Positions 1 to 64,000 of a stretch of 64,000 nt of DNA are shown in pieces. Within the stretch, counting starts at the first letter, position 1. Every line of letters starts with the position of its first letter. The notes under the pieces were generated by a model. That model saw only the letters and a program-made list of their open reading frames with translations. It searched no databases and was not told the DNA's origin. Source of the stretch: a virus; IMG/VR virus record IMGVR_UViG_3300043427_003242, positions 1 to 64,000 of that record; one strand, written 5' to 3'. A program made the translations under genes and the position numbers.

Positions 1-125
1 GTACTGGTGGAGTCAATATGACCCTATTATGAGTTTCCAATCTCTCTCAAGGATTGGTGGTGCGGATGGGATCTTACTCCCGCCTGGTTTCCAATTTCCA
101 GTCAAAGAATTGGTGGCGAGCCTAA
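1..125. repeat. imperfect ~55-bp repeat with inverted CCAAT/ATTGG arms
   Basis: Two copies of a unit begin GTTTCCAAT (33 and 87) and end ATTGGTGG (53-60 and 109-116); a third unit end (ACTGGTGG) lies at 3-10. Within each unit CCAAT and ATTGG can pair, giving small hairpins. One forward frame stays open from base 2 to 178, but it runs through the strong terminator that follows, so I do not call a gene. It could be the degenerate 3' end of an upstream gene or a structured untranslated region; the window edge prevents a decision. Confidence 0.35.
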
Positions 126-136
126 AAGACCCTAAA

Positions 137-171
137 GGAGAGTTGACTAAACTCTCCTTTTTTTGTATAAT
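137..171 (+). promoter_or_regulatory. overlapping terminator and sigma70-type promoter
   Basis: An 8-bp stem GGAGAGTT/AACTCTCC with a 5-nt loop is followed by seven T residues, a textbook intrinsic terminator. The same bases hold a promoter: TTGACT (143-148) straddles stem and loop, the 17-bp spacer is the 3' arm plus the T tract, and TATAAT is at 166-171. Upstream transcription would end where transcription of the sugar cassette begins. Confidence 0.8.
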
Positions 172-191
172 AGTATGAAAACATCTTGTAT

Positions 192-698
192 ATGAAAATA
201 GGATTTAATTGTAGCTCATTTGATTTATTTCATGCTGGGCATGTAACTATGCTTAGAATGGAAAGGGAACTATGTGATTATCTGAAAGTCGCACTTCAAA
301 TAGATCCTACGATAGACCGACCCGGAATTAAAAATAAACCAGTGCAGTCTGCTTATGAACGCTATGTACAACTGCAAGGATGTAAATATGTTGATGAAAT
401 TTTAGTGTATGAAACTGAAGCAGATTTGTTAAATTTAATTCAGACACAAACATTTCACATTCGTTTCTTAAGTGAAGAATATCGCCATATCGAAGTAACT
501 GGAAAACAGTATTGTATTGATAATGGAATTCAAATTTATTATCATTTGCGAAGGCACCAATATTCTTCAACAGAAATTCGAAATCGTGTTTATCTTTTAG
601 AAAAAGAAAAAAGAGAACAAAAACAAATTATCGAAACTCCTCAACAATATTCTCCAGAATTATTGGAAAAATATTTACTTAAAAATGATCAATTGTGA
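192..698 (+). CDS. cytidylyltransferase-like nucleotidyltransferase
   Basis: About 168 residues with the HIGH-type nucleotidyltransferase signature: the N-terminal FDLFHAGH matches the HxGH nucleotide-binding loop of the TagD/RfaE-C/glycerol-3-phosphate cytidylyltransferase family, and SSTEIRNRV near residue 130 matches the second signature (ISSTxIR). Such enzymes transfer a nucleotide to a phosphorylated sugar or alcohol, giving an activated donor. A TTG six bases upstream is in frame, but the ATG is preferred. It is the first gene of the sugar cassette, between two terminator-promoter hybrids, so it may be its own transcript. The substrate cannot be told from sequence. The C-terminal tail is Lys/Glu/Gln-rich. 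Confidence 0.7.
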   Translation: MKIGFNCSSFDLFHAGHVTMLRMERELCDYLKVALQIDPTIDRPGIKNKPVQSAYERYVQLQGCKYVDEILVYETEADLLNLIQTQTFHIRFLSEEYRHIEVTGKQYCIDNGIQIYYHLRRHQYSSTEIRNRVYLLEKEKREQKQIIETPQQYSPELLEKYLLKNDQL

Positions 699-759
699 CT
701 ATACTAGTTACTTGGCACTTACTACCGCGTAGTTTTTAGAAAATTAGTGTAATCTAAAA

Positions 760-794
760 GTAGAGTTGACTAAACTCTACTTTTTTTGTATAAT
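760..794 (+). promoter_or_regulatory. overlapping terminator and sigma70-type promoter
   Basis: Near-copy of the element at 137-171: stem GTAGAGTT/AACTCTAC, the same loop, seven T residues, TTGACT at 766-771, 17-bp spacer and TATAAT at 789-794. The outer stem pair is changed on both sides (G-C to T-A), so pairing is kept. It should end the nucleotidyltransferase transcript and start the long epimerase/glycosyltransferase transcript, whose first ATG is about 24 bases downstream. Confidence 0.8.
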
Positions 795-817
795 AATATT
801 GAGAATACTTTCAATAA

Positions 818-1666
818 ATGAAGATTACTATTTTAGGGTCATCGGGACAAATAGGAAAATATCTAACTGAATATTTTCGCAATAAAAATCATCAAGTTCA
901 TGAGTTTGATATTTTAAACGGTGAACATCAGGATATGAGAATTATTCCTAATCTGGAGCTTAATAAAGTAATTGAGGATGCAGATTTTGTATTCTTCCTT
1001 GCATTTGATGTTGGTGGATCTCGCTACCTTAAAAAATATCAACACACATTTGACTTTATTAATAATAATGCAAGATTGATGGTGAATGTTTTTGAACTAC
1101 TTGAGAAGTATAAAAAGAAATTCGTGTTTGCTTCATCTCAAATGAGTAATATGAGTTATTCTCCTTATGGTGTAATGAAACGAGTAGGAGAACTTTATAC
1201 CCAAACCCTTCAAGGTCTTACTGTTCATTTCTGGAATGTTTATGGAATTGAGAGTGATCTAGAAAAGTCTCACGTAATTAGTGATTTTATTAAAAAAGGT
1301 TTTGAGACTGGCGTAATTGATATGCTTACTGATGGTCAAGAAGAAAGAGAGTTTTTATATGCTGAAGATTGTTGCGAGGCATTAGAAACAATTATGTTAA
1401 ACTATAATGAGTTTCGTCCAGAAGATAAACTTCACATTACAAGTTTTAATTCAACTAAGATTATTGATGTTGCTTCAATTATTGTGGGTCAATTTAATTT
1501 AATCGGCAAACATGGTGTAAAAGTAGTTCCATCAGAAGAAAAGGATACTGTTCAGTTAGACAAAAGAAATCGACCAGATACATTTATAATTAAATGGTGG
1601 CAACCCAAAACTAATATACAAGAGGGAATATCTAAAGTATTCTCTCAATTAAAAAATATGATGTGA
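818..1666 (+). CDS. NAD-dependent epimerase/dehydratase (extended SDR)
   Basis: 282 residues. The N-terminus GSSGQIGKYL is a variant of the GxxGxxG Rossmann motif; the catalytic pair is in SPYGVMKR (YxxxK, about residue 120), preceded by the SSQMS serine. It belongs to the nucleotide-sugar epimerase/dehydratase family, which oxidises and rearranges NDP-sugars in the cytosol. The exact substrate is unclear. First gene after the second hybrid promoter and 12 bases before rmlB, so probably in the same transcript. Confidence 0.75.
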   Translation: MKITILGSSGQIGKYLTEYFRNKNHQVHEFDILNGEHQDMRIIPNLELNKVIEDADFVFFLAFDVGGSRYLKKYQHTFDFINNNARLMVNVFELLEKYKKKFVFASSQMSNMSYSPYGVMKRVGELYTQTLQGLTVHFWNVYGIESDLEKSHVISDFIKKGFETGVIDMLTDGQEEREFLYAEDCCEALETIMLNYNEFRPEDKLHITSFNSTKIIDVASIIVGQFNLIGKHGVKVVPSEEKDTVQLDKRNRPDTFIIKWWQPKTNIQEGISKVFSQLKNMM

Positions 1667-1678
1667 AGTTAAAATAAT

Positions 1679-2605
1679 ATGACTATTCTAGTAACAGGTG
1701 GTGCAGGATTTATTGGTAGTAATTTACTTCATCATTTAGTAAAAACATTTGATGAAGAAGTAATTTGTATCGACAAATTGACTTATGCTGCTGATTGGAA
1801 CAATATTCCCGATCAAGTAAAGTTTTATACAACTGATATTGTAGATCAATATAATTGTGATTTTATATTTAAAAAACATAGACCAAATGTAGTTTTTCAC
1901 TTGGCTGCAGAAAGTCATGTGGATAATTCAATAGAAGATTGTTCACCTTTTATTCATACAAACATTTCGGGAACTGTTAATCTATTAAATCTATCTTTGA
2001 AGTATGCAGTAGAAAAGTTTATTCATATCTCTACTGATGAAATCTATGGGTCTATAGAAGAGGGAAAATTTACAGAGAACTCTAACTATGCTCCACGCAA
2101 CCCATACTCTGCTTCTAAGGCAGCATCAGACCACTTTGTAATGGCATATCACAACACGTATGGATTTCCAGCAATAATTACAAACTGCTCTAACAACTAC
2201 GGACCTAGGCAGTTCGTGGAGAAGATGATTCCTAAAGCAATCACAAATCTCAAGCAAGGTAAGAAAGTTCCTGTTTATGGCGATGGAAAACAAGTTCGTG
2301 ATTGGCTATACGTTCAAGACCACTGTGAGGCATTGTGTCAGGTCTGGATGAACGGTAGAGTGGGGGAGAAGTATAATATTGGTGGAGAGTGTGAAATTGA
2401 GAATATTAACCTAGTCCATATGATTTTAGGTCATATGAATATGGATGAAAGTATGATAAAATATGTAAATGATAGGCCAGGGCACGACCGTAGATACTCT
2501 ACAGATATTACTAAGATTCGCCAAGAATTAGGATGGTCTCCACGATTTACTATAGAACAAGGATTAGAACACACGATTAACTGGTATGAACGCAATTGGA
2601 ACTAA
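1679..2605 (+). CDS. rmlB: dTDP-glucose 4,6-dehydratase
   Basis: 308 residues, close to the family length of about 320-360. Signatures are VTGGAGFIGSN for NAD binding, the dTDP-glucose dehydratase-type DKLTYAADW, HLAAESHVDNS and the catalytic NPYSASKAASD (YxxxK) with the preceding STDEIYG. RmlB converts dTDP-glucose to dTDP-4-keto-6-deoxyglucose, the second step towards dTDP-L-rhamnose. Its 3' end overlaps rmlC by 20 bases, implying coupled translation. No RmlA-like thymidylyltransferase lies in the window, so dTDP-glucose may come from the host. Confidence 0.9.
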   Translation: MTILVTGGAGFIGSNLLHHLVKTFDEEVICIDKLTYAADWNNIPDQVKFYTTDIVDQYNCDFIFKKHRPNVVFHLAAESHVDNSIEDCSPFIHTNISGTVNLLNLSLKYAVEKFIHISTDEIYGSIEEGKFTENSNYAPRNPYSASKAASDHFVMAYHNTYGFPAIITNCSNNYGPRQFVEKMIPKAITNLKQGKKVPVYGDGKQVRDWLYVQDHCEALCQVWMNGRVGEKYNIGGECEIENINLVHMILGHMNMDESMIKYVNDRPGHDRRYSTDITKIRQELGWSPRFTIEQGLEHTINWYERNWN

Positions 2606-3125
2606 ACTAAAAGACGCATATTTAATTACTACAAATATTTTTTGTGACAACAGAGGTTCTTTTACAGAGTCTTTCAATCTTCGTGAGATTGAAAAAATCA
2701 TCGGACCATATAAGTTCGTTCAGGATTGTCATTCAGTATCTGTAAAGAATGTTGTAAGAGGTCTTCATTATCAGATTCAACATCCTCAGGGTAAAATTGT
2801 CCGTTGTTTGGTTGGAGAAATTTATGATGTGATTGTTGATCTTCGCAAAAGTTCTCCTACATTCGGACAATGGACTGCTTACAAACTTTCCCCAGGAGAA
2901 CTTGAATTGTGGGTTCCCCCAGGATTCGCTCACGGATTTAAAGCTCTGACCGAAAGAGTAGAGGTTCTTTATAAGGTTACTGATTATCAATACAAAGAAC
3001 ACGAAAGAACTTTAATGTGGAATGACCCAGACTTGAATATCAACTGGGGAAATTATTTTGACCCTATTATGTCTGAGAAAGATATGAAAGGTCTTTCATT
3101 TGAAGAATGTGAGAAGTATGAATAA
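2586..3125 (+). CDS. rmlC: dTDP-4-dehydrorhamnose 3,5-epimerase
   Basis: 179 residues, the normal size for this cupin-fold enzyme. FCDNRGSFTESF, VRGLHYQ (catalytic His), GKIVRCLVGEIYDVIVDLRKSSPTFGQW and VPPGFAHGF are the classical RmlC blocks in the right order. It epimerises C3 and C5 of dTDP-4-keto-6-deoxyglucose, the product of the gene it overlaps. The next start codon lies inside its last codons. Together with rmlB it gives the 4-keto precursor of dTDP-L-rhamnose; a dedicated RmlD reductase is not obvious, though a neighbouring SDR could serve. Confidence 0.9.
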   Translation: MNAIGTKLKDAYLITTNIFCDNRGSFTESFNLREIEKIIGPYKFVQDCHSVSVKNVVRGLHYQIQHPQGKIVRCLVGEIYDVIVDLRKSSPTFGQWTAYKLSPGELELWVPPGFAHGFKALTERVEVLYKVTDYQYKEHERTLMWNDPDLNINWGNYFDPIMSEKDMKGLSFEECEKYE

Positions 3126-3936
3126 GATATCAGTCTTTGGTGGAACAGGATTTATTGGTGGGACTTTCTGTAATCTTTATCCAAAAGATGTGGTGTTAGT
3201 TCCAAAGGAAAGTAGAAACTTTGAAACTCAACAAGTTCTTTATTTCATTAGCACAACAACAAATCAAAGTGTTTTTAAAGACTTACATATTGATATTGAT
3301 ACTAACTTGAGTTTGTTTGTTGATGTCCTTAAAAATTGTAAGAGTAAAGATATTGTCTTTAATTTTATCAGTTCTGGATTTGTTTATGGTAATGATGTCA
3401 TAGATGCCAAAGAAACGGACTGTTGCAATCCTACTGGGTTTTATTCCATCACCAAACGATGTGCTGAACAACTGTTAATATCTTTTTGTGAAACTTTTGG
3501 AGTTAAGTATAGGATTCTAAGGATTGGGAATGTTTATGGATTAGATAAAACAGTTTCTTTAGGTAAGAATGTTCTTGGATACATGATTAATCTTCTCAAA
3601 CAAAATAAAGATATTCAACTTTATGATGGTGGTAATTTTTTAAAAGATTATATGTATGTTGAGGATATTTGTAGAGCAATTAAGGTAGTTTTGGATAAAG
3701 GTAATGTAAATGAGATTTACAACATTGCCTCTGGCACTTCTTTCACTTTTCGTGAACTTATTGAAACTGCAAAAGAATTAACTGGAAGTCAAAGTAAAAT
3801 AATTGATGTTGCATTCCCAGACAATCAAAAATTCATTCAAGTTAAAAACATGACTTTGAATAATAAAAAATTAAAAGATTTTAATTTTTCATATGAGATG
3901 ACTATCGAAAAGGGATTGCAAATATTATCTACTTGA
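3118..3936 (+). CDS. NAD-dependent epimerase/reductase (SDR)
   Basis: About 272 residues from the ATG that overlaps the rmlC stop by 8 bases. FGGTGFIGGTF is the dinucleotide-binding loop and GFYSITKRCAEQ carries the catalytic YxxxK, with SSGFVYG supplying the serine region. DYMYVEDICRAI and IYNIASG are typical extended-SDR C-terminal blocks. Directly after rmlC it is a candidate for the final 4-keto reduction, but it looks more like a general epimerase than canonical RmlD. Substrate unassigned. Confidence 0.7.
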   Translation: MNKISVFGGTGFIGGTFCNLYPKDVVLVPKESRNFETQQVLYFISTTTNQSVFKDLHIDIDTNLSLFVDVLKNCKSKDIVFNFISSGFVYGNDVIDAKETDCCNPTGFYSITKRCAEQLLISFCETFGVKYRILRIGNVYGLDKTVSLGKNVLGYMINLLKQNKDIQLYDGGNFLKDYMYVEDICRAIKVVLDKGNVNEIYNIASGTSFTFRELIETAKELTGSQSKIIDVAFPDNQKFIQVKNMTLNNKKLKDFNFSYEMTIEKGLQILST

Positions 3937-3944
3937 TCTATACT
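3916..3944 (+). promoter_or_regulatory. sigma70-type promoter
   Basis: TTGCAA and TATACT are separated by exactly 17 bases; the -10 lies just after the stop of the upstream SDR gene and 26 bases before the next ATG. It could start a second transcript inside the sugar cassette. Confidence 0.5.
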
Positions 3945-3970
3945 ATATAAATGAACTTAGAAAATAAACT

Positions 3971-5014
3971 ATGAGTGAGTATAAAAAAACAGCACTTGTT
4001 CTTGGTGCTGGTGGATTTATTGGTAGTCATATGGTAAAACGACTGCGATCCGAAGGATACTGGGTTCGTGGTGTTGATCTTAAGTATCCTGAATTTTCTA
4101 TGAGCCAAGCACATGAATTTGTTCTTGGAGATCTTCGTGATGCTAACTTTGTAGAAAGAGTTCTTCAATATAAAGGTCCTTATCAAAACTTCTATAATTT
4201 TGTTCCATCCAGATATATTGATACTTTTGATGAGATCTATCAGTTTGCTGCTGATATGGGTGGTGCAGGATTCGTTTTTACTGGTGTGAATGATGCAGAC
4301 ATCATGCACAACTCTGCAACCATTAATCTGAATGTTCTTGAGGCACAGCGACAACTGAATGACTTTAAAGAAGTCAACAAGACCAAAATCTTTTACTCCA
4401 GTTCTGCTTGTATGTATCCAGAACACAATCAATTAGATCCTGATAATCCTGATTGTCGTGAAGAATCCGCATATCCCGCAGCACCCGATAGTGAATATGG
4501 ATGGGAGAAACTCTTTTCAGAACGATTGTTTTTCGCTTATCATCGTAATTACGGGATCCCTGTTCGGGTTGTTAGGTATCATAATATCTTTGGACCCGAA
4601 GGAACCTGGGAAGGTGGAAGAGAAAAATCTCCAGCTGCAATCTGCCGTAAAGTCGCATATCTTCCAGAGGAAGGTGGAACCATCGATGTGTGGGGAGATG
4701 GTTTACAAACTCGTTCCTTCTTGTATATTGACGAATGTATCGAAGCAACCCGTAGAATGATGGATTCAGATTTTATTGGACCAATAAATATTGGGTCAGA
4801 AGAAATGGTCACTATCAATCAACTTGTAGATACTACTGCTAAAGTTGCTAACAAACAAGTAGAAAAGAATCATATTGAGGGACCTCTCGGTGTTCGTGGG
4901 CGTAATTCTAATAATGATTTGATTCGCAAAGAACTTGGTTGGGATTATTCTCAGAGTCTTGAAGAAGGTATTAAAAAAACTTACAATTGGATTAAGGAGC
5001 AAATAAATGATTGA
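3971..5014 (+). CDS. GDP-mannose 3,5-epimerase-like SDR
   Basis: 347 residues, matching the length of plant-type GDP-mannose 3,5-epimerase. Signatures: VLGAGGFIGSHM (NAD loop), YQFAADMGGAGF, SSSACMYPE (catalytic Ser/Cys region), YGWEKLFSERL (YxxxK), VRYHNIFGPEGTWEGGREKSPAAICRK and FLYIDECIEA. The Cys next to SSSA and the Lys in the AAICRK block are the positions used for epimerisation in GME enzymes. GME turns GDP-D-mannose into GDP-L-galactose (and gulose). It has its own likely promoter and overlaps the methyltransferase start by 8 bases. Base composition is slightly less AT-rich than its neighbours. Confidence 0.8.
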   Translation: MSEYKKTALVLGAGGFIGSHMVKRLRSEGYWVRGVDLKYPEFSMSQAHEFVLGDLRDANFVERVLQYKGPYQNFYNFVPSRYIDTFDEIYQFAADMGGAGFVFTGVNDADIMHNSATINLNVLEAQRQLNDFKEVNKTKIFYSSSACMYPEHNQLDPDNPDCREESAYPAAPDSEYGWEKLFSERLFFAYHRNYGIPVRVVRYHNIFGPEGTWEGGREKSPAAICRKVAYLPEEGGTIDVWGDGLQTRSFLYIDECIEATRRMMDSDFIGPINIGSEEMVTINQLVDTTAKVANKQVEKNHIEGPLGVRGRNSNNDLIRKELGWDYSQSLEEGIKKTYNWIKEQIND

Positions 5015-5660
5015 AAATTTTTCTTGGTGTGAAAATAAAAGAGATAATTGGAGAGAATATGTTCTTTCCCTTGATGATGATAATGTGAGTGAAATTTTGG
5101 GTGCAATTCCATCCGCATGGAATGTTCCTCCAAAGAGTCACAACGAATTTGTATCTTGGTTGATTGAAAAAATTGATCCTCAAGTTACGGTTGAACTTGG
5201 AGTTGATTATGGATATTCTTCATTCTTAATGTCTCTAAACAATAAAGGGAAAGTTTATGGTATTGATTGTTTTGATAATACAAAGCATGGTATTAGGATA
5301 GATGAAGACTATCAATTTGTGTTGGATGTTAAGAATAAATTAAAGTTAGATAATCTTGAAATTATTAAAGGTTATTTTGATGATGTTGCAAAAGAGTGGG
5401 ATAAAGAAATAGATCTTTTACATATTGATGGACTTCATGATTATGAAAATTGTAAAAATGATTGTGATACTTGGTCACCATTCCTGAAAGAAAATGGTGT
5501 AATTATTTTTCACGATACTATTTCAAATCCTGATGGTGTTGGAGTTTTCTTTTCTCAATTAGAAGTTCCTAAAGTCAATTTTACAAATTCTGCTGGGCTT
5601 GGTGTTGCATCAAATAATTCTGATCTTATAGAAGAAATTAAGGAAAAATTTAATATTTGA
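5007..5660 (+). CDS. class I SAM-dependent methyltransferase
   Basis: 217 residues. VTVELGVDYGYSSFLM is the glycine-rich SAM-binding motif I; GKVYGIDCFDN gives the acidic end of strand 2; DLLHIDGLHDYENCKNDCDTW and GVIIFHDT are typical of the Methyltransf_24/cephalosporin-hydroxylase-like subgroup often found in polysaccharide clusters. It may methylate a sugar or glycan. The start overlaps the upstream gene by 8 bases. Acceptor unknown. Confidence 0.75.
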   Translation: MIENFSWCENKRDNWREYVLSLDDDNVSEILGAIPSAWNVPPKSHNEFVSWLIEKIDPQVTVELGVDYGYSSFLMSLNNKGKVYGIDCFDNTKHGIRIDEDYQFVLDVKNKLKLDNLEIIKGYFDDVAKEWDKEIDLLHIDGLHDYENCKNDCDTWSPFLKENGVIIFHDTISNPDGVGVFFSQLEVPKVNFTNSAGLGVASNNSDLIEEIKEKFNI

Positions 5661-5676
5661 TATCTGACAATTTTGT

Positions 5677-6444
5677 ATGAAAATATTTTTTAATTGTTTA
5701 GTTCATACTGATAATAATATAGTGGAGGATATGATTTTTAACATCAAAAAATTTGTTAAAAATCCTGTAATTTGCTTACATGTGAGTAAAGTATTTGAAG
5801 ATTTTGATCAAGACAGATTTTCAAATATAGAAAATGTTTATATAAATCCAGAAAGATTTTTTACATATAAGGGTGGTAGTTTTATCCACCCTCTTTGCTC
5901 AAACTTTAATTATGTTGTTAATGATCTAAAAATTAAATTTGACTATCATATGATTTTTTATTCACAAATGCTTTTTATTAAACGTGGCATTGAAGAATAT
6001 TTAAAAGATGCTGATGGATTTATTAGTTTGCACGAATTTCATTGGGAATCTACTCCAATCATAGAAAATTCTACATCCAAATTTCCTAAAGGCGTTGTTA
6101 AAAATTTAGTTGAAGGTCTAACTTGTAGTAAAAATGTTTCTATGAAAATGTTTGATTTCATCCAAAATGATAATAATTTATATAATAATACTGGTTGGGT
6201 TCCTGAAGAAGTTGTAATACCTTCTTGTATTTTAAAATTTGCAAAAAAAATAAAAAATTATCCAACAAACTCTTCTTGCAATAACTATCAAAATTTTGAT
6301 GAAATTAAAAAATTTTTAGACGGGAATATTAGTTCTCTATGCCATTTATATTTTGGCAATCAATCTAAGGAAGAGATTTACATAATTCACCGAGTGGAGT
6401 ATAATTACAATAGTCCAATACGAGAGTATGTTAGAAATTTATAA
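5677..6444 (+). CDS. uncharacterised protein of the sugar cassette
   Basis: 255 residues, strongly AT-rich. No catalytic motif I can name with certainty. It begins MKIFFNCLVHTDN, has alternating hydrophobic strands in the first 120 residues, and contains LHEFHWES and GWVPEEVVIPS, an arrangement reminiscent of GT-A glycosyltransferases (donor half then acceptor half). Its position between a methyltransferase and a fucosyltransferase supports a glycan role, but this is inference. Confidence 0.55.
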   Translation: MKIFFNCLVHTDNNIVEDMIFNIKKFVKNPVICLHVSKVFEDFDQDRFSNIENVYINPERFFTYKGGSFIHPLCSNFNYVVNDLKIKFDYHMIFYSQMLFIKRGIEEYLKDADGFISLHEFHWESTPIIENSTSKFPKGVVKNLVEGLTCSKNVSMKMFDFIQNDNNLYNNTGWVPEEVVIPSCILKFAKKIKNYPTNSSCNNYQNFDEIKKFLDGNISSLCHLYFGNQSKEEIYIIHRVEYNYNSPIREYVRNL

Positions 6445-6456
6445 TTATTATTTAAA

Positions 6457-7278
6457 ATGATAGGATTTAATTATTTGGGAAAAATGGGTCAACTTGGAAA
6501 TCAAATGTTCCAATATGCCTCTCTTCGCGGAATTGCTAAAAATAGAGGATATAATTTTTGTATTCCTTATCATAATGAAGTTGTTATTGATAGTTTTGAG
6601 AATAAACTTAGAATTGAACTTTTTGATACATTTTTAATGTCAAATGTTACTCAATTAAACATTCAAGTAATAGACCAAGATAGACCAACTATTGTTGAAG
6701 ATAATTTTAATTTTGACAAAAAACTTTTTGATGATTGTCCAGATTGGGTTAATCTTCAAGGATATTTTCAAACAGAAAAATACTTCAAGCATATTGAAGA
6801 TGAAATCCGCCAAGATTTTACATTCAAAAACGAAATCTCATTTCTTTGTAAACATAAAATGAGTGAAGTTGATAGACCAATTGCACTTCACGTTCGTCGT
6901 GGAGATTTTTTAATTAATTCTGCAAATCACACAAATCTTGGTCTTGATTATTATGATGCCGCTCTACAAAAGTTTGATAATGATAGAATTGTGATTATCT
7001 TTTCGGATGATCCTGAATGGTGTAAAGAACAATCTTTATTTGAATCTGACAGGTTTCTTGTATCGGAAGGAAACGATAGTTATACTGATCTTTGTTTAAT
7101 GAATTTGTGTACTGACTTTATTATTGCAAACTCCACTTTTTCTTGGTGGGGTGCTTGGTTATCTAAAAGTATTAATAAAACGGTTTGTGCTCCTGACCCC
7201 CAAAAATGGTTTGGGAAAAATAATGCACATTTAGATACGTCTGATTTAATTCCAAAAGAATGGATAATAATTAAATGA
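6457..7278 (+). CDS. GT11 family alpha-1,2-fucosyltransferase-like
   Basis: 273 residues, typical for bacterial GT11 (about 280-300). Three family blocks are present: GQLGNQMFQYASLRG near the N-terminus, ALHVRRGDF (HxRRGD, GDP-sugar binding) near residue 150, and IANSTFSWWGAWLS near residue 235. GT11 enzymes move L-fucose from GDP-fucose to the O-2 of galactose. No GDP-fucose pathway genes are in the window, whereas a GDP-mannose 3,5-epimerase-like gene is, so the donor could be host GDP-fucose or the related GDP-L-galactose (inference). Its stop overlaps the next ATG (ATGA). Confidence 0.88.
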   Translation: MIGFNYLGKMGQLGNQMFQYASLRGIAKNRGYNFCIPYHNEVVIDSFENKLRIELFDTFLMSNVTQLNIQVIDQDRPTIVEDNFNFDKKLFDDCPDWVNLQGYFQTEKYFKHIEDEIRQDFTFKNEISFLCKHKMSEVDRPIALHVRRGDFLINSANHTNLGLDYYDAALQKFDNDRIVIIFSDDPEWCKEQSLFESDRFLVSEGNDSYTDLCLMNLCTDFIIANSTFSWWGAWLSKSINKTVCAPDPQKWFGKNNAHLDTSDLIPKEWIIIK

Positions 7279-8060
7279 TATATCTTAGTGGCTCTAGTGG
7301 ATTAATTGGTAGTAGATTTTTGGAACTTTGTGATAAAAAAGTTACGACAATTTCTTATCGAGATGAAGTTTCTGATATTTTTGATTGTCATGAAGAATCT
7401 TGTTTAATTCATCTTGCCTGGTCTTCTACTACTAGAAATAATTATGATGAATTTCAAAAAGTTATAAAAAATGATGTGTCAAATAGTAAAACTCTATTTG
7501 ATTACTACGTAAATAAAAATCCAAATGGAAAAATAATTTTTGTTTCATCTGCTGGAGATTTGCATCTTGGGAAGGAAAGAACAGTATTTGAAGAATTTGA
7601 GCCCTCTCCACATTCTTTATATGGTGAATGTAAGTTGCATGTTGAAAATATGTTAAAAGAACTTAGTTGCAATACAGTTGTTCTTAGGACATCGAATATT
7701 TGGGGAGCAAAGGTAAAAAAAGATAGAGTTAATGGATTAGTTGATAAACTTTTAAACTCTGTGAATACCAATCAAATTGTGGAAATTTTTGCAAATCTCA
7801 AAACAAGAATAGATCTAGTTCATATTGATGATTTTGTTAATCTTTTATTCAAGGTAGTATCTACTGATTTAAATAAGCAACATGAATTATTTTTGGTTGG
7901 AAGGCAAAGTATAACTATTCTTGATATAATAGATATTGTGTCAAAACGTGGCACATTAAACCTTAAACTGAATCAAAAGGCAGAAAAAACATATTTGCAT
8001 ATTGAAAATTCTAAAGTTAGAAAGTATTTTGATTGGCAACCACAGCATATTTTAAAATGA
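7275..8060 (+). CDS. NAD-dependent epimerase/reductase (SDR)
   Basis: 261 residues. SGSSGLIGSRF is the Rossmann loop, LIHLAWSS and VSSAGDL the middle strands, and SLYGECKLHVE provides YxxxK. Shorter than a full nucleotide-sugar epimerase and closer to the RmlD/reductase-type SDRs, so it could complete the rhamnose pathway or act on another 4-keto sugar. It is coupled by ATGA overlaps at both ends, between the GT11 and GT6 genes. Confidence 0.65.
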   Translation: MIYLSGSSGLIGSRFLELCDKKVTTISYRDEVSDIFDCHEESCLIHLAWSSTTRNNYDEFQKVIKNDVSNSKTLFDYYVNKNPNGKIIFVSSAGDLHLGKERTVFEEFEPSPHSLYGECKLHVENMLKELSCNTVVLRTSNIWGAKVKKDRVNGLVDKLLNSVNTNQIVEIFANLKTRIDLVHIDDFVNLLFKVVSTDLNKQHELFLVGRQSITILDIIDIVSKRGTLNLKLNQKAEKTYLHIENSKVRKYFDWQPQHILK

Positions 8061-8788
8061 AAATTGCAGTAACTTTTTGGGGCACACAAAAATATATTGA
8101 GTTTCTTCCTAAATGGTATGAAAGACTTGAAACTTATTTTGTACCTGATATTGAGAAAACTTATTTTGTTTTTACTGATGGTGATTTGGAAGGATCACCT
8201 GACAATATAGTCAAAATAGAAATACCTCATTATGGATTTCCGACTACCTATCATAAAACTTTTGAAGAAATGTTAAAGTTAAAGAATAAAGTAGTTGGTT
8301 ATGACTGGTTAATTTCTGTTGATGCAGATCTTTATGCTTGGTGTGATATAAATTACTCTGAATTTTTTGATGATACAAAAAAATATTTTGGAGTTCATCA
8401 TCCTTGTCACTTTCTTGAATTCCCTCCCCACAATCAATATCCAGGATCTTTCGACGTAAATCCACTGTCCAACTCTTGTATTGATGAAGATATTATGAAT
8501 ATGTCTGTGTACTATCAAGGATGTTTGTGGGGAGGAAAAGTTCCTGCAATATTTGATATGATGGAGCAAATAGATAAATGGACTAAGGATGATCTTGACA
8601 AAAGTATTCAAGCGAGATATTATGAAGAGAGTTATATGAATCGTTGGTTTTTATCTCATAAAGATGAAGTACATACTTTGTCCCCTTCTTTTGCATATCC
8701 TCAGTTATTTGAGCAGTATTGTAATTTTGAGAAAAAAATGGTTCATCTTGCTAAGGACAATAAATCACTAGACAATAATCAATGGTAA
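8057..8788 (+). CDS. GT6 family glycosyltransferase (ABO-type fold)
   Basis: 243 residues from the ATG that overlaps the previous stop; an upstream in-frame TTG is ignored. It fits GT6, the family of the human ABO transferases: YFVFTD strand, SVDADLYA (residues 87-93, a retained DxD metal site), HHPCHFLEFPP, YYQGCLWGGKVPAIFDMM (donor/acceptor block) and YEESYMNRWFL, the counterpart of the family HDESHLN motif containing the catalytic acid. GT6 enzymes add alpha-1,3-linked Gal or GalNAc, usually to a fucosylated galactose. GT6 members have been reported from bacteria and a cyanophage. The GT11 gene two positions upstream could make the acceptor. Confidence 0.8.
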   Translation: MKIAVTFWGTQKYIEFLPKWYERLETYFVPDIEKTYFVFTDGDLEGSPDNIVKIEIPHYGFPTTYHKTFEEMLKLKNKVVGYDWLISVDADLYAWCDINYSEFFDDTKKYFGVHHPCHFLEFPPHNQYPGSFDVNPLSNSCIDEDIMNMSVYYQGCLWGGKVPAIFDMMEQIDKWTKDDLDKSIQARYYEESYMNRWFLSHKDEVHTLSPSFAYPQLFEQYCNFEKKMVHLAKDNKSLDNNQW

Positions 8789-8789
8789 T

Positions 8790-9554
8790 ATGAGAGTTAA
8801 TATTTATTATCACATTTGGTCTCCTGCGGATACTGACTTGTGGAAAATTTTAATTGATGAGCAAATAAAAAGACTTTATAGAAGTGGGTTAACTGATATT
8901 GCAACCATAAAATGTGCTATCAATGGACCACAAGCTTCTAGGATTAAACAATTTGTTTCTTTGTATGACTGGATTGATATCATTGATTGTAGGGACAATG
9001 ATGATGAGTATGAAGGATTTACACTTAAGCATCTTTATGAAGATTGTGTAAATGATCGGGCCCATAAGGTAATGTACTTTCACACTAAAGGTATTAGTCA
9101 TATGTGTGGTGTGCGAGATCATTACTCTGATCGTAAAGTGAGGGCAATAAATAGTTGGAGACACCTCATGGAGTGGGGTTGTATTGACAAATGGAAAGAA
9201 AATCTAGATAAACTAGATCACTATCAAGTATCTGGAGTTAATTATTGCCTAGATCCATGGCCACATATGAGTGGCAATTTTTGGTGGGCAAGAGCAGATT
9301 ATATTTCAACCCTTCAACATCCAACTAAACAGGCATTTCAAAGAGAATCGCAAGACTTTGGGCCTATTGAAAGAATGAATTTTGAAAAATGGATAGGTAT
9401 GAAAGACCCATCTGTTTTTAGTTTTTATAATCCACCTTTTAGTTACGACTTCAAAGATATGATACCTGATGTACAACCTACTCCACCAGGAGAACCTCAC
9501 TGGTTTTGGTTATATCGCGACGACATTCATCCACATTATTTGAAAGATTCATGA
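8790..9554 (+). CDS. putative glycosyltransferase (uncharacterised)
   Basis: 254 residues, one base after the previous stop. VMYFHTKGISHM and PHMSGNFWWARADYI resemble blocks in poorly described viral and bacterial glycan-cassette proteins (YFHTKG and SGNFWWA types). No clear DxD; DNDDEYEG near residue 70 is acidic. The next gene starts in its last codons (ATGA). Glycosyltransferase assignment rests on these motifs and position, so it is tentative. Confidence 0.5.
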   Translation: MRVNIYYHIWSPADTDLWKILIDEQIKRLYRSGLTDIATIKCAINGPQASRIKQFVSLYDWIDIIDCRDNDDEYEGFTLKHLYEDCVNDRAHKVMYFHTKGISHMCGVRDHYSDRKVRAINSWRHLMEWGCIDKWKENLDKLDHYQVSGVNYCLDPWPHMSGNFWWARADYISTLQHPTKQAFQRESQDFGPIERMNFEKWIGMKDPSVFSFYNPPFSYDFKDMIPDVQPTPPGEPHWFWLYRDDIHPHYLKDS

Positions 9555-10279
9555 GTACAAAATTTGGTTGTTTTCATACCGTCTATGAAAATAAGAGAGC
9601 TACAGAATTTATTCTTCAAGAATTTAGAAAATTTCATCCGAATGAACCATATACTATTTGTTGTGATGGTGGAGTAGATTATTCTGATCTTGCTGAAAAA
9701 TATAATTGTAATTACGTTCATTCTTATATGAGAATTGGACGTAGAAATTCTGGACACCCATCAGGAGTTTATGGATTTACTAAAGATGAGAGTCTTCATT
9801 GGATTCATATGTTTAGAGAAGCAGCAAGATATGTGAAATCTCAGGGAGGAAGTCATATGATTATGATGGAAGATGATGTTTTAACTCAAAAAGAGGTTAA
9901 GATTGATCCTACTTGGGAATGTGCAGGATTTGATGTTCCAGGAAATAAAATAGAACCAAGTCTACTTCAGTATATTAAAGCAAAATACAATGCCAATCCT
10001 AACGTGGACTGGTATGGTGCTGGTGGTGGTAGTATATACAATATCAATACATTTCTTGATAATTATCATACAATTTATGATTTTATTGATTATGATTTTG
10101 ATTATATTTTAAAATTTCTTGATTATAGATTTGGTTGGTTAGACTTGTATATGCAAATTGTATATTTTATTTTGGGTAAAGAATATTCAATTAATACCAA
10201 TTTAACAGAAGTTTGGAAAACTCCAAATTTTCGTAATACTGACTTTGCACTTGTTCATGCGTATAAGGAGCTTTACTGA
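9551..10279 (+). CDS. putative GT-A type glycosyltransferase
   Basis: About 242 residues from the ATG that overlaps the upstream stop. MIMMEDDVLT near residue 100 is the acidic metal-binding motif of GT-A glycosyltransferases, preceded by a donor-binding-like half (YTICCDGGVDYSDLAEKY). WYGAGGGSIYNINTFLDNY could be the acceptor region. The C-terminal third is rich in Tyr, Asp and Phe. The stop overlaps the next start (TGATG), with AAGGAG upstream of that start as a ribosome site. Confidence 0.6.
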   Translation: MSTKFGCFHTVYENKRATEFILQEFRKFHPNEPYTICCDGGVDYSDLAEKYNCNYVHSYMRIGRRNSGHPSGVYGFTKDESLHWIHMFREAARYVKSQGGSHMIMMEDDVLTQKEVKIDPTWECAGFDVPGNKIEPSLLQYIKAKYNANPNVDWYGAGGGSIYNINTFLDNYHTIYDFIDYDFDYILKFLDYRFGWLDLYMQIVYFILGKEYSINTNLTEVWKTPNFRNTDFALVHAYKELY

Positions 10280-11256
10280 TGAAATTAGCGTTGATTGGCC
10301 CTGGGATTATGCCTATTCCTCCTGATGGTTGGGGTGCTGTCGAAAGTTTAATTTGGGACTATGCACTAGAACTTGATGAGTTGGGTCATGAAGGTACTAT
10401 TATTAATACTCCTAATTGGGATGAAATTATTAAATATTTGAATGAAGATAATTATGAATTCGCTCATCTTCATTATGATGTATTCCATCCAATTATGGAT
10501 ATGATATCCGAAGAAACTAATATTTCAAAATTAGCTATTAGTAGTCATTATCCATATATTGATCAACCACATATGCACCGCCGCGATGGTTATGATCGCA
10601 CTTTTGATTGGATTATTAATAATAAAAAATATTATATCTTCTGCATCTCCAAAAAAGATTTTAATACATTTAAAAACGCAGGTGCTGATGAAAGTAGATT
10701 ACTTCTTTCTGAAAATGGTGCAAATCATAAGAGATTTACTTATCGAACCGATGCAGTAAAACCAGATCGTTCTCTGTATTTGGGTCAAATTTATCATAGA
10801 AAAAAACAATGGTTGTATCAATCAATTGATTCGATTGATTATGTCGGGCAAAATACTGGTGCCACCGCATTTGACCCAAGTATTAATTATCTTGGAGAAT
10901 GGAGTGACGAATATAAGAGAGAACATTTTACTGATTATGGTAATCTCGTTCTTCTTTCTGATGGAGAAAATGGAACGCCTTTGGTTGTGAAAGAAGCAAT
11001 GGTAAATGGACTAGGTGTGGTAATTTCAAAATATGCTGCACATGATCTCCCAGAAGGGTTACCATTTGTAACAGTAATTCCTGATGATAAACTTGAAGAT
11101 ATTTCTTATGTTGAGGAAAAGATTAAAGAAAATCGTGAGATATCTGTGAGTATGAGAGATGAAATTCGTGAATTTGCAATTGATAATTTTTCTTGGGAAA
11201 GTCTTGTAAAATTATATGCTGAAAATATTGAAAAATTAGAAGCAAATGCGAATTAG
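10279..11256 (+). CDS. GT4-like glycosyltransferase (first of a tandem pair)
   Basis: 325 residues. IPPDGWGAVESLIWDYALEL is the donor-loop region typical of GT-B/GT4 enzymes; LSENGANHKRF marks the interdomain region (usual form NGxD) and LLSDGENGTPLVVKEAMVNGLGVVIS corresponds to the family ExxxxE-type nucleotide-sugar motif. About 325 residues is short for GT4 (350-400). The next gene is clearly a paralogue (IPPIGWGAVESLIWD, NPNGVNCKLF, LLSDGEAHPLVCLEAFSAG), so this is a local duplication. The 3' end overlaps that gene by 11 bases. Confidence 0.75.
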   Translation: MKLALIGPGIMPIPPDGWGAVESLIWDYALELDELGHEGTIINTPNWDEIIKYLNEDNYEFAHLHYDVFHPIMDMISEETNISKLAISSHYPYIDQPHMHRRDGYDRTFDWIINNKKYYIFCISKKDFNTFKNAGADESRLLLSENGANHKRFTYRTDAVKPDRSLYLGQIYHRKKQWLYQSIDSIDYVGQNTGATAFDPSINYLGEWSDEYKREHFTDYGNLVLLSDGENGTPLVVKEAMVNGLGVVISKYAAHDLPEGLPFVTVIPDDKLEDISYVEEKIKENREISVSMRDEIREFAIDNFSWESLVKLYAENIEKLEANAN

Positions 11257-12190
11257 TATTATTGGACCAGCACTTCCTATTCCTCCAATTGGGTGGGGTG
11301 CTGTTGAAAGTTTAATTTGGGATATGAAAATGACCTTAGAAGAAATGGGTCATGAAGTTCAAATTATTAATATTGGTGATCCCTATCAAATTATCAATAT
11401 GATTAACCAATTTCGTCCTGATTTTGTTCATATTAATTATGATGATTGGGTTCCAATCTATGAATTTATTCAGTATCCTTGTGCAGTCACTACGCACTTT
11501 GCTTATATTGAACGACCCGAATTAATGGGTGGTTATAAGGAAAGAGTATTTGATCATTTCTCTAGAATTAAACCAAATGTCTTTGGGTTGTCTGTAGGAA
11601 TTAATAAAATTTATAAAGACCTTGCTGATATTCCAGATGAAAGACTCTATTTAAATCCAAATGGAGTTAACTGTAAATTATTTGAAATAACCGATAAACC
11701 AACTTATCCTGATAGATCAATCTATCTTGCAAAAATAGATTATAGAAAACGTCAATTTCTTTTTCAGGATATTGAATCTGTTTGGTATGCTGGAAATATT
11801 GCTGACGCTAGATTTGATGTTAAAAAAAATTATCTTGGCGAATGGTCTAAAGATGATGTTCATAAAAAATTAACTCAATATGCAAATCTTATCTTACTTT
11901 CTGATGGTGAGGCACATCCATTAGTTTGTCTTGAAGCATTTTCTGCGGGCCTTGGTGTTGTTGTAAGTGAATGGGCAACTGCTAATTTGGATTTAAATAA
12001 TAAATTTATTAGTGTTATACCTGAAGAAAAAATTAATGATATAAAATTTGTAGAAAATGTTATATCTGAAAATAGAAAATATTCCATAAACAATCGTCAA
12101 GAAATTATTAACTATGCAAAAGAGTTTGAATGGTGTAGAATGTTAGAAAATTACTATCTGCCAAATATTCAGCAAGTTATCGATGGATAA
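11246..12190 (+). CDS. GT4-like glycosyltransferase (second of a tandem pair)
   Basis: 314 residues, colinear with the upstream GT4 gene over its whole length. IPPIGWGAVESLIWD, LYLNPNGVNCKLF and ILLSDGEAHPLVCLEAFSAGLGVVVSEWA are the shared blocks; SDGEAHPLVCLEA is nearer the canonical GT4 E-x7-E motif than its partner's version, so this copy may be the more conventional enzyme. Divergence between the copies suggests different acceptors rather than redundancy. Starts inside the previous gene and overlaps the next by 8 bases. Confidence 0.75.
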   Translation: MRISIIGPALPIPPIGWGAVESLIWDMKMTLEEMGHEVQIINIGDPYQIINMINQFRPDFVHINYDDWVPIYEFIQYPCAVTTHFAYIERPELMGGYKERVFDHFSRIKPNVFGLSVGINKIYKDLADIPDERLYLNPNGVNCKLFEITDKPTYPDRSIYLAKIDYRKRQFLFQDIESVWYAGNIADARFDVKKNYLGEWSKDDVHKKLTQYANLILLSDGEAHPLVCLEAFSAGLGVVVSEWATANLDLNNKFISVIPEEKINDIKFVENVISENRKYSINNRQEIINYAKEFEWCRMLENYYLPNIQQVIDG

Positions 12191-12977
12191 AAATAAATCA
12201 GTATATAAACTTAAAAACTTTGGTCCAATATATTATCTCAATCTGGACGGACAACCAGAAAGAAAACAATATATGGAGGATCAATTTAAGTATTGGGAAC
12301 TTGAAAATTATACACGTATCTCTGCATATGATGGTCGTGAAGATGATCTAAGTGGTATTATCAAAGGTAAGTATCCTGATATGATGAGCTCTGGTGAAAT
12401 TGGTTGTGTAACATCTCATCTTAAGGCAATCAAATACTGGTATGAGACTTCTGATAGTCCTTATGCAATTATTATGGAAGATGATTGCAATATTGATATT
12501 GCAAGATATTGGAATTTTGCTTGGCAGGATTTTATTGCAAGAGCTCCTTATGCTTGGGATGTAATTCAACTTGCAATCATTTGTACTGGAGATATTCATG
12601 TTCCAGTTCATACAAGATTTGTAAATGATTTTTCAACTGCTTGTTATGTAATTACTAGGCATCATGCAGAAAAACTTATTAGGAATCATATTCGTGGAGA
12701 TAAGTATAAACTGGATAATGGAGTTAAACCAAGACCAGTTGCTGATGATTTGATTTACAATTCAGGAGTAACTTATGCAACTCCGTTATTCCTTTATAAG
12801 ATTGAACTTGGTTCTTCAATTCATCCTGAACATATAGATGTTTTTCATAAAAATAGTCACGATGCAATACTTGGGTTCTGGTCTCAAAAAGGTTCTGAAT
12901 TGACAATAGATCAAATTACAGAGTATAATCCATACCTTGGTAGAGTATCGGAATCATCTTCTCAACAAAGCACTTGA
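12183..12977 (+). CDS. GT25 family glycosyltransferase
   Basis: 264 residues. YYLNLDGQPERKQYMEDQF is the GT25 (LPS beta-galactosyltransferase type) N-terminal signature, followed by GEIGCVTSHLKAI, the acidic IIMEDDC and the C-terminal VADDLIYNSG. GT25 enzymes transfer galactose or glucose in lipooligosaccharide synthesis. It is the last gene of the sugar cassette; the porin promoter starts inside its final codons. The C-terminus is Ser/Gln-rich. Confidence 0.8.
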   Translation: MDKNKSVYKLKNFGPIYYLNLDGQPERKQYMEDQFKYWELENYTRISAYDGREDDLSGIIKGKYPDMMSSGEIGCVTSHLKAIKYWYETSDSPYAIIMEDDCNIDIARYWNFAWQDFIARAPYAWDVIQLAIICTGDIHVPVHTRFVNDFSTACYVITRHHAEKLIRNHIRGDKYKLDNGVKPRPVADDLIYNSGVTYATPLFLYKIELGSSIHPEHIDVFHKNSHDAILGFWSQKGSELTIDQITEYNPYLGRVSESSSQQST

Positions 12978-13002
12978 CAAGACTGAAGTTACCGACTATA
13001 CT
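12974..13002 (+). promoter_or_regulatory. sigma70-type promoter of the porin gene
   Basis: TTGACA and TATACT with exactly 17 bases between. The -35 overlaps the stop codon of the GT25 gene. A second -10-like TATAAT (13025-13030) without a -35 and CTTAACAC (13032-13039), similar to a PHO-box half-site, lie between it and the start codon. Confidence 0.7.
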
Positions 13003-13065
13003 AAATACGTTGTTGAGAATTAGTTATAATTCTTAACACTTGTCGTTTAACAAAAAAACACATTT

Positions 13066-14547
13066 ATGAATTTTCTCAAACAACTGATGCTCGTGCCTGT
13101 TGCACTGGGTCTTGTTGCTCCTGCGGTGAATGCTGCAGAACTCAATATTGAGGATGTCAACAAGTATGCCTCTGCTGCCCAGGTTACTAGCATTACACAA
13201 TTTACTGATGTTCAACCTTCTGATTGGGCATATCAGGCACTCAGCAATCTTGTAGAGCGTTATGGTTGCGTTGCTGGTTATCCTAATGGCACTTTTGTTG
13301 GTGGCCAGGCAATGACCCGTTATGAAGCAGCTGCTCTTCTGAATGCTTGCTTGGATCGTGTAACTGAAACTACAGATGAACTTCGGAAACTGCTGGACGA
13401 ATTCAAGAGTGAACTTGCCGTACTCAAGGGTCGTGTTGATGGTCTGGAAAATCGTGTTGGAAACTTGGAAGCAACACAATTCTCCACCACAACTAAACTC
13501 AAGGGTGAGGTAAACTTTGTTCTTGGTGGAGTTCCTGGTCTTGAAACTAACAAAGGTGTCGATGTGGGTAATACTGCATTTAATTATGATGTTCGTCTGA
13601 ACTTTGATACCTCGTTCACTGGTAAGGACCTGCTCCGCACTCGTCTGCGTTCCGGTAACTTCAGTAGCGATCCTTTTGGTTCCAGTTCTTCTCTGTTCAA
13701 ACTTGATAAGGCAGAATCCCTTGCTGATCAGGTTACAATTGACCGTCTTTACTATCAGTTCCCAGTTAGTAAGAGTGTAACTCTGACTGCTGGTCCTCTG
13801 GTTCGTAACACGGAAATGGCTTGGGTTCCTTCTGCTTATAAGTCGGAAATCCTGGACTTCTTCCAACTTGGCGGTGCCTCTGGTGTTTATAACAAGGCAA
13901 CTGGTGCTGGTGTTGGTGCTCAGTGGAAGCAACCCACCAAGAAAGGTCAAGGTGGATTTGTTGCTGGTCTGAATTATGTTTCCCAAGATGGTGACAGTTC
14001 TCAGACAGGTGCATTCAACTCTGATTCTGGAATCAACCTCCTTGCTCAGGTTGGCTATCGTGCTCCTCAGTGGGGTGCTGCTGTTGCTTACCGTTATGGT
14101 ACTGAAGGCAGTCGTGTTCGTACCTTTAATGCCCTTGGAGGCGGTTCTGGTGCCCTTGCTGCTGGTCAGGAAAGCAATAGCGTTGCTCTGAATGCTTACT
14201 GGCAACCTTCTGAGAGTGGGTTTGTTCCTTCTATCTCAGCTGGTTATGGTTACAATGGTGTAAGTGGTGACGGTTCTAAGACTGGTGCTACCGATTCTGA
14301 TTCTTGGTTCGTTGGACTTCAGTGGTCTGATGTATTTGCTCAAGGTAATACCGCTGGTGTTGCCGTTGGTCAACCTGGTAATTCTGAATTCATTGGTGAT
14401 GATGCCACGATGCTTGAAATCTTCTATAAGTATCGTGTATCTGATAACATCAGCATCACTCCTGCTCTCTTCTATGTGAGCAACGACCAAAGGTTCCGAG
14501 GTGAATCTTCCTGGGGTGGAGTGGTTCAGACCAAGTTCACCTTCTGA
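13066..14547 (+). CDS. outer-membrane porin with SLH domain
   Basis: 493 residues. A signal peptide (MNFLKQLMLVPVALGLVAPAVNA, cut after ANA-like AxA) is followed by an SLH domain (FTDVQPSDWAYQALSNLVERYG, AGYPNGTFVGGQAMTRYEAAALLNACLD), a short coiled coil (residues ~105-140) and a beta-barrel of the cyanobacterial SomA/OprB type ending in Phe. Such porins span the cyanobacterial outer membrane and let small anions or metals through. Placed directly before pstS, as in other cyanophages, it probably helps phosphate uptake in the infected cell. Codon use is more GC-rich and host-like than in the sugar cassette, consistent with acquisition from a host. A long antisense frame over this gene is a compositional shadow. 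Confidence 0.88.
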   Translation: MNFLKQLMLVPVALGLVAPAVNAAELNIEDVNKYASAAQVTSITQFTDVQPSDWAYQALSNLVERYGCVAGYPNGTFVGGQAMTRYEAAALLNACLDRVTETTDELRKLLDEFKSELAVLKGRVDGLENRVGNLEATQFSTTTKLKGEVNFVLGGVPGLETNKGVDVGNTAFNYDVRLNFDTSFTGKDLLRTRLRSGNFSSDPFGSSSSLFKLDKAESLADQVTIDRLYYQFPVSKSVTLTAGPLVRNTEMAWVPSAYKSEILDFFQLGGASGVYNKATGAGVGAQWKQPTKKGQGGFVAGLNYVSQDGDSSQTGAFNSDSGINLLAQVGYRAPQWGAAVAYRYGTEGSRVRTFNALGGGSGALAAGQESNSVALNAYWQPSESGFVPSISAGYGYNGVSGDGSKTGATDSDSWFVGLQWSDVFAQGNTAGVAVGQPGNSEFIGDDATMLEIFYKYRVSDNISITPALFYVSNDQRFRGESSWGGVVQTKFTF

Positions 14548-14570
14548 TAAATTACTCATAATCTGAGTGA

Positions 14571-14597
14571 AAGCACCCATTCTTTGGGTGCTTTTTT
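14571..14597 (+). terminator. intrinsic terminator after the porin gene
   Basis: Nine-base stem AAGCACCCA/TGGGTGCTT, 5-nt loop, then a T run. Confidence 0.85.
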
Positions 14598-14610
14598 ATG
14601 TTATGAACTT

Positions 14611-14655
14611 CTTAACCAAATCTTAGTGGACTTATTTTTCATCTTCTCTTATGAT
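14611..14655 (+). promoter_or_regulatory. candidate PHO box and -10 upstream of pstS
   Basis: CTTAACCA (14611) and CTTAGTGG (14622) are 8-base direct repeats separated by 3 bases, the spacing of PhoB-type boxes, and a third CTTATTTT follows at 14631. TATGAT at 14650-14655 could be the -10; there is no good -35, as expected for an activator-dependent promoter. It suggests that host PhoB/PhoR turns on pstS under phosphate starvation, as reported for other cyanophages. Confidence 0.6.
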
Positions 14656-14691
14656 TTCTAAGAAGTCTATTTCACTTCTAAACAAATTTTT

Positions 14692-15657
14692 ATGAAACTT
14701 AAAAACCTTATTGCTGCTGGTCTAGTTGCTGCTCCTGTTGCGGCAATTGCCGGACCCCCTATTAATGGTGCTGGTGCAACCTTTCCTGCACCTCTCTATC
14801 AGCGTTGGTTCCAAGATTATGCACAATCATCTGGAAATCGTGTAAACTACCAGTCGGTTGGTTCTGGTGCTGGTGTCCGTCAATTCGTTGCGGGTACAGT
14901 TGACTTCGGAGCAACTGACGAACCTATCTCGTCAAAAGAGGCATCTAAAGTGAAGCGTGGTGTCGTTCAAATCCCTATGGTGGGTGGAACGATTGCGATT
15001 GCCTATAACAAAGCAGGATGCTCTCTGAAACTCACTCAGAAGCAAACTGTGGATATTTTCTCAGGTCGTATCCGTGATTGGAAGCAAGTTGGATGTGCTG
15101 CAGGTCCTATGACTGTTGTTCATCGTTCTGATGGTTCTGGAACTACTTTTGCATTCACTAACTCTCTGGATGCTTTTGGTGGTTGGAAACCTGGTGTAGG
15201 TAAGTCCGTCAATTGGCCCGTTGGTCTTGGTGGTAAAGGAAACGAAGGTGTCTCTGGAACAATTCGCCAAACTGCTGGTTCAATTGGTTATGTAAATACT
15301 GGATTTGTGAAGTCGAACAAACTGCAAGTTGCTGCTCTTCAAAATAAGGCAGGGCAGTTTGTTCTTCCTACTGCTAAGTCTGGTGCTATTGCTCTTAACT
15401 CCATTAAACTGGATGCAAATCTTGCTGGTGAAAATCCCAATCCTTCTGCCTCTGGTGCATATCCTATCTCCACTCTGACTTGGGTTCTTGCCTATAAGAC
15501 TGGTAATAGTGCTAGGAAAGCAGGTGATATTCAACAGGCACTCAACTATGCTCTGAGTGCAAAGGCACAAATGATTGCTGATGATTTGGGTTATGTTCCT
15601 CTTGCAGGTAGCATTCTTAATAAATCACGACTTGCCGTGAAGCGTATCGGTCAGTAA
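14692..15657 (+). CDS. pstS: phosphate ABC transporter substrate-binding protein
   Basis: 321 residues, normal PstS length. Signal peptide MKLKNLIAAGLVAAPVAAIA, then INGAGATFPAPLYQRW, YQSVGSGAGVRQF, VDFGATDEPIS, the phosphate-binding RSDGSGTTFAFTN and SIGYVNTGF. It binds phosphate in the periplasm and hands it to the host PstCAB importer; no pstC/A/B is present, so it works with host parts. A candidate PHO box precedes it and the porin gene lies upstream. More GC-rich than the sugar cassette. The terminator after it doubles as the hli promoter. Confidence 0.95.
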   Translation: MKLKNLIAAGLVAAPVAAIAGPPINGAGATFPAPLYQRWFQDYAQSSGNRVNYQSVGSGAGVRQFVAGTVDFGATDEPISSKEASKVKRGVVQIPMVGGTIAIAYNKAGCSLKLTQKQTVDIFSGRIRDWKQVGCAAGPMTVVHRSDGSGTTFAFTNSLDAFGGWKPGVGKSVNWPVGLGGKGNEGVSGTIRQTAGSIGYVNTGFVKSNKLQVAALQNKAGQFVLPTAKSGAIALNSIKLDANLAGENPNPSASGAYPISTLTWVLAYKTGNSARKAGDIQQALNYALSAKAQMIADDLGYVPLAGSILNKSRLAVKRIGQ

Positions 15658-15669
15658 ATTCTTACATAA

Positions 15670-15703
15670 GGGGCTTGACGCCCCTTTATTTTTCCTATAT
15701 AAT
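15670..15703 (+). promoter_or_regulatory. overlapping terminator and sigma70-type promoter
   Basis: Stem GGGGC/GCCCC with loop TTGAC and a T-rich tail ends pstS; the loop plus the next G is the -35 (TTGACG, 15675-15680), and TATAAT lies 17 bases on at 15698-15703, driving hli. Confidence 0.78.
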
Positions 15704-15730
15704 ATTGTTACAGTTCTTAATAAAACTAAA

Positions 15731-15940
15731 ATGACCGTTACAACAAATGAGCGTGGGCAGCAGAATATGTTTGCCAAAGAACCTCAGATGTATATCTCTC
15801 AGACTGATGCTGAGCGTTATGCACTTGAGACTTATGCTGAAAGAGCAGAGCGACTGAATGGCCGTACTGCGATGCTGGGATTCGTTGCAGCAATTATTTC
15901 TTATGCACTCACAGGCCACCTCTTCTTTGGTGTGATCTAA
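15731..15940 (+). CDS. hli: high-light-inducible protein
   Basis: 69 residues. AERLNGRTAMLGFVAAIISYALTG is the chlorophyll-binding ExxxxRxAM helix of Hli proteins (Glu, Asn and Arg present); the first 40 residues are a polar leader. Hli proteins sit in the thylakoid membrane and protect photosystems from excess light. Its own hybrid promoter lies just upstream, and the stop overlaps the next start (TAATG). Confidence 0.92.
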   Translation: MTVTTNERGQQNMFAKEPQMYISQTDAERYALETYAERAERLNGRTAMLGFVAAIISYALTGHLFFGVI

Positions 15941-16026
15941 TGAGCGAACTCATTTTTACTGTAACTAGTATTTCTTTTTTCGTGCTTCTTGCACATTCTG
16001 TCAATCAACTTTCTGAAACTTATTGA
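15940..16026 (+). CDS. 28-residue membrane peptide
   Basis: MSELIFTVTSISFFVLLAHS with an 8-residue polar tail: one short hydrophobic helix. Its ATG overlaps the hli stop (TAATG) and it ends 11 bases before the second hli gene, so it sits in a tight light-stress cluster. It lacks the Hli chlorophyll motif. It resembles a one-helix photosystem accessory peptide in size only. Tiny, so some chance of being spurious. Confidence 0.45.
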   Translation: MSELIFTVTSISFFVLLAHSVNQLSETY

Positions 16027-16037
16027 GGAAAAAAACA

Positions 16038-16148
16038 ATGTTTAACGAAAAGGCTGAGCGTATTAATGGTTGGTTTGCGATGATTGGTGTCGTCGCTGCT
16101 ATGGGTGCTTATGCACTGACTGGACAAATTATTCCTGGCGTATTCTGA
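16038..16148 (+). CDS. hli: second, minimal high-light-inducible protein
   Basis: 36 residues, MFNEKAERINGWFAMIGVVA then a glycine/alanine helix end. The ExxN(G)xxAM core is present, but Trp replaces the usual Arg. There is almost no N-terminal leader, as in the shortest phage Hli proteins. GAGG lies upstream. Its stop overlaps a TGATG with the peroxiredoxin reading frame. Confidence 0.82.
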   Translation: MFNEKAERINGWFAMIGVVAAMGAYALTGQIIPGVF

Positions 16149-16159
16149 TGGAGGGTATT

Positions 16160-16687
16160 ATGCGTAGAGAAGGTTATCAAATTCCTCAAGTAGAATTTAT
16201 TTTCCGTGAGGCAGGTGAATTCGTAACTCGTACTTCTGCCGAACTCTTTAACAACAAGCGTGTAGTAATTTTCTCACTTCCCGGTGCGTTTACTCCCACT
16301 TGTAGTGCATATCAACTTCCAGGATTTGAGGAGAACTATGGAACATTCAGGGACCTTGGCATCGATGCTATTTACTGCATTTCTGTTAATGACGCTTTTA
16401 CGATGAATGCTTGGGCACAAGATCAAAACATTCAAAACGTACAACTAATTCCTGATGGCAACGCTTACTTCACTCGTTCTATGGGTCAACTCGTTGCCAA
16501 GACCAATCTTGGTTTTGGTGAGCGTTCTTGGAGATATGCTGCTGTGGTAGATAATGGGATTATTGAGAAACTCTTTGAGGAAACAGGAAGGCAAGATAAT
16601 GCTCCGACTGATCCTTATGAGGAATCAACACCAGAAGCAGTTCTAGAATATGTAAAATCAACTGTGAGGGAAACCACACCAGTTTGA
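16160..16687 (+). CDS. peroxiredoxin (Prx5-like)
   Basis: 175 residues. FSLPGAFTPTCSAYQLPGFEE holds the peroxidatic Cys in the PxxxTxxC motif; DAIYCISVNDAFTMNAWAQDQ, GNAYFTRSMGQLV and SWRYAAVVDNG are Prx5/redoxin blocks. It reduces hydrogen or alkyl peroxides using thiols, possibly fed by the phage glutaredoxin. The start at 16160 is chosen because GGAGG precedes it by 5 bases; an in-frame ATG at 16148 overlaps the hli stop and is the alternative. Next to two hli genes, its role is probably protection against light-driven oxidative stress. Confidence 0.88.
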   Translation: MRREGYQIPQVEFIFREAGEFVTRTSAELFNNKRVVIFSLPGAFTPTCSAYQLPGFEENYGTFRDLGIDAIYCISVNDAFTMNAWAQDQNIQNVQLIPDGNAYFTRSMGQLVAKTNLGFGERSWRYAAVVDNGIIEKLFEETGRQDNAPTDPYEESTPEAVLEYVKSTVRETTPV

Positions 16688-16707
16688 TATAATAAGCAAT
16701 AATACTT

Positions 16708-16742
16708 AAACTCTGTTTCTAAATAAAGAATCAGAGTTTTTT
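16708..16742 (+). terminator. intrinsic terminator after peroxiredoxin
   Basis: Stem AAACTCTG/CAGAGTTT extended by an inner TTCT/AGAA pairing, followed by T residues. The loop contains TCTAAATA, a weak late-promoter match. Confidence 0.75.
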
Positions 16743-16748
16743 AGTATA

Positions 16749-16910
16749 ATGCCAAGGGGACAATTAACAAAAGATGAGATGAAATGTCAAGTCTTAAAGT
16801 TAAAGCAGAAACTACAAAACGAACATATTGGTTATACCTCAGATCCCAAATCGCTTGCAGATCAGTACCTGAATATGGTACTCGATAAGATTAATGAGTA
16901 TGCTCGTTAA
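16749..16910 (+). CDS. small conserved-looking protein
   Basis: 53 residues: MPRGQLTKDEMKCQVLKLKQ, then a charged helical tail (DPKSLADQYLNMVLDKINEYA). Mostly alpha-helical and hydrophilic. TATAAT overlaps its start but has no -35, so expression may depend on the late-type motif inside the preceding terminator loop. Function unknown. Confidence 0.6.
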   Translation: MPRGQLTKDEMKCQVLKLKQKLQNEHIGYTSDPKSLADQYLNMVLDKINEYAR

Positions 16911-16916
16911 TAAATA
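16909..16916 (+). promoter_or_regulatory. T4-type late promoter motif
   Basis: AATAAATA, 7 of 8 with the T4 late consensus TATAAATA, 24 bases before the C39-type peptidase start; a strong GGAGGAG ribosome site follows. Confidence 0.5.
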
Positions 16917-16940
16917 AGATAATCTTGGAGGAGTATAAGT

Positions 16941-17645
16941 ATGCAAATTGATCTTCACAATTTCTTTTTACATTACGATCCTAAGAATCCAAATCACGTT
17001 GCATCAGTAGAGCAACTTGAAAAAGATTTACTTGCAAAAGTACCCGAGTTAATGGATGACTCCAGTACTTGGGTTAGTATCTACAGAACCAAACAAGAAC
17101 CCCCAGCCCAACCAGGAATTCTGAACGTTCCTTATTTTCCTCAGGTAGATAACTATACTCAACCAGATAGAACTTGCAATTCTTCTTCTTGTGCAATGTG
17201 TCTTGAGTACTTCAAACCAGGAACACTTCCAGGAGCAAAGGGCGACGATGCCTATCTTAAGAAAGTTCTCGCAACAGGAGATACGACTGATCACTCAGTT
17301 CAGACAAAAGTTCTTGTTGATTATGGAATTAAGTCTGAGTTTAAGTATAATCTTGGTTTCGCTGATCTTGATCGTGAGCTTGCCGCTGGGAGACCCGTTG
17401 TTATCGGGATTCTTCATCGCGGTACTTTATCTGCTCCTACTGGCGGTCACATGTGTGTAGTAATTGGTAAAAAAGGAACAGATTATATTATTAATGACCC
17501 CTATGGATCTTTGAACGATGGATATACAGGTGCAGTAACTAACGGTAAAGGTGCGGTTTATAAGCGTTCCGATCTTCAGTATCGTTGGTTAGAAAATAAT
17601 AAGGATAAGACTGGTTGGGGTAGAATTTTTTACGCAAAAAAGTAG
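16941..17645 (+). CDS. C39-like (papain-fold) peptidase
   Basis: 234 residues. LNVPYFPQVDNYTQPDRTCNSSSCAM is the C39_2-type active-site block (Gln and Cys), GGHMCVVIGKK the His block and IINDPYG the Asp block. Such domains cut peptides or crosslinks. It sits 2 bases before the endolysin and shares its late promoter, so a role in lysis or wall degradation is likely; it might instead mature a virion protein. The first 55 residues are an uncharacterised N-terminal region. Confidence 0.72.
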   Translation: MQIDLHNFFLHYDPKNPNHVASVEQLEKDLLAKVPELMDDSSTWVSIYRTKQEPPAQPGILNVPYFPQVDNYTQPDRTCNSSSCAMCLEYFKPGTLPGAKGDDAYLKKVLATGDTTDHSVQTKVLVDYGIKSEFKYNLGFADLDRELAAGRPVVIGILHRGTLSAPTGGHMCVVIGKKGTDYIINDPYGSLNDGYTGAVTNGKGAVYKRSDLQYRWLENNKDKTGWGRIFYAKK

Positions 17646-17647
17646 AA

Positions 17648-18121
17648 ATGACATCACAAATTCCTCAAAGTGGTGTCTTTCTAATTAAAGAATTTGAAGG
17701 ATGTCATTTACACTCATATCCAGATCCACTAACTGGAAAACTTCCAATCACAGTAGGATGGGGAAGTACGAAGGATTTTGATGGATCTGCTTTTAAGATG
17801 GGAAAAATAATCACTCAAGAATATGCAAATAGGTTATTGCTATTTGATCTTGAAAATCGGTTTCTTCCTTCACTTCGAAAAATCCCTTATTGGAACGAAA
17901 TGAATGAGAATCAACAAGGAGCACTTCTTTCTTTTGCTTATAATCTTGGGGCTGATTTTTATGGGAATCCCAATTTTAATACCATAACAAAAGTCCTTAG
18001 AAATAAAGAATGGTCTAAAGTTCCGGGGGCATTAGAACTTTATCGTAATCCTGGAACTAAAGTAGAAAAAGGGTTATTGAGAAGAAGAGTTGCTGAAGGT
18101 ACTTTATGGAGTCGTAAATAA
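17648..18121 (+). CDS. GH24 endolysin (T4-type lysozyme)
   Basis: 157 residues, near T4 lysozyme length (164). LIKEFEGCHLHSYPDPLTG carries the catalytic Glu of the family, TVGWGS the Thr/GWG substrate site, and NENQQGALLSFAYNLG, GLLRRRVAEGTLW the C-terminal lobe blocks. It cleaves peptidoglycan between MurNAc and GlcNAc at the end of infection. No signal peptide, so it needs a holin, not identified here. Its last 18 bases overlap a convergent small gene. Confidence 0.92.
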   Translation: MTSQIPQSGVFLIKEFEGCHLHSYPDPLTGKLPITVGWGSTKDFDGSAFKMGKIITQEYANRLLLFDLENRFLPSLRKIPYWNEMNENQQGALLSFAYNLGADFYGNPNFNTITKVLRNKEWSKVPGALELYRNPGTKVEKGLLRRRVAEGTLWSRK

Positions 18122-18268
18122 CTTCCTACCTCTTTTCCAAGTTCTACGAATAGCAGCACGAACTTCTGGTGGTTGAGGTTTAGGTTGAGTCCTTCGGTTT
18201 TCCATAAAGAGACCATCATTTATTAGAAGTCTCAGAAGAATGAGAATGGGAAGAAGTTTCTTTCTCAT
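18104..18268 (-). CDS. small basic membrane-tethered protein
   Basis: 54 residues: MRKKLLPILILLRLLINDGL is a basic start plus hydrophobic stretch, followed by an Arg/Lys/Pro-rich tail. The start overlaps the SNase stop (TAATG on this strand), and the 3' end runs 18 bases into the endolysin gene on the other strand. It is the last gene of the leftward cassette. A short holin-like helix is possible given the lysis neighbours, but there is no direct evidence. Confidence 0.5.
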   Translation of the reverse strand: MRKKLLPILILLRLLINDGLFMENRRTQPKPQPPEVRAAIRRTWKRGRKLFTTP

Positions 18269-18606
18269 TACACATAAGGTTTTGCGATTCCTTCATTCAA
18301 CATTCTTTCATTAACTGTGACAGGATCGCCAACAAGATAAAGAGTTCCAAGTATTCTTCCATACTTGTCCTCTTTTGTCGTTTCAATAATCCACTCTCCC
18401 TCACGGGAGAGTTCTTTTTCTAGCCATGCTTTTGCTGCTAGACCTTCTGCTTTTTCTGCTAGATCTTTTGTTCTAGTTTCAGCAGCATCAATATCCTTTA
18501 ATCTGACTTTATATGATACAGTAATCCAAAATCCTAAATCAATATCAAGATCAACTGTGTCGCCATCAATGACTCTGTTGATCTTCTTGATTTTGTACTG
18601 ATACAT
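18268..18606 (-). CDS. staphylococcal-nuclease-like (SNase) protein
   Basis: 112 residues. NRVIDGDTVDLDIDLGF is the SNase DGDT calcium-binding block, VRLKDIDAAETRTKD the second block with the catalytic Arg, and TKEDKYGRILGTLYL the third (catalytic Glu plus GR). Compact SNase domains cut DNA or RNA non-specifically. A GGAGAT ribosome site lies inside the overlapping upstream gene. A function in host DNA recycling is plausible. No signal peptide. Confidence 0.85.
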   Translation of the reverse strand: MYQYKIKKINRVIDGDTVDLDIDLGFWITVSYKVRLKDIDAAETRTKDLAEKAEGLAAKAWLEKELSREGEWIIETTKEDKYGRILGTLYLVGDPVTVNERMLNEGIAKPYV

Positions 18607-18715
18607 CTTTCATCTCCAGATATGCTACTCTTAATATGTAGTAAATTATCCAAGCAGTAAATATCAATCCACTACCAAGTATAATTACTACTCCCCAAGG
18701 AAAATCGTGAATCAT
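18566..18715 (-). CDS. single-helix membrane protein
   Basis: 49 residues: MIHDFPWGVVIILGSGLIFT continues through one strong transmembrane helix to a polar Gln/Asp/Ser tail. It starts on the stop of the upstream gene (ATGA) and its 3' end overlaps the SNase start by 41 bases in another frame. Coordinated overlaps at both ends support it as real. Could be a holin candidate by size and topology; that is inference. Confidence 0.6.
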   Translation of the reverse strand: MIHDFPWGVVIILGSGLIFTAWIIYYILRVAYLEMKDVSVQNQEDQQSH

Positions 18716-19128
18716 TTTTTATATTTTAATGTGTCTGCAATACCCAAAATTGAACCTGATATTGAATAGAGTTCTTGAATATATGTAGTCTTATCAAATC
18801 CTTCAAGAGACATATATTCTCCAAATGTTTTTTCAATATTTACTGAGGAATATAATAGGTATTTTAGTTTTTCTTCTTCCTTTGAGGTGATTGCATCTCC
18901 AACAACATCAGAAAAAGTTTCTGCAATATATCCCATTCTCGCACAAGTTTGATGAGGATATTCTCCCTTATCTAAAGAGATTGCTATGTCTTCAACAACG
19001 CTTCCAATTTCATATAACCATTCTGATATTTCTTTTCTTCTCTCTGAGTTAAAGAATTTATCTTTAAGATCTTTCAGAGAGTTTCCAATAGAAATTAAAA
19101 TACTAATGCCTTCCAAGATCTCAATCAT
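18712..19128 (-). CDS. helical protein of unknown function
   Basis: 138 residues, largely alpha-helical and acidic-basic balanced: MIEILEGISILISIGNSLKD, then SERRKEISEWLYEIGSVVEDIAISLDKG. No catalytic motif seen. Overlaps both neighbours by 4 bases (ATGA type), so it belongs to the leftward cassette. Confidence 0.7.
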   Translation of the reverse strand: MIEILEGISILISIGNSLKDLKDKFFNSERRKEISEWLYEIGSVVEDIAISLDKGEYPHQTCARMGYIAETFSDVVGDAITSKEEEKLKYLLYSSVNIEKTFGEYMSLEGFDKTTYIQELYSISGSILGIADTLKYKK

Positions 19129-19316
19129 CTTCCTTCAGTCTTATGAATCCAAGTTTTTAATTCGTGCAAGTATTGTCTTAACATATCTGCTTTTTCAAGA
19201 TGCCAAATATCACCACTCTTAAAATACTCGTGAGTGTGATTGTCTATTGCTTTTAGGATATTATGTATCGGTGCGTTCCAAGGCTCACGATTTGGAGTAT
19301 TCCATTCTCGTGGCAT
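19125..19316 (-). CDS. small His/Trp-rich protein
   Basis: 63 residues: MPREWNTPNREPWNAPIHNI, then HTHEYFKSGDIWHLEKADMLRQYLHELKTWIHK. Five histidines could be a metal site. The spacing to the next gene (4-base overlap) puts it in the leftward operon. Function unknown. Confidence 0.65.
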   Translation of the reverse strand: MPREWNTPNREPWNAPIHNILKAIDNHTHEYFKSGDIWHLEKADMLRQYLHELKTWIHKTEGR

Positions 19317-19322
19317 ACATCC

Positions 19323-19436
19323 TCACTTTTTCTTACCACCATTTTTGGCTTTCTTTGCAGTCGCATTACCAGAATTTTGTTTCGACTGCTTCCCGCCAGC
19401 AGATCCCTTCTTACCCTTGTTTGCTGACTTAGACAT
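19323..19436 (-). CDS. tiny Lys/Gly/Ser-rich basic protein
   Basis: 37 residues beginning MSKSANKGKKGSAGGKQSKQ and ending in KKAKNGGKKK; about 12 lysines, no hydrophobic core. It should be disordered and bind nucleic acid. First gene of the leftward cassette, directly after a late-type promoter motif on its strand (CATAAATA). Confidence 0.6.
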   Translation of the reverse strand: MSKSANKGKKGSAGGKQSKQNSGNATAKKAKNGGKKK

Positions 19437-19459
19437 CTGAGGTTTTTGTGATACCGAAA

Positions 19460-19479
19460 TATTTATGATATAATAAATA
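19460..19479. promoter_or_regulatory. divergent late promoter pair
   Basis: On the minus strand CATAAATA (complement of 19460-19467) precedes the leftward cassette; on the plus strand AATAAATA (19472-19479) precedes the GTG-started virion gene. Each matches TATAAATA at 7 of 8 positions, only 4 bases apart. Confidence 0.5.
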
Positions 19480-19508
19480 TTATCATAGGAAATGCTAATA
19501 GTTTATAA

Positions 19509-20342
19509 GTGGAATTTAAGAAACCTATAGACATAGAAGATAGTTTAAATCTTTCTGATTTTTTTTCTTTGGTTAATTCTGAGAAAAAAAGACAGAAGGA
19601 TGAATTTACTTCTATTGTTGGAGATTTGAATTTAAGTAATGTATTTGAAGAAGTAACGACACTAAAGAAAAAAAATAAGATTCAAAAAAAGAAAGAGCAA
19701 AAAACTTTAGAATCATTTGAGAATTGGTTGTATTCTGATAAAGTAAAAGAAAAACCAATAGAAGAAGTACAAGAAATTGTAGAAGAAGTTATTGAAGAAG
19801 TTCAGGAAATTGTAGATAATATAGTAGAAGAATCTTCAGAAAAACCTAAAGAACTTACACTTATAGAAAAATCTTTAGGTCTTCTTGCAGAACCATCGGA
19901 TGCTAAAGTTCAACAAGATCCATTAGCTCCTTTAGATCAGAAGTTTGCAACAATTGAAGATTTACAGAAACATTACAATCTGTTTCTCAATAGAATACAG
20001 CAACAACTTTCCACATTAGGTGGAGGTGGTGAGACAAATCTGGCATATATGGATATGCCTCTTACATATATCACCACTTCATCGTATACAATAACTCCAC
20101 AAGATTATTATATTGGTGTTAATTATGCAGGAGCAGTTACAATCACTCTTCCAACACCAAGGAAGGATGGAAAGACCTACATAGTAAAAGATGAACTTGG
20201 AGAAGCATCCAGAGGAGTTAATAGATATATCACAATTCTCCCATCTGGTTCTGATACTATTGATGGTAGAGACAGAGCAATTATTGCTTATGATTATGGG
20301 TCACTTACTTTTGTTTATAGAAATGGTTGGAGGGTAGTCTAA
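19509..20342 (+). CDS. virion structural protein (predicted)
   Basis: 277 residues from a GTG start; no suitable ATG is in frame. Residues 1-105 are charged and helical with a Glu/Val coiled segment (EVQEIVEEVIEEVQEIVDNI); residues ~165-277 are beta-rich with TPQDYYIGVNYAGAVTITLP and DGKTYIVKDELG, typical of small phage fiber or head-decoration domains. The stop overlaps the next start (TAATG), so the two are a translational pair. A late-type promoter motif is 30 bases upstream. Confidence 0.6.
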   Translation: MEFKKPIDIEDSLNLSDFFSLVNSEKKRQKDEFTSIVGDLNLSNVFEEVTTLKKKNKIQKKKEQKTLESFENWLYSDKVKEKPIEEVQEIVEEVIEEVQEIVDNIVEESSEKPKELTLIEKSLGLLAEPSDAKVQQDPLAPLDQKFATIEDLQKHYNLFLNRIQQQLSTLGGGGETNLAYMDMPLTYITTSSYTITPQDYYIGVNYAGAVTITLPTPRKDGKTYIVKDELGEASRGVNRYITILPSGSDTIDGRDRAIIAYDYGSLTFVYRNGWRVV

Positions 20343-21592
20343 TGTCACACTTATATGATCCGTGGAAACCCGGAGATGACGCTTTTGGAAGATTAAGGGT
20401 ATCAGAACCATTTACTCTTGGAGATTATAAGCACCTTTATTCTATTGACCCAGACTTTATAGATGTAAAGGTAGGTACTGGCGCAACTGTAACTTTTGAT
20501 GTAAATCAAGCTGCAGCAATTTTAAGTTCTGGTATCAGTACTGATGGATATACTATTCACCAGACAAAGAGATATCATCATTATATGCCTGGTAAATCTC
20601 AATTGATTTTCTCAACATTTAATTTTGGTACGGCACAGCAAAATGTCTATAAGAGAACTGGATACTTTGATGATAGGGATGGAATTTTCTTTGAGCAAGC
20701 ACCAGATGGAACTTTAAGTTTCGTAATTAGGTCTTATGTAACTGGAATTGCTTCAGATAGAAGAGTTACTCAGTCTCAATGGAACAAAGATAGATTAACA
20801 GGACAAGACCCTTCTGGATTTACATTAGATATTACCAAAACTCAATTGTTCTTTACTGACTTTGAATGGTTAGGTGTTGGTAGAGTTCGTTGCGGATTTT
20901 CAATCGATGGTAAGAATGTTGTTTGTCACGAATTTTATAATTCAAATCATATCCCAACAGTTTATATGTCTAATCCAAATCTTCCAGTAAGATGTGAGGT
21001 TAGAAATGTAGGAACACAAGTAGGTGCTGGAGGTTCTTTTATTCAAATTTGTTCTAGTGTAATGAGTGAAGGTGGATATACAGAGGCAGGAAGAGAATTT
21101 TCACATACAACAAATCTTAGAACTGTTGGTGTAGGCACTACAGTTCCAATTATTGCAATTAGACTTAAGAATTCATTTAAGGGATATCCAAATAGAGCAA
21201 CAGTAAAACTTGAAGATGTCTCTGTGTTTAGTAGTGGGGCAAATGTAAAATATGAAGTTGTAAAATTACGAAGTTCAACTGGAATTAATACGACAGGAAC
21301 TTGGGTTTCTGAAAATACAGAATCTGTTGTTGAATTTAATGAAAGTGCTACTGGAATTAGCACCACATATTTTGAAGATTTTATGGGTGGTTATGCTGCA
21401 GGAGACAGTCAAAATGTAACAAAACCATCAGCAACAACTACTGTTGCCCAATCAGGCCCAACATCTAAAAAGAATTATCTAACACAAAATTTTGATTCGA
21501 CAGACTCAGAAATCTTTTCAGTTCGTGTAAGTAATATTGGAACAGATCCTAGTAATGTTGGAGTATCTATGAGATGGAGAGAGATTTACTAA
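20342..21592 (+). CDS. virion structural protein (DAFGRLRVS family)
   Basis: 416 residues; the ATG overlapping the upstream stop is chosen over an in-frame codon 15 bases earlier. YDPWKPGDDAFGRLRVSEPF near the N-terminus is a recurrent block in cyanophage and other phage virion proteins; the rest is beta-rich with many Thr, Ser and Gly residues. Likely part of a tail or capsid appendage. Followed by the psbA promoter. Confidence 0.65.
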   Translation: MSHLYDPWKPGDDAFGRLRVSEPFTLGDYKHLYSIDPDFIDVKVGTGATVTFDVNQAAAILSSGISTDGYTIHQTKRYHHYMPGKSQLIFSTFNFGTAQQNVYKRTGYFDDRDGIFFEQAPDGTLSFVIRSYVTGIASDRRVTQSQWNKDRLTGQDPSGFTLDITKTQLFFTDFEWLGVGRVRCGFSIDGKNVVCHEFYNSNHIPTVYMSNPNLPVRCEVRNVGTQVGAGGSFIQICSSVMSEGGYTEAGREFSHTTNLRTVGVGTTVPIIAIRLKNSFKGYPNRATVKLEDVSVFSSGANVKYEVVKLRSSTGINTTGTWVSENTESVVEFNESATGISTTYFEDFMGGYAAGDSQNVTKPSATTTVAQSGPTSKKNYLTQNFDSTDSEIFSVRVSNIGTDPSNVGVSMRWREIY

Positions 21593-21634
21593 AAGGTTCT
21601 TATTTATCTTGTGCCACCTAGGTAATTGGACCTA

Positions 21635-21663
21635 TTGACAGCATTTCCTGACAGTGCTATTAT
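21635..21663 (+). promoter_or_regulatory. psbA promoter
   Basis: Consensus TTGACA, 17 bases, TATTAT. Transcription from here gives a long 5' leader of about 160 bases. Confidence 0.85.
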
Positions 21664-21828
21664 ATATACATACACGGGGTTAAGGAATGTAACAATTTCT
21701 TACCTACGGAATCTTCTCCAACCGGGATCACGAGAAGTAAAGCATCCCTCATACCCACGATGGAGGGTGTCGTGGGAATACTTGTAACCATTCAGTCCCC
21801 CTGAATCATACTTACCCTTTTAAAACAA
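21664..21828 (+). promoter_or_regulatory. structured psbA 5' leader
   Basis: A 7-bp hairpin CCCACGA/TCGTGGG (21754-21776) has a loop containing GGAGGGTG; the same GGAGGG can alternatively pair with CCCTC at 21745-21749. A second hairpin ATTCAG/CTGAAT (21790-21806) lies nearer the start codon. Mutually exclusive pairings next to a ribosome-site-like loop suggest translational control. No small open frame is convincing. Confidence 0.45.
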
Positions 21829-23345
21829 ATGACTGCTACAATTGCTCAACAACGTTCCACAAATACCTGGAACCAATTCTGTGAGTGGGTTACTTCCACT
21901 AACAATCGTCTGTATGTTGGTTGGTTCGGAGTCCTGATGATTCCTTGCCTGCTTGCTGCTACGACTTGCTTCATTATCGCTTTCGTTGGTGCTCCCCCAG
22001 TGGACATCGACGGCATTCGTGAACCAGTTGCTGGTTCTCTAATGTACGGAAACAACATCATCTCTGGTGCCGTTGTTCCTTCTTCTAATGCTATCGGACT
22101 TCACTTCTATCCTATCTGGGAAGCTGCTTCTCTTGATGAATGGCTTTATAACGGTGGACCTTTCCAACTCGTTGTATTTCACTTCCTCATCGGCATCTAT
22201 GCTTATATGGGACGTGAATGGGAACTCTCTTACCGTCTAGGTATGCGTCCTTGGATCTGTGTTGCTTACAGCGCACCTGTTGCTGCTGCTTCTGCCGTAT
22301 TCCTGGTTTATCCTTTCGGTCAAGGTTCTTTCTCTGATGCGATGCCTCTTGGTATCTCTGGTACGTTTAACTATATGCTTGTCTTCCAAGCAGAACACAA
22401 TATCCTGATGCACCCCTTCCACATGCTTGGAGTTGCTGGTGTGTTCGGTGGTTCACTCTTCAGTGCTATGCACGGTTCACTGGTGACTTCTTCACTGGTT
22501 CGTGAAACTACTGAGAATGAGTCACAGAACTACGGATATAAGTTCGGTCAAGAAGAAGAGACCTACAACATCGTTGCTGCTCACGGGTATTTTGGACGCC
22601 TTATTTTTCAATATGCTTCCTTTAATAACTCCCGTTCACTGCACTTCTTCCTGGCTGCCTGGCCTGTTGTAGGCATCTGGTTCACTGCTCTTGGTGTTTC
22701 TACGATGGCATTTAACCTCAATCGTCGGGGTCCCGTCCTAGCAATTTGACGGTAAACATTGGGTGAATTGCTGGAAGCCCTCCATATTGGGTAATCAGCA
22801 GCCAAGTCCAAGACGCTTCTTGGAAAGGTTCAGAGACTAGGTGGTTTCTCAAGCGTGAGATGTAATACACCAATAGCGCCCAACATCCTAAATGGATGAA
22901 GATATAGTCCACTCCATAAGAATGGTAAACTTATGGGTTCAGTGCAACGGTTTCAACTTCAACCAGTCTATCGTTGATAGTCAAGGTAAAGTTATTAACA
23001 CTTGGGCAGATGTCCTAAATCGTGCAGGACTTGGAATGGAAGTCATGCATGAACGCAACGCTCGATTTGTGGGCGCTCTTATCTGAAAAGGTAAGATAAA
23101 CTTCGGATGAATTGCTGGAAACCCTAACGGGCAATCAGCAGCCAAGCCAATCACGAACTTGATTGGAAGGTTCAGAGACTAGGTGGTTTCTCAAGCGTGA
23201 GATGTAATACACCAATAGCGTCCGACACCTAACCTCATAAAGAGTATGGTGAAGATATAGTCCAAACTGTAAGCACAACTTCCCACTTGACCTTGCAGCA
23301 GCAGAAGCAACACCAGTTGCTCTCACTGCTCCTTCAATCGGTTGA
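21829..23345 (+). CDS. psbA: photosystem II D1 protein, interrupted by two introns
   Basis: Three exons: 21829-22718, 22945-23062 and 23274-23345. Joined length is 1080 bases, giving 359 residues in true D1 numbering. After splicing the tail reads [19 protein letters not shown] and HERNAHNFPLDL, restoring H332, E333, H337, D342 and A344 of the manganese site and a short C-terminal extension. Exon 1 carries all five membrane helices with Tyr161, His190, His215 and His272. Without splicing, translation stops at 22749 after eight wrong residues. D1 is the fast-turnover core of photosystem II; phage copies keep photosynthesis running during infection. Splice sites follow group I rules (exon ends in U, intron ends in G). 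Exon base composition is GC-richer than flanking DNA. Confidence 0.95.
22719..22944 (+). ncRNA. psbA group I intron 1 (226 bases)
   Basis: Splits codon 297 (Leu). The exon end ACCU can pair with GGGU at 22728-22731 with a U-G wobble at the splice site, as in a P1 helix; the intron ends in G. Core-like segments GAATTGCTGGAA (P), GTTCAGAGACTA (R) and AAGATATAGTCC (S) occur in order. No open frame for an endonuclease inside. A 52-base stretch (22827-22878) is identical to intron 2. Confidence 0.85.
23063..23273 (+). ncRNA. psbA group I intron 2 (211 bases)
   Basis: Lies exactly between codons 336 (Ala) and 337 (His), next to manganese ligands. The exon end CGCU pairs with GGCG at 23072-23075 with a U-G wobble. 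The same core segments as intron 1 occur, with 52 identical bases (23169-23220). Its size matches the single ~212-base psbA intron known from cyanophage S-PM2. No internal endonuclease. Confidence 0.88.
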
Positions 23346-23352
23346 TAAAATT

Positions 23353-23389
23353 AGAGACCCTTTACGGGTCTCTTTTTTTGTGTTATAAT
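23353..23389 (+). promoter_or_regulatory. overlapping psbA terminator and promoter
   Basis: Stem AGAGACCC/GGGTCTCT with loop TTTAC and a T run ends psbA. TTTACG (23361-23366) with TATAAT 17 bases later (23384-23389) is a weaker -35 but the same geometry as the other hybrids, and would serve the endonuclease gene. Confidence 0.7.
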
Positions 23390-23403
23390 GGAGTTTAATA
23401 TTT

Positions 23404-23411
23404 TATAAATA
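23404..23411 (+). promoter_or_regulatory. T4-type late promoter
   Basis: Perfect TATAAATA, 22 bases before the endonuclease start and just downstream of the sigma70-type promoter, so the gene can be read both early and late. Confidence 0.6.
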
Positions 23412-23432
23412 GTTAAAAGTTTAAATACCATA

Positions 23433-23957
23433 ATGAGAACCACGAAGATTTGTAGAAGTTGCAACAAAGAACTTTCTGTCTCTGATTTTAGAGAAGGTCG
23501 TAGAAGGTGTATAAGATGTGAAGAAAAAACTTATGCAGAAAACTGGGCGAGTAAAACTCATATCGTCTGCAACAAGTGTGGTGTAGAAAAACTTATTTCA
23601 GAATATTATAAAGGTCATAAGAGGTGTAAAGAGTGTTATAGTAAAGACTATAAAGATAAGAGACCTTCTTATGACGATAAGAAAGACTATATGTTGAAAT
23701 ATACTTATGGTGAAGATTTTGGATTAGAGCAATATAAAAACCTTCTACAAGAACAAAATGAAGTTTGTGTTATTTGTTTTAATCCAAATACAAATGGTAG
23801 AAAGGATAGTAATAACCTTTATGTGGACCACGACCATAAGACAGGAAAGGTTCGTGGATTGCTTTGTAGCAACTGCAACAGAATGCTAGGATTGGTTGGA
23901 GACAACTTAGATACATTAAGCAACGCAGTTAGATACCTACAAAAGCATAAGCACTAA
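23433..23957 (+). CDS. free-standing endonuclease (endonuclease VII-like)
   Basis: 174 residues. Three CxxC pairs (KICRSCNKE, RRRCIRCEE, IVCNKCGVE) build zinc-finger-like knuckles in the N-terminal half; the catalytic half has VCVICFNPN, LYVDHDHKTGKVRGLLCSNCNRMLG, the His-Me finger block of endonuclease VII (DHDHxTGxVRGLLCxxCN). In S-PM2 a similar gene between psbA and psbD encodes the homing enzyme F-CphI, which cuts intron-free psbA. This one lies in the same place and may drive spread of one or both introns. Confidence 0.82.
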   Translation: MRTTKICRSCNKELSVSDFREGRRRCIRCEEKTYAENWASKTHIVCNKCGVEKLISEYYKGHKRCKECYSKDYKDKRPSYDDKKDYMLKYTYGEDFGLEQYKNLLQEQNEVCVICFNPNTNGRKDSNNLYVDHDHKTGKVRGLLCSNCNRMLGLVGDNLDTLSNAVRYLQKHKH

Positions 23958-23989
23958 TACTCATTGACTTCTTTGTTAAGAACTGTTAA

Positions 23990-23997
23990 CATAAATA
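23990..23997 (+). promoter_or_regulatory. late promoter motif before psbD
   Basis: CATAAATA, 7 of 8 with consensus, 21 bases before the psbD start; TTGACT at 23964 lacks a good -10 at proper spacing. Confidence 0.4.
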
Positions 23998-24018
23998 TGA
24001 TAAATCAATGAGGAGGCT

Positions 24019-25080
24019 ATGGTTTCATCTACACTTTCAAAACCTATTCAACAAAGGGGGTGGTTTGATGTCTTGGACGACTGGCTTAAGAGAGATCGTT
24101 TCGTTTTTGTTGGCTGGTCTGGACTTCTTCTTTTTCCCACTGCTTATCTTGCTCTTGGTGGTTGGCTTACTGGGACAACTTTCGTTACGAGTTGGTACAC
24201 TCACGGGTTGGCAAGTTCCTATCTGGAGGGTGCAAACTTTCTTACTGTGGCAGTTTCTACTCCAGCAGATTCTATGGGTCATTCTCTTATGCTTCTCTGG
24301 GGTCCTGAGGCTCAAGGGGATTTCGTCAGGTGGTGCCAACTTGGGGGACTCTGGCCTTTTGTGGCGCTCCACGGGGCTTTCGCTCTAATCGGTTTTATGC
24401 TTCGTCAGTTTGAGATTGCTCGTTTAGTAGGGATTAGACCCTACAACGCAATCGCATTCTCTGGTCCTATTGCAGTATTCGTTTCTGTATTCCTGATGTA
24501 TCCACTGGGTCAATCCAGTTGGTTCTTTGCTCCCTCTTTTGGAGTGGCAGCAATCTTCAGGTTCCTTCTGTTCCTTCAGGGTTTCCACAACTGGACCCTC
24601 AACCCCTTCCATATGATGGGAGTTGCTGGTATACTGGGTGGAGCACTGCTCTGTGCCATTCACGGAGCAACTGTAGAAAACACTCTATTTGAAGACAGTG
24701 AACAAGCAAACACATTCAAGGCATTTGAACCAACACAAGAGGAAGAGACCTATTCAATGGTTACTGCTAACAGATTCTGGTCTCAGATTTTCGGTATTGC
24801 CTTTAGTAACAAGCGTTGGTTGCACTTTTTTATGCTTTTCGTTCCAGTTATGGGTCTCTGGACTTCTTCTATCGGCATCATCGGTCTTGCTCTTAACCTC
24901 CGTGCTTACGACTTTGTATCTCAGGAAATTAGAGCAGCAGAAGATCCAGAATTTGAGACATTTTACACAAAAAATATACTTCTTAATGAGGGATTAAGGG
25001 CATGGATGGCTCCAGTTGATCAACCTGGGGAACGATTTGTCTTTCCAGATGAAGTTCTCCCTCGTGGGAACGCCTTGTGA
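24019..25080 (+). CDS. psbD: photosystem II D2 protein
   Basis: 353 residues, full length, uninterrupted. [20 protein letters not shown] starts the protein; [37 protein letters not shown] (with the Tyr-D region), [20 protein letters not shown] (His ligand region) and [16 protein letters not shown] at the C-terminus are all typical. D2 pairs with D1 in the photosystem II core. A strong AGGAGG site precedes the ATG. Comparable GC-rich codon use to psbA indicates a shared host origin. Confidence 0.96.
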
Positions 25081-25107
25081 TAAAAATATAATACCCTGCG
25101 GAAACGC

Positions 25108-25129
25108 AAAGACCCTTCGGGGTCTTTTT
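25108..25129 (+). terminator. intrinsic terminator after psbD
   Basis: AAAGACCC, TTCG tetraloop, GGGTCTTT, then T residues. The next promoter -35 begins immediately after. Confidence 0.88.
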
Positions 25130-25130
25130 A

Positions 25131-25166
25131 TTGACTTATGACCCCAACTATGATATTATATAAATA
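25131..25166 (+). promoter_or_regulatory. overlapping sigma70-type and late promoters
   Basis: TTGACT (25131-25136), 17 bases, TATTAT (25154-25159), then a perfect late TATAAATA at 25159-25166 that shares one base with the -10. The HNH gene starts 16 bases on. Confidence 0.65.
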
Positions 25167-25181
25167 ATAATAGAGTGTTAA

Positions 25182-25757
25182 ATGAATATGGGATTAAATA
25201 AAAAATCAATTCCTTGCGGAGGATTAGTTGGAAAAACTTTTGGGAGACTGACTGTTTTAAGAGAATATAGTAATAAAAAATATATTCTATGCGAGTGCTC
25301 TTGTTCTTGCGGTGGAAATACAACTTCAACAAGAAGAGAGGGATTGTTAAATGGTAGAACTCAATCTTGTGGATGTATTCGTAAAGAAATAGTAAACGCC
25401 AAAAATCGTGAAAGATTTGACCCCAACGCAGTATCAAAATCAGTTGAATATAGAATTTTGACCAGAGCAAAAAGTAGAGCAAAGCAAAATAATATTCCAT
25501 TCAATCTGGAACTTATTGATATAGTCATTCCCGAAACTTGCCCTTTACTTGGTATTCCTATTGAGATACAACCTAAAAAAGGTTATCATCCAAATAGTCC
25601 TTCATTAGATAAAATCATTCCAGAAAAAGGATACATAAAAGGTAATGTGTGGGTCATAAGCAATAGAGCCAACACACTCAAAAACGACGCTTCCCTACAA
25701 GAACTCCAAACACTCGTAGAAAATCTCAAATGCTCACATTACTCGCAGCATTCATAG
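25182..25757 (+). CDS. free-standing HNH homing endonuclease
   Basis: 191 residues. The N-terminal half has CGG, CECSCSCGGNT and QSCGCIRKE, a zinc-ribbon/AP2-like DNA-binding region; the C-terminal half has ETCPLLGIPIE and SLDKIIPEKGYIKGNVWVISNRANTLKNDA, the phage HNH block (D, GYxxGNVxVxSxRAN). Probably a mobile gene inserted after psbD; its 3' end overlaps a tiny downstream gene by 28 bases. AT-rich, unlike psbD. Confidence 0.75.
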   Translation: MNMGLNKKSIPCGGLVGKTFGRLTVLREYSNKKYILCECSCSCGGNTTSTRREGLLNGRTQSCGCIRKEIVNAKNRERFDPNAVSKSVEYRILTRAKSRAKQNNIPFNLELIDIVIPETCPLLGIPIEIQPKKGYHPNSPSLDKIIPEKGYIKGNVWVISNRANTLKNDASLQELQTLVENLKCSHYSQHS

Positions 25758-25804
25758 CATTCGGTATTTTTATGTTTATTATTTCTATATCACAAGACCT
25801 ATGA
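25730..25804 (+). CDS. 24-residue membrane peptide
   Basis: MLTLLAAFIAFGIFMFIISI then SQDL: a single hydrophobic helix with no charged leader. It starts inside the HNH gene and ends on the start of the next tiny gene (ATGA). Size and shape resemble one-helix photosynthetic subunits, but no family is recognised. Confidence 0.4.
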   Translation: MLTLLAAFIAFGIFMFIISISQDL

Positions 25805-25923
25805 TATCCTCCACAACGCCTCATAAAATCGCAGAGATCCTCAGAGATACCTGGCCTAATCTCTATAGACCTGCAAAGAATTACAAACCACCATCACAGT
25901 CTAAAAAGTCATATAATAACTAA
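25801..25923 (+). CDS. small basic protein
   Basis: 40 residues: MISSTTPHKIAEILRDTWPN then a Lys/Pro/Ser/Asn-rich tail. Coupled to the upstream peptide by ATGA. Function unknown. Confidence 0.45.
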   Translation: MISSTTPHKIAEILRDTWPNLYRPAKNYKPPSQSKKSYNN

Positions 25924-25926
25924 ATA
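25919..25926 (+). promoter_or_regulatory. late-promoter-like motif
   Basis: ACTAAATA, 6 of 8 with the late consensus, 28 bases before the repeat-protein start. The same CTAAATA form recurs before other genes here (27872, 29381). Confidence 0.35.
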
Positions 25927-25953
25927 TCTTTATCATATCAGAGTCAAATTATT

Positions 25954-27315
25954 ATGGAAGAACAACTGCAACTTGAGGAAACTCAACGAACAAATCAACA
26001 GTCACAGGATTCAACTCCACACGATCCTAGTGCAGCACTCAGAAATCCAGAAGGATATACGCAAGTTCCTGATGTTCTTGCTGAAACTCCGATAGAAGAA
26101 GTTGAACCAATTAATGTTGGCCAGGTTCAGGTCACAAATCCTCAATTAGAAGATGCAAATTTTAATGAGGTCTTTGGTGGTTCGGGTGATGTTCCTGTTC
26201 TTGGTGATAATGATACTGCTAGAACTAGAGTATCAAATTCAATTCCATTATCAGCAATCAATAATGCTTCTCTGGATTCTTTACCTAACACTAACAATAT
26301 TACTAACAACAGTTTCAACAGTACTGATAATCCTGTTGATGAAGAAGAAATTGTAGATCCTCCTGTTGATCCTCCTGTAGATCCTCCTGTAGATCCTCCT
26401 GTTGATCCTCCAGTAGACCCACCTGTTGATCCTCCTGTTGATCCTCCAGTAGACCCACCTGTTGATCCTCCAGTAGACCCACCTGTTGATCCTCCTGTTG
26501 ATCCTCCAGTAGACCCACCTGTTGATCCTCCTGTTGATCCTCCTGTTGATCCTCCAGTAGACCCACCTGTTGATCCTCCTGTTGATCCTCCTGTTGATCC
26601 CGAAGACCCTGAGGATCCTGAAGATCCAGAGGATCCCGAAGACCCTGAAGACCCTGAAGACCCTGAGGATCCCGAAGACCCTGAAGACCCTGAGGATCCC
26701 GAAGATCCTGAAGACCCTGAGGATCCCGAAGACCCTGAGGATCCCGAAGATCCTGAAGATCCAGAGGATCCAGAGGATCCAGAGGATCCTGAAGGTCCTG
26801 GTAAAGGAAATCCTGGTAATGATAAGGAAGTTGGTAATTCGCCTTGGGATGGAGAAACAGGAGCATCTGATAATCCAGGAAAAGGAAATCATCAAGATGG
26901 GCAAGACCCAGAAACTAATCAACCACCAGGCGACTCAAAGAACGATGGATCAGGACAAAATAATACTCCTGGAAATGGTAATGATAATGGAGGAGGTGGA
27001 GGAGATGTTCCTGAAAGAGGGCAAAATAATGGATGGGGTAACGGAGATGATGATGCTCCAGGTAATTCAGGACCTAATAATGACGCTGAAAATGATCAAA
27101 CTCCAGGTTCAAATACTGGAGATCTTGTAGATAAATTCTTGAAGGATCATTCTTTCAACGATGAATATGATAATCGTGGAGGAAGACCAGAGTTTGAGTA
27201 TGAACCACAGAATACTGACGATGTAAATATTCCAGATGTTCCAGAACCTCTGATTGATTTTCAAGTTCCTGATTATCCAGATGATCTTGGTGGGTTTGAC
27301 TTTACAGGTCAGTAA
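25954..27315 (+). CDS. acidic DPPV/PED repeat protein
   Basis: 453 residues in three parts: an acidic, Asn/Thr-rich N-terminal region (1-130); two perfect tandem tracts, about 20 copies of DPPV (residues ~134-216) then about 20 copies of PED (~216-280); and a Gly/Asn/Asp-rich C-terminal region ending with a hydrophobic YPDDLGGFDFTG tail. No signal peptide or catalytic motif. Such a sequence should be extended, highly negative and disordered. Possible roles are a flexible spacer or a calcium-binding surface; neither is shown. The repeats are coded by near-identical DNA units and so should vary in length between relatives. Confidence 0.75.
   Translation: MEEQLQLEETQRTNQQSQDSTPHDPSAALRNPEGYTQVPDVLAETPIEEVEPINVGQVQVTNPQLEDANFNEVFGGSGDVPVLGDNDTARTRVSNSIPLSAINNASLDSLPNTNNITNNSFNSTDNPVDEEEIVDPPVDPPVDPPVDPPVDPPVDPPVDPPVDPPVDPPVDPPVDPPVDPPVDPPVDPPVDPPVDPPVDPPVDPPVDPPVDPPVDPEDPEDPEDPEDPEDPEDPEDPEDPEDPEDPEDPEDPEDPEDPEDPEDPEDPEDPEDPEDPEDPEGPGKGNPGNDKEVGNSPWDGETGASDNPGKGNHQDGQDPETNQPPGDSKNDGSGQNNTPGNGNDNGGGGGDVPERGQNNGWGNGDDDAPGNSGPNNDAENDQTPGSNTGDLVDKFLKDHSFNDEYDNRGGRPEFEYEPQNTDDVNIPDVPEPLIDFQVPDYPDDLGGFDFTGQ
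26356..26790 (+). repeat. 12-bp then 9-bp coding tandem repeats
   Basis: Units GATCCTCCTGTT (and GACCCACCTGTT, GATCCTCCAGTA variants) repeat about 20 times; after about 26600 the unit changes to 9 bases (GAAGACCCT, GAGGATCCT, GAAGATCCA) for about 20 copies. Codon variants are themselves arranged in larger repeats, indicating growth by unequal exchange of multi-unit blocks. Confidence 0.85.
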
Positions 27316-27351
27316 AAGTATTCTATACTGATAGAAATACTTCTACAAATA

Positions 27352-27591
27352 ATGGACGATATACTAAATCAAATCACAACTACAATTGAAACTTTGGGAT
27401 GGAATATTGATGATGATATTCGTGTAGAAGTTGGCGGAGTTGCAGCTACAGGAACTGCAACTCATCCCGATGCAAATCCAAAGTGGGCAAAACCTTTTGG
27501 ATCTGTAACTTATCAAAATGATGCATTTGTTGTTATCAAAAATCGTAGTCGTAATCCTGTAGTTTCATCAAAGGCACCTGAGAATGAATGA
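27352..27591 (+). CDS. small protein of unknown function
   Basis: 79 residues: ILNQITTTIETLGWNIDDDI, VGGVAATGTATHPDANPKWA and FVVIKNRSRNPVVS. Mixed alpha/beta, no known motif. Its stop overlaps the next start by 8 bases. Confidence 0.65.
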   Translation: MDDILNQITTTIETLGWNIDDDIRVEVGGVAATGTATHPDANPKWAKPFGSVTYQNDAFVVIKNRSRNPVVSSKAPENE

Positions 27592-27856
27592 ATATTGGGT
27601 TGTAACAGACAATCGAACAGGAAAAGTTATCTGCCATTGTGCGGATATTAATGATGCGATAATGATGGTTGGATTTGATCCTCATTATCGCTCTTACAGT
27701 CGTCATCGTTTTATAATGGATCAGGTGATTAATGTAACCTCAACAACAGATAAGCAACTCCCTGGACAACTTGGATTGCCTGCTGGTCAGGTAAATCAAT
27801 TGGAACCCCATAAGATCAAACTTCCAGAAGGACAACAAGAACCTGTTAAAGTATGA
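27584..27856 (+). CDS. small protein of unknown function
   Basis: 90 residues. MNEYWVVTDNRTGKVICHCA, DINDAIMMVGFDPHYRSYSRHRF and a Pro/Gln/Leu-rich C-terminal tail. The first half looks like a small beta-alpha fold. Overlaps the preceding gene by 8 bases. Function unknown. Confidence 0.65.
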   Translation: MNEYWVVTDNRTGKVICHCADINDAIMMVGFDPHYRSYSRHRFIMDQVINVTSTTDKQLPGQLGLPAGQVNQLEPHKIKLPEGQQEPVKV

Positions 27857-27871
27857 TGAGTCATAAGGAAC

Positions 27872-27879
27872 TCTAAATA
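27872..27879 (+). promoter_or_regulatory. late-promoter-like motif
   Basis: TCTAAATA, 22 bases before the HNH start; 6 of 8 with TATAAATA. Confidence 0.35.
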
Positions 27880-27900
27880 TTTGCGGTACGCATCTTACGA

Positions 27901-28263
27901 ATGCCACTTTACTCCACTTCAGAAGAACTTTTATTTAATCTTGAAGCGATCTCAAGTTCAGAAGCAAGACGAAAATGGAGACAATCAATTAAAGAAAGAT
28001 GGAATTATGAATGTGCATATTGTGGGAGTGATGAAGTTCTTACATTAGATCATATAGTTCCAAGATCTAAAGGTGGAAGTGATAGGGTTACAAATGTCTT
28101 ATGTGCTTGCAAAAAATGCAATCACTCAAAGGGACATCAAAAATGGTATGATTGGTACTTACAACAACCATTCTTTACAACAGAAAGATTGTCTGATATT
28201 ATTGAGTGGCAAAAACAGATTAATAATATTGAGTACAGCGTCTACCGCCCTAAATATCAATAA
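27901..28263 (+). CDS. HNH endonuclease
   Basis: 120 residues. CAYCGSDEVLTLDHIVPRSKGG and VTNVLCACKKCNHSKGHQ form a complete HNH fold with two CxxC zinc pairs and the DHIVPRSxGG catalytic block. Likely a free-standing homing enzyme; the target is not known. A hairpin and a direct repeat follow it, before the glutaredoxin gene. Confidence 0.85.
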   Translation: MPLYSTSEELLFNLEAISSSEARRKWRQSIKERWNYECAYCGSDEVLTLDHIVPRSKGGSDRVTNVLCACKKCNHSKGHQKWYDWYLQQPFFTTERLSDIIEWQKQINNIEYSVYRPKYQ

Positions 28264-28293
28264 AATTTAATTGATGGACTCTTACAGTATTCG

Positions 28294-28360
28294 CCCCCTG
28301 CTAGAAACGGCTGGGGGATTTCTAATTTCAATACTCATAATTTTAATTCCAATACTCATA
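28294..28360 (+). repeat. hairpin plus 17-base direct repeat
   Basis: CCCCC (28294-28298) pairs with GGGGG (28313-28317) around a 14-base loop with an inner GC/GC match. Then TAATTTCAATACTCATA (28323) recurs as TAATTCCAATACTCATA (28344), one mismatch, period 21. They fill the gap between the HNH and glutaredoxin genes and could be a terminator followed by an upstream regulatory repeat. Confidence 0.5.
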
Positions 28361-28365
28361 CTACT

Positions 28366-28605
28366 ATGAAATTTACAGTTTATTCAAAACACGGTTGCCC
28401 TTATTGCACTAAAATCAAACAAGTGTTAGAGTTGGCAAATCTTGAACACGTAGTTTATACTCTTGGGGAAAACTTTGATCGTGATGGATTCTATGCAGAG
28501 TTTGGAGAAGGGTCTACCTTTCCTCAGGTAATTTTAAATGATCAAGAACATCTTGGTGGTTGTATGGATACGGTTCAATATCTAAAGGAGCAAAATTTGG
28601 TTTAA
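28366..28605 (+). CDS. nrdC: glutaredoxin (T4 NrdC-like)
   Basis: 79 residues. SKHGCPYCTKIKQVLE has the CPYC redox site, STFPQVILND the cis-Pro region (TFPQV) and HLGGCMD the GG glutathione-binding site, all canonical. It supplies electrons for ribonucleotide reductase and perhaps for the nearby peroxiredoxin. The stop overlaps the next start (TAATG). Confidence 0.92.
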   Translation: MKFTVYSKHGCPYCTKIKQVLELANLEHVVYTLGENFDRDGFYAEFGEGSTFPQVILNDQEHLGGCMDTVQYLKEQNLV

Positions 28606-28964
28606 TGGAAAGTACATTTCACGAAGTTTATTTTGATGTAGAGAAAGCAATTGATCTTGCTTTTAATGGACAGTTTGTGTTAAAATTTTACGATTACCTG
28701 AAAATTAAGAGTGTACGAAAATTTGAAGTAGAGGAGTTCATTGAAAGTAAGACTGCAAATGAAATCAGTAGTCTTATAATGGACCTTGATGATTATCTAG
28801 AAGGTGGTTCTGACGAAATTCATAAACAACTTCGTGAGGGCTATGGGCATATTCCAAAACCTCAGGCAAGAAAAATACGAAACTATTTGCACTGCATCCT
28901 AGAAGATGCCTGGAAGTATAACTATGATAAGAGAAGGGGACGACGAAAAAAGAAAACTAAATAA
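28605..28964 (+). CDS. conserved-type protein of unknown function
   Basis: 119 residues from the ATG that overlaps the glutaredoxin stop. Helical, acidic first half (YFDVEKAIDLAFNGQFVLKF, IMDLDDYLEGGSDEI) and a very basic C-terminus (KRRGRRKKKTK), suggesting nucleic-acid contact. Its last 41 bases overlap the next gene in another frame. Confidence 0.65.
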   Translation: MESTFHEVYFDVEKAIDLAFNGQFVLKFYDYLKIKSVRKFEVEEFIESKTANEISSLIMDLDDYLEGGSDEIHKQLREGYGHIPKPQARKIRNYLHCILEDAWKYNYDKRRGRRKKKTK

Positions 28965-29130
28965 CTCAGGACCCGAAATTAATCGGGGAATTGAGTTATT
29001 ATTACGCAATAGGAGGAAGAGAGCATTAAATCCAAAGACTTTCCAAGTGAAGTTTGGTAAAATGGTTTCTCTCTTTCAAAGGGAGTTTCATTTCTTTATT
29101 GAATTTCACTTTGACGTTAAGAAAAAATAA
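28924..29130 (+). CDS. small basic protein
   Basis: 68 residues. MIREGDDEKRKLNNSGPEIN then IELLLRNRRKRALNPKTFQVKF and a Phe-rich tail. Starts inside the preceding gene. No motif recognised. Confidence 0.5.
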   Translation: MIREGDDEKRKLNNSGPEINRGIELLLRNRRKRALNPKTFQVKFGKMVSLFQREFHFFIEFHFDVKKK

Positions 29131-29148
29131 ACTCTCTGGAGAAAACAA

Positions 29149-29373
29149 ATGGAACCAGCATATGTAATAGCATTCACAGTAATGTTCACGTTGCTTTTTT
29201 TTATGGTAGGAAGTATAATTGGTTGGTTAACTTATAGGCATTTGCTAGAAACAAGACCTCCTTACTTACATCCAGAATTCTTTGATGAGAACGGACAGAT
29301 TATACCTGATGAGGTTGTCTCTGTTAGATTTGAGGAAGGATACTTTGATGATGAAGACGAAGAAGAGGATTAA
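29149..29373 (+). CDS. single-pass membrane protein with acidic tail
   Basis: 74 residues. One transmembrane helix at residues ~5-27 (VIAFTVMFTLLFFMVGSIIG) followed by HLLETRPPYLHPEFFDENGQ and a tail of about 10 acidic residues (DDEDEEED). GGAG precedes the ATG. A membrane adaptor role is possible; no family named. Confidence 0.65.
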   Translation: MEPAYVIAFTVMFTLLFFMVGSIIGWLTYRHLLETRPPYLHPEFFDENGQIIPDEVVSVRFEEGYFDDEDEEED

Positions 29374-29418
29374 AAATACCACTAAATATCTTAAACTATA
29401 ATATTGCAATTGAAATTT

Positions 29419-29985
29419 ATGACTACGACGAAGACAAAAAAGACAACAATTGAAAAACCGATTGAAACTCTTCCAACAAATCCATTTGTTTTTGAGGTCT
29501 TAGAGCTTGCTTCAAAACAAAGAAGTAATGCTAAAAAAATTGAAGTCCTTAAAACGTATGAACACGATTCTCTGAAGTCTATTTTTATTTGGAACTTTGA
29601 TGAATCAGTATCCTCTCTTCTTCCTGAAGGAGATGTTCCTTATGGAAATGCAGATGAACAGTCTGTTTATTCTGGAACTCTTTCTGAAAATCTGAGAAAG
29701 GAAGCAGAGGGTGGTGAATTAGCTACAGGACAAGATCTTGATGGTAGAGGTAAAACATCACTTCGTAGAGAATATCAAAATCTTTATCATTATGTAAGAG
29801 GTGGAAACGATAGTCTTACAACGATTCGTAGAGAGATGATGTTTATTAATCTTCTGAGAGGACTTCATCCAAAAGAAGCAGAGGTATTAATTCTTACAAA
29901 AGACAAGAAACTAACCGATAAATATAAGATATCTTTTGATAATGTAAAGGAAGCATATTCTGATATTCAGTGGGGTAACCGTTGA
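29419..29985 (+). CDS. DUF6433-like conserved cyanophage protein
   Basis: 188 residues from the inner ATG (15 bases into a longer frame). FVFEVLELASKQRSNAKKIE and HDSLKSIFIWNFDESVSSLL match what I recall of DUF6433, a conserved family in T4-like cyanophages; MMFINLLRGLHPKEAEVLIL follows. Helical, with Lys-rich ends. An ACTAAATA late-like motif (29381) is upstream. Function unknown. Confidence 0.65.
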   Translation: MTTTKTKKTTIEKPIETLPTNPFVFEVLELASKQRSNAKKIEVLKTYEHDSLKSIFIWNFDESVSSLLPEGDVPYGNADEQSVYSGTLSENLRKEAEGGELATGQDLDGRGKTSLRREYQNLYHYVRGGNDSLTTIRREMMFINLLRGLHPKEAEVLILTKDKKLTDKYKISFDNVKEAYSDIQWGNR

Positions 29986-30320
29986 TGGCAGTAGTTGTTG
30001 GAGAAAAAGAAAAAATGGCAGAATCTTCAAAAAGAGAAAAACAAGTTCTGCCCCACGAGTATGGATGTGAAGTTCTCTTAGAAAAAACTACTCTTGAAAA
30101 GGCAAAGGATACTTCATTCCCAAATGATGCCTATTTGATTTGGTATACTGTATGTGGGGAAAGTCATATAGATCTTGTAAGAGGATCAAGAGTTCGTATT
30201 TTTGATATGTATTACGACCAATACGGATCTGATGCAATTCAAAAAATTGATTTTGGATATGGTAGAGCGAACCCAAGAGTTTGGGGATATAAACAACCAG
30301 AGAAAAAGAAAAGAAAATGA
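29985..30320 (+). CDS. small protein of unknown function
   Basis: 111 residues. The ATG overlaps the previous stop (TGATG). VLPHEYGCEVLLEKTT, DAYLIWYTVCGESHIDLVRG and RIFDMYYDQYG suggest a beta-rich fold; the C-terminus is EKKKRK. Stop overlaps the next start by 4 bases. Confidence 0.6.
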   Translation: MAVVVGEKEKMAESSKREKQVLPHEYGCEVLLEKTTLEKAKDTSFPNDAYLIWYTVCGESHIDLVRGSRVRIFDMYYDQYGSDAIQKIDFGYGRANPRVWGYKQPEKKKRK

Positions 30321-30523
30321 GTGCAGGATTTGGTGGCGAAAAACTTAAAGATGGTAAGGCAGTAGTTGTAATTGACGATAATGAAGTTGATAAACTTTTA
30401 AAGAAGTATAAAAAAATTAAAAAGTATATGAAGTCTCCTTTGTTTACAGTTAAGACAATGGATGGTACTGAAAATTATGTCAGTCAATTGATTAAAGAAG
30501 CAGAGGAAAACTCTGTAGACTAA
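30317..30523 (+). CDS. small protein of unknown function
   Basis: 68 residues. GGEKLKDGKAVVVIDDNEVD, then a basic helix KKYKKIKKYMK and an acidic C-terminus. Coupled to speD through a TAATG overlap, so it may be needed to translate it. Confidence 0.6.
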   Translation: MSAGFGGEKLKDGKAVVVIDDNEVDKLLKKYKKIKKYMKSPLFTVKTMDGTENYVSQLIKEAEENSVD

Positions 30524-30849
30524 TGGGTAAGCATTATCTTTTAAACCTGTACGGTTGCTCGTTTGTCCTTTTGGACGACGAGCGTTGTCTTATAGACTTA
30601 TTAGAAAACGCAGCAGCAGCAAGCGGTGCTACTGTGGTTCAAACAATATCAAAAAAGTTTGATCCTCAGGGAGTTACTGTTTTATGTTTACTTTCAGAGA
30701 GTCATATTAGCATTCATACGTGGCCTGAAGAGGGCAAAGCAGCGGTAGATGTTTATACTTGTGGCGATTGCCAACCGAAGATTGGATGTGATATAATCAT
30801 TCAGCAGTTATCTGCAACCAATCATACATTAAGTTATATCGAACGGTAA
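30523..30849 (+). CDS. speD: S-adenosylmethionine decarboxylase proenzyme
   Basis: 108 residues, the short prokaryotic (class 1B) size. LSESHISIHTWPEEGKAAVD is the autocleavage site: Ser60 becomes the pyruvoyl group, with His65 and, further on, Cys80 (YTCGDC) as catalytic residues. It makes decarboxylated SAM for spermidine. Its start overlaps the preceding stop; the riboswitch-like element lies 35 bases after it. Confidence 0.93.
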   Translation: MGKHYLLNLYGCSFVLLDDERCLIDLLENAAAASGATVVQTISKKFDPQGVTVLCLLSESHISIHTWPEEGKAAVDVYTCGDCQPKIGCDIIIQQLSATNHTLSYIER

Positions 30850-30884
30850 CAAAAGATACAAAAGTTTCCGGTAAATAATAATAT

Positions 30885-30981
30885 CGTTCATCACATTATG
30901 TGACGGAAGTAAGCCGACGCGGAACGGATCGTTCATTCGCTATTCGCAAATAGCGAACGCAAACGCCGACTGAAGGAACGC
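30885..30981 (+). promoter_or_regulatory. glutamine riboswitch (Downstream-peptide type), possibly tandem
   Basis: Conserved pieces of the glnA/Downstream-peptide aptamer appear in order: CGTTCAT (30885), the hairpin TCACA/TGTGA (30891-30903), CGGAAGTA (30904) and, at the end, GAAGGAACGC (30972). CGTTC pairs with GAACG (30976-30980) as P1. Between them a second CGTTCAT (30930) with a perfect 9-bp hairpin TTCGCTATT/AATAGCGAA and an extra GAACG (30922) allows a second aptamer. The downstream short gene and a GGAG site fit the published description of this class in marine cyanobacteria and phages. Ligand binding would report glutamine (nitrogen status). Confidence 0.75.
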
Positions 30982-31010
30982 TCTTTAACTCAAAACTAAG
31001 GAGAACCCTA

Positions 31011-31145
31011 ATGTCTAAAGTCGTTTATCGCGGTGTTGAATATGACACCGAAATTCGCCGCCAGCAGCAGCAGGCTCAGCAACAACCTCAACAATATAAT
31101 GAGACCTATCGTGGTGTTAAGTTTGTGAAGGAGGTAGAAAAATGA
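31011..31145 (+). CDS. small DUF4278-like protein
   Basis: 44 residues: MSKVVYRGVEYDT followed by a Gln-rich stretch and TYRGVKFVKEVEK. MxxxYRGxxY is the DUF4278 signature of short cyanobacterial proteins. GGAG lies 9 bases upstream. It is the peptide gene expected just downstream of a Downstream-peptide riboswitch, so glutamine should control it. Its stop overlaps the next start (ATGA). Confidence 0.75.
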   Translation: MSKVVYRGVEYDTEIRRQQQQAQQQPQQYNETYRGVKFVKEVEK

Positions 31146-31243
31146 ATACTTATTTTGTTCGTTATCTAAAGAAAAAAGATAAGAAAGAAAAACTACTTCA
31201 TATTGCACAATTGAATATGGCAAAGCAACCACAAGTTGCATAA
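31142..31243 (+). CDS. 33-residue basic peptide
   Basis: MNTYFVRYLKKKDKKEKLLH then a short helix. Positively charged, probably amphipathic. Start overlaps the DUF4278 stop and a GGAGG site sits upstream, so it is translated with it. Confidence 0.55.
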   Translation: MNTYFVRYLKKKDKKEKLLHIAQLNMAKQPQVA

Positions 31244-31250
31244 GATTAAA

Positions 31251-31287
31251 AGGAAGGATTGACAACCTTCCTTTTTTTGTGTAGAAT
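31251..31287 (+). promoter_or_regulatory. overlapping terminator and sigma70-type promoter
   Basis: Stem AGGAAGG/CCTTCCT plus a T tract ends the riboswitch transcript; TTGACA (31259-31264) spans the loop, and TAGAAT is 17 bases on (31282-31287), starting the small gene-thyX transcript. Confidence 0.78.
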
Positions 31288-31308
31288 ACTAATAAGTATT
31301 ATAATAAT

Positions 31309-31464
31309 ATGAACCGAGAAAAAGTAAAACTGATTATTCATAATATGGAATTACTTGTTCGTTCCTTAAAGGAAGAACTAAAAGAACCTCCGTCTCTGAA
31401 TTATGAGGAGGTTGCTCCATATTTGGTTGATGATGATATTGAATTTTACGAGGAAGAGGATTGA
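31309..31464 (+). CDS. small acidic protein upstream of thyX
   Basis: 51 residues. MNREKVKLIIHNMELLVRSL is a helix; the rest (NYEEVAPYLVDDDIEFYEEED) is strongly acidic. It ends on the thyX start (TGATG), so it probably couples thyX translation. No family recognised. Confidence 0.6.
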   Translation: MNREKVKLIIHNMELLVRSLKEELKEPPSLNYEEVAPYLVDDDIEFYEEED

Positions 31465-32219
31465 TGAAACCAATTAAAGCAAAAGACCTTCTTGAATTAG
31501 ACCAACATATGAAAGTTGTGATGATTCGTCAGACGCAACTTCCCCAAACTCTTGTTTATCAAGCAGGTAAGAATGACTATTCGGAAGATCCCATTCATAC
31601 CAAAATGACTCCTGGAGAAAAGGATTGTGGTAAATGGGTCATTGAACAACTGCTTGCAAATGAGAGAGGTCATTGGGGTCCACTAGAACATCCTGCAATT
31701 ACTTTAGATTGTGTTGGATTTGTTCACAACGTAATTGTTCAGGCAAGAACTCATCGTGTTGGTGTAAGTTTTGATGTTCAATCTCAGCGTTATACCGGTC
31801 GTCGTGTACTGAAGGTTGCCAAGGGTGAACTGAAACCAGAAGAGGTTTATTATGTGCGTCCAGAAGGTCTCTACCTGGACCGTAAAGGGCACAAGTATGA
31901 ATGGACGAGGGAAGATTACGAAAGGCAGTTAAAGTTCTGTCTATCGGCATCTGAGAGGTATGCAGAGGGCTATGAGAAGCGTGGTATGGCGGAAGAACAT
32001 CTTCGTGATTATCTTCCCCAGAATATTCGTCAGAACTTTGTAGTCTCATTCTCTCTTCGTGCTGCACTACACTTCCTAGACCTAAGAGCAAAACTAGATG
32101 CTCAAGTAGAGATTCAAGCACTTTGTGAAGGAATGGTTCCTGTAATGAAAGCGTGGGTTCCTGAGATCTTTAGTTATTATGAAGAGAAGCGTCTACATAA
32201 GGCAAGACTTAGCCCCTGA
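31464..32219 (+). CDS. thyX: FAD-dependent thymidylate synthase
   Basis: 251 residues. The ThyX signature appears as RTHRVGVSFDVQSQRYTG (variant of RHRxxSxxxxSxRY), with GHWGPLEHPAITLDCVGFVH, YLPQNIRQNFVVSFSLRAALHFLDLRAKLDAQVEIQ around it. It makes dTMP from dUMP with a flavin, feeding phage DNA synthesis. The ATG overlaps the preceding stop. The common cyanophage replacement for T4 td. Confidence 0.94.
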   Translation: MKPIKAKDLLELDQHMKVVMIRQTQLPQTLVYQAGKNDYSEDPIHTKMTPGEKDCGKWVIEQLLANERGHWGPLEHPAITLDCVGFVHNVIVQARTHRVGVSFDVQSQRYTGRRVLKVAKGELKPEEVYYVRPEGLYLDRKGHKYEWTREDYERQLKFCLSASERYAEGYEKRGMAEEHLRDYLPQNIRQNFVVSFSLRAALHFLDLRAKLDAQVEIQALCEGMVPVMKAWVPEIFSYYEEKRLHKARLSP

Positions 32220-32224
32220 GTTTT

Positions 32225-32383
32225 ATGAAAAGTTATTGCATTAAAGACCATCTTACTGGTCACATTTTTAAGGTTTTTGTAACTGAAGAGAAGTTTCAAG
32301 AATTTCTTAAGAGTAATCCTGATATGGATGAATGTATTGACTGTGTTGAATGTGATGATGCACCGTCTATCACGCTCGAATAA
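32225..32383 (+). CDS. small Cys-containing protein
   Basis: 52 residues. MKSYCIKDHLTGHIFKVFVT, then EFLKSNPDMDECIDCVECDD: three cysteines in the C-terminal half (CIDCVEC) could bind a metal. Begins 5 bases after thyX. A late-type AATAAATA motif overlaps its stop. Confidence 0.6.
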   Translation: MKSYCIKDHLTGHIFKVFVTEEKFQEFLKSNPDMDECIDCVECDDAPSITLE

Positions 32384-32386
32384 ATA
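32379..32386 (+). promoter_or_regulatory. late promoter motif
   Basis: AATAAATA, 7 of 8 with consensus, 27 bases before the next gene start. Confidence 0.45.
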
Positions 32387-32412
32387 TCCTTACACACTAT
32401 GGAGAAATAACT

Positions 32413-32655
32413 TTGGCAATCTATCCAATTATTCATAAAGAAACTGGCGAGAAGAAAGTCGTTGAAATGAGTGTTCACGATATCACTCAGTGGTATGTTG
32501 AGAATCCGGATTGGAAACGCGATTGGAGTGAAGGATGTGCAACTCCAGGAGAACTCGGAGAGTGGCAAAATAAACTTGCCAACAAACATCCAGGATGGAA
32601 TGATGTACTAGATCGTGCCGGAAAAATGCCTGGCTCAAAAGTTAAAAAAATCTAA
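32413..32655 (+). CDS. conserved-type small protein (TTG start)
   Basis: 80 residues from TTG; GGAG lies 8 bases upstream and no ATG fits better. YPIIHKETGEKKVVEMSVHD, NPDWKRDWSEGCATPGELGE and HPGWNDVLDRAGKMPGS resemble a short protein family seen repeatedly in T4-like cyanophages. It precedes phoH by 12 bases. Function unknown. Confidence 0.65.
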   Translation: MAIYPIIHKETGEKKVVEMSVHDITQWYVENPDWKRDWSEGCATPGELGEWQNKLANKHPGWNDVLDRAGKMPGSKVKKI

Positions 32656-32666
32656 TTTAATTTTAT

Positions 32667-33425
32667 ATGGCAAGAAGAAAAAGAACGACGAATGAACAAC
32701 CAATCGGAGTTGGTCTTACCGCAAAACAAGCAAAACGTAAGAAACCAATTAACTCCGAATTAATGAGAGAGATTGAACCTCTTACTGACAATCAAGAATT
32801 ACTTTATAAAGCATACGAGTCAAATCAAAACATCGTTGCTTATGGATGTGCAGGTACTGGTAAAACTTTTATCACACTCTATAATGCACTTCAAGATGTT
32901 CTCGATGAAAGGTCGCCATATGAAAAAATTTATATTGTAAGGTCTCTTGTTGCTACTCGTGAGATTGGATTTCTTCCAGGAGATCACGAAGATAAATCAA
33001 GTCTTTATCAAATTCCTTATAAGAATATGGTAAAGTTTATGTTCCAACTTCCTTCAGATGCTGACTTTGAGATGCTCTATGGAAATCTGAAAACTCAAGG
33101 AACGATTAGTTTTTGGAGTACTTCTTTTATTCGTGGAACTACCCTGGATAATGCAATTGTCATTGTAGATGAATTTCAGAATCTTAACTTCCACGAGTTA
33201 GATTCCATCATCACTCGTGTAGGTGAAAACTCAAAAATTATGTTCTGTGGCGACGCAACTCAATCTGATTTGATTAAGTCAAATGAAAAAAATGGTATCG
33301 TTGATTTTATGAAAATTCTTCGTAATATGCCTTCAATTGATATTATTGAATTTGGTGTTGAAGATATTGTTCGCTCTGGATTCGTGAAAGAATATATTCT
33401 CGCAAAAATAGAAAGTGGTTTATGA
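32667..33425 (+). CDS. phoH: PhoH family ATPase
   Basis: 252 residues. YGCAGTGKTFITLYNAL is the Walker A, VIVDEFQNL the Walker B, and FCGDATQSDL the sensor-like block of PhoH. A basic N-terminal extension (ARRKRTTNEQ) precedes the domain. PhoH-like proteins are RNA-helicase-type ATPases; in cyanophages the gene is widespread but its role is unclear and not necessarily tied to phosphate. Stop overlaps the exonuclease start (ATGA). Confidence 0.94.
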   Translation: MARRKRTTNEQPIGVGLTAKQAKRKKPINSELMREIEPLTDNQELLYKAYESNQNIVAYGCAGTGKTFITLYNALQDVLDERSPYEKIYIVRSLVATREIGFLPGDHEDKSSLYQIPYKNMVKFMFQLPSDADFEMLYGNLKTQGTISFWSTSFIRGTTLDNAIVIVDEFQNLNFHELDSIITRVGENSKIMFCGDATQSDLIKSNEKNGIVDFMKILRNMPSIDIIEFGVEDIVRSGFVKEYILAKIESGL

Positions 33426-34102
33426 CATTTATTCATCATAATTATTTGGGTGATCTTGAATTAGAAAAGAAAGAAACCAACGGCATCCGACTGTACAATC
33501 TTCCAAATGGTCAGTGGGTGCCTTCAATTACTTCTGTGACTTCGTTTTATAATCGTGAGATTTTTATTAAGTGGAGAAAAAGAGTAGGTCTTGAAGAGGC
33601 AAATCGGATCACTAAAAGAGCAACTGCAAGAGGAACTGATTTCCACCAAGCCTGTCAGGATTATTTGGAAAACAAAGAATTGGATTGGAATAACTACCAA
33701 CCAATTACAAAGATTATGTTTCATCACGCTAAACCTTATCTTGATAAGATAAATAATATTCACGCAATTGAAAGAACTCTTTATTCTGAATATCTTGGAC
33801 TTGCTGGAAGAGTTGATTGTATTGGAGAATACGAGGGAGAACTTGCAGTCATAGACTTTAAAACTTCTGAAAAAATTAAACCAGAAGAATGGCTTGAAAA
33901 TTACTTTGTTCAGGAAATGTTTTATGCTACTGCTTACTATGAACTGACAAAAATTCCTTCAGTCAAACTTATTACAATTATGGTAACGCCTGGAGGAGAA
34001 GTCAAAGTATTTGACAAAAGAAACAAAGGGGATTATATTAAGTTATTAGTTCGTTACATTAAAGAATTTGTACATCACAATATTAGGCCAGATGGAGAAT
34101 GA
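33422..34102 (+). CDS. PD-(D/E)XK exonuclease-like protein
   Basis: 226 residues. The core is ERTLYSEYLGLAGRVDCIGE and LAVIDFKTSEK: G-x-D then D-x-K is the PD-(D/E)XK pattern of RecB/MGME1-like nucleases; YFVQEMFYATAYYEL provides the QxxxY block. It would degrade DNA ends during replication or recombination. The C-terminus overlaps the gp33 gene by 11 bases. Confidence 0.82.
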   Translation: MTFIHHNYLGDLELEKKETNGIRLYNLPNGQWVPSITSVTSFYNREIFIKWRKRVGLEEANRITKRATARGTDFHQACQDYLENKELDWNNYQPITKIMFHHAKPYLDKINNIHAIERTLYSEYLGLAGRVDCIGEYEGELAVIDFKTSEKIKPEEWLENYFVQEMFYATAYYELTKIPSVKLITIMVTPGGEVKVFDKRNKGDYIKLLVRYIKEFVHHNIRPDGE

Positions 34103-34349
34103 ATTAGAGAAAGCACTAGAAAATAAGTTTTTCTGTCCATCTAAATTTGCACAAGAAATTGAAAATCTTGTGCAAATTAATATTGAAATGAATTATATTG
34201 ATGCGATCATTTATTTCTGCGAGCAAAACAATATTGATTTGGAATCAGTTCCAAAACTCATTTCAAAACCACTAAAAGAAAAAATTAAGTATGAGGCGAT
34301 GGAACTCAATTTTCTTAAGAAAACTTCCCGTGCTAAATTAATTTTTTGA
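34092..34349 (+). CDS. 33: late transcription coactivator gp33
   Basis: 85 residues from ATG in the previous gene's last codons. The block IEMNYIDAIIYFCEQNNIDLESVPKLIS followed by LKEKIKYEAMELNFL lines up with T4 gp33 (MSYLEATTAFLEENSIPETQFAKFIP..IEKIQSEA). gp33 bridges the sliding clamp and RNA polymerase at late promoters, which fits the many TATAAATA sites in this window. Shorter than T4 gp33 (112). Ends one base before gp59. Confidence 0.75.
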   Translation: MENELEKALENKFFCPSKFAQEIENLVQINIEMNYIDAIIYFCEQNNIDLESVPKLISKPLKEKIKYEAMELNFLKKTSRAKLIF

Positions 34350-34946
34350 ATGATGCCATTTGACTGCTATAAAACTTATCTTGCATTAAAAAATCATTTT
34401 ACAAAAGACTCTTACGACTATCATAAGTACAATAAAAAAACCAGAGCGAGTCTTCAATCTTTTTATAAACGGAAGGATAGATTTTTCTTTGAGAAGATGT
34501 CAAGACAAAGAGATGAAAAAGAAGTAGAAGACTTCTTTGTTGCAAACTTTGTTTCTTGTCAAGACCCAGAAACACTCTGGATTGGTGAGGTGATGAAGGA
34601 TGGAGAAGAAAGATATCAGAACTGGCAGAAAAAAATTCAATCACTATCTTATCTTTTTAAGGAAGAATCACAATCTCTCTTTGAAGAAAATAAGTTTGAT
34701 GAAGTTTTTAAATGCTCTAAAGGTCACCCACCACTACTTAAAAAGTTTCTAACTGGTAAAGTAAGTTTAGAGACTCTGGTAATCTACGATAAAATCTTTA
34801 TGTTTAGTAAGGACTTTGATAAGAAACTACAAGATCCAGTGTGGGAAACCGTCAGTCGTAGAATAAGAAAGTACAATTCCTTTCTAAATATTGACGTATT
34901 TAAATTTAAAAAAATATTAAAAGAAGTAATTCTGGGAGAGAAATGA
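34350..34946 (+). CDS. 59: gp41 helicase loader
   Basis: 198 residues (T4 gp59 has 217). The N-terminus CYKTYLALKNHFTKDSYDYHKYN is colinear with T4 gp59 (VYKLYLMIKQHMNGKYDVIKYN); KKRxKYFFQKLS-type KRKDRFFFEKMSRQ and the helix-rich C-terminus (VSLETLVIYDKIF) follow. It loads the replicative helicase on forked DNA coated with gp32, whose gene is two positions downstream. Two adjacent ATGs are possible starts. Stop overlaps the next start (ATGA). Confidence 0.85.
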   Translation: MMPFDCYKTYLALKNHFTKDSYDYHKYNKKTRASLQSFYKRKDRFFFEKMSRQRDEKEVEDFFVANFVSCQDPETLWIGEVMKDGEERYQNWQKKIQSLSYLFKEESQSLFEENKFDEVFKCSKGHPPLLKKFLTGKVSLETLVIYDKIFMFSKDFDKKLQDPVWETVSRRIRKYNSFLNIDVFKFKKILKEVILGEK

Positions 34947-35287
34947 GTTTCTTTGATTCTGAAATGGTTCGTGCAGAAATGGCTGAGATTTCTGAACTTC
35001 AAGAAGAAGTTTATGGGAGTGTCTTTAAGTTTCCTTCTATGAAAAAAGAGGAAAGAATAAGACACGTTGAATTAATGGAGCGTCTTTTAGATAAACAAAA
35101 AGTTCTTTATACAAGAATGAGTTTATCTGATGATCCTGAAGCAATTGAAATGAAGGAACGTATTATGCATTCTGCAATTATGATGGGTATGCCTCCTGGA
35201 ACTGATATGAATATCATTCTTAACAATATGTCTAAGATGCTTGAAGTGATGAAAGAACAGATTGACAAAACTGGTTCCGACCTGTAG
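34943..35287 (+). CDS. DUF1825-like protein
   Basis: 114 residues. MSFFDSEMVRAEMAEISELQ is the N-terminal block I associate with DUF1825, a cyanobacterial family; the rest is alpha-helical with MMGMPPGTDMN near residue 85. Position between gp59 and gp32 is conserved in cyanophages as far as I recall. The gp32 promoter starts inside its last codons. Function unknown. Confidence 0.65.
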   Translation: MSFFDSEMVRAEMAEISELQEEVYGSVFKFPSMKKEERIRHVELMERLLDKQKVLYTRMSLSDDPEAIEMKERIMHSAIMMGMPPGTDMNIILNNMSKMLEVMKEQIDKTGSDL

Positions 35288-35290
35288 AAT
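35262..35290 (+). promoter_or_regulatory. sigma70-type promoter of gene 32
   Basis: TTGACA, exactly 17 bases, TAGAAT; embedded in the end of the DUF1825-like gene and about 70 bases before the gp32 start. It leaves a leader in which a translational control site could sit. Confidence 0.65.
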
Positions 35291-35358
35291 AAGTTTGGCT
35301 GGACGATCCATTAAGCAAAGTCACAAATGCCAAATCCAATTAATCAAAGGTAATTTAA

Positions 35359-36312
35359 ATGAGTTTTCAAAATCTTAAAAAACAATCTTCTCTTGGTTCA
35401 CTGACTGAAAAACTGGTGAAACAGGTTGAGAAGATGAATAATACCACCAATAGTGGTGCTGATGATCGTCTCTGGAAACCAGAGATGGATAAAACTGGTG
35501 TTGGTTCTGCAACTATTCGCTTTCTTCCCGCTCCTGATGGTGAAGAACTTCCTTGGGTAAAGATGTATTCTCACGCTTTCCAAGGTCCTGGTGGATGGTT
35601 TATTGAAAATTCTCTGACTACTATTGGTCAGAAGGATCCTGTCTCAGAGTACAATCGTGGTCTCTGGAATAGTGGTAACGAAAAAGATAAAGAGACTGTT
35701 CGTAAGCAAAAGCGTAAGCTTTCTTACTACTCCAATATCTACGTTGTAAAGGATCCTGCTAATCCTGCAAACGAAGGTAAAGTATTTCTTTTCAAGTATG
35801 GTAAGAAAATCTTTGATAAGATTCTGAATGCTATGCAACCAGAGTTTGATGATGAAGATCCTATCAATCCTTTTGACTTCTGGCAGGGTGCTAATTTCAA
35901 AATCAAAATCGTAAAGAAAGATGGTTATTGGAATTATGATAAGTCTGAATTTGATCGCGTAGGTCCTCTACTGGACGATGATGATGCTCTGGAAGCACTG
36001 TGGAAGAAAGAGTATTCTCTATCTGCAATTACTGCACCTGACCAATTCAAGTCTTATGAAGATCTTGAGCGTCGTATGAATATGGTTCTTGGTCTGGGTG
36101 GTACTACAACTCCCACACAGTCTCGTGCTGTGGTAGAGCAGGAAGATGAATATGAATCTTACAGCAAACCTGTAAGTCGTGAAGATAAAGTAATGGAAGA
36201 ACTTGAGGATTCTTACAATCGCTCCAAGTCTCCTTCACTTCCCAAGATCACTTCGGATGATGAAGATGAAGATGATGCACTCTCATATTTCCAAAAATTG
36301 GCTGAAGAGTGA
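35359..36312 (+). CDS. 32: single-stranded DNA-binding protein
   Basis: 317 residues (T4 gp32: 301). The basic N-terminal segment SFQNLKKQSSLGSLTEKLVK includes a LAST-like cooperativity motif; ATIRFLPAPDGEELPWVKMY and FQGPGGWFIENSLTTIGQKDPV are the OB-fold blocks, with SGNEKDKETVRKQKRKLSYYSNIYVVKDP. The zinc ligands of T4 gp32 are not evident. The C-terminal tail is acidic (SDDEDEDDALSYF), as needed for binding partner proteins. Its stop and the convergent gp53 stop share TGATCA. Confidence 0.93.
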   Translation: MSFQNLKKQSSLGSLTEKLVKQVEKMNNTTNSGADDRLWKPEMDKTGVGSATIRFLPAPDGEELPWVKMYSHAFQGPGGWFIENSLTTIGQKDPVSEYNRGLWNSGNEKDKETVRKQKRKLSYYSNIYVVKDPANPANEGKVFLFKYGKKIFDKILNAMQPEFDDEDPINPFDFWQGANFKIKIVKKDGYWNYDKSEFDRVGPLLDDDDALEALWKKEYSLSAITAPDQFKSYEDLERRMNMVLGLGGTTTPTQSRAVVEQEDEYESYSKPVSREDKVMEELEDSYNRSKSPSLPKITSDDEDEDDALSYFQKLAEE

Positions 36313-37326
36313 TCAAGTATAAAGTCTAATATTATCTCCTCTCTTAAGGGTCTCAGACACATATTGTTGAGACCCTTTTTTATATGGCATAATATCGTCC
36401 ATATCATTAAACACTACATTTAAGTATCTTGGTTTGAGCACAAAAATATTTCTCTTATCCTCTTCTATTTGCTTTTCATATTCATAATTTGTTATTGGTT
36501 TCACAAAAGAAGTTGAAGGAATCTGAACAGAATATCCGAGACCATCATCCCAGAATTCATAATATCGTGGATTGGTGAGACTGCTAATTAAAGAATTTTC
36601 CAATAATGTATAATTAACTTGTTCTTTTCCAGAAGTAGAAATTGCCGGAATAAGAATATTTGGAATATCTGGAAGTTCATAAGTAAAATAACTTCCAGAT
36701 ATTTCAGTAATAATATGTTTTCCGTTATATTCTCTTTCAGAAACTCCATCAATTGTAATCTGATCTCCCACAGATGCTGGAATATTATCTCTCATAAAAA
36801 CACTTACAGTTTTGCTCGGAGTAACTCCGCCATCTTGAGTTGCTGCTATTGAGTTAATAATTGAATTAATAGTCTCTATAAAGTTTCCATTAGTCTTCCA
36901 ATTTTGAGATATTCTCAAACCATTTTTAAGAACTGTAATGCCCAACGAATTCCTAATTTCTTCTGTTTCATAATGATGAACCCCAGAATATAAGTTTTCA
37001 TAAGAACCATACTTTTCTAGCATCACCTTATCAAAGGTATCTTGAGTCATAGGCCACTCTGATTGAATATTCAAAATGTTGTTAGAAAGAAGAACTACCC
37101 AATCTAATGTGGAGTCTTCATAAAACTTATTAGCAACATTATCAGGTCTCTCGTCACCAATAATTGAATACTTCTCAAAAAATGCTAAGTCGCCAAAAAT
37201 ATCTTCTCTTAACTTTCCACGCTTAAAAAGATTTTTAACTGGAATATACTCAGAGATATATTTGTCTCCTGGATTTCTGGAGACATAATCAAAGTTTGGT
37301 ACTTGTCTGAAGTATGGTTTAGTCAT
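36313..37326 (-). CDS. 53: baseplate wedge subunit gp53
   Basis: 337 residues (T4 gp53: 196), so it carries a large insertion. The N-terminus has PYFRQVPNFDYVSRN, LFKRGKLREDIFGDLAFFEKY and DERPDNVANKFYEDSTLDWVVLLSNNILN, the LysM-like blocks of gp53. Residues ~150-235 are beta-rich and may be the insertion. It is the last gene of a leftward tail operon, ends directly against gene 32, and is one base from gp48. Confidence 0.85.
   Translation of the reverse strand: MTKPYFRQVPNFDYVSRNPGDKYISEYIPVKNLFKRGKLREDIFGDLAFFEKYSIIGDERPDNVANKFYEDSTLDWVVLLSNNILNIQSEWPMTQDTFDKVMLEKYGSYENLYSGVHHYETEEIRNSLGITVLKNGLRISQNWKTNGNFIETINSIINSIAATQDGGVTPSKTVSVFMRDNIPASVGDQITIDGVSEREYNGKHIITEISGSYFTYELPDIPNILIPAISTSGKEQVNYTLLENSLISSLTNPRYYEFWDDGLGYSVQIPSTSFVKPITNYEYEKQIEEDKRNIFVLKPRYLNVVFNDMDDIMPYKKGSQQYVSETLKRGDNIRLYT
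36346..36380 (+). terminator. gp32 terminator inside antisense gp53
   Basis: Stem AAGGGTCTCA/TGAGACCCTT with a 12-base loop and T tail, on the plus strand. It lies in the coding 3' end of gp53, which runs the other way. Confidence 0.75.
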
Positions 37327-37327
37327 T

Positions 37328-38743
37328 TTAGTAACCTATTGGATGACCATCGTAATCAGTATCATAAACTGGAGTGATTTCTTGAAACTGTAAATTTAAA
37401 GTATAAGAAACCATGGTTCCATCATTATAAGTCATATAAGATCCAAGTGGAGTGTAATCAACAGAACAGTTTGTAAGAGCACAAGCTTTTGTTGTAGGAT
37501 TTGGACTAATTAAATTAATTCCTGGATGATTTTCTGTTTCACCTTTCAAATATCTTATCGTAAAAACGTGAGGAGCTCTTAGAAAAATTCCTTTCTCTTT
37601 TCTAACCGCCATATGATATTTAAAGTATTTGATAATTTTTTTGATATCATTTGCTTCTGGTTGATTTCTCGCAGACATTTTAAAAGTAAAGGTAAAAGGT
37701 CTTAATTGAGGTGCTTGGAAAAGAAGTTCAAGGTTTGGATTGAGAATAACGTTATCAGTTCTCGCCAAAACATTGTTAAGACTTGCTGCTTGCCCTGCAA
37801 GATATCTTTTAACTCTATCACTTTGAGTTATAAATTCTTTATATGCGTTTTTAATTTGACTTTCTACATCTGCTCCAGGTGTTCCATCTGGACCCATAGC
37901 AGTATATGATAAATTAAATATTGCAGCATCAATTGCACTTACACTGTCTGGACCCCAATCAACAGAATTTTGATCATTAATTGGAGATTGAATTGATAAG
38001 CAAACTGGTCCATCAACAATATCATATTCAGGAGATCCAAATGAAAATTGTGATCCCGTACCTGATGCTGCTCTTGGTTTTATTTTAACAGCTTGAAATT
38101 TAATTTTATCTTGCTCAGTTTTCATTTCCTTCGGATATCTTAATCCTGAAGTAGGTGCTATGGATAATTGTGCTGCTTCTAATGGAACATCTATAGTCTT
38201 TAAATCACCTACACTTTCTCCTGGTGTCGGTAATACTGGTTGTGCTGGTGCTGGTCCATTTGCTCCACCTTGTTGAGGTGCTTGTGGTTGAGGATTTGAA
38301 CCTGGAATGGCGGTATTTTGTAAACTACTTGCTAGTGGTTTTTGATATCCACCGACAATTCCATTGGAAGTCGCCGCTTGCTTTATTGAATTTTGAGCAG
38401 CTTGATACATTATTCCACCAGAAGTGTTTAATGATATAGCTGCTGTAGGTCCTAGAATTGTTCCATCAGGTTGTGCATACTGTGAGATACCAGTTTCAAA
38501 TATTTCGGCAGGTGTATATTTTTTCAATTCCCAAGATCCTGCAGCTCCTCCTTTTGTTGAAGTTGCAGCTACAAAAAATTGACTTCCGTTAGGAGTATAT
38601 AATAGTTCTGTTTTTGTTGTGTTTGCGATTGGATTTCCATTTACATCTGGAATAAATGTAGTCTTTGTTTTTATAAAAAGTGGAGTTGTTGCTCCTGGTA
38701 ATTTTGGACCGGATTGATTACTCTCTATTGTTTTTTGAGACAT
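37328..38743 (-). CDS. 48: baseplate tail tube cap gp48
   Basis: 471 residues (T4 gp48: 364). The C-terminal half has LNPNLELLFQAPQLRPFTFTFKMSARNQPEA and IKKIIKYFKYHMA, the tube-cap core shared with gp48/gp54. The first 190 residues are a Pro/Gln/Gly-rich extension (residues ~150-175 include QPQAPQQGG). It caps the baseplate for tube polymerisation. Starts on the stop of an upstream 20-residue frame (ATGA) with a GGAGGAG site. Confidence 0.82.
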   Translation of the reverse strand: MSQKTIESNQSGPKLPGATTPLFIKTKTTFIPDVNGNPIANTTKTELLYTPNGSQFFVAATSTKGGAAGSWELKKYTPAEIFETGISQYAQPDGTILGPTAAISLNTSGGIMYQAAQNSIKQAATSNGIVGGYQKPLASSLQNTAIPGSNPQPQAPQQGGANGPAPAQPVLPTPGESVGDLKTIDVPLEAAQLSIAPTSGLRYPKEMKTEQDKIKFQAVKIKPRAASGTGSQFSFGSPEYDIVDGPVCLSIQSPINDQNSVDWGPDSVSAIDAAIFNLSYTAMGPDGTPGADVESQIKNAYKEFITQSDRVKRYLAGQAASLNNVLARTDNVILNPNLELLFQAPQLRPFTFTFKMSARNQPEANDIKKIIKYFKYHMAVRKEKGIFLRAPHVFTIRYLKGETENHPGINLISPNPTTKACALTNCSVDYTPLGSYMTYNDGTMVSYTLNLQFQEITPVYDTDYDGHPIGY

Positions 38744-38805
38744 CAGAACTCTCCTCCATTTACTGAAGGAATAATCATCTCAATTGTTTGTAGAGTATGA
38801 GACAT
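38743..38805 (-). CDS. possible 20-residue leader peptide for gp48
   Basis: MSHTLQTIEMIIPSVNGGEF ends on the gp48 start (ATGA), and its final codons supply the gp48 ribosome site. Might be a translational coupler. Very short, so likely enough to be chance. Confidence 0.3.
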   Translation of the reverse strand: MSHTLQTIEMIIPSVNGGEF

Positions 38806-38819
38806 TTATGAGAGAGTTT

Positions 38820-39215
38820 TTATTTATTTAGACGGAATTTTGCATAAGGTATAGAGAGTAACTCATCCAACTCATTATACTTAACGACGTGAAGTTTTCC
38901 TGCAACTTCTTCCCAGGTATATTGCCTTGATTCTCTCCAATGAAAATTGATTGCTTTGAATCCCCACTTCTGGAGTTCAGTACAAGCAATCAAAGGATGT
39001 TGGTCGTATTCAATTTCTGGTGTCTTTGGGTTATAAATGAATGTATAAAACTTTCCTGGTTCTGGATATAATACTTCTTCTTTTAATGCATCCATTATCA
39101 TTAACATTAAATCTTCTGGGTCGCTGGTTCCACTTTGAGCAATTTTTCTTTTGAGTTCTCTGACTCTTATAGTTGTTGATGCTTTTTCTGCGTATTGCCC
39201 AAAACCCTCTGCCAT
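38820..39215 (-). CDS. conserved phage protein of unknown function
   Basis: 131 residues. PEPGKFYTFIYNPKTPEIEYDQHPLIACTEL and WGFKAINFHW resemble a block found in various large myoviruses (PGxFYxFxYxPKxxxxLPYYDxFPL). Position between gp48 and gp4, with ATGA overlap to gp4, suggests a virion-assembly role. Not identifiable with a T4 gene by eye. Confidence 0.6.
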   Translation of the reverse strand: MAEGFGQYAEKASTTIRVRELKRKIAQSGTSDPEDLMLMIMDALKEEVLYPEPGKFYTFIYNPKTPEIEYDQHPLIACTELQKWGFKAINFHWRESRQYTWEEVAGKLHVVKYNELDELLSIPYAKFRLNK

Positions 39216-39658
39216 TATTTGATACCTAATTCATCTTCTGTAATGACTTTGAACTCTAACATTCTATCGGCACACCATTCTTGTGCTGCTTTCCACTTTG
39301 CTTGATTGACTGCATAAGTTTTACATTCGTGCAAGTATGATTTCGTCACTCTTGATCTTTGCTTTGGTGGAACTGTTTGTTTCTTAGGTTTGACTTCAAT
39401 TACATAAGTCTTAATTCTTCCAGATTCCTCTTTTACTTTAATAAGATAATCTGGAAAGTATCTATGAACTCGGTTATCAACTGGAGACACGTAAGAGATG
39501 CAAAATTCTTCCGATGCCCAAGATACTATGCTTGGATTATGGTCACAATAATAACAAAAGCGTCTCTCCCAACTACTTCTGCAAATGATGTTTGATGCAT
39601 CACCTTGATATTTTTCTGGATGAGATGGTTTGTATATACTCTTAATACTTTCTGCCAT
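39215..39658 (-). CDS. 4: head completion protein gp4 (gp50)
   Basis: 147 residues (T4 gp4: 150). YQGDASNIICRSSWERRFCYYCDHNPSIVSWASEEFCISY followed by RVHRYFPDYLIKV and YVIEVKPKKQTVPP match T4 gp4 blocks (YRSNWE, NPEIIAWGSE, YFMDIW, IEIKPKKETQPP). The E..D..E.K pattern is nuclease-like. It acts on filled heads before tail joining. Starts 31 bases downstream of a perfect late promoter on its strand. Confidence 0.88.
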   Translation of the reverse strand: MAESIKSIYKPSHPEKYQGDASNIICRSSWERRFCYYCDHNPSIVSWASEEFCISYVSPVDNRVHRYFPDYLIKVKEESGRIKTYVIEVKPKKQTVPPKQRSRVTKSYLHECKTYAVNQAKWKAAQEWCADRMLEFKVITEDELGIK

Positions 39659-39688
39659 TTTCCAGCATACATAATATATCAGTAAAAG

Positions 39689-39696
39689 TATTTATA
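39689..39696 (-). promoter_or_regulatory. T4-type late promoter
   Basis: Perfect TATAAATA on the minus strand, 31 bases before the gp4 start; likely drives gp4, the conserved gene, gp48 and gp53. It lies one base before the gp54 start codon on the other strand. Confidence 0.7.
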
Positions 39697-39697
39697 G

Positions 39698-40507
39698 ATG
39701 GCAGGACCAACTGTAGTTAAAAACTTTGAGATAAAACAGAAGTTATTAAGACCGGCATTAACTTCTCATTATGTTTGTAGATTTCAACCCCCAGCGGCCA
39801 CTGCAGCATTTCTTAAGCAGGGTGAAGGAAGATTTCCTGGATCTGATTATAATGCAAGAAAAAATCAAGAACTAATTGAATTGTCTTGTTCTGAAGCATC
39901 ACTTCCTGGTGCTTCTTTGATGACAAATGAGATTACTGATGATCACACTGGAGTCACGGAAAGACCCGCATATAGAAGGCAGTATGACGACCGCATTGAT
40001 TTTACTTTTTATGTAGATAAAAACTATGGAATTATAAACTTTTTTGAAAGGTGGATTTCTTATTGTGTCGGTGAAAATAATGCAGAGGATTTGGAAAATA
40101 GAAACTATTTTTATCGTGTAAATTTTCCAGATGATTATCAGACTGATGCATTATACATAACAAAGTTTGAGAGAGATTATGTTGGTTCAGCATTAGAATA
40201 TAAATTCATTCGTGCGTATCCTTTAAGTATCAATTCAATACCAGTTTCTTATGAGTCCTCTCAATTATTAAAATGCACTGTTTCATTTTCCTTTATTCGT
40301 TATGTAAGAAACTCCGTTGCAGTTGAAAAACCTATGCAACCAGGACAAACAACAGCAACTGGTATTCCTCCTATTGGCGCTGATGGATTCGTTAATATTC
40401 CCGGCGGAGGGGGTGGACTTTCAGTTGGATCTGATGGATTTTTTAATGTACCGGAGGGAGGTTCTGGCCTTCCAGTTGGGTCTGATGGATTCGTTGAAAT
40501 AGACTGA
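39698..40507 (+). CDS. 54: baseplate tail tube initiator gp54
   Basis: 269 residues (T4: 320). A tube-protein-like core: SCSEASLPGASLMTNEITDDHTG, YRRQYDDRIDFTFYVDKNYGIINFFERWI and LYITKFERDY, shared by gp54 and gp19-type tube proteins. The last 50 residues are repeats of G(A/S)DGFxN(I/V)PxGG, three copies, an unusual tail extension. It starts tube polymerisation on the gp48/baseplate cap. Confidence 0.75.
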   Translation: MAGPTVVKNFEIKQKLLRPALTSHYVCRFQPPAATAAFLKQGEGRFPGSDYNARKNQELIELSCSEASLPGASLMTNEITDDHTGVTERPAYRRQYDDRIDFTFYVDKNYGIINFFERWISYCVGENNAEDLENRNYFYRVNFPDDYQTDALYITKFERDYVGSALEYKFIRAYPLSINSIPVSYESSQLLKCTVSFSFIRYVRNSVAVEKPMQPGQTTATGIPPIGADGFVNIPGGGGGLSVGSDGFFNVPEGGSGLPVGSDGFVEID

Positions 40508-40513
40508 TAAATA
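40506..40513 (+). promoter_or_regulatory. late promoter before gp26
   Basis: GATAAATA, 7 of 8 with consensus, 27 bases upstream of gp26; it overlaps the gp54 stop codon. Confidence 0.5.
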
Positions 40514-40540
40514 AACATACTGAAGTTTCTATAGGACATT

Positions 40541-41260
40541 ATGCCTTTACCTAAGATTTCTACACCAACTTATGAACTTGAGTTGCCTTCAACTGGACAA
40601 ACAATCAAATACAGACCCTTTCTAGTAAAAGAAGAAAAACTATTAGTGATTGCATTAGAATCTGAAGATACCAAACAGATTACTACCGCGATCAAAACAG
40701 TCATTAAAAATTGTATTGAGACTAAAGGAATTAAAGTAGAGTCTCTTCCTACTTTTGATATTGAATATCTCTTTCTCAACATTCGCGGTAAGTCAGTTGG
40801 AGAAGAGATTGAAGTGAATATCATCTGTCCGGATGATGGAGAGACTACTGTTCCTGTTAAGATTCTTGTAGATGATATTCAAGTTCAAAAAAATTCAGAA
40901 CATAATAATAGAATTAAACTTGATGATTCAATCGTGATGGAGATGAAGTATCCATCATTAGAACAGTTTATTAAGAGTAACTTTGATCTTTCTGCTGATG
41001 GTACGATGGATCAATCATTTGAATTGATTGGTTCTTGTGTAGATAAAATTTATACTGAGGATGAAGTCTGGGTTGCAGCAGATGTAACTAAGAAAGAATT
41101 AATGGAGTTTTTAGATCAAATGAACTCATCACAATTCAAAGAAATTGAAAAGTTCTTTGAAACGATGCCTAAACTTTCTCATACAATTAAAGTTAAAAAT
41201 CCAAAGACAGAAGTTGAAAGTGAAGTTGTTCTAGAAGGGTTATCAAGTTTTTTCGCATAG
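40541..41260 (+). CDS. 26: baseplate hub subunit gp26
   Basis: 239 residues (T4: 208). LPSTGQTIKYRPFLVKEEKLLVIALES and IKNCIETKGIKVESLPTFDIEYLFLNIRGKSVGE are the characteristic gp26 blocks; MEMKYPSLEQFIKSN and the C-terminal ELMEFLDQMNSSQFKEIEKFFETMPKL follow. It is part of hub assembly with gp51, whose gene is 2 bases on. Confidence 0.9.
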   Translation: MPLPKISTPTYELELPSTGQTIKYRPFLVKEEKLLVIALESEDTKQITTAIKTVIKNCIETKGIKVESLPTFDIEYLFLNIRGKSVGEEIEVNIICPDDGETTVPVKILVDDIQVQKNSEHNNRIKLDDSIVMEMKYPSLEQFIKSNFDLSADGTMDQSFELIGSCVDKIYTEDEVWVAADVTKKELMEFLDQMNSSQFKEIEKFFETMPKLSHTIKVKNPKTEVESEVVLEGLSSFFA

Positions 41261-41262
41261 GA

Positions 41263-41442
41263 ATGAGTCATATGGACTTGGAGAGTTACTTCAAGTTAAA
41301 TTTTTCCTTAATGCAGTATCATAAATATTCATTAACAGAGATTGAAAATATGATACCTTGGGAAAGGGACATTTATGTGATTTTACTAAAACAGCATCTG
41401 GAAGAAGAAGAACAACGGGCACAGCAAAGAGCCAATGGTTAG
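41263..41442 (+). CDS. 51: baseplate hub assembly catalyst gp51-like
   Basis: 59 residues. Helical: YFKLNFSLMQYHKYSLTEIENMIPWERDIYVILLKQHLEE; the PWERxIY core and gene order (26 then 51) match the T4 arrangement, although T4 gp51 is longer (249). It is the short C-terminal region-type protein found in many phages after the hub/tail chaperone gene. Overlaps the next gene by 8 bases. Confidence 0.65.
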   Translation: MSHMDLESYFKLNFSLMQYHKYSLTEIENMIPWERDIYVILLKQHLEEEEQRAQQRANG

Positions 41443-43813
41443 TAATCCAAGTAACAAAGTAAAATCTGAATCAATTGATGAAGTAATTCTCAGGTTACTT
41501 GGATTAAATGTTGGCGTCGAATTAGATTATCAAACATATCACGATATTATTAAAAAGAAGTTAGCGATAGCAAGACTTGCGGGAAAGGAACTTCCAAGAG
41601 AAGAAGATGAACTTTTAAGAAATGAATTTAAAAGAGTTCGTACCTTAAAAGATAAAGGTCTTAGATTCAAGGTTAAAAAAGCAAAAACAAAAGTTAGTTT
41701 TACTAAGACTTCTAGTATTCCCGGACAAAAAAAACTTCCATCTTCTGCAGCAATTATAAAAGCGCAGAAAGGAAAACTTGCATCAACCACAAATGCAATA
41801 TCAGTATCTTCTAATTTTGAAACTGATGGTATTAAAAATACTTTAGATTCAATTTTAACTATTTTAAGTTCTAAATTTAAATTTGATCAGAAACAATCTG
41901 ATAAGGAAAGAAGAGATAAAGAAACAGAAGGAAGAGGAAAAAAAGAATCTGCATTAGAAGGATTTAAAAAAGGAATAGGTACAATAGTATCCACCACTAA
42001 AAAATTACTTTCACCTTTTCAGGCAATTATTGATCGTATTTTTAAATTCATATTTTTCACTTTACTAGGAAGAGGATTTACTTCCTTTATGGAGTGGATG
42101 AGTAATAAAGGAAATCAAAATAAGTTTAATTCTTTTATAGAATTCTTATCGGATCACTGGCCTGCACTTGCTGGACTTTATATTTTATTTGGAACTGGTT
42201 TTGGAAAATTAGTTCGTGGACTGCTGAAAGGCGTTACCCGAATGATTATTGCGATTGGAATGAATATTCCAAAAATATTTGGGTTCATAAGAAAAAATAA
42301 AAAACTTGCGTTCTTAGCACTTGCTGCAGCACCTTTAGTAAGTAGAGAGATTGGAAATTTATTTACAGATAAAGAAACACCAGAGTCAGGATTAATTCCA
42401 AAAACAAATCCAGAACTTAATGAAGCACAAAAATCTGTAGATAAAGCACAAGATACTCGGGTTCCAAAATTTAATTTTGGGGGAATGATTCCTAGTTTTA
42501 AAATGGGAGGATTTAATCCATATGGTGGAATGGATTTCTCACAAGGAGTTCCAATTGCTGGTGCTGGATCTGACGATACTCTGATTGCTGCAAAAACTGG
42601 AGAAGCAATTCTCACAGAAAAAGATCAACAAGATATTGGACAAAGATATGTTGATAGACGTACTGGGCAACCATTAAACATACCACAATATCTTGCGGGA
42701 AGAAAACCAGGATCCGTGAATATGAGTAATCTTAGATTTCCTGGATTTGGTGGGGGATTTAATCTTGGCGGAATGATACCAAGATTTAATATTGGAGGAA
42801 TGGTAGGAAAACCAAAATCACCATTATCTGGAACTTCCAAGTTTGGAGATCTTCCTTTAATAAAAGCCGCCAACTCTGCTGGAATAAAGGGATTAGAATT
42901 AGCATCTTTCTTATCTCAAATGTCTCACGAAACTGGAGGATATAAGTGGAGTACTGAACTTGGTGGTGGAAGTAGCAGTTATAGTGGTGGAAAAAAATAC
43001 AAAGGTAGAGGATATATCCAATTAACTCACGATTATAATTATAAAAAGTATGGAGATAAATTGGGAATTGATTTGGTAAATAATCCAGATCTTGCAACAA
43101 ATAGTGATATTGCTGCAAAAATTGCTGTGATGTATTGGAAAGAAAATGTAAGACCTGCAGTTGGTAATAATTGGAATGATGTTTTTTCTGCATCTAGAGC
43201 AATAAACAATCCATCTGCTTCCAGTCCAAAAGGAATTAATGGATATGAAGATAGAGTTTCTAGGTTCAATCAATATAGAGAGAAACTCAACTCCGGCGCG
43301 TTAAACCTAGAAGCACCTGCAAAACCAAAAGCAAAGAAAAAATCTTTAGGCATAATGAAAACACTAGGTACTGCTCTTAACTTTATGCCATCTATGCTTC
43401 CATTTATGCGAGGTGGAGAAATTAAGGAAAATACTGGAATGAATATTCCTGGAGCGACAGCCGATAGACAATTAATTAATGTTGCAGTTCAACCAGGTGA
43501 ATCCAAATATATTTTTACTAAACAAGCAACTGAAAGAGGAGCATCTGAGATTGCAAATTTAATTCAGGCTAAACTGGATCCAAATTCAGAAGCAGCAAGA
43601 AGAGGATATAGATCAATTACTCCATACAAAACTTTTGGTGGATCGGGAATGAACGGTATGATGACTCTACCACCTATGGTTGCATCTGGAGGTGGATCAT
43701 CAAGACCAAGAGCAGCAGGACTTGCTGGTGCATCTGAAGTTCCTAATTTTTCTGCAGTTGCTCCAAGTAATAATAGAGCAGAGTATGCATCAATCTACGG
43801 TCTGAGAGGATAA
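41435..43813 (+). CDS. tape-measure-like tail protein with GH19-type lysozyme domain
   Basis: 792 residues. Residues 1-200 are charged and helical; ~200-225, 245-280 and 288-305 are hydrophobic segments, as in tape-measure proteins; GG(M)IPxF repeats (GGMIPSFKMGGFNPYGG) lie near 350-460. A GH19 chitinase/lysozyme-like domain is at ~480-630: SHETGGYKWSTE (catalytic Glu), YKGRGYIQLTHDYNY, INGYEDRV. It should be injected or exposed to cut peptidoglycan at entry. Shares the N-terminal hydrophobic layout with the next gene. Confidence 0.75.
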   Translation: MVSNPSNKVKSESIDEVILRLLGLNVGVELDYQTYHDIIKKKLAIARLAGKELPREEDELLRNEFKRVRTLKDKGLRFKVKKAKTKVSFTKTSSIPGQKKLPSSAAIIKAQKGKLASTTNAISVSSNFETDGIKNTLDSILTILSSKFKFDQKQSDKERRDKETEGRGKKESALEGFKKGIGTIVSTTKKLLSPFQAIIDRIFKFIFFTLLGRGFTSFMEWMSNKGNQNKFNSFIEFLSDHWPALAGLYILFGTGFGKLVRGLLKGVTRMIIAIGMNIPKIFGFIRKNKKLAFLALAAAPLVSREIGNLFTDKETPESGLIPKTNPELNEAQKSVDKAQDTRVPKFNFGGMIPSFKMGGFNPYGGMDFSQGVPIAGAGSDDTLIAAKTGEAILTEKDQQDIGQRYVDRRTGQPLNIPQYLAGRKPGSVNMSNLRFPGFGGGFNLGGMIPRFNIGGMVGKPKSPLSGTSKFGDLPLIKAANSAGIKGLELASFLSQMSHETGGYKWSTELGGGSSSYSGGKKYKGRGYIQLTHDYNYKKYGDKLGIDLVNNPDLATNSDIAAKIAVMYWKENVRPAVGNNWNDVFSASRAINNPSASSPKGINGYEDRVSRFNQYREKLNSGALNLEAPAKPKAKKKSLGIMKTLGTALNFMPSMLPFMRGGEIKENTGMNIPGATADRQLINVAVQPGESKYIFTKQATERGASEIANLIQAKLDPNSEAARRGYRSITPYKTFGGSGMNGMMTLPPMVASGGGSSRPRAAGLAGASEVPNFSAVAPSNNRAEYASIYGLRG

Positions 43814-43817
43814 GTAG

Positions 43818-46800
43818 ATGGCAAAAATTACAAATCCTTCTAAACTACTTCCATCAGCAAAGTCTACGGCAATTACAAAAGTTGGAAAGTCTGGACTAAT
43901 TTCTCCAATTAATATTAATAAAAAGAGTGTAGCAATAGTTAAGAGTAATGATGTTGGTGGTAAGTTAGTTAATATTGAAAAGTTCTTAAAGTCAGATTTA
44001 ATTGTATCTCAAAAGAAAGCAGAGGTTAAAAGAAAAGAAAAAGAAAAACAAGATTTTGATGCTGCAGAAAAGAAACTAGAAACACCACAATCAAAAGGAT
44101 TAAGACTTCCCGGAATATCTGCACCTTCTTTAGGATTTCTTGATCGTGTAAAGAGATTTTTATTCTTTACTGCTCTTGGATGGTTGCTTCCAAAGATACT
44201 TGAGTTTCTACCAAAACTTGAAGGGTTTGCAAAAATCGTAGGTGGAATTTATAAGTTTGGTGAAGGATTGTTTGGTAAACTCTTTGATGGGTTTATGAGT
44301 CTCGTGAAGTTTGGTGGAGACTTAAAAGAAAAAACATTAGGATTCATCGCAAGCGCAAAGGCAGGAGTAGGTGGTAATTATCAAACTGAATTTGATAAGT
44401 TAGAAAAACAATTTAATACTTTTGTAAATGCTTCGATTATTGTAGGTGTTCTTGCTGCTGATATTGGTGGTGCTGCGGTTGACGAGTATAATAAGTGGAG
44501 AAAGAAAAGCGCACCTGAACCACAGAAAGGTAAAAAAGGAGGAAAACCAAAAGTAACTGAAGGTAGAGGTGGAAAGAAACCAACAGGAAAACCGAAAGTA
44601 ACAACTGGAAAAGGTGGTAAAGTTCCTGGATGGTGGAATAATTTATTCAAAGGACCATTTGCAAAACTTAAAGGTCCTTTAAGTAAGTTTGCTGGCGCGG
44701 CAGTTCCTGGTCTTGGTGCAGCAGTTGGAGCAGCTGACGCAGCAGCAAGGTTTAAATCGGGAGATAATATTGGTGGAGCATTAGCATCAGTATCTGCAGG
44801 CCTTGATACGATTACTGCGATTCTTGCATTAACTGGAGTTGGTGTTCCTGCTGCTGCTATTTTTGGTGGAGTCAGTATTGGTATTGATATTTTACTTTTG
44901 ATTCGTGATATTGGAAAGGTAATAAAAGAAACTTATGCTCCTTGGCTTCCGATGTTTTCTGGTGGAGGAAGAGTTGTTCGTAGATATCAAGGTGGTGGAA
45001 CTACAAGAGGTGGAAGACCAGTTGGTGGTCCATCAAGAAGATCAATTACTCCAACAAGAAAAAAACCACCAAGAGTTTCTCTACCTAAAACTCAACCAGG
45101 TAAAGATGTTGGTGGAGAAAAGAAAATAAAAGAATTTTATGCAAAACCGCAAGATGAAAGTAAGAAATATACAAGACCTTCTGGAGGTTGGTTATCAACT
45201 TTATTTGATGGAGAAAAAAAGGATCTAACTGCCTTTGATACTCTCAAGAAAATGTCGGGTACATTAAAGTCTGACGAAACTCTTGCAAAAGGAATTCTTG
45301 GTGTGATGAGTTCTGGTATTGATATGGCGTTAGGACAAAAACCAGATAAAAAAGTTTTTAAGGCATTCTTTGATAGTATTGGTTATGTTGCAGATACTCT
45401 TGCAAATCAAAGAACAAATAAGAGTATGAGTTCCTTGATGTCTCAAATCAGAGGATTTGCTGAAGGAGGTACAGTTCCTTCAAGAGAATTGAGAGGATCT
45501 TATGGAGATATGAGTACCGGTGATTTACTTGCAAAACTTATTGGTCCTACAATTGATCAAAGAGTTAATGAGGCAATTCAGAGTATTGAAAAAGAATTGA
45601 TGTTGAAGAAAGACACTACTAAGGATGATATGCAGGGCCCTGGTAATGGTTTTACTGGAACTTCTGGTGGAGAATATGGTGGATATGCACCATCAGGAAT
45701 ACAGAAAGAAATTTATGAGTATTTAATTAATGAGAAAAAAATGAGTGACGCTCAGGCACTTGGAATTATGGCTAATATTTTTAGAGAAAGTGGATTCAGA
45801 GTAGATGCAAAACAACCTGATGGACCTGGAATTGGTTTATTTCAATATTCTTCTGCGGGAAGAAAAGAAGCATTTTTGAGAGCAGTTCCGGATTGGGAAA
45901 AAAATTGGAAGGCACAAGTAGATTATGCTTTAAAAGAACCCGGAGAACCTGGACAAGAATATCTTTCTAAAAAGTTTTCTTCATCGGAAGAAGCTGCCGA
46001 CTGGTGGATGAGAAAGTGGGAAAGACCTGCAGAATATATTCAAAGTAGTACTGGTCCCAAAAAGCATAGAGAATATCTATCAAAGGTTCCAAAAGCACCT
46101 GACGGAACTGCAAAATTTAGAGAAGGTGAAAGTTCTTCTTCTTTTACTGGTGGAGTACTACCAAGTACAAAACTTGGTTCTAAAGCGGGTGATAGAAAAC
46201 ATCCAATAACTGGTGAATGGAAAATGCATTCTGGAAATGATTATCCTATGCCGGATGGAACTCCTATTACTATTACTAGAGATGGGGTGGTTACTAGATC
46301 TGAGGTTAATGGTTCGATGACTAGTGGATATGGAAACTTGATCGAGATTCAACATTCTGATAGATCAAAATCAATATACGCGCATTTATCTGATAGAAAA
46401 GTTGGTGTTGGGAGTAAAGTAAAAGCAGGAAGTGTGATTGGAACTGTTGGTAGTACAGGGGGGTCAACTGGTTCACATTTACACTTTGAATATGATGATC
46501 CTAATGGAAATACGGTATCCAATTGGCAAACTTTAAATTCAAAAGCGGATAAAACTTTCTTGTTTGGTGATAATGTTAAACCATCGATAACATATAAATT
46601 AGCTATGAAAGGAGGAAAAGAAGGTATTATAGAAAAGGGAATATGGAAAGCTAAAAAGTGGACTCCAGAAGAAAAGCAAAGATATAATAGTGCCCAAAGT
46701 CAGGCATCAAATTCTCCACAAAAACCAACACAAATTGGGGGTAGACCTTCCACAGCAGAACAATTAAGACAAAGTGGAATACAAGTACAAGGAAAATTAC

Positions 46801-47015
46801 AAGATGGTGGTCTCATAGCACCATCAAAACCAAATCGCACAATACCAAACTCATTTGCTTCTTATGAGACTCCAGGATCTGGAATGATGATTGCAATTCA
46901 ACCAATGATTCAATATATTGAGAAACCATCATCTTCAAAATCAATTGACTTTCCGATGATAGTTCCAATTCCAGTAAATAGTAGTATGCCTGATTTAAGT
47001 TTAAGTAGAGGATAA
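43818..47015 (+). CDS. tape-measure-like tail protein with tail-lysozyme and M23 domains
   Basis: 1065 residues. Helical N-terminus; hydrophobic segments at ~110-155 and ~205-225, with further Gly/Ala-rich stretches to ~360; Gly/Lys/Pro-rich linkers. Two wall-degrading domains: a tail-lysozyme (~620-755; AQALGIMANIFRESGFRVDA, GIGLFQYSSAGR) and an M23 metallopeptidase (~794-905; MHSGNDYP with HxxxD, IEIQHSDRSKSIYAHL, GSHLHFEYD with HxH). One chain carrying both a glycosidase-type and a peptidase domain is unusual. Starts 4 bases after the previous gene. Confidence 0.78.
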   Translation: MAKITNPSKLLPSAKSTAITKVGKSGLISPININKKSVAIVKSNDVGGKLVNIEKFLKSDLIVSQKKAEVKRKEKEKQDFDAAEKKLETPQSKGLRLPGISAPSLGFLDRVKRFLFFTALGWLLPKILEFLPKLEGFAKIVGGIYKFGEGLFGKLFDGFMSLVKFGGDLKEKTLGFIASAKAGVGGNYQTEFDKLEKQFNTFVNASIIVGVLAADIGGAAVDEYNKWRKKSAPEPQKGKKGGKPKVTEGRGGKKPTGKPKVTTGKGGKVPGWWNNLFKGPFAKLKGPLSKFAGAAVPGLGAAVGAADAAARFKSGDNIGGALASVSAGLDTITAILALTGVGVPAAAIFGGVSIGIDILLLIRDIGKVIKETYAPWLPMFSGGGRVVRRYQGGGTTRGGRPVGGPSRRSITPTRKKPPRVSLPKTQPGKDVGGEKKIKEFYAKPQDESKKYTRPSGGWLSTLFDGEKKDLTAFDTLKKMSGTLKSDETLAKGILGVMSSGIDMALGQKPDKKVFKAFFDSIGYVADTLANQRTNKSMSSLMSQIRGFAEGGTVPSRELRGSYGDMSTGDLLAKLIGPTIDQRVNEAIQSIEKELMLKKDTTKDDMQGPGNGFTGTSGGEYGGYAPSGIQKEIYEYLINEKKMSDAQALGIMANIFRESGFRVDAKQPDGPGIGLFQYSSAGRKEAFLRAVPDWEKNWKAQVDYALKEPGEPGQEYLSKKFSSSEEAADWWMRKWERPAEYIQSSTGPKKHREYLSKVPKAPDGTAKFREGESSSSFTGGVLPSTKLGSKAGDRKHPITGEWKMHSGNDYPMPDGTPITITRDGVVTRSEVNGSMTSGYGNLIEIQHSDRSKSIYAHLSDRKVGVGSKVKAGSVIGTVGSTGGSTGSHLHFEYDDPNGNTVSNWQTLNSKADKTFLFGDNVKPSITYKLAMKGGKEGIIEKGIWKAKKWTPEEKQRYNSAQSQASNSPQKPTQIGGRPSTAEQLRQSGIQVQGKLQDGGLIAPSKPNRTIPNSFASYETPGSGMMIAIQPMIQYIEKPSSSKSIDFPMIVPIPVNSSMPDLSLSRG

Positions 47016-47016
47016 A

Positions 47017-48330
47017 ATGCCAGCAAATATTGCAGCACAAGGCGGCCAAGCCCAAATTGATTTATTTGAATTTTATTCAAATTATGGTAGACCTAAAGTT
47101 GATATGTCGGGGGGTATTGTTGAACTTAATTATTATGAGAGTATTTTAGATCCTACTATTAGAGTTAATGCAACATTTGCAGATACTGGATATCGAAAAG
47201 AAGAAGGTTCTGCAGTTACTGAAGAGGAAGGTCTTAAACTTACTGTAGGTGAAAAAGTTGAACTTAAGATGACTGATGGATATGATAAAACACTCTCACT
47301 TCTTGGTTCTAAGCACTTGCGAATTAAAGAACCAAGACAAACCGTAAGTACAACAAACAAAGTCACATTTACAGTCGATCTTTTCACTAAGGAAGCAATT
47401 GATAATGAGTTAGTGGAATATCGGGTTAAAAAAAGATATGATGGAAAAATATCCGATTCAGTAAATAAAATTTTAACAGAGGTTTTAAAGACACAAAAAG
47501 AAATTGATATTGATACTACACTAAACAATCTAAGTTTTATTGGGAATGTTGAAAAACCTTTTTATAAATCTGCATGGTTAGCACCAAGATCTGTACCTGA
47601 TGTTGCAGACTCAAAAGGAAAACTTGCAGGATTTTTCTTTTATGAAACTTATGAGGGATATAAATTCAAGTCAATTGATAAACTGTTTGAGCAAAAACCA
47701 AAAAGGAGATTGATATTTAATAATATAATCGGAGAAATTCCACCAACTTATGATGCAAAAATTTTACAATATTCCTTTGAGAGTTCTTTGGATCTTAAAA
47801 ATATATTAACTACAGGATCTCAATTAAAATCAGAACTTAATGCAGTAAACACTTATCAAAGTAAATATCGTAAGAATGATTTTGATTCTAAAGAACAATT
47901 TAAAGAAAATAATATTGGTGGAAAAGAACAACCTGTAATTGCAAAAGACTTAGATATCCAAAATAAAACATCAAGAAGATCTTTTAAATTTGATGACCAA
48001 GGTGCTTTGGTTGAAGGAAAAGATTTAAAGTCTCAACTTCCAAAATCAAAAGAGATAAACTATAATAATGATGAGATTTTAAGACAATCTTATATGAGAT
48101 ATAATAATCTTTTCTCTACTAAACTTTCAATCGCAATTCCAGGAGACTTCGATCTTCGTGCTGGAGATTTAGTTTACTGTGATTTCCCAGAGATTTCTAG
48201 TAATCCCACAAAACTTGTAAGTCAAAAAGTAAGTGGAGTTTATATGATTGCAGATTTGTGTAATCATATAACAAAAAATGGATGTTATACAAGACTCAAT
48301 CTTGTAAGAGAATCAATTGGGAGAAAATAA
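47017..48330 (+). CDS. baseplate hub protein (gp27/VgrG-like) candidate
   Basis: 437 residues (T4 gp27: 391). Beta-rich throughout; IVELNYYESILDPTIRVNATFADTG near the start, a middle domain with WLAPRSVPDVADSKGKLAGFFFYETYEGYKFKS and the C-terminal SIAIPGDFDLRAGDLVYCDFPEI are typical of hub proteins of the gp27/VgrG fold. It is followed, after CP12, by the gp5 OB-fold protein as in a hub-spike pair. No exact homology claim is possible by eye. Confidence 0.55.
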   Translation: MPANIAAQGGQAQIDLFEFYSNYGRPKVDMSGGIVELNYYESILDPTIRVNATFADTGYRKEEGSAVTEEEGLKLTVGEKVELKMTDGYDKTLSLLGSKHLRIKEPRQTVSTTNKVTFTVDLFTKEAIDNELVEYRVKKRYDGKISDSVNKILTEVLKTQKEIDIDTTLNNLSFIGNVEKPFYKSAWLAPRSVPDVADSKGKLAGFFFYETYEGYKFKSIDKLFEQKPKRRLIFNNIIGEIPPTYDAKILQYSFESSLDLKNILTTGSQLKSELNAVNTYQSKYRKNDFDSKEQFKENNIGGKEQPVIAKDLDIQNKTSRRSFKFDDQGALVEGKDLKSQLPKSKEINYNNDEILRQSYMRYNNLFSTKLSIAIPGDFDLRAGDLVYCDFPEISSNPTKLVSQKVSGVYMIADLCNHITKNGCYTRLNLVRESIGRK

Positions 48331-48331
48331 G

Positions 48332-48349
48332 TATAAATGATAATAAATA
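48332..48349 (+). promoter_or_regulatory. two late promoter motifs before the CP12-like gene
   Basis: TATAAATG (48332-48339) and AATAAATA (48342-48349), each 7 of 8, 25-42 bases before the CP12 start. Confidence 0.5.
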
Positions 48350-48373
48350 ATAACAATTAACATCGTGTTCCAA

Positions 48374-48589
48374 ATGGATAGGACACTTCAGCAGCACATT
48401 AATAATGATAAGGACGAATTAGATAGTCCCAATACAAACAGCCAACGTCGGCGTCATTTGGAAGATGAACTCGATGCTCTTAAAAAGTATCAAGAAAGAC
48501 ATCCTGATGATGAACACGATCCAACTCCCTTGGAACTCTACTGTGATTCAAATCCAGATGCTCTCGAATGCCGTATGTATGATGACTGA
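48374..48589 (+). CDS. cp12: CP12-like Calvin-cycle inhibitor
   Basis: 71 residues from ATG; a GTG nine bases earlier is possible. The C-terminus PTPLELYCDSNPDALECRMYDD is nearly the classical CP12 motif (LExYCxxNPxAxECRxYxD), with the two Cys that form the redox disulfide and the acidic end that binds GAPDH. The N-terminal Cys pair and AWD/V core of longer CP12 are missing; the first 45 residues are a charged helix. CP12 locks GAPDH and PRK and so diverts carbon from the Calvin cycle; cyanophages carry it to favour the pentose phosphate pathway. It sits between baseplate genes and its stop overlaps the gp5-like start. Confidence 0.85.
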   Translation: MDRTLQQHINNDKDELDSPNTNSQRRRHLEDELDALKKYQERHPDDEHDPTPLELYCDSNPDALECRMYDD

Positions 48590-49962
48590 TGAGTGAATAT
48601 TCTGGAAATTTTGATTTAAATACAGTTTCTTCTGTACCAAGATGGTTTGGTAGAGTAGTTTCTGATGTATCTTGGCAGGAAAATATTGAGGACGAACTTT
48701 TTAGTGAAGCAGAACAACAAAAAGGATGGGGATATCGATATCGCATAAGATATTTTGGATTGCATTCTGCAAATACTCAGGATCTTCCTGACGAACAGTT
48801 GCCTATGGCAAATGTGGTTATGCCAGTTACTGCAGGTTCTGGTCTTGGTGGATTTCATGACACTCCTGCACTTTCTTCTGGTACGATTGTAACTGGATGG
48901 TTCTTAGATGGAATGGCAGGACAAGAGCCTTATATTGATGGAGTATTAATTAACTCCAATAATGATGTTCCAAAAGAACAACCAAAAGGTGAAATAGGTG
49001 GTGGTCAACTCTTTAATCAAACTTATAAAGAAGGAACACCAGAAAGAGGTGCATTTGTCCCAACCAATTTAATAGGAACTCAAGAATATTGGAAAGTAAT
49101 TCAATCAATTGGTGATAAAATTCATTTAAGTGACAGTGCAGTTCAAGCTTGGACAGAACAAGATCTTGATAGGAAAAAACCAACACCACTCGCAAGTCCC
49201 TGTAAAACTGATAATAGTCCTTTCAAGGGAATTCAAACAACAATTCAAAATCTACTGAATGATATTAAAGATTATGATACGATTGCAGAACTTTTTGGTG
49301 GTGGAGATCCTGATAGAGAAAAATTTATTCAGAAAGTTTTAGATATTGCAACTGGCGATATTACAGGATATGTAAAAAGTTTATTTGATAGTATTCGTGG
49401 TTATGCTTATAATGTAGTTTCCGATTCTGCAAAAAAGGTATTGCCTTTTCTATTTCCAAGTGAGATGCCAAAATTTATGAAGAAAATAAATGAAGGAACC
49501 AATCTTCTTTCTTGTTTGTTTAATAAATTAGTAAGACAACTTCCAGGTTTAATTGGAAATATATTATCAGGTTTACTTGATAAACTTATTGATACTGCAT
49601 TTTGTTTTGTTGAAAGTTTTGTATCTGACTTATTAAATAACTTTGGTATTTTAGATCAAATTACAAATGCAGTACAAACTGCAATTGCATTATTTTCTCA
49701 GGGTGTTGGTCTTGTAACTGGTGCCATAGATTCTATATTTAATGCATTAGATTTTGCAAATGGTATTCTTAACTTTTTCAAATGTGATGATGATGCAGCA
49801 TGTCCTCAACAACAAGAAATTAATTTGGCGGGAGCATTCTCTCAGGGTGGAGATCCTCAGGTTTCTTTTGATAAGTTAATTGGACCAAATCCAGTATTCT
49901 CTTATGGATCTGGAAATGGAAGTTCTTCAAATCAACCAGACTATAGTACTGCTTTCAAATGA
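48589..49962 (+). CDS. 5: baseplate hub/spike protein gp5-like (OB fold)
   Basis: 457 residues. WFGRVVSDVSWQENI, GWGYRYRIRYFGLHSANTQDLPDEQLPMANVVMPV and LSSGTIVTGWFLDG(M)AGQEPYIDGVL are the gp5 OB-fold blocks. The lysozyme domain of T4 gp5 is missing; instead there is a long helical region (~240-400). Tail lysozyme activity may come from the two large upstream proteins. Its end overlaps the next start by 4 bases. Confidence 0.8.
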   Translation: MSEYSGNFDLNTVSSVPRWFGRVVSDVSWQENIEDELFSEAEQQKGWGYRYRIRYFGLHSANTQDLPDEQLPMANVVMPVTAGSGLGGFHDTPALSSGTIVTGWFLDGMAGQEPYIDGVLINSNNDVPKEQPKGEIGGGQLFNQTYKEGTPERGAFVPTNLIGTQEYWKVIQSIGDKIHLSDSAVQAWTEQDLDRKKPTPLASPCKTDNSPFKGIQTTIQNLLNDIKDYDTIAELFGGGDPDREKFIQKVLDIATGDITGYVKSLFDSIRGYAYNVVSDSAKKVLPFLFPSEMPKFMKKINEGTNLLSCLFNKLVRQLPGLIGNILSGLLDKLIDTAFCFVESFVSDLLNNFGILDQITNAVQTAIALFSQGVGLVTGAIDSIFNALDFANGILNFFKCDDDAACPQQQEINLAGAFSQGGDPQVSFDKLIGPNPVFSYGSGNGSSSNQPDYSTAFK

Positions 49963-51032
49963 CAGAATTACTTAGAGAGGAATTTGTAGATCGTCAAGAT
50001 AAAAAAAGAAAAGAATTTAATGGATTTAAAAATGATCCTATAAGAGTTTCTTTTTATGATATTGATGAAATGAGAGTAAATGATGTGACAAGAAGTGAAG
50101 CAAATAAAATCGCGGCCGCAAATCCATCACAACTTTTTTATTTTCAAGATAAGAATAGGATTCAACAAGAATTAACAATAAGTCAAGTTAATGCTTTAGT
50201 TCCATCTAACGATTTGGCAACATCATCTCCTTGCGATACAGGAGCAAAACCCTCTGGACCTCCAATTTTAAATATTTTTGGTGGGGAAGGTTTAGGTGTA
50301 CAGGCAAATACAATTATAAGTCCAGTTTCTTCTGGAGTTATTGGATTTGATATTGTTAATGGTGGAAAAAATTATACCTCACCACCCTTCGCACAACTTG
50401 TTGATCAGTCTGGAAAGGGATCTGGAAGTAAATTGCAAACAGAAATAAGTAATGGAAGTGTTACTCGAATAAAAATTAAAGCACCTGGTGATGGATATCT
50501 TGCTGCTCCAGATGGCAGTTATAGTGGTGGTGGTAGGGTAATTAAAAGACCAGAGCAGGGTCTAATTCAAAAACCTGATGGAACTTATGTTGTTGTACCA
50601 CCAAATGTAACTCCAGAATTAGAACCAGAAGACATACTTATTCCACCAAGTATCCCACCCATACAACCATCAATATATCCAGTAATTCTTGAGATAGAAG
50701 ATATAGATATTGATAATCCTGGATTTGGATATCAACCAGGTGATCAAATAATAGTAACACCTGATCGTGGAGCAGTCTTAGAACCTGTTATAGATAATGG
50801 TAGAATCATTAGAATAAATGTAATAAGTCCAGGATCAGGTTTTGATGATTTCCCGGAAATTACCACAAATTCTCCCACAGGATATAATTTATCAGCAAGA
50901 CCTATTTTTAGAGTAAGAAGATTGGATGAAGAGCAAAGTTTTATTCCACCTCCAGGAGCAACAATTATTTCAGTTGTAGATTGTGTAGGAATAGTACCGC
51001 CAAAAAAAGAATTTGATAGGGTTCCAAGATGA
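49959..51032 (+). CDS. virion structural protein with repeated glycine turns
   Basis: 357 residues. Repeats of the type GFxIxNGGxNYTSPP/GxGYxPGDQIIV (residues ~115-330: GGKNYTSPPFAQL, PGDGYLAAPDG, NPGFGYQPGDQIIVTPDRG, SPGSGFDDFPEIT) match the YGxGYxxxP-type beta repeats of phage tail/fiber proteins. Start and end overlap neighbours by 4 bases. Probably part of the baseplate or spike region. Confidence 0.65.
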   Translation: MTELLREEFVDRQDKKRKEFNGFKNDPIRVSFYDIDEMRVNDVTRSEANKIAAANPSQLFYFQDKNRIQQELTISQVNALVPSNDLATSSPCDTGAKPSGPPILNIFGGEGLGVQANTIISPVSSGVIGFDIVNGGKNYTSPPFAQLVDQSGKGSGSKLQTEISNGSVTRIKIKAPGDGYLAAPDGSYSGGGRVIKRPEQGLIQKPDGTYVVVPPNVTPELEPEDILIPPSIPPIQPSIYPVILEIEDIDIDNPGFGYQPGDQIIVTPDRGAVLEPVIDNGRIIRINVISPGSGFDDFPEITTNSPTGYNLSARPIFRVRRLDEEQSFIPPPGATIISVVDCVGIVPPKKEFDRVPR

Positions 51033-51607
51033 CAAAATCAAGAAATTACGAGACAAGATCGCAAGGAACTAAAGATGGTTCTATAAAATTTGGACATATC
51101 CATGAAGATCAAGTAAAATCATCTGCTCTTATTCAAGGTCAAGAATCGTTAGAATATATTGTACTTGATCAAACTGAGCCAAGAAAACGATGGATTACCT
51201 CTCGGTGTAGGGGAAGATATCAAGTTAAGTCTGGTGATGATATTCCAAAAGATGCAGTTGGAATGTACTTTGATGCTTCCAATAGTGATATTGTTATTCG
51301 TACTGGCGGAAGAATTCGTATGGAGGCTGAGAATATTGATTTAATTGCTCGGGGTAAAACAAATTCGAGCGGTGTAATTAACATTCACTCCAATGAGAGT
51401 GTAAATATTAAGACCAAAAGATTTACCGCAAATGCAAATGAATCAATCAGTTTATTTACTGATGGTGAGATGCAGCAGACTGCAATAAATATTATGAAAA
51501 TTGTTGCTGGTAGTGTTCAGAAAATGACTTCGATGAGTTCAATTAAACCACCATCACTACCAATTCTTAATGATATAGTTCAGATCGCAAAACCTTTTCC
51601 ATTATAA
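51029..51607 (+). CDS. beta-helix spike-like protein (gp5 C-terminal type)
   Basis: 192 residues. After a polar start, residues ~80-150 are short repeated strands (GMYFDASNSDIVIRTGGRIRMEAENIDLIARG, GVINIHSNESVNIKTKRFTANANESISLFTDG), typical of the triple-stranded beta-helix of phage central spikes. Since the gp5-like protein upstream lacks that part, the spike seems to be split over two genes. Function inferred. Confidence 0.55.
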   Translation: MTKSRNYETRSQGTKDGSIKFGHIHEDQVKSSALIQGQESLEYIVLDQTEPRKRWITSRCRGRYQVKSGDDIPKDAVGMYFDASNSDIVIRTGGRIRMEAENIDLIARGKTNSSGVINIHSNESVNIKTKRFTANANESISLFTDGEMQQTAINIMKIVAGSVQKMTSMSSIKPPSLPILNDIVQIAKPFPL

Positions 51608-51619
51608 GCATTACAACTT

Positions 51620-52414
51620 ATGTCAAGTTCAAGTGATTTTGAGTTGATCCATGGTCAACTTCATGTAACAAAAGACGAAACTAAACCAGAAAATCTTGGT
51701 AGAGGTCCAGCAACAATTCGTGGTGCTGCTTACATGCAAGGACCTACAGTAGTCGGAAACGATAAATCTCATAATCAAATTACTGCAACATTAATGGTTG
51801 CACCATTAAAAAATAATGATTCTCCAACTCCTAATGTTTTTGGATCTGTATGTGGAACCTCTCCAAATAAATTATCATTATATACTATAGGAAACTCTGC
51901 GGTTAAAGGAAGTTTTTTTGTAAGTTCCAATATTCTTGCGAGAAGAAATATCACCTCACAGTCTAATGTAAAATCTCAGTGTGGTAAGCATGTTCTTTCT
52001 AGAAAAAAGAACTTTGATATTCCTCACCCATCAAAAGAAGGATGGAGACTCAGACATACTTGTATAGAAGGTCCCTCAAATGATGTTTATATTAAAGGAA
52101 GAGTTAAAAATTCTACAGAAATAAGTCTTCCAAGTTACTGGAAAGACTTTGTAGATATTCGGTCGATTGTAATTACACTTCAACCAATTGGTGCTCATCA
52201 AGATGTTATTATTAAGAGATGGGATGAGAGCAAAGTATATCTTCAATCAAAAGGCGGAATGCCTATTGATTGTTTTTATCACATCATTGCAGAAAGAATT
52301 GATGGTGAAAAATTAATTGTTGAATATAAAGGATCATCTCCAGCAGATTATCCTGGAGATAATTCAGAATATTCAGTTTCTGGATACCATTATGATACTA
52401 AAGAAGAGGTTTGA
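51620..52414 (+). CDS. virion protein with phage-tail HPxxxGW domain
   Basis: 264 residues. The C-terminal half (~135-250) has KNFDIPHPSKEGWRLRHTCIEGPSNDVYIKGR, a recurring block in phage tail proteins (KxFxIxHPxxxxxxLRHxxxEGPE). The first 60 residues are polar, then Gly/Ser-rich. Probably a tail or spike accessory. Confidence 0.6.
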   Translation: MSSSSDFELIHGQLHVTKDETKPENLGRGPATIRGAAYMQGPTVVGNDKSHNQITATLMVAPLKNNDSPTPNVFGSVCGTSPNKLSLYTIGNSAVKGSFFVSSNILARRNITSQSNVKSQCGKHVLSRKKNFDIPHPSKEGWRLRHTCIEGPSNDVYIKGRVKNSTEISLPSYWKDFVDIRSIVITLQPIGAHQDVIIKRWDESKVYLQSKGGMPIDCFYHIIAERIDGEKLIVEYKGSSPADYPGDNSEYSVSGYHYDTKEEV

Positions 52415-52416
52415 TT

Positions 52417-54693
52417 ATGGATGATATATTTGTAAGTGATAGTGATTTTTTGGATGCAGAAGAATTTATAGAGATTCCCGATACTGGTATACATGATTTT
52501 ACCAGACCAATTCTTTATACTGCATTAGACGAACCTGCAGAAATCATAAACCTTGATGCTGGAAATTTAAGAGTTGATTCTGCTGCAAATGTAGTGGGGA
52601 ATCTTTCATCTGGATCTAGAACATTACCAAAGAATTTTCTTGGAATTTCAGCACATTCATTTACTGGAGAAAGAAGTGCAATCTCAGATTCTTTAGGTGG
52701 AATAGAGGACTATACAAACGTTGGTTCTTTTACTACAAGTGTTTATAATCCATCAGAACCTACTCATATTGGATTTGGTACTTATGGTGGTTTTGGAAAT
52801 TCCATTGCAACAAATGCAAATGGAAGTTTAATTATTATTGGAAACAGAACGTCAATTATTGATGGATATTTTGTAGGAATAGGAACTACGGTTGGTATTG
52901 CAACTTATTATGGAAGTGCCTATTTGTATGAGAGAATTTCAAATAATTTTATAAAAAGAGATTGTATTGTTGGAGAATATTCCAAGGCAGGCCTTGGAGC
53001 AACGCACGGAGTTGGAATTGGAACCACAAGTATTGATGATTATGGTTACTCTGTTGCAATGTCTCTTGATGGAAAAACTTTTGCTGTTGGTGGACCAAAT
53101 GTTATTGAGGAAACACGAATTGTTGGTGTATCATCGACAAGTGTTGGATTCTCTACTGCATTAAGAACCGGAGTAGTTTGGGTTTATGATTATAAACCGC
53201 CAGTAGATCCAGAATATTGTGGTATTGCAAACTCAACATTTTGTGAACTCTTAGATTCAGAATCTCTAGGAACAGATTCATTATTTGCCTGTGGAATTGG
53301 GAGTACAAATATATGCGAGTCTGCAAAAAATGTAGATAAACTTATCGTATTGAGAGGAGAATCTGAAGGAGATTTATTTGGTCAGTCACTTGCAATTAGT
53401 GCAGATGCAAAAGTTTTAGTAGTTGGTGCTCCGGGAGCTGGATGTACTACACCACCTTATAATTCAGGTGGTGTCTATGTATATGATAGAAATGATAATA
53501 CTTATGATAAAGTTGGTATTTTAACCAGTCCTTCTTCAGGAACTTTTGGTAGCAGTGTCTCTGTAGATGGAGTTGGAAATATTATTGTTGTTGGTAATAT
53601 TGCACAGAATAAATCTTATGTTTATGAGCGGAATGAAAATACATATGGACTTTTCCGTAAAATAGGAGATTTGATATTAGGAGGCACTCAAGTATGTGTA
53701 AGTGATGATGGAGCAACTGTGATTGTTTCTAATGGAACAAATTCAACGGTTTATGATAGATCTGGAAGCACATTTACTTTAGTTGGAACTCTTACTGGTG
53801 GAGAAGTTGGAATTTCTTGTTCTCCTGATGGAAAAGTTATAACAACAGCAAATACTAATGCGTATTATGTCTATAATAGAGAGGGTGATACTTTTTATTT
53901 GAATGCAACTGAGTCAGCCACTATAAACTCATTTGATATGAGTACAAATACAAAAGTGATTTATCGTGGAAATAGTGCTGAAGTTGTTGGATCTGGTAAA
54001 ATTGGCAAAGTTTATTGTGATGACCAGTCTTTAGAGACCTTTGTATACACAGATGCAAGTGGAAATGTTGGTGTTGGAACTTCACAACCATCAACGAGAC
54101 TTCATGTAAGTGGTAATACTAGAATTGATGGTAATACTACAATTAATGGAAATGCTAATATTAGTGGAATTGTAACTGGAGCAATTTTTTATGGAGATGG
54201 TTCTGGGTTATACAATATTGGTGGCGGAGCTCAAGTAATTGCTGGTATTGATACTGCAGGAACTTCTAGTTTTACTGATTTGTATGTTTCTAATACATTA
54301 ACTGTTAATGGTAATGCTAATATTGCAGGAATCGTAACTGCTTCTTCTTTTGTATCTTCAGGAACAACCGCAGTTTATGTTGGAATTAATACATCTACAG
54401 TAGATTCTAATACAACTTCATTCCATTATGTTACTTTTGATACTACTAATAGTGCTGTTAATATTTCAAATTTTACTTCTGGTAAAAAGTTTGAAATAAT
54501 TGCAAGAAATAGTTCTGTTGGTAGTAGAAATATTATTATAAGATCTAGTACAAATACAACTGGGCATACTGCTATTCCACAAATTGTTCACGCTGCTGGA
54601 ACGATTACAACTGGAACTATAAGTATTAACGCCACTTCTGGTCTATTGATAAGTATCTTTAATATGGGTGGCACCATCATTGCATCTTACTGA
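52417..54693 (+). CDS. tail fiber-like protein with FG-GAP-type propeller
   Basis: 758 residues from ATG; the upstream TTG is not used. Residues ~115-500 contain four or more repeats ending like SLDGKTFAVGGP, SADAKVLVVGAPG, GNIIVVGN, with DDYGYSVAMS and DLFGQSLAIS, resembling FG-GAP/integrin-type propeller blades. Residues ~545-760 are fiber-type: VGVGTSQPSTRLHVSGNTRIDGNT and repeated NGNANI(S/A)GIVT. Likely host contact or fiber attachment. Confidence 0.65.
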   Translation: MDDIFVSDSDFLDAEEFIEIPDTGIHDFTRPILYTALDEPAEIINLDAGNLRVDSAANVVGNLSSGSRTLPKNFLGISAHSFTGERSAISDSLGGIEDYTNVGSFTTSVYNPSEPTHIGFGTYGGFGNSIATNANGSLIIIGNRTSIIDGYFVGIGTTVGIATYYGSAYLYERISNNFIKRDCIVGEYSKAGLGATHGVGIGTTSIDDYGYSVAMSLDGKTFAVGGPNVIEETRIVGVSSTSVGFSTALRTGVVWVYDYKPPVDPEYCGIANSTFCELLDSESLGTDSLFACGIGSTNICESAKNVDKLIVLRGESEGDLFGQSLAISADAKVLVVGAPGAGCTTPPYNSGGVYVYDRNDNTYDKVGILTSPSSGTFGSSVSVDGVGNIIVVGNIAQNKSYVYERNENTYGLFRKIGDLILGGTQVCVSDDGATVIVSNGTNSTVYDRSGSTFTLVGTLTGGEVGISCSPDGKVITTANTNAYYVYNREGDTFYLNATESATINSFDMSTNTKVIYRGNSAEVVGSGKIGKVYCDDQSLETFVYTDASGNVGVGTSQPSTRLHVSGNTRIDGNTTINGNANISGIVTGAIFYGDGSGLYNIGGGAQVIAGIDTAGTSSFTDLYVSNTLTVNGNANIAGIVTASSFVSSGTTAVYVGINTSTVDSNTTSFHYVTFDTTNSAVNISNFTSGKKFEIIARNSSVGSRNIIIRSSTNTTGHTAIPQIVHAAGTITTGTISINATSGLLISIFNMGGTIIASY

Positions 54694-54699
54694 TGAACC

Positions 54700-54728
54700 T
54701 TGACAACCTTCAAAGACCTTGCTATAAT
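54700..54728 (+). promoter_or_regulatory. sigma70-type promoter
   Basis: TTGACA, 17 bases, TATAAT: consensus in all but spacing-neutral bases. Marks the switch from tail genes to small genes and tRNAs. Confidence 0.75.
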
Positions 54729-54753
54729 ACATAGGTAATCACGAAACGACCAA

Positions 54754-54936
54754 ATGCAAGACGAATACCTCTCACGATGCGTGGTAGACCCTCTTAAGCG
54801 TACTGTATATCTTTATTCTAGTGAAGGGTCAGAAAAGCAAGTGTCCTGTGAGACCGTTGAACAGTTTATGAATGTGCTAGACTTTGTTCGTGCTACTGTG
54901 GATGAGAAAACTCTCTCATACGCAAATCCACTTTAA
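54754..54936 (+). CDS. small protein of unknown function
   Basis: 60 residues: MQDEYLSRCVVDPLKRTVYL, SSEGSEKQVSCETVEQFMNV. Two cysteines. Short helical C-terminal half. Function unknown. Confidence 0.6.
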   Translation: MQDEYLSRCVVDPLKRTVYLYSSEGSEKQVSCETVEQFMNVLDFVRATVDEKTLSYANPL

Positions 54937-54998
54937 AATCCATTTTAGGTCGATAAAAATCCCGGCAAATTTTTTCCCTTATTACTTTTTTGGAAAGT

Positions 54999-55205
54999 AT
55001 GAATCCTTACAAAATCAACTATAAGACTCTAAAGGAAGAACAAGTAAAAACAACTCCAGAAAATGTAAAAGAGGCAAATGAAGCCTTATTTCGTGCTAAA
55101 ATGACTCTTCCTGCAGCAGCAAAACACTGCGGTATGAGTCAAAAAGAGATGAAACTGACTTTCTTTGAGTATTTGAAGTATCATCCAATTACTTATTCTG
55201 AGTGA
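54999..55205 (+). CDS. small helical (possibly DNA-binding) protein
   Basis: 68 residues from ATG. TLPAAAKHCGMSQKEMKLTFFEYL looks like a helix-turn-helix (AAKHCGMSxxEMKLTF). Could regulate nearby genes; no experimental basis. Lies before the tRNA pair. Confidence 0.6.
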   Translation: MNPYKINYKTLKEEQVKTTPENVKEANEALFRAKMTLPAAAKHCGMSQKEMKLTFFEYLKYHPITYSE

Positions 55206-55212
55206 TTTTTAT

Positions 55213-55285
55213 GCCCGTGTAGTCCAGCGGCAGAGACAGGGCGCTTAAAACGCCTCCAGGGTCGGTTCGAATCCGACCACGGGTA
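55213..55285 (+). tRNA. tRNA with Leu anticodon UAA, short variable loop
   Basis: 73 bases, all four arms present: acceptor GCCCGTG/CACGGGT (G-U first), anticodon stem GGGCG/CGCCT with loop CTTAAAA (anticodon TAA), T arm GTCGG/CCGAC, discriminator A. The variable region is only 5 bases (CCAGG), unlike bacterial tRNA-Leu, which has a long arm. The 3' CCA is not encoded. It reads UUA, a frequent codon in AT-rich phage genes. Confidence 0.85.
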
Positions 55286-55310
55286 TTAAATAAATAATCA
55301 AAAAACGCCA

Positions 55311-55589
55311 ATGAAATATAAGATTACTTGTTCTTATAATTGGTACGAAACTGATGAAGATAGGTTTATAATCAAAACTTATTATATAAACGGAATTCCA
55401 TTCACATTTGATGATGTTCCATCAATTATGCAGGACAATCCAGAAATTATTGAAAGAGCAGAACAACAACTTACGATGACTCCAGAAATTTTCTATCAAA
55501 AATCATTCTATCTTATAGACGAAGAAGCACATCCTTGTTTATTTGAAATGGACCTTGAAAATCCAGAAGTGCTTGACGAAATCCTTTAG
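55311..55589 (+). CDS. small acidic protein of unknown function
   Basis: 92 residues: MKYKITCSYNWYETDEDRFI, PFTFDDVPSIMQDNPEIIER and an acidic C-terminus (DLENPEVLDEIL). Between the two tRNAs. AATAAATA late motif at 55289-55296. Function unknown. Confidence 0.6.
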   Translation: MKYKITCSYNWYETDEDRFIIKTYYINGIPFTFDDVPSIMQDNPEIIERAEQQLTMTPEIFYQKSFYLIDEEAHPCLFEMDLENPEVLDEIL

Positions 55590-55610
55590 GTATCTTATAC
55601 TATTTTTATT

Positions 55611-55681
55611 GCCTCTAAAGCATTGTGGTGATGCACCGCTCTTGTAAAGCGGAGACGACAGTTCAATTCTGTCTAGAGGCT
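55611..55681 (+). tRNA. tRNA-Thr (UGU)
   Basis: Acceptor GCCTCTA/TAGAGGC, D stem GCAT/ATGC, anticodon stem CCGCT/AGCGG with loop CTTGTAA (anticodon TGT), T arm GACAG/CTGTC. Reads ACA, common in this window. 3' CCA not encoded. Confidence 0.93.
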
Positions 55682-55702
55682 TGAGTTCACTATAACTCCA
55701 AT

Positions 55703-55861
55703 ATGTCTCTAATATCACAAAAAGACCGCGAAATGGTTATCGAATCACTTGAGTATTACATTCATAAACTCAAGGAAGATAACTGTACTGACGCATCTAT
55801 AACTGCTTTTAACACTCTTCTAAAATGGATAGAACTGGAGCACTATAAAAATGAAAATTAA
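55703..55861 (+). CDS. small helical protein
   Basis: 52 residues: MSLISQKDREMVIESLEYYI then HKLKEDNCTDASITAFNTLLKWIELEHY. Amphipathic helices. 20 bases after the tRNA. Unknown function. Confidence 0.55.
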   Translation: MSLISQKDREMVIESLEYYIHKLKEDNCTDASITAFNTLLKWIELEHYKNEN

Positions 55862-55881
55862 TAATAGTGCAGAACAAAACT

Positions 55882-56412
55882 ATGTCAAAATATAATTTTC
55901 TTCAACAACTTGAAGATGATGAAGAATGTAAAGAATTAAAGGAATATCCTGGATATTTTATTACTACAAAAGGAAGAGTGTGGAGTAGTATAAAGGGAAA
56001 AGGTAGGTGGTTAAGTCAGTATAAACAAGGAAAATATTATTGGGGAGTTATGATTGGTGGAAATAAATTAGTATATCAATTAGTTGGAAGAAATTTTCTG
56101 AATGACTATAAAAATGGAATGCAAATTCTTCACAAAAATGAAAATCTAAATTATCCTAATATAAATTTTTTAGATAATCTTTATGTTGGAACACAAAAAG
56201 ATAATATTATAGATAAAAATATAAAAAATAGAGGTAGATACGGAGGTAAATCACATTTAACTGCTAAAGAAATTGACGAAATTAAAATAATGTGGAATAA
56301 TACTAGTGGAGAAACTATTAATAAATTTTCCACAAAAGTATGTGGTCTATATGGAGTTAGTAGAACTACAATCTCTTATATTGTAAAAGAAAAAACTTGG
56401 TATTATGTTTAG
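55882..56412 (+). CDS. NUMOD4-type homing endonuclease-like protein
   Basis: 176 residues. ELKEYPGYFITTKGRVWSSI is the NUMOD4 domain (W/Y-x-GY-x-V/I-S/T-x-x-GRV). ILHKNENLNYPNINFLDNLYVGTQKDNI follows the HNH layout (H, N, N, L.vGT) but is reduced; the first catalytic His (HK in place of H.D) is uncertain. A C-terminal helix-turn-helix (KVCGLYGVSRTTISYIVK) could give target binding. AT-rich insertion after the tRNA. May be inactive. Confidence 0.7.
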   Translation: MSKYNFLQQLEDDEECKELKEYPGYFITTKGRVWSSIKGKGRWLSQYKQGKYYWGVMIGGNKLVYQLVGRNFLNDYKNGMQILHKNENLNYPNINFLDNLYVGTQKDNIIDKNIKNRGRYGGKSHLTAKEIDEIKIMWNNTSGETINKFSTKVCGLYGVSRTTISYIVKEKTWYYV

Positions 56413-56427
56413 AAAGGAGGTAGAACA

Positions 56428-56601
56428 ATTAAAATAAATCTCTGGTATTGTGAGGGTATGAAGCAGTGGCGTTGGATTTTAACAGATGATCATCGTCCTG
56501 TTGTTAAGCAAGAATCAGGACAAAGACCATTTCTGCGTGATGCGATGAATGATGTTGCAAATACTGTAGAATATATGTTAGAATCCCAACAAAGTGAGTA
56601 A
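56428..56601 (+). CDS. small protein with apparent AUU start
   Basis: 57 residues: (M)KINLWYCEGMKQWRWILTDD then PVVKQESGQRPFLRDAMNDVANTVEYM. An AGGAGG site is exactly 6 bases upstream of ATT at 56428; the first ATG in frame (56458) has no such site and would remove half of the conserved-looking LWYCEGMKQWRW block. AUU is a rare but real initiation codon. If the ATG is used the protein has 47 residues. Confidence 0.6.
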   Translation: MKINLWYCEGMKQWRWILTDDHRPVVKQESGQRPFLRDAMNDVANTVEYMLESQQSE

Positions 56602-56612
56602 AAATACCCATA

Positions 56613-57245
56613 GTGAAATCTGATTTTTTTATAGATACAGTAAAGAAATGTGAAGTAAGAGATCTTCTCAATACTTTTCATTATCTTAAAGACGAATCCA
56701 AAGATTTCAAAGTAAGTCCTTACTCCTATGGTCTCTACCGAAATAGTGTTACAGATGTTCTCCATATTGGTGGTTGTCTCGGTGTTTGTATCTTTACTGG
56801 TCTTCCAGTCCCCGAAATAGCAGTAGGTGCATTTGGACTTCAGAGACACGAGCAGGAGGGTCTCTATGAACTCTCAAGACTCTGTATTCACCCTGATATC
56901 CAAAAAGAGGAATATAACATTACATCTTGGTTCGTTAGTCGTTGTATAAAGAGGTTTAGAAAAGATGCCCGCGTTCGTTGTATTCTTAGTTATGCTGACT
57001 CTAATCACCACTCTGGAATTATATACAGAGCTTGTAATTTTAGTTACTACGGTTTAACAGACTCCAAAAAAGACTTCTATTATGCTGATGGTACAAAGCA
57101 CTCAAGAGGTTCTGTAAGGGGTGTTGAAGGTGAATGGAGAGACCGTAGCAGAAAGCATAGATACTTGATGGTATTTGATAATGAACTTAAAAAAAAGTTG
57201 ACGTGGAAAGAAGAGAAGTGGTATAATAACTCTGGTGATACTTAA
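56613..57245 (+). CDS. Mom-like DNA-modifying protein (GNAT fold)
   Basis: 210 residues from GTG. GVCIFTGLPVPEIAVGAFG, YELSRLCIHPD and LSYADSNHHSGIIYRACNFSYYG align with the phage Mu Mom blocks I recall (VSYADPxxGHHGGIYQAxNWxYxG, LTRVxL). Mom-type proteins add an acetamido group to adenine and protect DNA from restriction. The enzyme could modify phage DNA or be a variant with another target. The last codons hold a promoter for the next gene. GTG start lacks a clear ribosome site. Confidence 0.7.
   Translation: MKSDFFIDTVKKCEVRDLLNTFHYLKDESKDFKVSPYSYGLYRNSVTDVLHIGGCLGVCIFTGLPVPEIAVGAFGLQRHEQEGLYELSRLCIHPDIQKEEYNITSWFVSRCIKRFRKDARVRCILSYADSNHHSGIIYRACNFSYYGLTDSKKDFYYADGTKHSRGSVRGVEGEWRDRSRKHRYLMVFDNELKKKLTWKEEKWYNNSGDT
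57198..57227 (+). promoter_or_regulatory. sigma70-type promoter (18-bp spacer)
   Basis: TTGACG, 18 bases, TATAAT inside the end of the Mom-like gene; since the terminator follows at 57269, its transcript would be very short unless it reads through. Confidence 0.4.
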
Positions 57246-57268
57246 CCAAACCCCTTCCGTGTGACTTC

Positions 57269-57290
57269 AAAACCTCCTTCGGGAGGTTTT
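57269..57290 (+). terminator. intrinsic terminator
   Basis: AAAACCTCC, TTCG tetraloop, GGAGGTTTT: perfect 9-bp stem. Confidence 0.88.
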
Positions 57291-57297
57291 GTTGTAT

Positions 57298-57305
57298 GAT
57301 AAATA
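57298..57305 (+). promoter_or_regulatory. late promoter of the large virion gene
   Basis: GATAAATA, 7 of 8 with consensus, 31 bases before the ATG. Confidence 0.5.
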
Positions 57306-57336
57306 ACTCATAACGGAAACTATAAGTATTAATAAG

Positions 57337-60300
57337 ATGGGTCTTTCACGCCTAGAGAATTTCTTAAAATCAGGACGCGGCACAATTTTATATGTGGATC
57401 CAAGCAGTCTTGATTCTACTGATAGTATTGAAAATTCAGGAAATAGTTTAACAAGACCGTTCAAGACTATTCAAAGAGCATTAGTTGAGGCTGCAAGATT
57501 CTCATATCAACGTGGTCTTAATAATGATAGATTTAATAAAACTACAATTGTATTATATCCAGGTGATCATTTAGTAGATAACCGTCCTGGATATATTCCA
57601 ACAGGGTCTGGTACTTTTTCAGCAAGAAGTGGGCAGACAGGATTAACCGATCTAAATCAATGGGATTTGGATACAGTTTATGATTTAGCGACTCCAGATA
57701 ATACTCTTTATAAATTAAACTCAATTCACGGTGGGGTGATTGTTCCAAGAGGAACATCAATCGTTGGTATGGATCTTCGTAAAACAAGAATTCGCCCAAC
57801 ATATGTTCCAAACCCAGTAAATGATAATATTGAAAGATCTTGTGTTTTTCGTGTAACTGGTGCTTGTTATATCTGGCAATTTACAATTTTAGATGCAGAC
57901 CCAAACGGAACTTGTTATAAAGATTATACCTCTAATACCTTTGTTCCTAATTTTTCTCATCACAAACTCTCAGGATTTGAGTATGCGGATGGGGTAAATC
58001 CTGTAGTAATTAGTGATGATTTTCTCACATACTCTACAACCAGAACTGATCTGGATATGTATTATGAGAAAGTTGCTCGCGTTTATGGTACTTCATCTGG
58101 AAGAGAAATACAACCAGATTATGGTGATGGGACTATAGATATTCAACCAGTTATTGACGAATACCGCATTGTAGGATCTACAGGTGCATCAGTAGGTATT
58201 ACAAGTATTAAGGCAGGTAATGGAGTTACTCCAACTACAACAATTACAGTAGATCTTGTAGAATCAATTGAAGGTTTAAGTGTTGACAGTCCAATTCAAA
58301 TTAGTGGAGTTAATTCTGCTTCTTATGATGGCCAATTTGTAGTTTCTACAGTTTTAAGCGATACTCAATTTACATATAAAGTTCAAAATACTCCTCTAAA
58401 TCCACTACCAAATACAACTGGATCTACGATGAGTCTTGTTGTAGATACTGTTACTTCAGCATCTCCATACATCTTCAATATTTCTCTGCGCTCTGTCTAT
58501 GGAATGTGCGGATTACTTGCTGATGGGGATAAAGCAACCGGATTTAAATCTATGGTTGTTGCTCAATATACTGGTATTGGTCTCCAAAAAGATGATAATG
58601 CCTTTGTAAGATATGATACTAGTTCTGGTGAGTATAAGGATTCTACAACTATAACCAATCTTCATACAAATTCAAGATCAAGATTCAAACCTGAGTATGA
58701 GAATTTCCATATTAAAGCAACAAATGATTCCTTCCTACAATTAGTTTCTGTCTTTGCTATTGGTTATGCTCAACACTTTGTAACTGAAAATGGTGGAGAT
58801 ATTGCACTCAATAACTCCAATTCTAACTTTGGCGCAAAGTCATTAGTATCATCAGGATTTAAGAGAACTGCATTTGAACAGGATGACCAAGGATATATTA
58901 CACATATTATTCCACCAAAAGAAATTGAAGAAGAAGAAATTAGTGTTGAGTTTGCATCATTGGACGTTGGCATTACCACACAAAAGTCTGTAGGTGCTGC
59001 AACAACAAGTCGTTTATATCTTTATAACCAAACAGATGAAAATGTCGCACCAAAAGTTATTATTGATGGATATCATATTGGTGCAAAAGAAAACGAAGAA
59101 TTAAACGTTCAAGTATTTCAGAGTGGTATAATCACTTCTTATGTATCAAGAGTTGTAATGCCTGCTGGGCCTTATAATACAACTCAATCTTCATCAGAAA
59201 AAGTCTTTACAGTTGGAAGAGATAACGTAGGAATTAATAGTATTACTTCAAATACTTTAACATTAACTCAAAATCACTCATTTATTAATGGAGAATCAAT
59301 TCGCATAATTGCTGATAATGGTCACTTACCTGATGGTATTGAGCCAGATCAAGTTTATTATGCAATTACAAAAGAATCTTCAGTTGGAATTACTACAAAT
59401 CAAATTCGTATTGCTAAAACTTTAAGTGATGCTATTAATGGTGCAGTTTCTGCATCTGCAATTGATCTTAATAACAAAGGTGGAGTATTAAGTATTGTAA
59501 GTAGAGTTTCTGATAAAAATCCAGGAGATATTGGACATCCTGTCCAGTGGGATACTGGTGGATATTGGTACATTAATGTTGCAACTACAAATAATCAAAT
59601 CTATGATACTATTAATTCATTAGGAGTTGCTGGTCTTGGAAATGCAACAACAAGATCTTATGTTACAAGAAAACCAGATTCTAGAAGTTTAATTGATACT
59701 CTCTACCGTGTTCGTTATGTCTTACCGAAAGAGTCTGCTGGTAGACCTCCAATTGATGGATTTATTCTTCAGGAGTCTAACGATATTATAGGAGACGGAA
59801 CCGCAGAGATTTCGCAACTCTACAATAATTCTGGTTCAATTTCAAACGTTTCTCAGTTAAGAAATACAAACTTTATAGCATCTGCATCTTGGTCTTCAAA
59901 TGTTGCCACAGTTAGATGCGAACTTCCTCATAATCTCAAAGTAGGAGATGAAGTAGAGATTGTAAATGTAACACCAATTGGATATAATGGAACTTATGCT
60001 GTTGCATCTTTAGTAAGTACAAAAGAATTTACTTATGCTCTTGCAACTAATCCTGGAACGTTTACGAACGATACATCTTCAAGAACTTCAAGTCTCCCAT
60101 ATTTTAGAAGAAAGAAATATGGAAAGACCTACCAGGTTTATAGAACACAAGAGATTCAACCATATCTCAGAAATATTCAAGATGGTGTCTATTACCTCAC
60201 TTTACTGAATCATTCAAATTCACCAACAGTTACTCCTTTTAGAGAGCAGTCATTCGCACAACCAGTTGAAAATCTATATCCACAAACAAATAATGACAAT

Positions 60301-63213
60301 CCAAATTCAGACCCAGATGCATCAGTATCTCACGCGCTTCCAGCAACAATTGGTGAAGTTGTAGTTGATGATTCTCAAAAGAGTATCACTAAAGAAACAT
60401 TAGAATCTTTTGTTGTTGGATTTGGAATAACAGATATTCTTTCTTCAAGTGGAACTTCTCACACAATTTACACTGCACTTGATCACGGATTCTCTGGAAT
60501 TACCACAGTTAGTATTATAAGTGGTGGTGCGGAATATGGATCTACTGCTGGTTTTAGTGGAGATCTTTATAATGCAACGCTAGTTGGATTTGCAGGATCA
60601 ACCACAGGTTCAAATGCGACTGCAAAGATTACAGTTTCCTCTGGAGCAATTACTGCAGTTAAGATTATTGATGGTGGTTCTGCATATGGTATTGGTAATA
60701 CATTAAGAGTTGTTGGAGTTTCTTCTACAACAGGATTTACTGAAGCTGTAGTTATAGTTGAGTCAATTTCCAATAATATTGCAGATACTTTTAAGATTGT
60801 TGGAGTTTCTTCTGCAACAAACGCAGAATATAACACTCTTTATAGAATTTCTGGCATATCAACAGGCAAATCAAAAGAAATTAATGTTATATCTTCAGAA
60901 ACAATCTCTGGATTTACAACAACAGGTCTAGGAGTAACAGTCACTACAAACTCTGGATATATTCCAACAGGCAAGGTTCTTGAAATCTCAACACTCACCT
61001 ACACACCTTCCTCCGGTACTGCAACCGTTGGATTCACTACAAGTCACGGATTCCAGGTTGATAATAAGATTTATATTAGTGGCGCAAACGAGTCTGCATT
61101 TAATGGTGATTTTATTGTTAAGAGAGTTAATAGTTCTGTAGGAATCTCTTCGATTGTAATTAATGTAGGCACTTCTGTAACAACATCTACTAGTGCATCG
61201 GGAACATTATATGCATATCGTCCAGTTCTAACATCTTATGCAGGAGATTTAGTCAAAGATACTGAGAGTTCTTCTGGCCGTTTGAATTATGAGTATGCAG
61301 GAATTACAACTGTTCTTAATACTCAATACACCACCACAGATACTGGCAATTTAAATATTCCAAATGCTGTTGCTCTTGGTCTGAATCTTGGTGATTATCT
61401 ATTGATTAATAATGAAATCTTTAGAATTGATACTGCAGTTACTTCGAGTGATGTTTCAGTTCTGAGAGCCGTTCTTGGTTCTCCAAGACAAACTCACGTT
61501 ACAGGTTCAGTTGTTCGTAGAATTCACGTTCGACCAGTTGAACTTCGTCGCAACTCAATCATTCGTGCATCTGGACATACTTTTGAATATCTTGGATATG
61601 GACCTGGTAATTACTCAACTTCACTTCCAGAAAAGCAAGACAGAGTATTATCATCTTCAGAAAAGTTCTTAGCACAAGCAACAAAAACTGATGGTGGTAT
61701 TGTTGTTTATACTGGAATGGATAGTGAAGGTGGTTTCTATGCAGGAAATAAGAAAATCAATTCTGCAACAGGAAAGGAAGAAAGTTTTGATACTCCAATT
61801 CCAACAATTACTGGAGAAAAAAATACAGATGATTTAGTTAATATTACTGAAACTCAAAAGTTATTTGTAGAGTCTTCTATAAGAGTTCAAGGTGGAAAGG
61901 ATAAAAAGATCGTATCCGAATTTGATGGTCCTGTAGTCTTCAATAGTAAAGTCACTACTAATTCAGATATTGAAGCAAATTCATTATTCATTCAAGGCGA
62001 AGAAGAAGTATCAAGAAAGTATACTATTTCAAATTCAAAACCAACTGAATCTGGAAATTATGGAGACATTTCTTTCAATTCACAACCAGAAAAATATAAC
62101 TTTATTGGTTGGACTTATGTAACTGAAAATAAGTGGGAACCATTTGGATGGATTGGTGGCCCTGGTGTTGGTATCGCTTCCGCAGGAACTTATGTTGGAT
62201 TTTCTACTCTTTTGAATCTTGTTGCAACAGGATTTACGTTTGGCGTTACTTATGATGCAAACTCAGGAGTCAGCACTATTACTTGGGATGCCGATCCAAG
62301 AATTGGAATTTATACTGGAGCAAATGCAACAAACTTCGTAGGTAGAGTTAAGAATCTCAATTTTGTTGGTGGTGCGGTTACAGTTTCTGGTGGATCTGAT
62401 GTAGGCATTGCAACAATTTATATTTCCTCAACGGCTGGTGCTGGTGGAACAACTCCAGGACTTCCTTTAAATTCTCTTCAGTATAATAACAATGATAGTT
62501 TTGCTGGACAGAGTATTGGATATTACGATCCAAATCTTAATCAAATTAGATTTGGAAGTGCTCCAGGAACAAGTGAACTAACTTCGACATTCTTTACTAA
62601 TGTTGGTTATCTTGGATTCTCAACTTCAAATCCATCAGCAAAAATTGAAATTGTTTCAGATAATGAACCTTCATTGTACATCAAATCAACTTCTGGTGGC
62701 AATATCGTAAGAGTTGATAATACTTCAAATGATACTACACCATTTATTATTGATGGTTCTGGTAATGTTGGTATTAATGTTGCTACAACTCTTGCTGCTC
62801 TTGATGTTGTTGGAAATGCTGCAATAACTGGAGAAGTTAGAATTTATGAAACTGATAGAAGTAATTATGTTGGACTTGGAGTTACGACTTTAAGTTCCGA
62901 TCTTAACTTTAAACTTCCAGTATCTTATGGTACTAATGGTCAAGTTCTCGTAACTGATGGATCTGGAATACTTTCTTGGAGTACTTTTACTGGTGGAAAT
63001 ATTGTAAGTGCTGGTGCTGGAATTACAATTACTTATTCTGGTCAAAATGCAACACTTTCAAATAGTGGTGTAAGAAGAATTATTGCAGGAACTGGTGTTA
63101 CTATCAGTCCTACAAGTGGAACTGGAGAAGTTACAATTAATGCAAGTGCTACAGGAGTAGGAACAGCAAATATCTATCCATTCACAACTCGTGGATTTAG
63201 TTACATACTTTAA
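57337..63213 (+). CDS. very large virion protein (1958 residues)
   Basis: N-terminal ~40-180 resembles a pectate-lyase/beta-helix start: TILYVDPSSLDSTDS, GNSLTRPFKTIQRALVEAARFS, TTIVLYPGDHLVDNRPG, GGVIVPRGTSIVGMDLRKT, a pattern of cyanophage tail/adhesin proteins. The middle (~280-1450) contains repeated Ig-like or Gly/Ser/Thr beta units (e.g. NTLTLTQNHSFINGESIRII, VATVRCELPHNLKVGDEVEIV, ATVGFTTSHGFQVDNKIYIS), and the end (~1700-1950) fiber-like VGINVATTLAALDVVGNAAI, NLNFKLPVSYGTNGQVLV. No enzyme motif is certain. It should be a long baseplate or tail adhesin. Confidence 0.75.
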   Translation: MGLSRLENFLKSGRGTILYVDPSSLDSTDSIENSGNSLTRPFKTIQRALVEAARFSYQRGLNNDRFNKTTIVLYPGDHLVDNRPGYIPTGSGTFSARSGQTGLTDLNQWDLDTVYDLATPDNTLYKLNSIHGGVIVPRGTSIVGMDLRKTRIRPTYVPNPVNDNIERSCVFRVTGACYIWQFTILDADPNGTCYKDYTSNTFVPNFSHHKLSGFEYADGVNPVVISDDFLTYSTTRTDLDMYYEKVARVYGTSSGREIQPDYGDGTIDIQPVIDEYRIVGSTGASVGITSIKAGNGVTPTTTITVDLVESIEGLSVDSPIQISGVNSASYDGQFVVSTVLSDTQFTYKVQNTPLNPLPNTTGSTMSLVVDTVTSASPYIFNISLRSVYGMCGLLADGDKATGFKSMVVAQYTGIGLQKDDNAFVRYDTSSGEYKDSTTITNLHTNSRSRFKPEYENFHIKATNDSFLQLVSVFAIGYAQHFVTENGGDIALNNSNSNFGAKSLVSSGFKRTAFEQDDQGYITHIIPPKEIEEEEISVEFASLDVGITTQKSVGAATTSRLYLYNQTDENVAPKVIIDGYHIGAKENEELNVQVFQSGIITSYVSRVVMPAGPYNTTQSSSEKVFTVGRDNVGINSITSNTLTLTQNHSFINGESIRIIADNGHLPDGIEPDQVYYAITKESSVGITTNQIRIAKTLSDAINGAVSASAIDLNNKGGVLSIVSRVSDKNPGDIGHPVQWDTGGYWYINVATTNNQIYDTINSLGVAGLGNATTRSYVTRKPDSRSLIDTLYRVRYVLPKESAGRPPIDGFILQESNDIIGDGTAEISQLYNNSGSISNVSQLRNTNFIASASWSSNVATVRCELPHNLKVGDEVEIVNVTPIGYNGTYAVASLVSTKEFTYALATNPGTFTNDTSSRTSSLPYFRRKKYGKTYQVYRTQEIQPYLRNIQDGVYYLTLLNHSNSPTVTPFREQSFAQPVENLYPQTNNDNPNSDPDASVSHALPATIGEVVVDDSQKSITKETLESFVVGFGITDILSSSGTSHTIYTALDHGFSGITTVSIISGGAEYGSTAGFSGDLYNATLVGFAGSTTGSNATAKITVSSGAITAVKIIDGGSAYGIGNTLRVVGVSSTTGFTEAVVIVESISNNIADTFKIVGVSSATNAEYNTLYRISGISTGKSKEINVISSETISGFTTTGLGVTVTTNSGYIPTGKVLEISTLTYTPSSGTATVGFTTSHGFQVDNKIYISGANESAFNGDFIVKRVNSSVGISSIVINVGTSVTTSTSASGTLYAYRPVLTSYAGDLVKDTESSSGRLNYEYAGITTVLNTQYTTTDTGNLNIPNAVALGLNLGDYLLINNEIFRIDTAVTSSDVSVLRAVLGSPRQTHVTGSVVRRIHVRPVELRRNSIIRASGHTFEYLGYGPGNYSTSLPEKQDRVLSSSEKFLAQATKTDGGIVVYTGMDSEGGFYAGNKKINSATGKEESFDTPIPTITGEKNTDDLVNITETQKLFVESSIRVQGGKDKKIVSEFDGPVVFNSKVTTNSDIEANSLFIQGEEEVSRKYTISNSKPTESGNYGDISFNSQPEKYNFIGWTYVTENKWEPFGWIGGPGVGIASAGTYVGFSTLLNLVATGFTFGVTYDANSGVSTITWDADPRIGIYTGANATNFVGRVKNLNFVGGAVTVSGGSDVGIATIYISSTAGAGGTTPGLPLNSLQYNNNDSFAGQSIGYYDPNLNQIRFGSAPGTSELTSTFFTNVGYLGFSTSNPSAKIEIVSDNEPSLYIKSTSGGNIVRVDNTSNDTTPFIIDGSGNVGINVATTLAALDVVGNAAITGEVRIYETDRSNYVGLGVTTLSSDLNFKLPVSYGTNGQVLVTDGSGILSWSTFTGGNIVSAGAGITITYSGQNATLSNSGVRRIIAGTGVTISPTSGTGEVTINASATGVGTANIYPFTTRGFSYIL

Positions 63214-63663
63214 TTAACCTGCTTCAGGAATTACCAAAATATTATAACTGCCACAGACAGCACTGAATGTTTGATTTGATGATAATAATATTTCTGTTGG
63301 AAGTGATCCACTAATAGGATATAGAATCTGACCAACCGAACCATCAGAGAACACCAGATCGTCAATATTGGAGTATAAATTATTCTGTTTTGTTGAAATA
63401 TTAAGAGATCCTGGATTTAAAACATTTCTAAAAGCAAGATTTTTCCCAATAGTAAAAGTGAAAAATTTACGAAGGTCGGCGTTCAAGGTGGATGGGAACG
63501 CGATACTCATACTTCCACTAACTCCTCCCCAACTAAAACTAATAAGTGGTACATTATTAGTTGAAAGCCGTGCCGTCATATAATTAATTATGACTCTTGC
63601 ATTTTGCCCGGTATTATTAGTATAAGAAAAATTATTAGTCCCACTAAAAACTTGAGATGCCAT
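63214..63663 (-). CDS. small leftward virion-type protein
   Basis: 149 residues, Ser/Asn/Gly-rich and beta-rich: FSGTNNFSYTNNTGQNARVI, ISFSWGGVSGSMSIAFP. It resembles short fiber or head-decoration proteins. Convergent with the 1958-residue gene, whose stop lies next to its own stop, and divergent from the next fiber gene. Confidence 0.6.
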   Translation of the reverse strand: MASQVFSGTNNFSYTNNTGQNARVIINYMTARLSTNNVPLISFSWGGVSGSMSIAFPSTLNADLRKFFTFTIGKNLAFRNVLNPGSLNISTKQNNLYSNIDDLVFSDGSVGQILYPISGSLPTEILLSSNQTFSAVCGSYNILVIPEAG

Positions 63664-63688
63664 ATAAATTACTTAAAAGACTTTCCAT

Positions 63689-63700
63689 TATTTATAAATA
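63689..63700. promoter_or_regulatory. palindromic divergent late promoter
   Basis: TATTTATAAATA reads as a perfect TATAAATA on both strands (plus 63693-63700, minus 63689-63696). The leftward gene starts 26 bases away and the rightward gene 28 bases away, so one 12-base site can serve both. Confidence 0.72.
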
Positions 63701-63727
63701 ACTAAAACAGGTAGGCGCTCTCCACCT

Positions 63728-64000
63728 ATGGCAGTACAAAAGAATTTCGTCATAAAAAACGGATTAGAGGTAGATACTAATCTAATCGTTGCAGATCCAC
63801 AAACAAATAAAGTAGGTATAGGAACAACTATACCATTATACACTCTACACGTTAATGGTGGTATTGGTGCAACAACTGCAAATCTTGGAATTACAACAGT
63901 TTCAAATTTAGTTATTTCAGGTCCAGTAAGTGCTGCAAATACTATTGGATCTAATGGCCAATATCTTGCATCAACAGGAGCAGGAGTAACTTGGAAATCG
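63728..64000 (+). CDS. tail fiber-type protein (partial, runs off the window)
   Basis: First 91 residues: MAVQKNFVIKNGLEVDTNLI, KVGIGTTIPLYTLHVNGGIG and NTIGSNGQYLASTGAG. VGIGTT(x)PxxTLHVxG and GSNGQYLxS are typical of phage tail fibers that end in a peptidase-S74 chaperone. No stop before the edge. Confidence 0.8.
   Translation, partial: MAVQKNFVIKNGLEVDTNLIVADPQTNKVGIGTTIPLYTLHVNGGIGATTANLGITTVSNLVISGPVSAANTIGSNGQYLASTGAGVTWKS

Follow-up and report, generated by a model that had tools for sequence, protein, structure and literature searches.

The psbA gene in the DNA examined here (the window: 64,000 nucleotides, positions 1 to 64,000 of IMG/VR virus record IMGVR_UViG_3300043427_003242) is interrupted by two introns that share an identical block of 52 bases, which raises the questions of whether one intron is a copy of the other and of what brings two introns without reading frames together in one phage gene. 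The explanation favored here, which taken as a whole is probably correct, is that they are self-splicing introns of separate lineages, that intron 1 is spread by a free-standing endonuclease VII (Endo VII), that intron 2 hitchhikes with it, and that the shared segment moved between introns by recombination.

The two introns of the window psbA gene

The three psbA exons lie on the + strand at 21,829–22,718 (codons 1 to 297, base 2), 22,945–23,062, and 23,274–23,345 (including the stop codon), and their joined translation is a D1 protein of 359 residues, as the initial annotation had stated. The psbA leader contains a PhotoRC-II RNA (21,700–21,789, + strand; Rfam RF01717, 49.5 bits against a cut-off of 39). 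Intron 1 (22,719–22,944, + strand; 226 nt) follows base 2 of codon 297, at nucleotide 890 of the coding sequence, and intron 2 (23,063–23,273, + strand; 211 nt) lies between A336 and H337, at nucleotide 1008; exon joining thus places both where they had first been put, inside codon 297 and between codons 336 and 337. Neither contains an open reading frame. Both match the Rfam group I intron model (Intron_gpI, RF00028) over its full length (positions 1–253) with 84.8 and 77.6 bits, respectively (cut-off 50 bits), and they are the only group I introns in the 85,232-base virus record. Elsewhere the window has a wcaG RNA match (29–127; 98 bits) and two tRNA genes (55,213–55,285 and 55,611–55,681).

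Both splice junctions have the U|...G arrangement of group I introns, in agreement with the initial annotation. The P1 and P3 helices can be written as ACCU/GGGU and UUGGG/CCCAA in intron 1, and as CGCU/GGCG and UCGGA/UCCGA in intron 2. Among the 97 introns compared, P3 shows compensatory changes and is paired in all 485 cells, P7 is likewise paired in all 485 and is invariant (its GACTA strand shows no variation), and P8 is paired in 386 of 388; slid controls for P3 and P7 are paired in 6–58%. The internal guide scores a mean of 12.0 against the 5′ exon of its own site and 6.5 against the 5′ exons of other sites. By covariance model, P3/P7 core, terminal residues, and guide pairing, the window introns are group I introns. 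Two further hairpins, P7.1 and P7.2 (paired in 86% and 73% of cells, respectively, with double changes that indicate covariation), occupy a 35-nt segment between the P7 5′ strand and the P3 3′ strand. Such P7.1/P7.2 hairpins are the defining mark of subgroup IA, and the window introns have them. ORF-less introns of this type would be expected to excise themselves from psbA RNA, also in vivo, and so restore D1.

Introns in psbA across phages

The initial annotation suggested a survey of cyanophage psbA genes for intron number. IMG/VR pattern scans anchored on exon-intron combinations, together with isolates, gave 256 psbA loci with from none to nine introns per gene; since most of these loci were gathered by way of their introns, the counts are not prevalences. 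The 253 mapped introns occupy 18 sites in the coding sequence (nucleotides 179, 230, 276, 317, 408, 499, 548, 556, 570, 645, 649, 750, 890, 989, 992, 1002, 1008, and 1011). A corrected pattern scan for site 317 gave zero matches, although the mapped set includes introns there. An endonuclease-sized insert is possible, and often found, in the mapped introns at sites 179–649 and never in those at 750–1011. At least 80 loci have an intact site 890, and among the matches listed 74 of 80 have no intron at other sites.

All 253 mapped introns have U|G junctions. Because the mapping favors U|G where placements tie, a fair test must be limited to the 66 unique junctions for which protein identity allows a single placement; all 66 are U|G against a background of 5.8%. 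Four complex loci (L012, L101, L109, and L111) had junctions read by eye; the second junction of L111, at site 1008, ends in A and was left out of the 253. After splicing, 156 of 158 full-length psbA genes contain no in-frame stop, and the stops in the remaining two (L119 and L215) may reflect frameshifts. The richest locus, L012 (positions 6653–11,257 of IMGVR_UViG_3300042987_001812), carries nine group I introns in psbA; two of its exons measure just 14 nt (sites 556–570) and 19 nt (992–1011), and its spliced product is again a 359-residue D1; Rfam finds nine matches in this record, eight above the cut-off and one just below it. To our knowledge, nine group I introns with such micro-exons would be extreme for any phage gene. 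A four-intron psbA gene in another locus (L042) has a glutamine riboswitch match nearby (3656–3746, − strand).

Origin of the shared block

The block at 22,827–22,878 in intron 1 is identical in all 52 positions to that at 23,169–23,220 in intron 2 (both on the + strand), as first reported. It comprises the P7 5′ strand and P7.1/P7.2, and its variable part is 22,840–22,874 and 23,182–23,216 in the two copies, respectively. Beyond this segment the two introns are only 55.7% identical. Apart from near-copies of the window, intron 1 is 87–94% identical to most other site-890 introns (the rest range down to about 70%), and many of the phages with its close relatives lack a site-1008 intron. For intron 2, identity is 90–97% with the closest relatives at site 1008 and 84% with a site-408 intron (locus L015). 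When the segment is set aside, the nearest neighbor lies at the same site for 92 of 93 introns, and for the segment alone this falls to 62 of 93. Sequence comparison thus shows the two window introns to belong to separate, site-specific lineages.

The segment itself behaves as a mosaic element. In 91 cross-site pairs it is at least 95% identical while the remainder is less than 70% identical, and in 100 of 344 same-site pairs whose remainder is at least 85% identical it is less than 80% identical. At least four distinct segment types occur across the introns; all four are present at site 890, and one of them, type A, is found at 890, 1008, and 408. The simplest reading of these alignments is exchange between introns at different sites, in which the P7/P7.1/P7.2 block would pass by recombination through its conserved flanks.

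The initial annotation had instead concluded that one intron probably arose recently from the other. Such a copy, moved within psbA, for example by reverse splicing, would account for the 52-nt identity and for the presence of both introns in the same gene, but the divergence outside the segment and the far closer own-site relatives of each intron, many of them in phages that lack the other, make it very improbable, and a recent intragenic duplication was rejected. It is also rather doubtful, if less so, that the block merely reflects strong conservation of the core, or common ancestry maintained by constraint, with no exchange: the invariant P7 strand and the wide sharing of the flanking GGTTCAGAGACTA fit that view, but the stretch that intervenes is highly variable, and the distribution of its types, which do not track the intron phylogeny, does not. 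Finally, the introns might be dead or an assembly artifact and the psbA gene of this phage a pseudogene. Against this, D1 is intact after joining, the catalytic helices are conserved with compensatory changes, and splicing has been demonstrated for the S-PM2 relative (PMC5931967). An error of frame or assembly, which the initial annotation had named among the findings that would undo its reading, is unlikely as well, since the window intron pair recurs exactly or nearly so in virus records from other metagenomes: L008, L016 (a 219-kb record), and L013/L014 (at 94–97%); on this ground assembly error was rejected, and the whole proposal of dead or artifactual introns is scarcely credible.

The downstream Endo VII gene and known systems

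About 90 nt 3′ of psbA lies a gene for a free-standing Endo VII (23,433–23,957, + strand; 174 aa; PF02945, 7.7e-22, 77.4 bits), a candidate homing endonuclease. Its counterpart F-CphI cuts intronless psbA and is blocked by the intron, an arrangement named collaborative homing (PMC6083498). The window protein is 40% identical to F-CphI and keeps all of the residues essential in the latter (C84, D101, H102, R110, and N118; aligned motif DHDH...R...CSNCN). It falls in a clade (12 distinct proteins, support 100/99) that is separate from the F-CphI clade; in isolates no member of this type was found, the best matches listed being 37–43% identical and no record reaching 60%. A second endonuclease-like ORF (phrog_3322) lies past psbD at 25,182–25,757, so psbD too has endonuclease genes on its flanks.

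A site-890 intron adjoins all 12 distinct members of the window clade, and in the F-CphI clade all 32 rows have an intron at 1002, except for one row with 1008 and one with 1011 in its place. By locus, the site-890 intron accompanies 17 of 17 window-clade genes and 4 of 59 other Endo VII genes (Fisher 1.6e-13; 2e-9 on distinct proteins only), in loci that were mostly gathered by intron patterns and are not a random sample. One of the loci, L017, is almost a copy of the window; its psbA was mapped incompletely, and it was counted with both introns on the ground that it has two copies of the shared block. Controlling for kinship leaves about five independent pairs; about four favor the association and none opposes it, a number too small to reach significance (p 0.06 or more). 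In the same test the established F-CphI/1002 pair scores about six for and none against. Four Endo VII proteins of other clades (in L011, L012, L040, and L045) also lie next to a site-890 intron, so the pairing is not obligatory in that direction. In the direction that collaborative homing predicts, a free-standing endonuclease always found with an ORF-less intron, the association has no exception among the 17 loci.

The most likely interpretation of this gene order and co-occurrence is that the window carries a second intron/free-standing endonuclease pair of the collaborative-homing type, directed at codon 297 and enclosing intron 2 between intron 1 and the endonuclease gene. On this view, the Endo VII would cleave an intronless psbA close to codon 297, and repair on the donor template would transfer as one tract everything from intron 1 (with exon 2, intron 2, and exon 3) to the endonuclease gene; intron 1 would protect the donor's own psbA from the enzyme, and intron 2 would hitchhike with the pair. 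The site of intron 2 is only 6 nt from that of the S-PM2 intron, a position at which it may also shield psbA against F-CphI-type enzymes of rival phages. The alternative that the Endo VII is an F-CphI ortholog serving intron 2 was rejected, given its separate clade and the constancy of site 890. A different objection is that the link between Endo VII and intron 1 marks a single phage lineage and that the true target lies elsewhere (site 1008, psbD, or the psbA-psbD spacer). The small number of independent pairs and the second endonuclease ORF past psbD lend this some weight, and it is unlikely without being negligible; against it, 890 is the sole occupied 3′-end site in several of the 17 loci, 1002 or 1008 is also filled in others so that only 890 is constant, and the F-CphI clade shows a like pattern with the 1002 region, where the pair is known biochemically.

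How an ORF-less intron and an endonuclease encoded outside it come to share a target has so far been debated largely on the strength of a handful of individual examples. A second Endo VII clade tied to a second site in one gene makes the self-protection model directly testable, as do the natural replacements of 1002 by 1008 or 1011 at the first site. The broader picture of psbA as an intron archipelago, with at least 18 insertion sites across cyanophages, up to nine introns per gene, exons of 14–19 nt, site-specialized Endo VII clades at the 3′ end, and swapping of P7.1/P7.2, is one toward which the survey leans by a modest degree. In the literature searched, which included few subscription journals, no description of multi-site, multi-intron phage psbA genes was found beyond the works cited here.

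Among known systems, the closest is that of phages S-PM2 and S-RSM88, in which psbA has one intron, after codon 334 (nucleotide 1002), and the F-CphI gene lies downstream. The window resembles them in having an ORF-less group I psbA intron with an Endo VII gene just downstream, and differs in its sites (890 and 1008) and in its distinct endonuclease clade. The S-PM2 intron is spliced during infection in a light-dependent manner (PMC5931967), which ties psbA splicing in that phage to light. Chlamydomonas chloroplast psbA likewise has multiple introns, with light-linked splicing (references listed in PMC5931967); these are four large introns in a chloroplast gene, and the likeness is drawn from their description. 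The statement in the initial annotation that only a single intron, in S-PM2 psbA, is documented is out of date. Synechococcus phage S-CBWM1 (MG450654) has two annotated group I introns in a single psbA gene, at nucleotides 649 (with an intron-encoded endonuclease) and 1011 and, unlike the window, with no free-standing endonuclease annotated beside psbA; the annotated ends of its first intron (locus L005, 1823–2608) appear to be about 2 nt off the U|G junction. Synechococcus phage S-SRM01 (MW015081), like the window, has several related group I psbA introns and a downstream Endo VII, but its introns number three, at nucleotides 276, 750, and 1002; they are unannotated, and the record and its paper give two partial D1 genes where there is one psbA gene (locus L003, 2971–5376). 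Two introns in a phage psbA gene are therefore not new, and the window sites, 890 and 1008, differ from those of both S-CBWM1 and S-SRM01.
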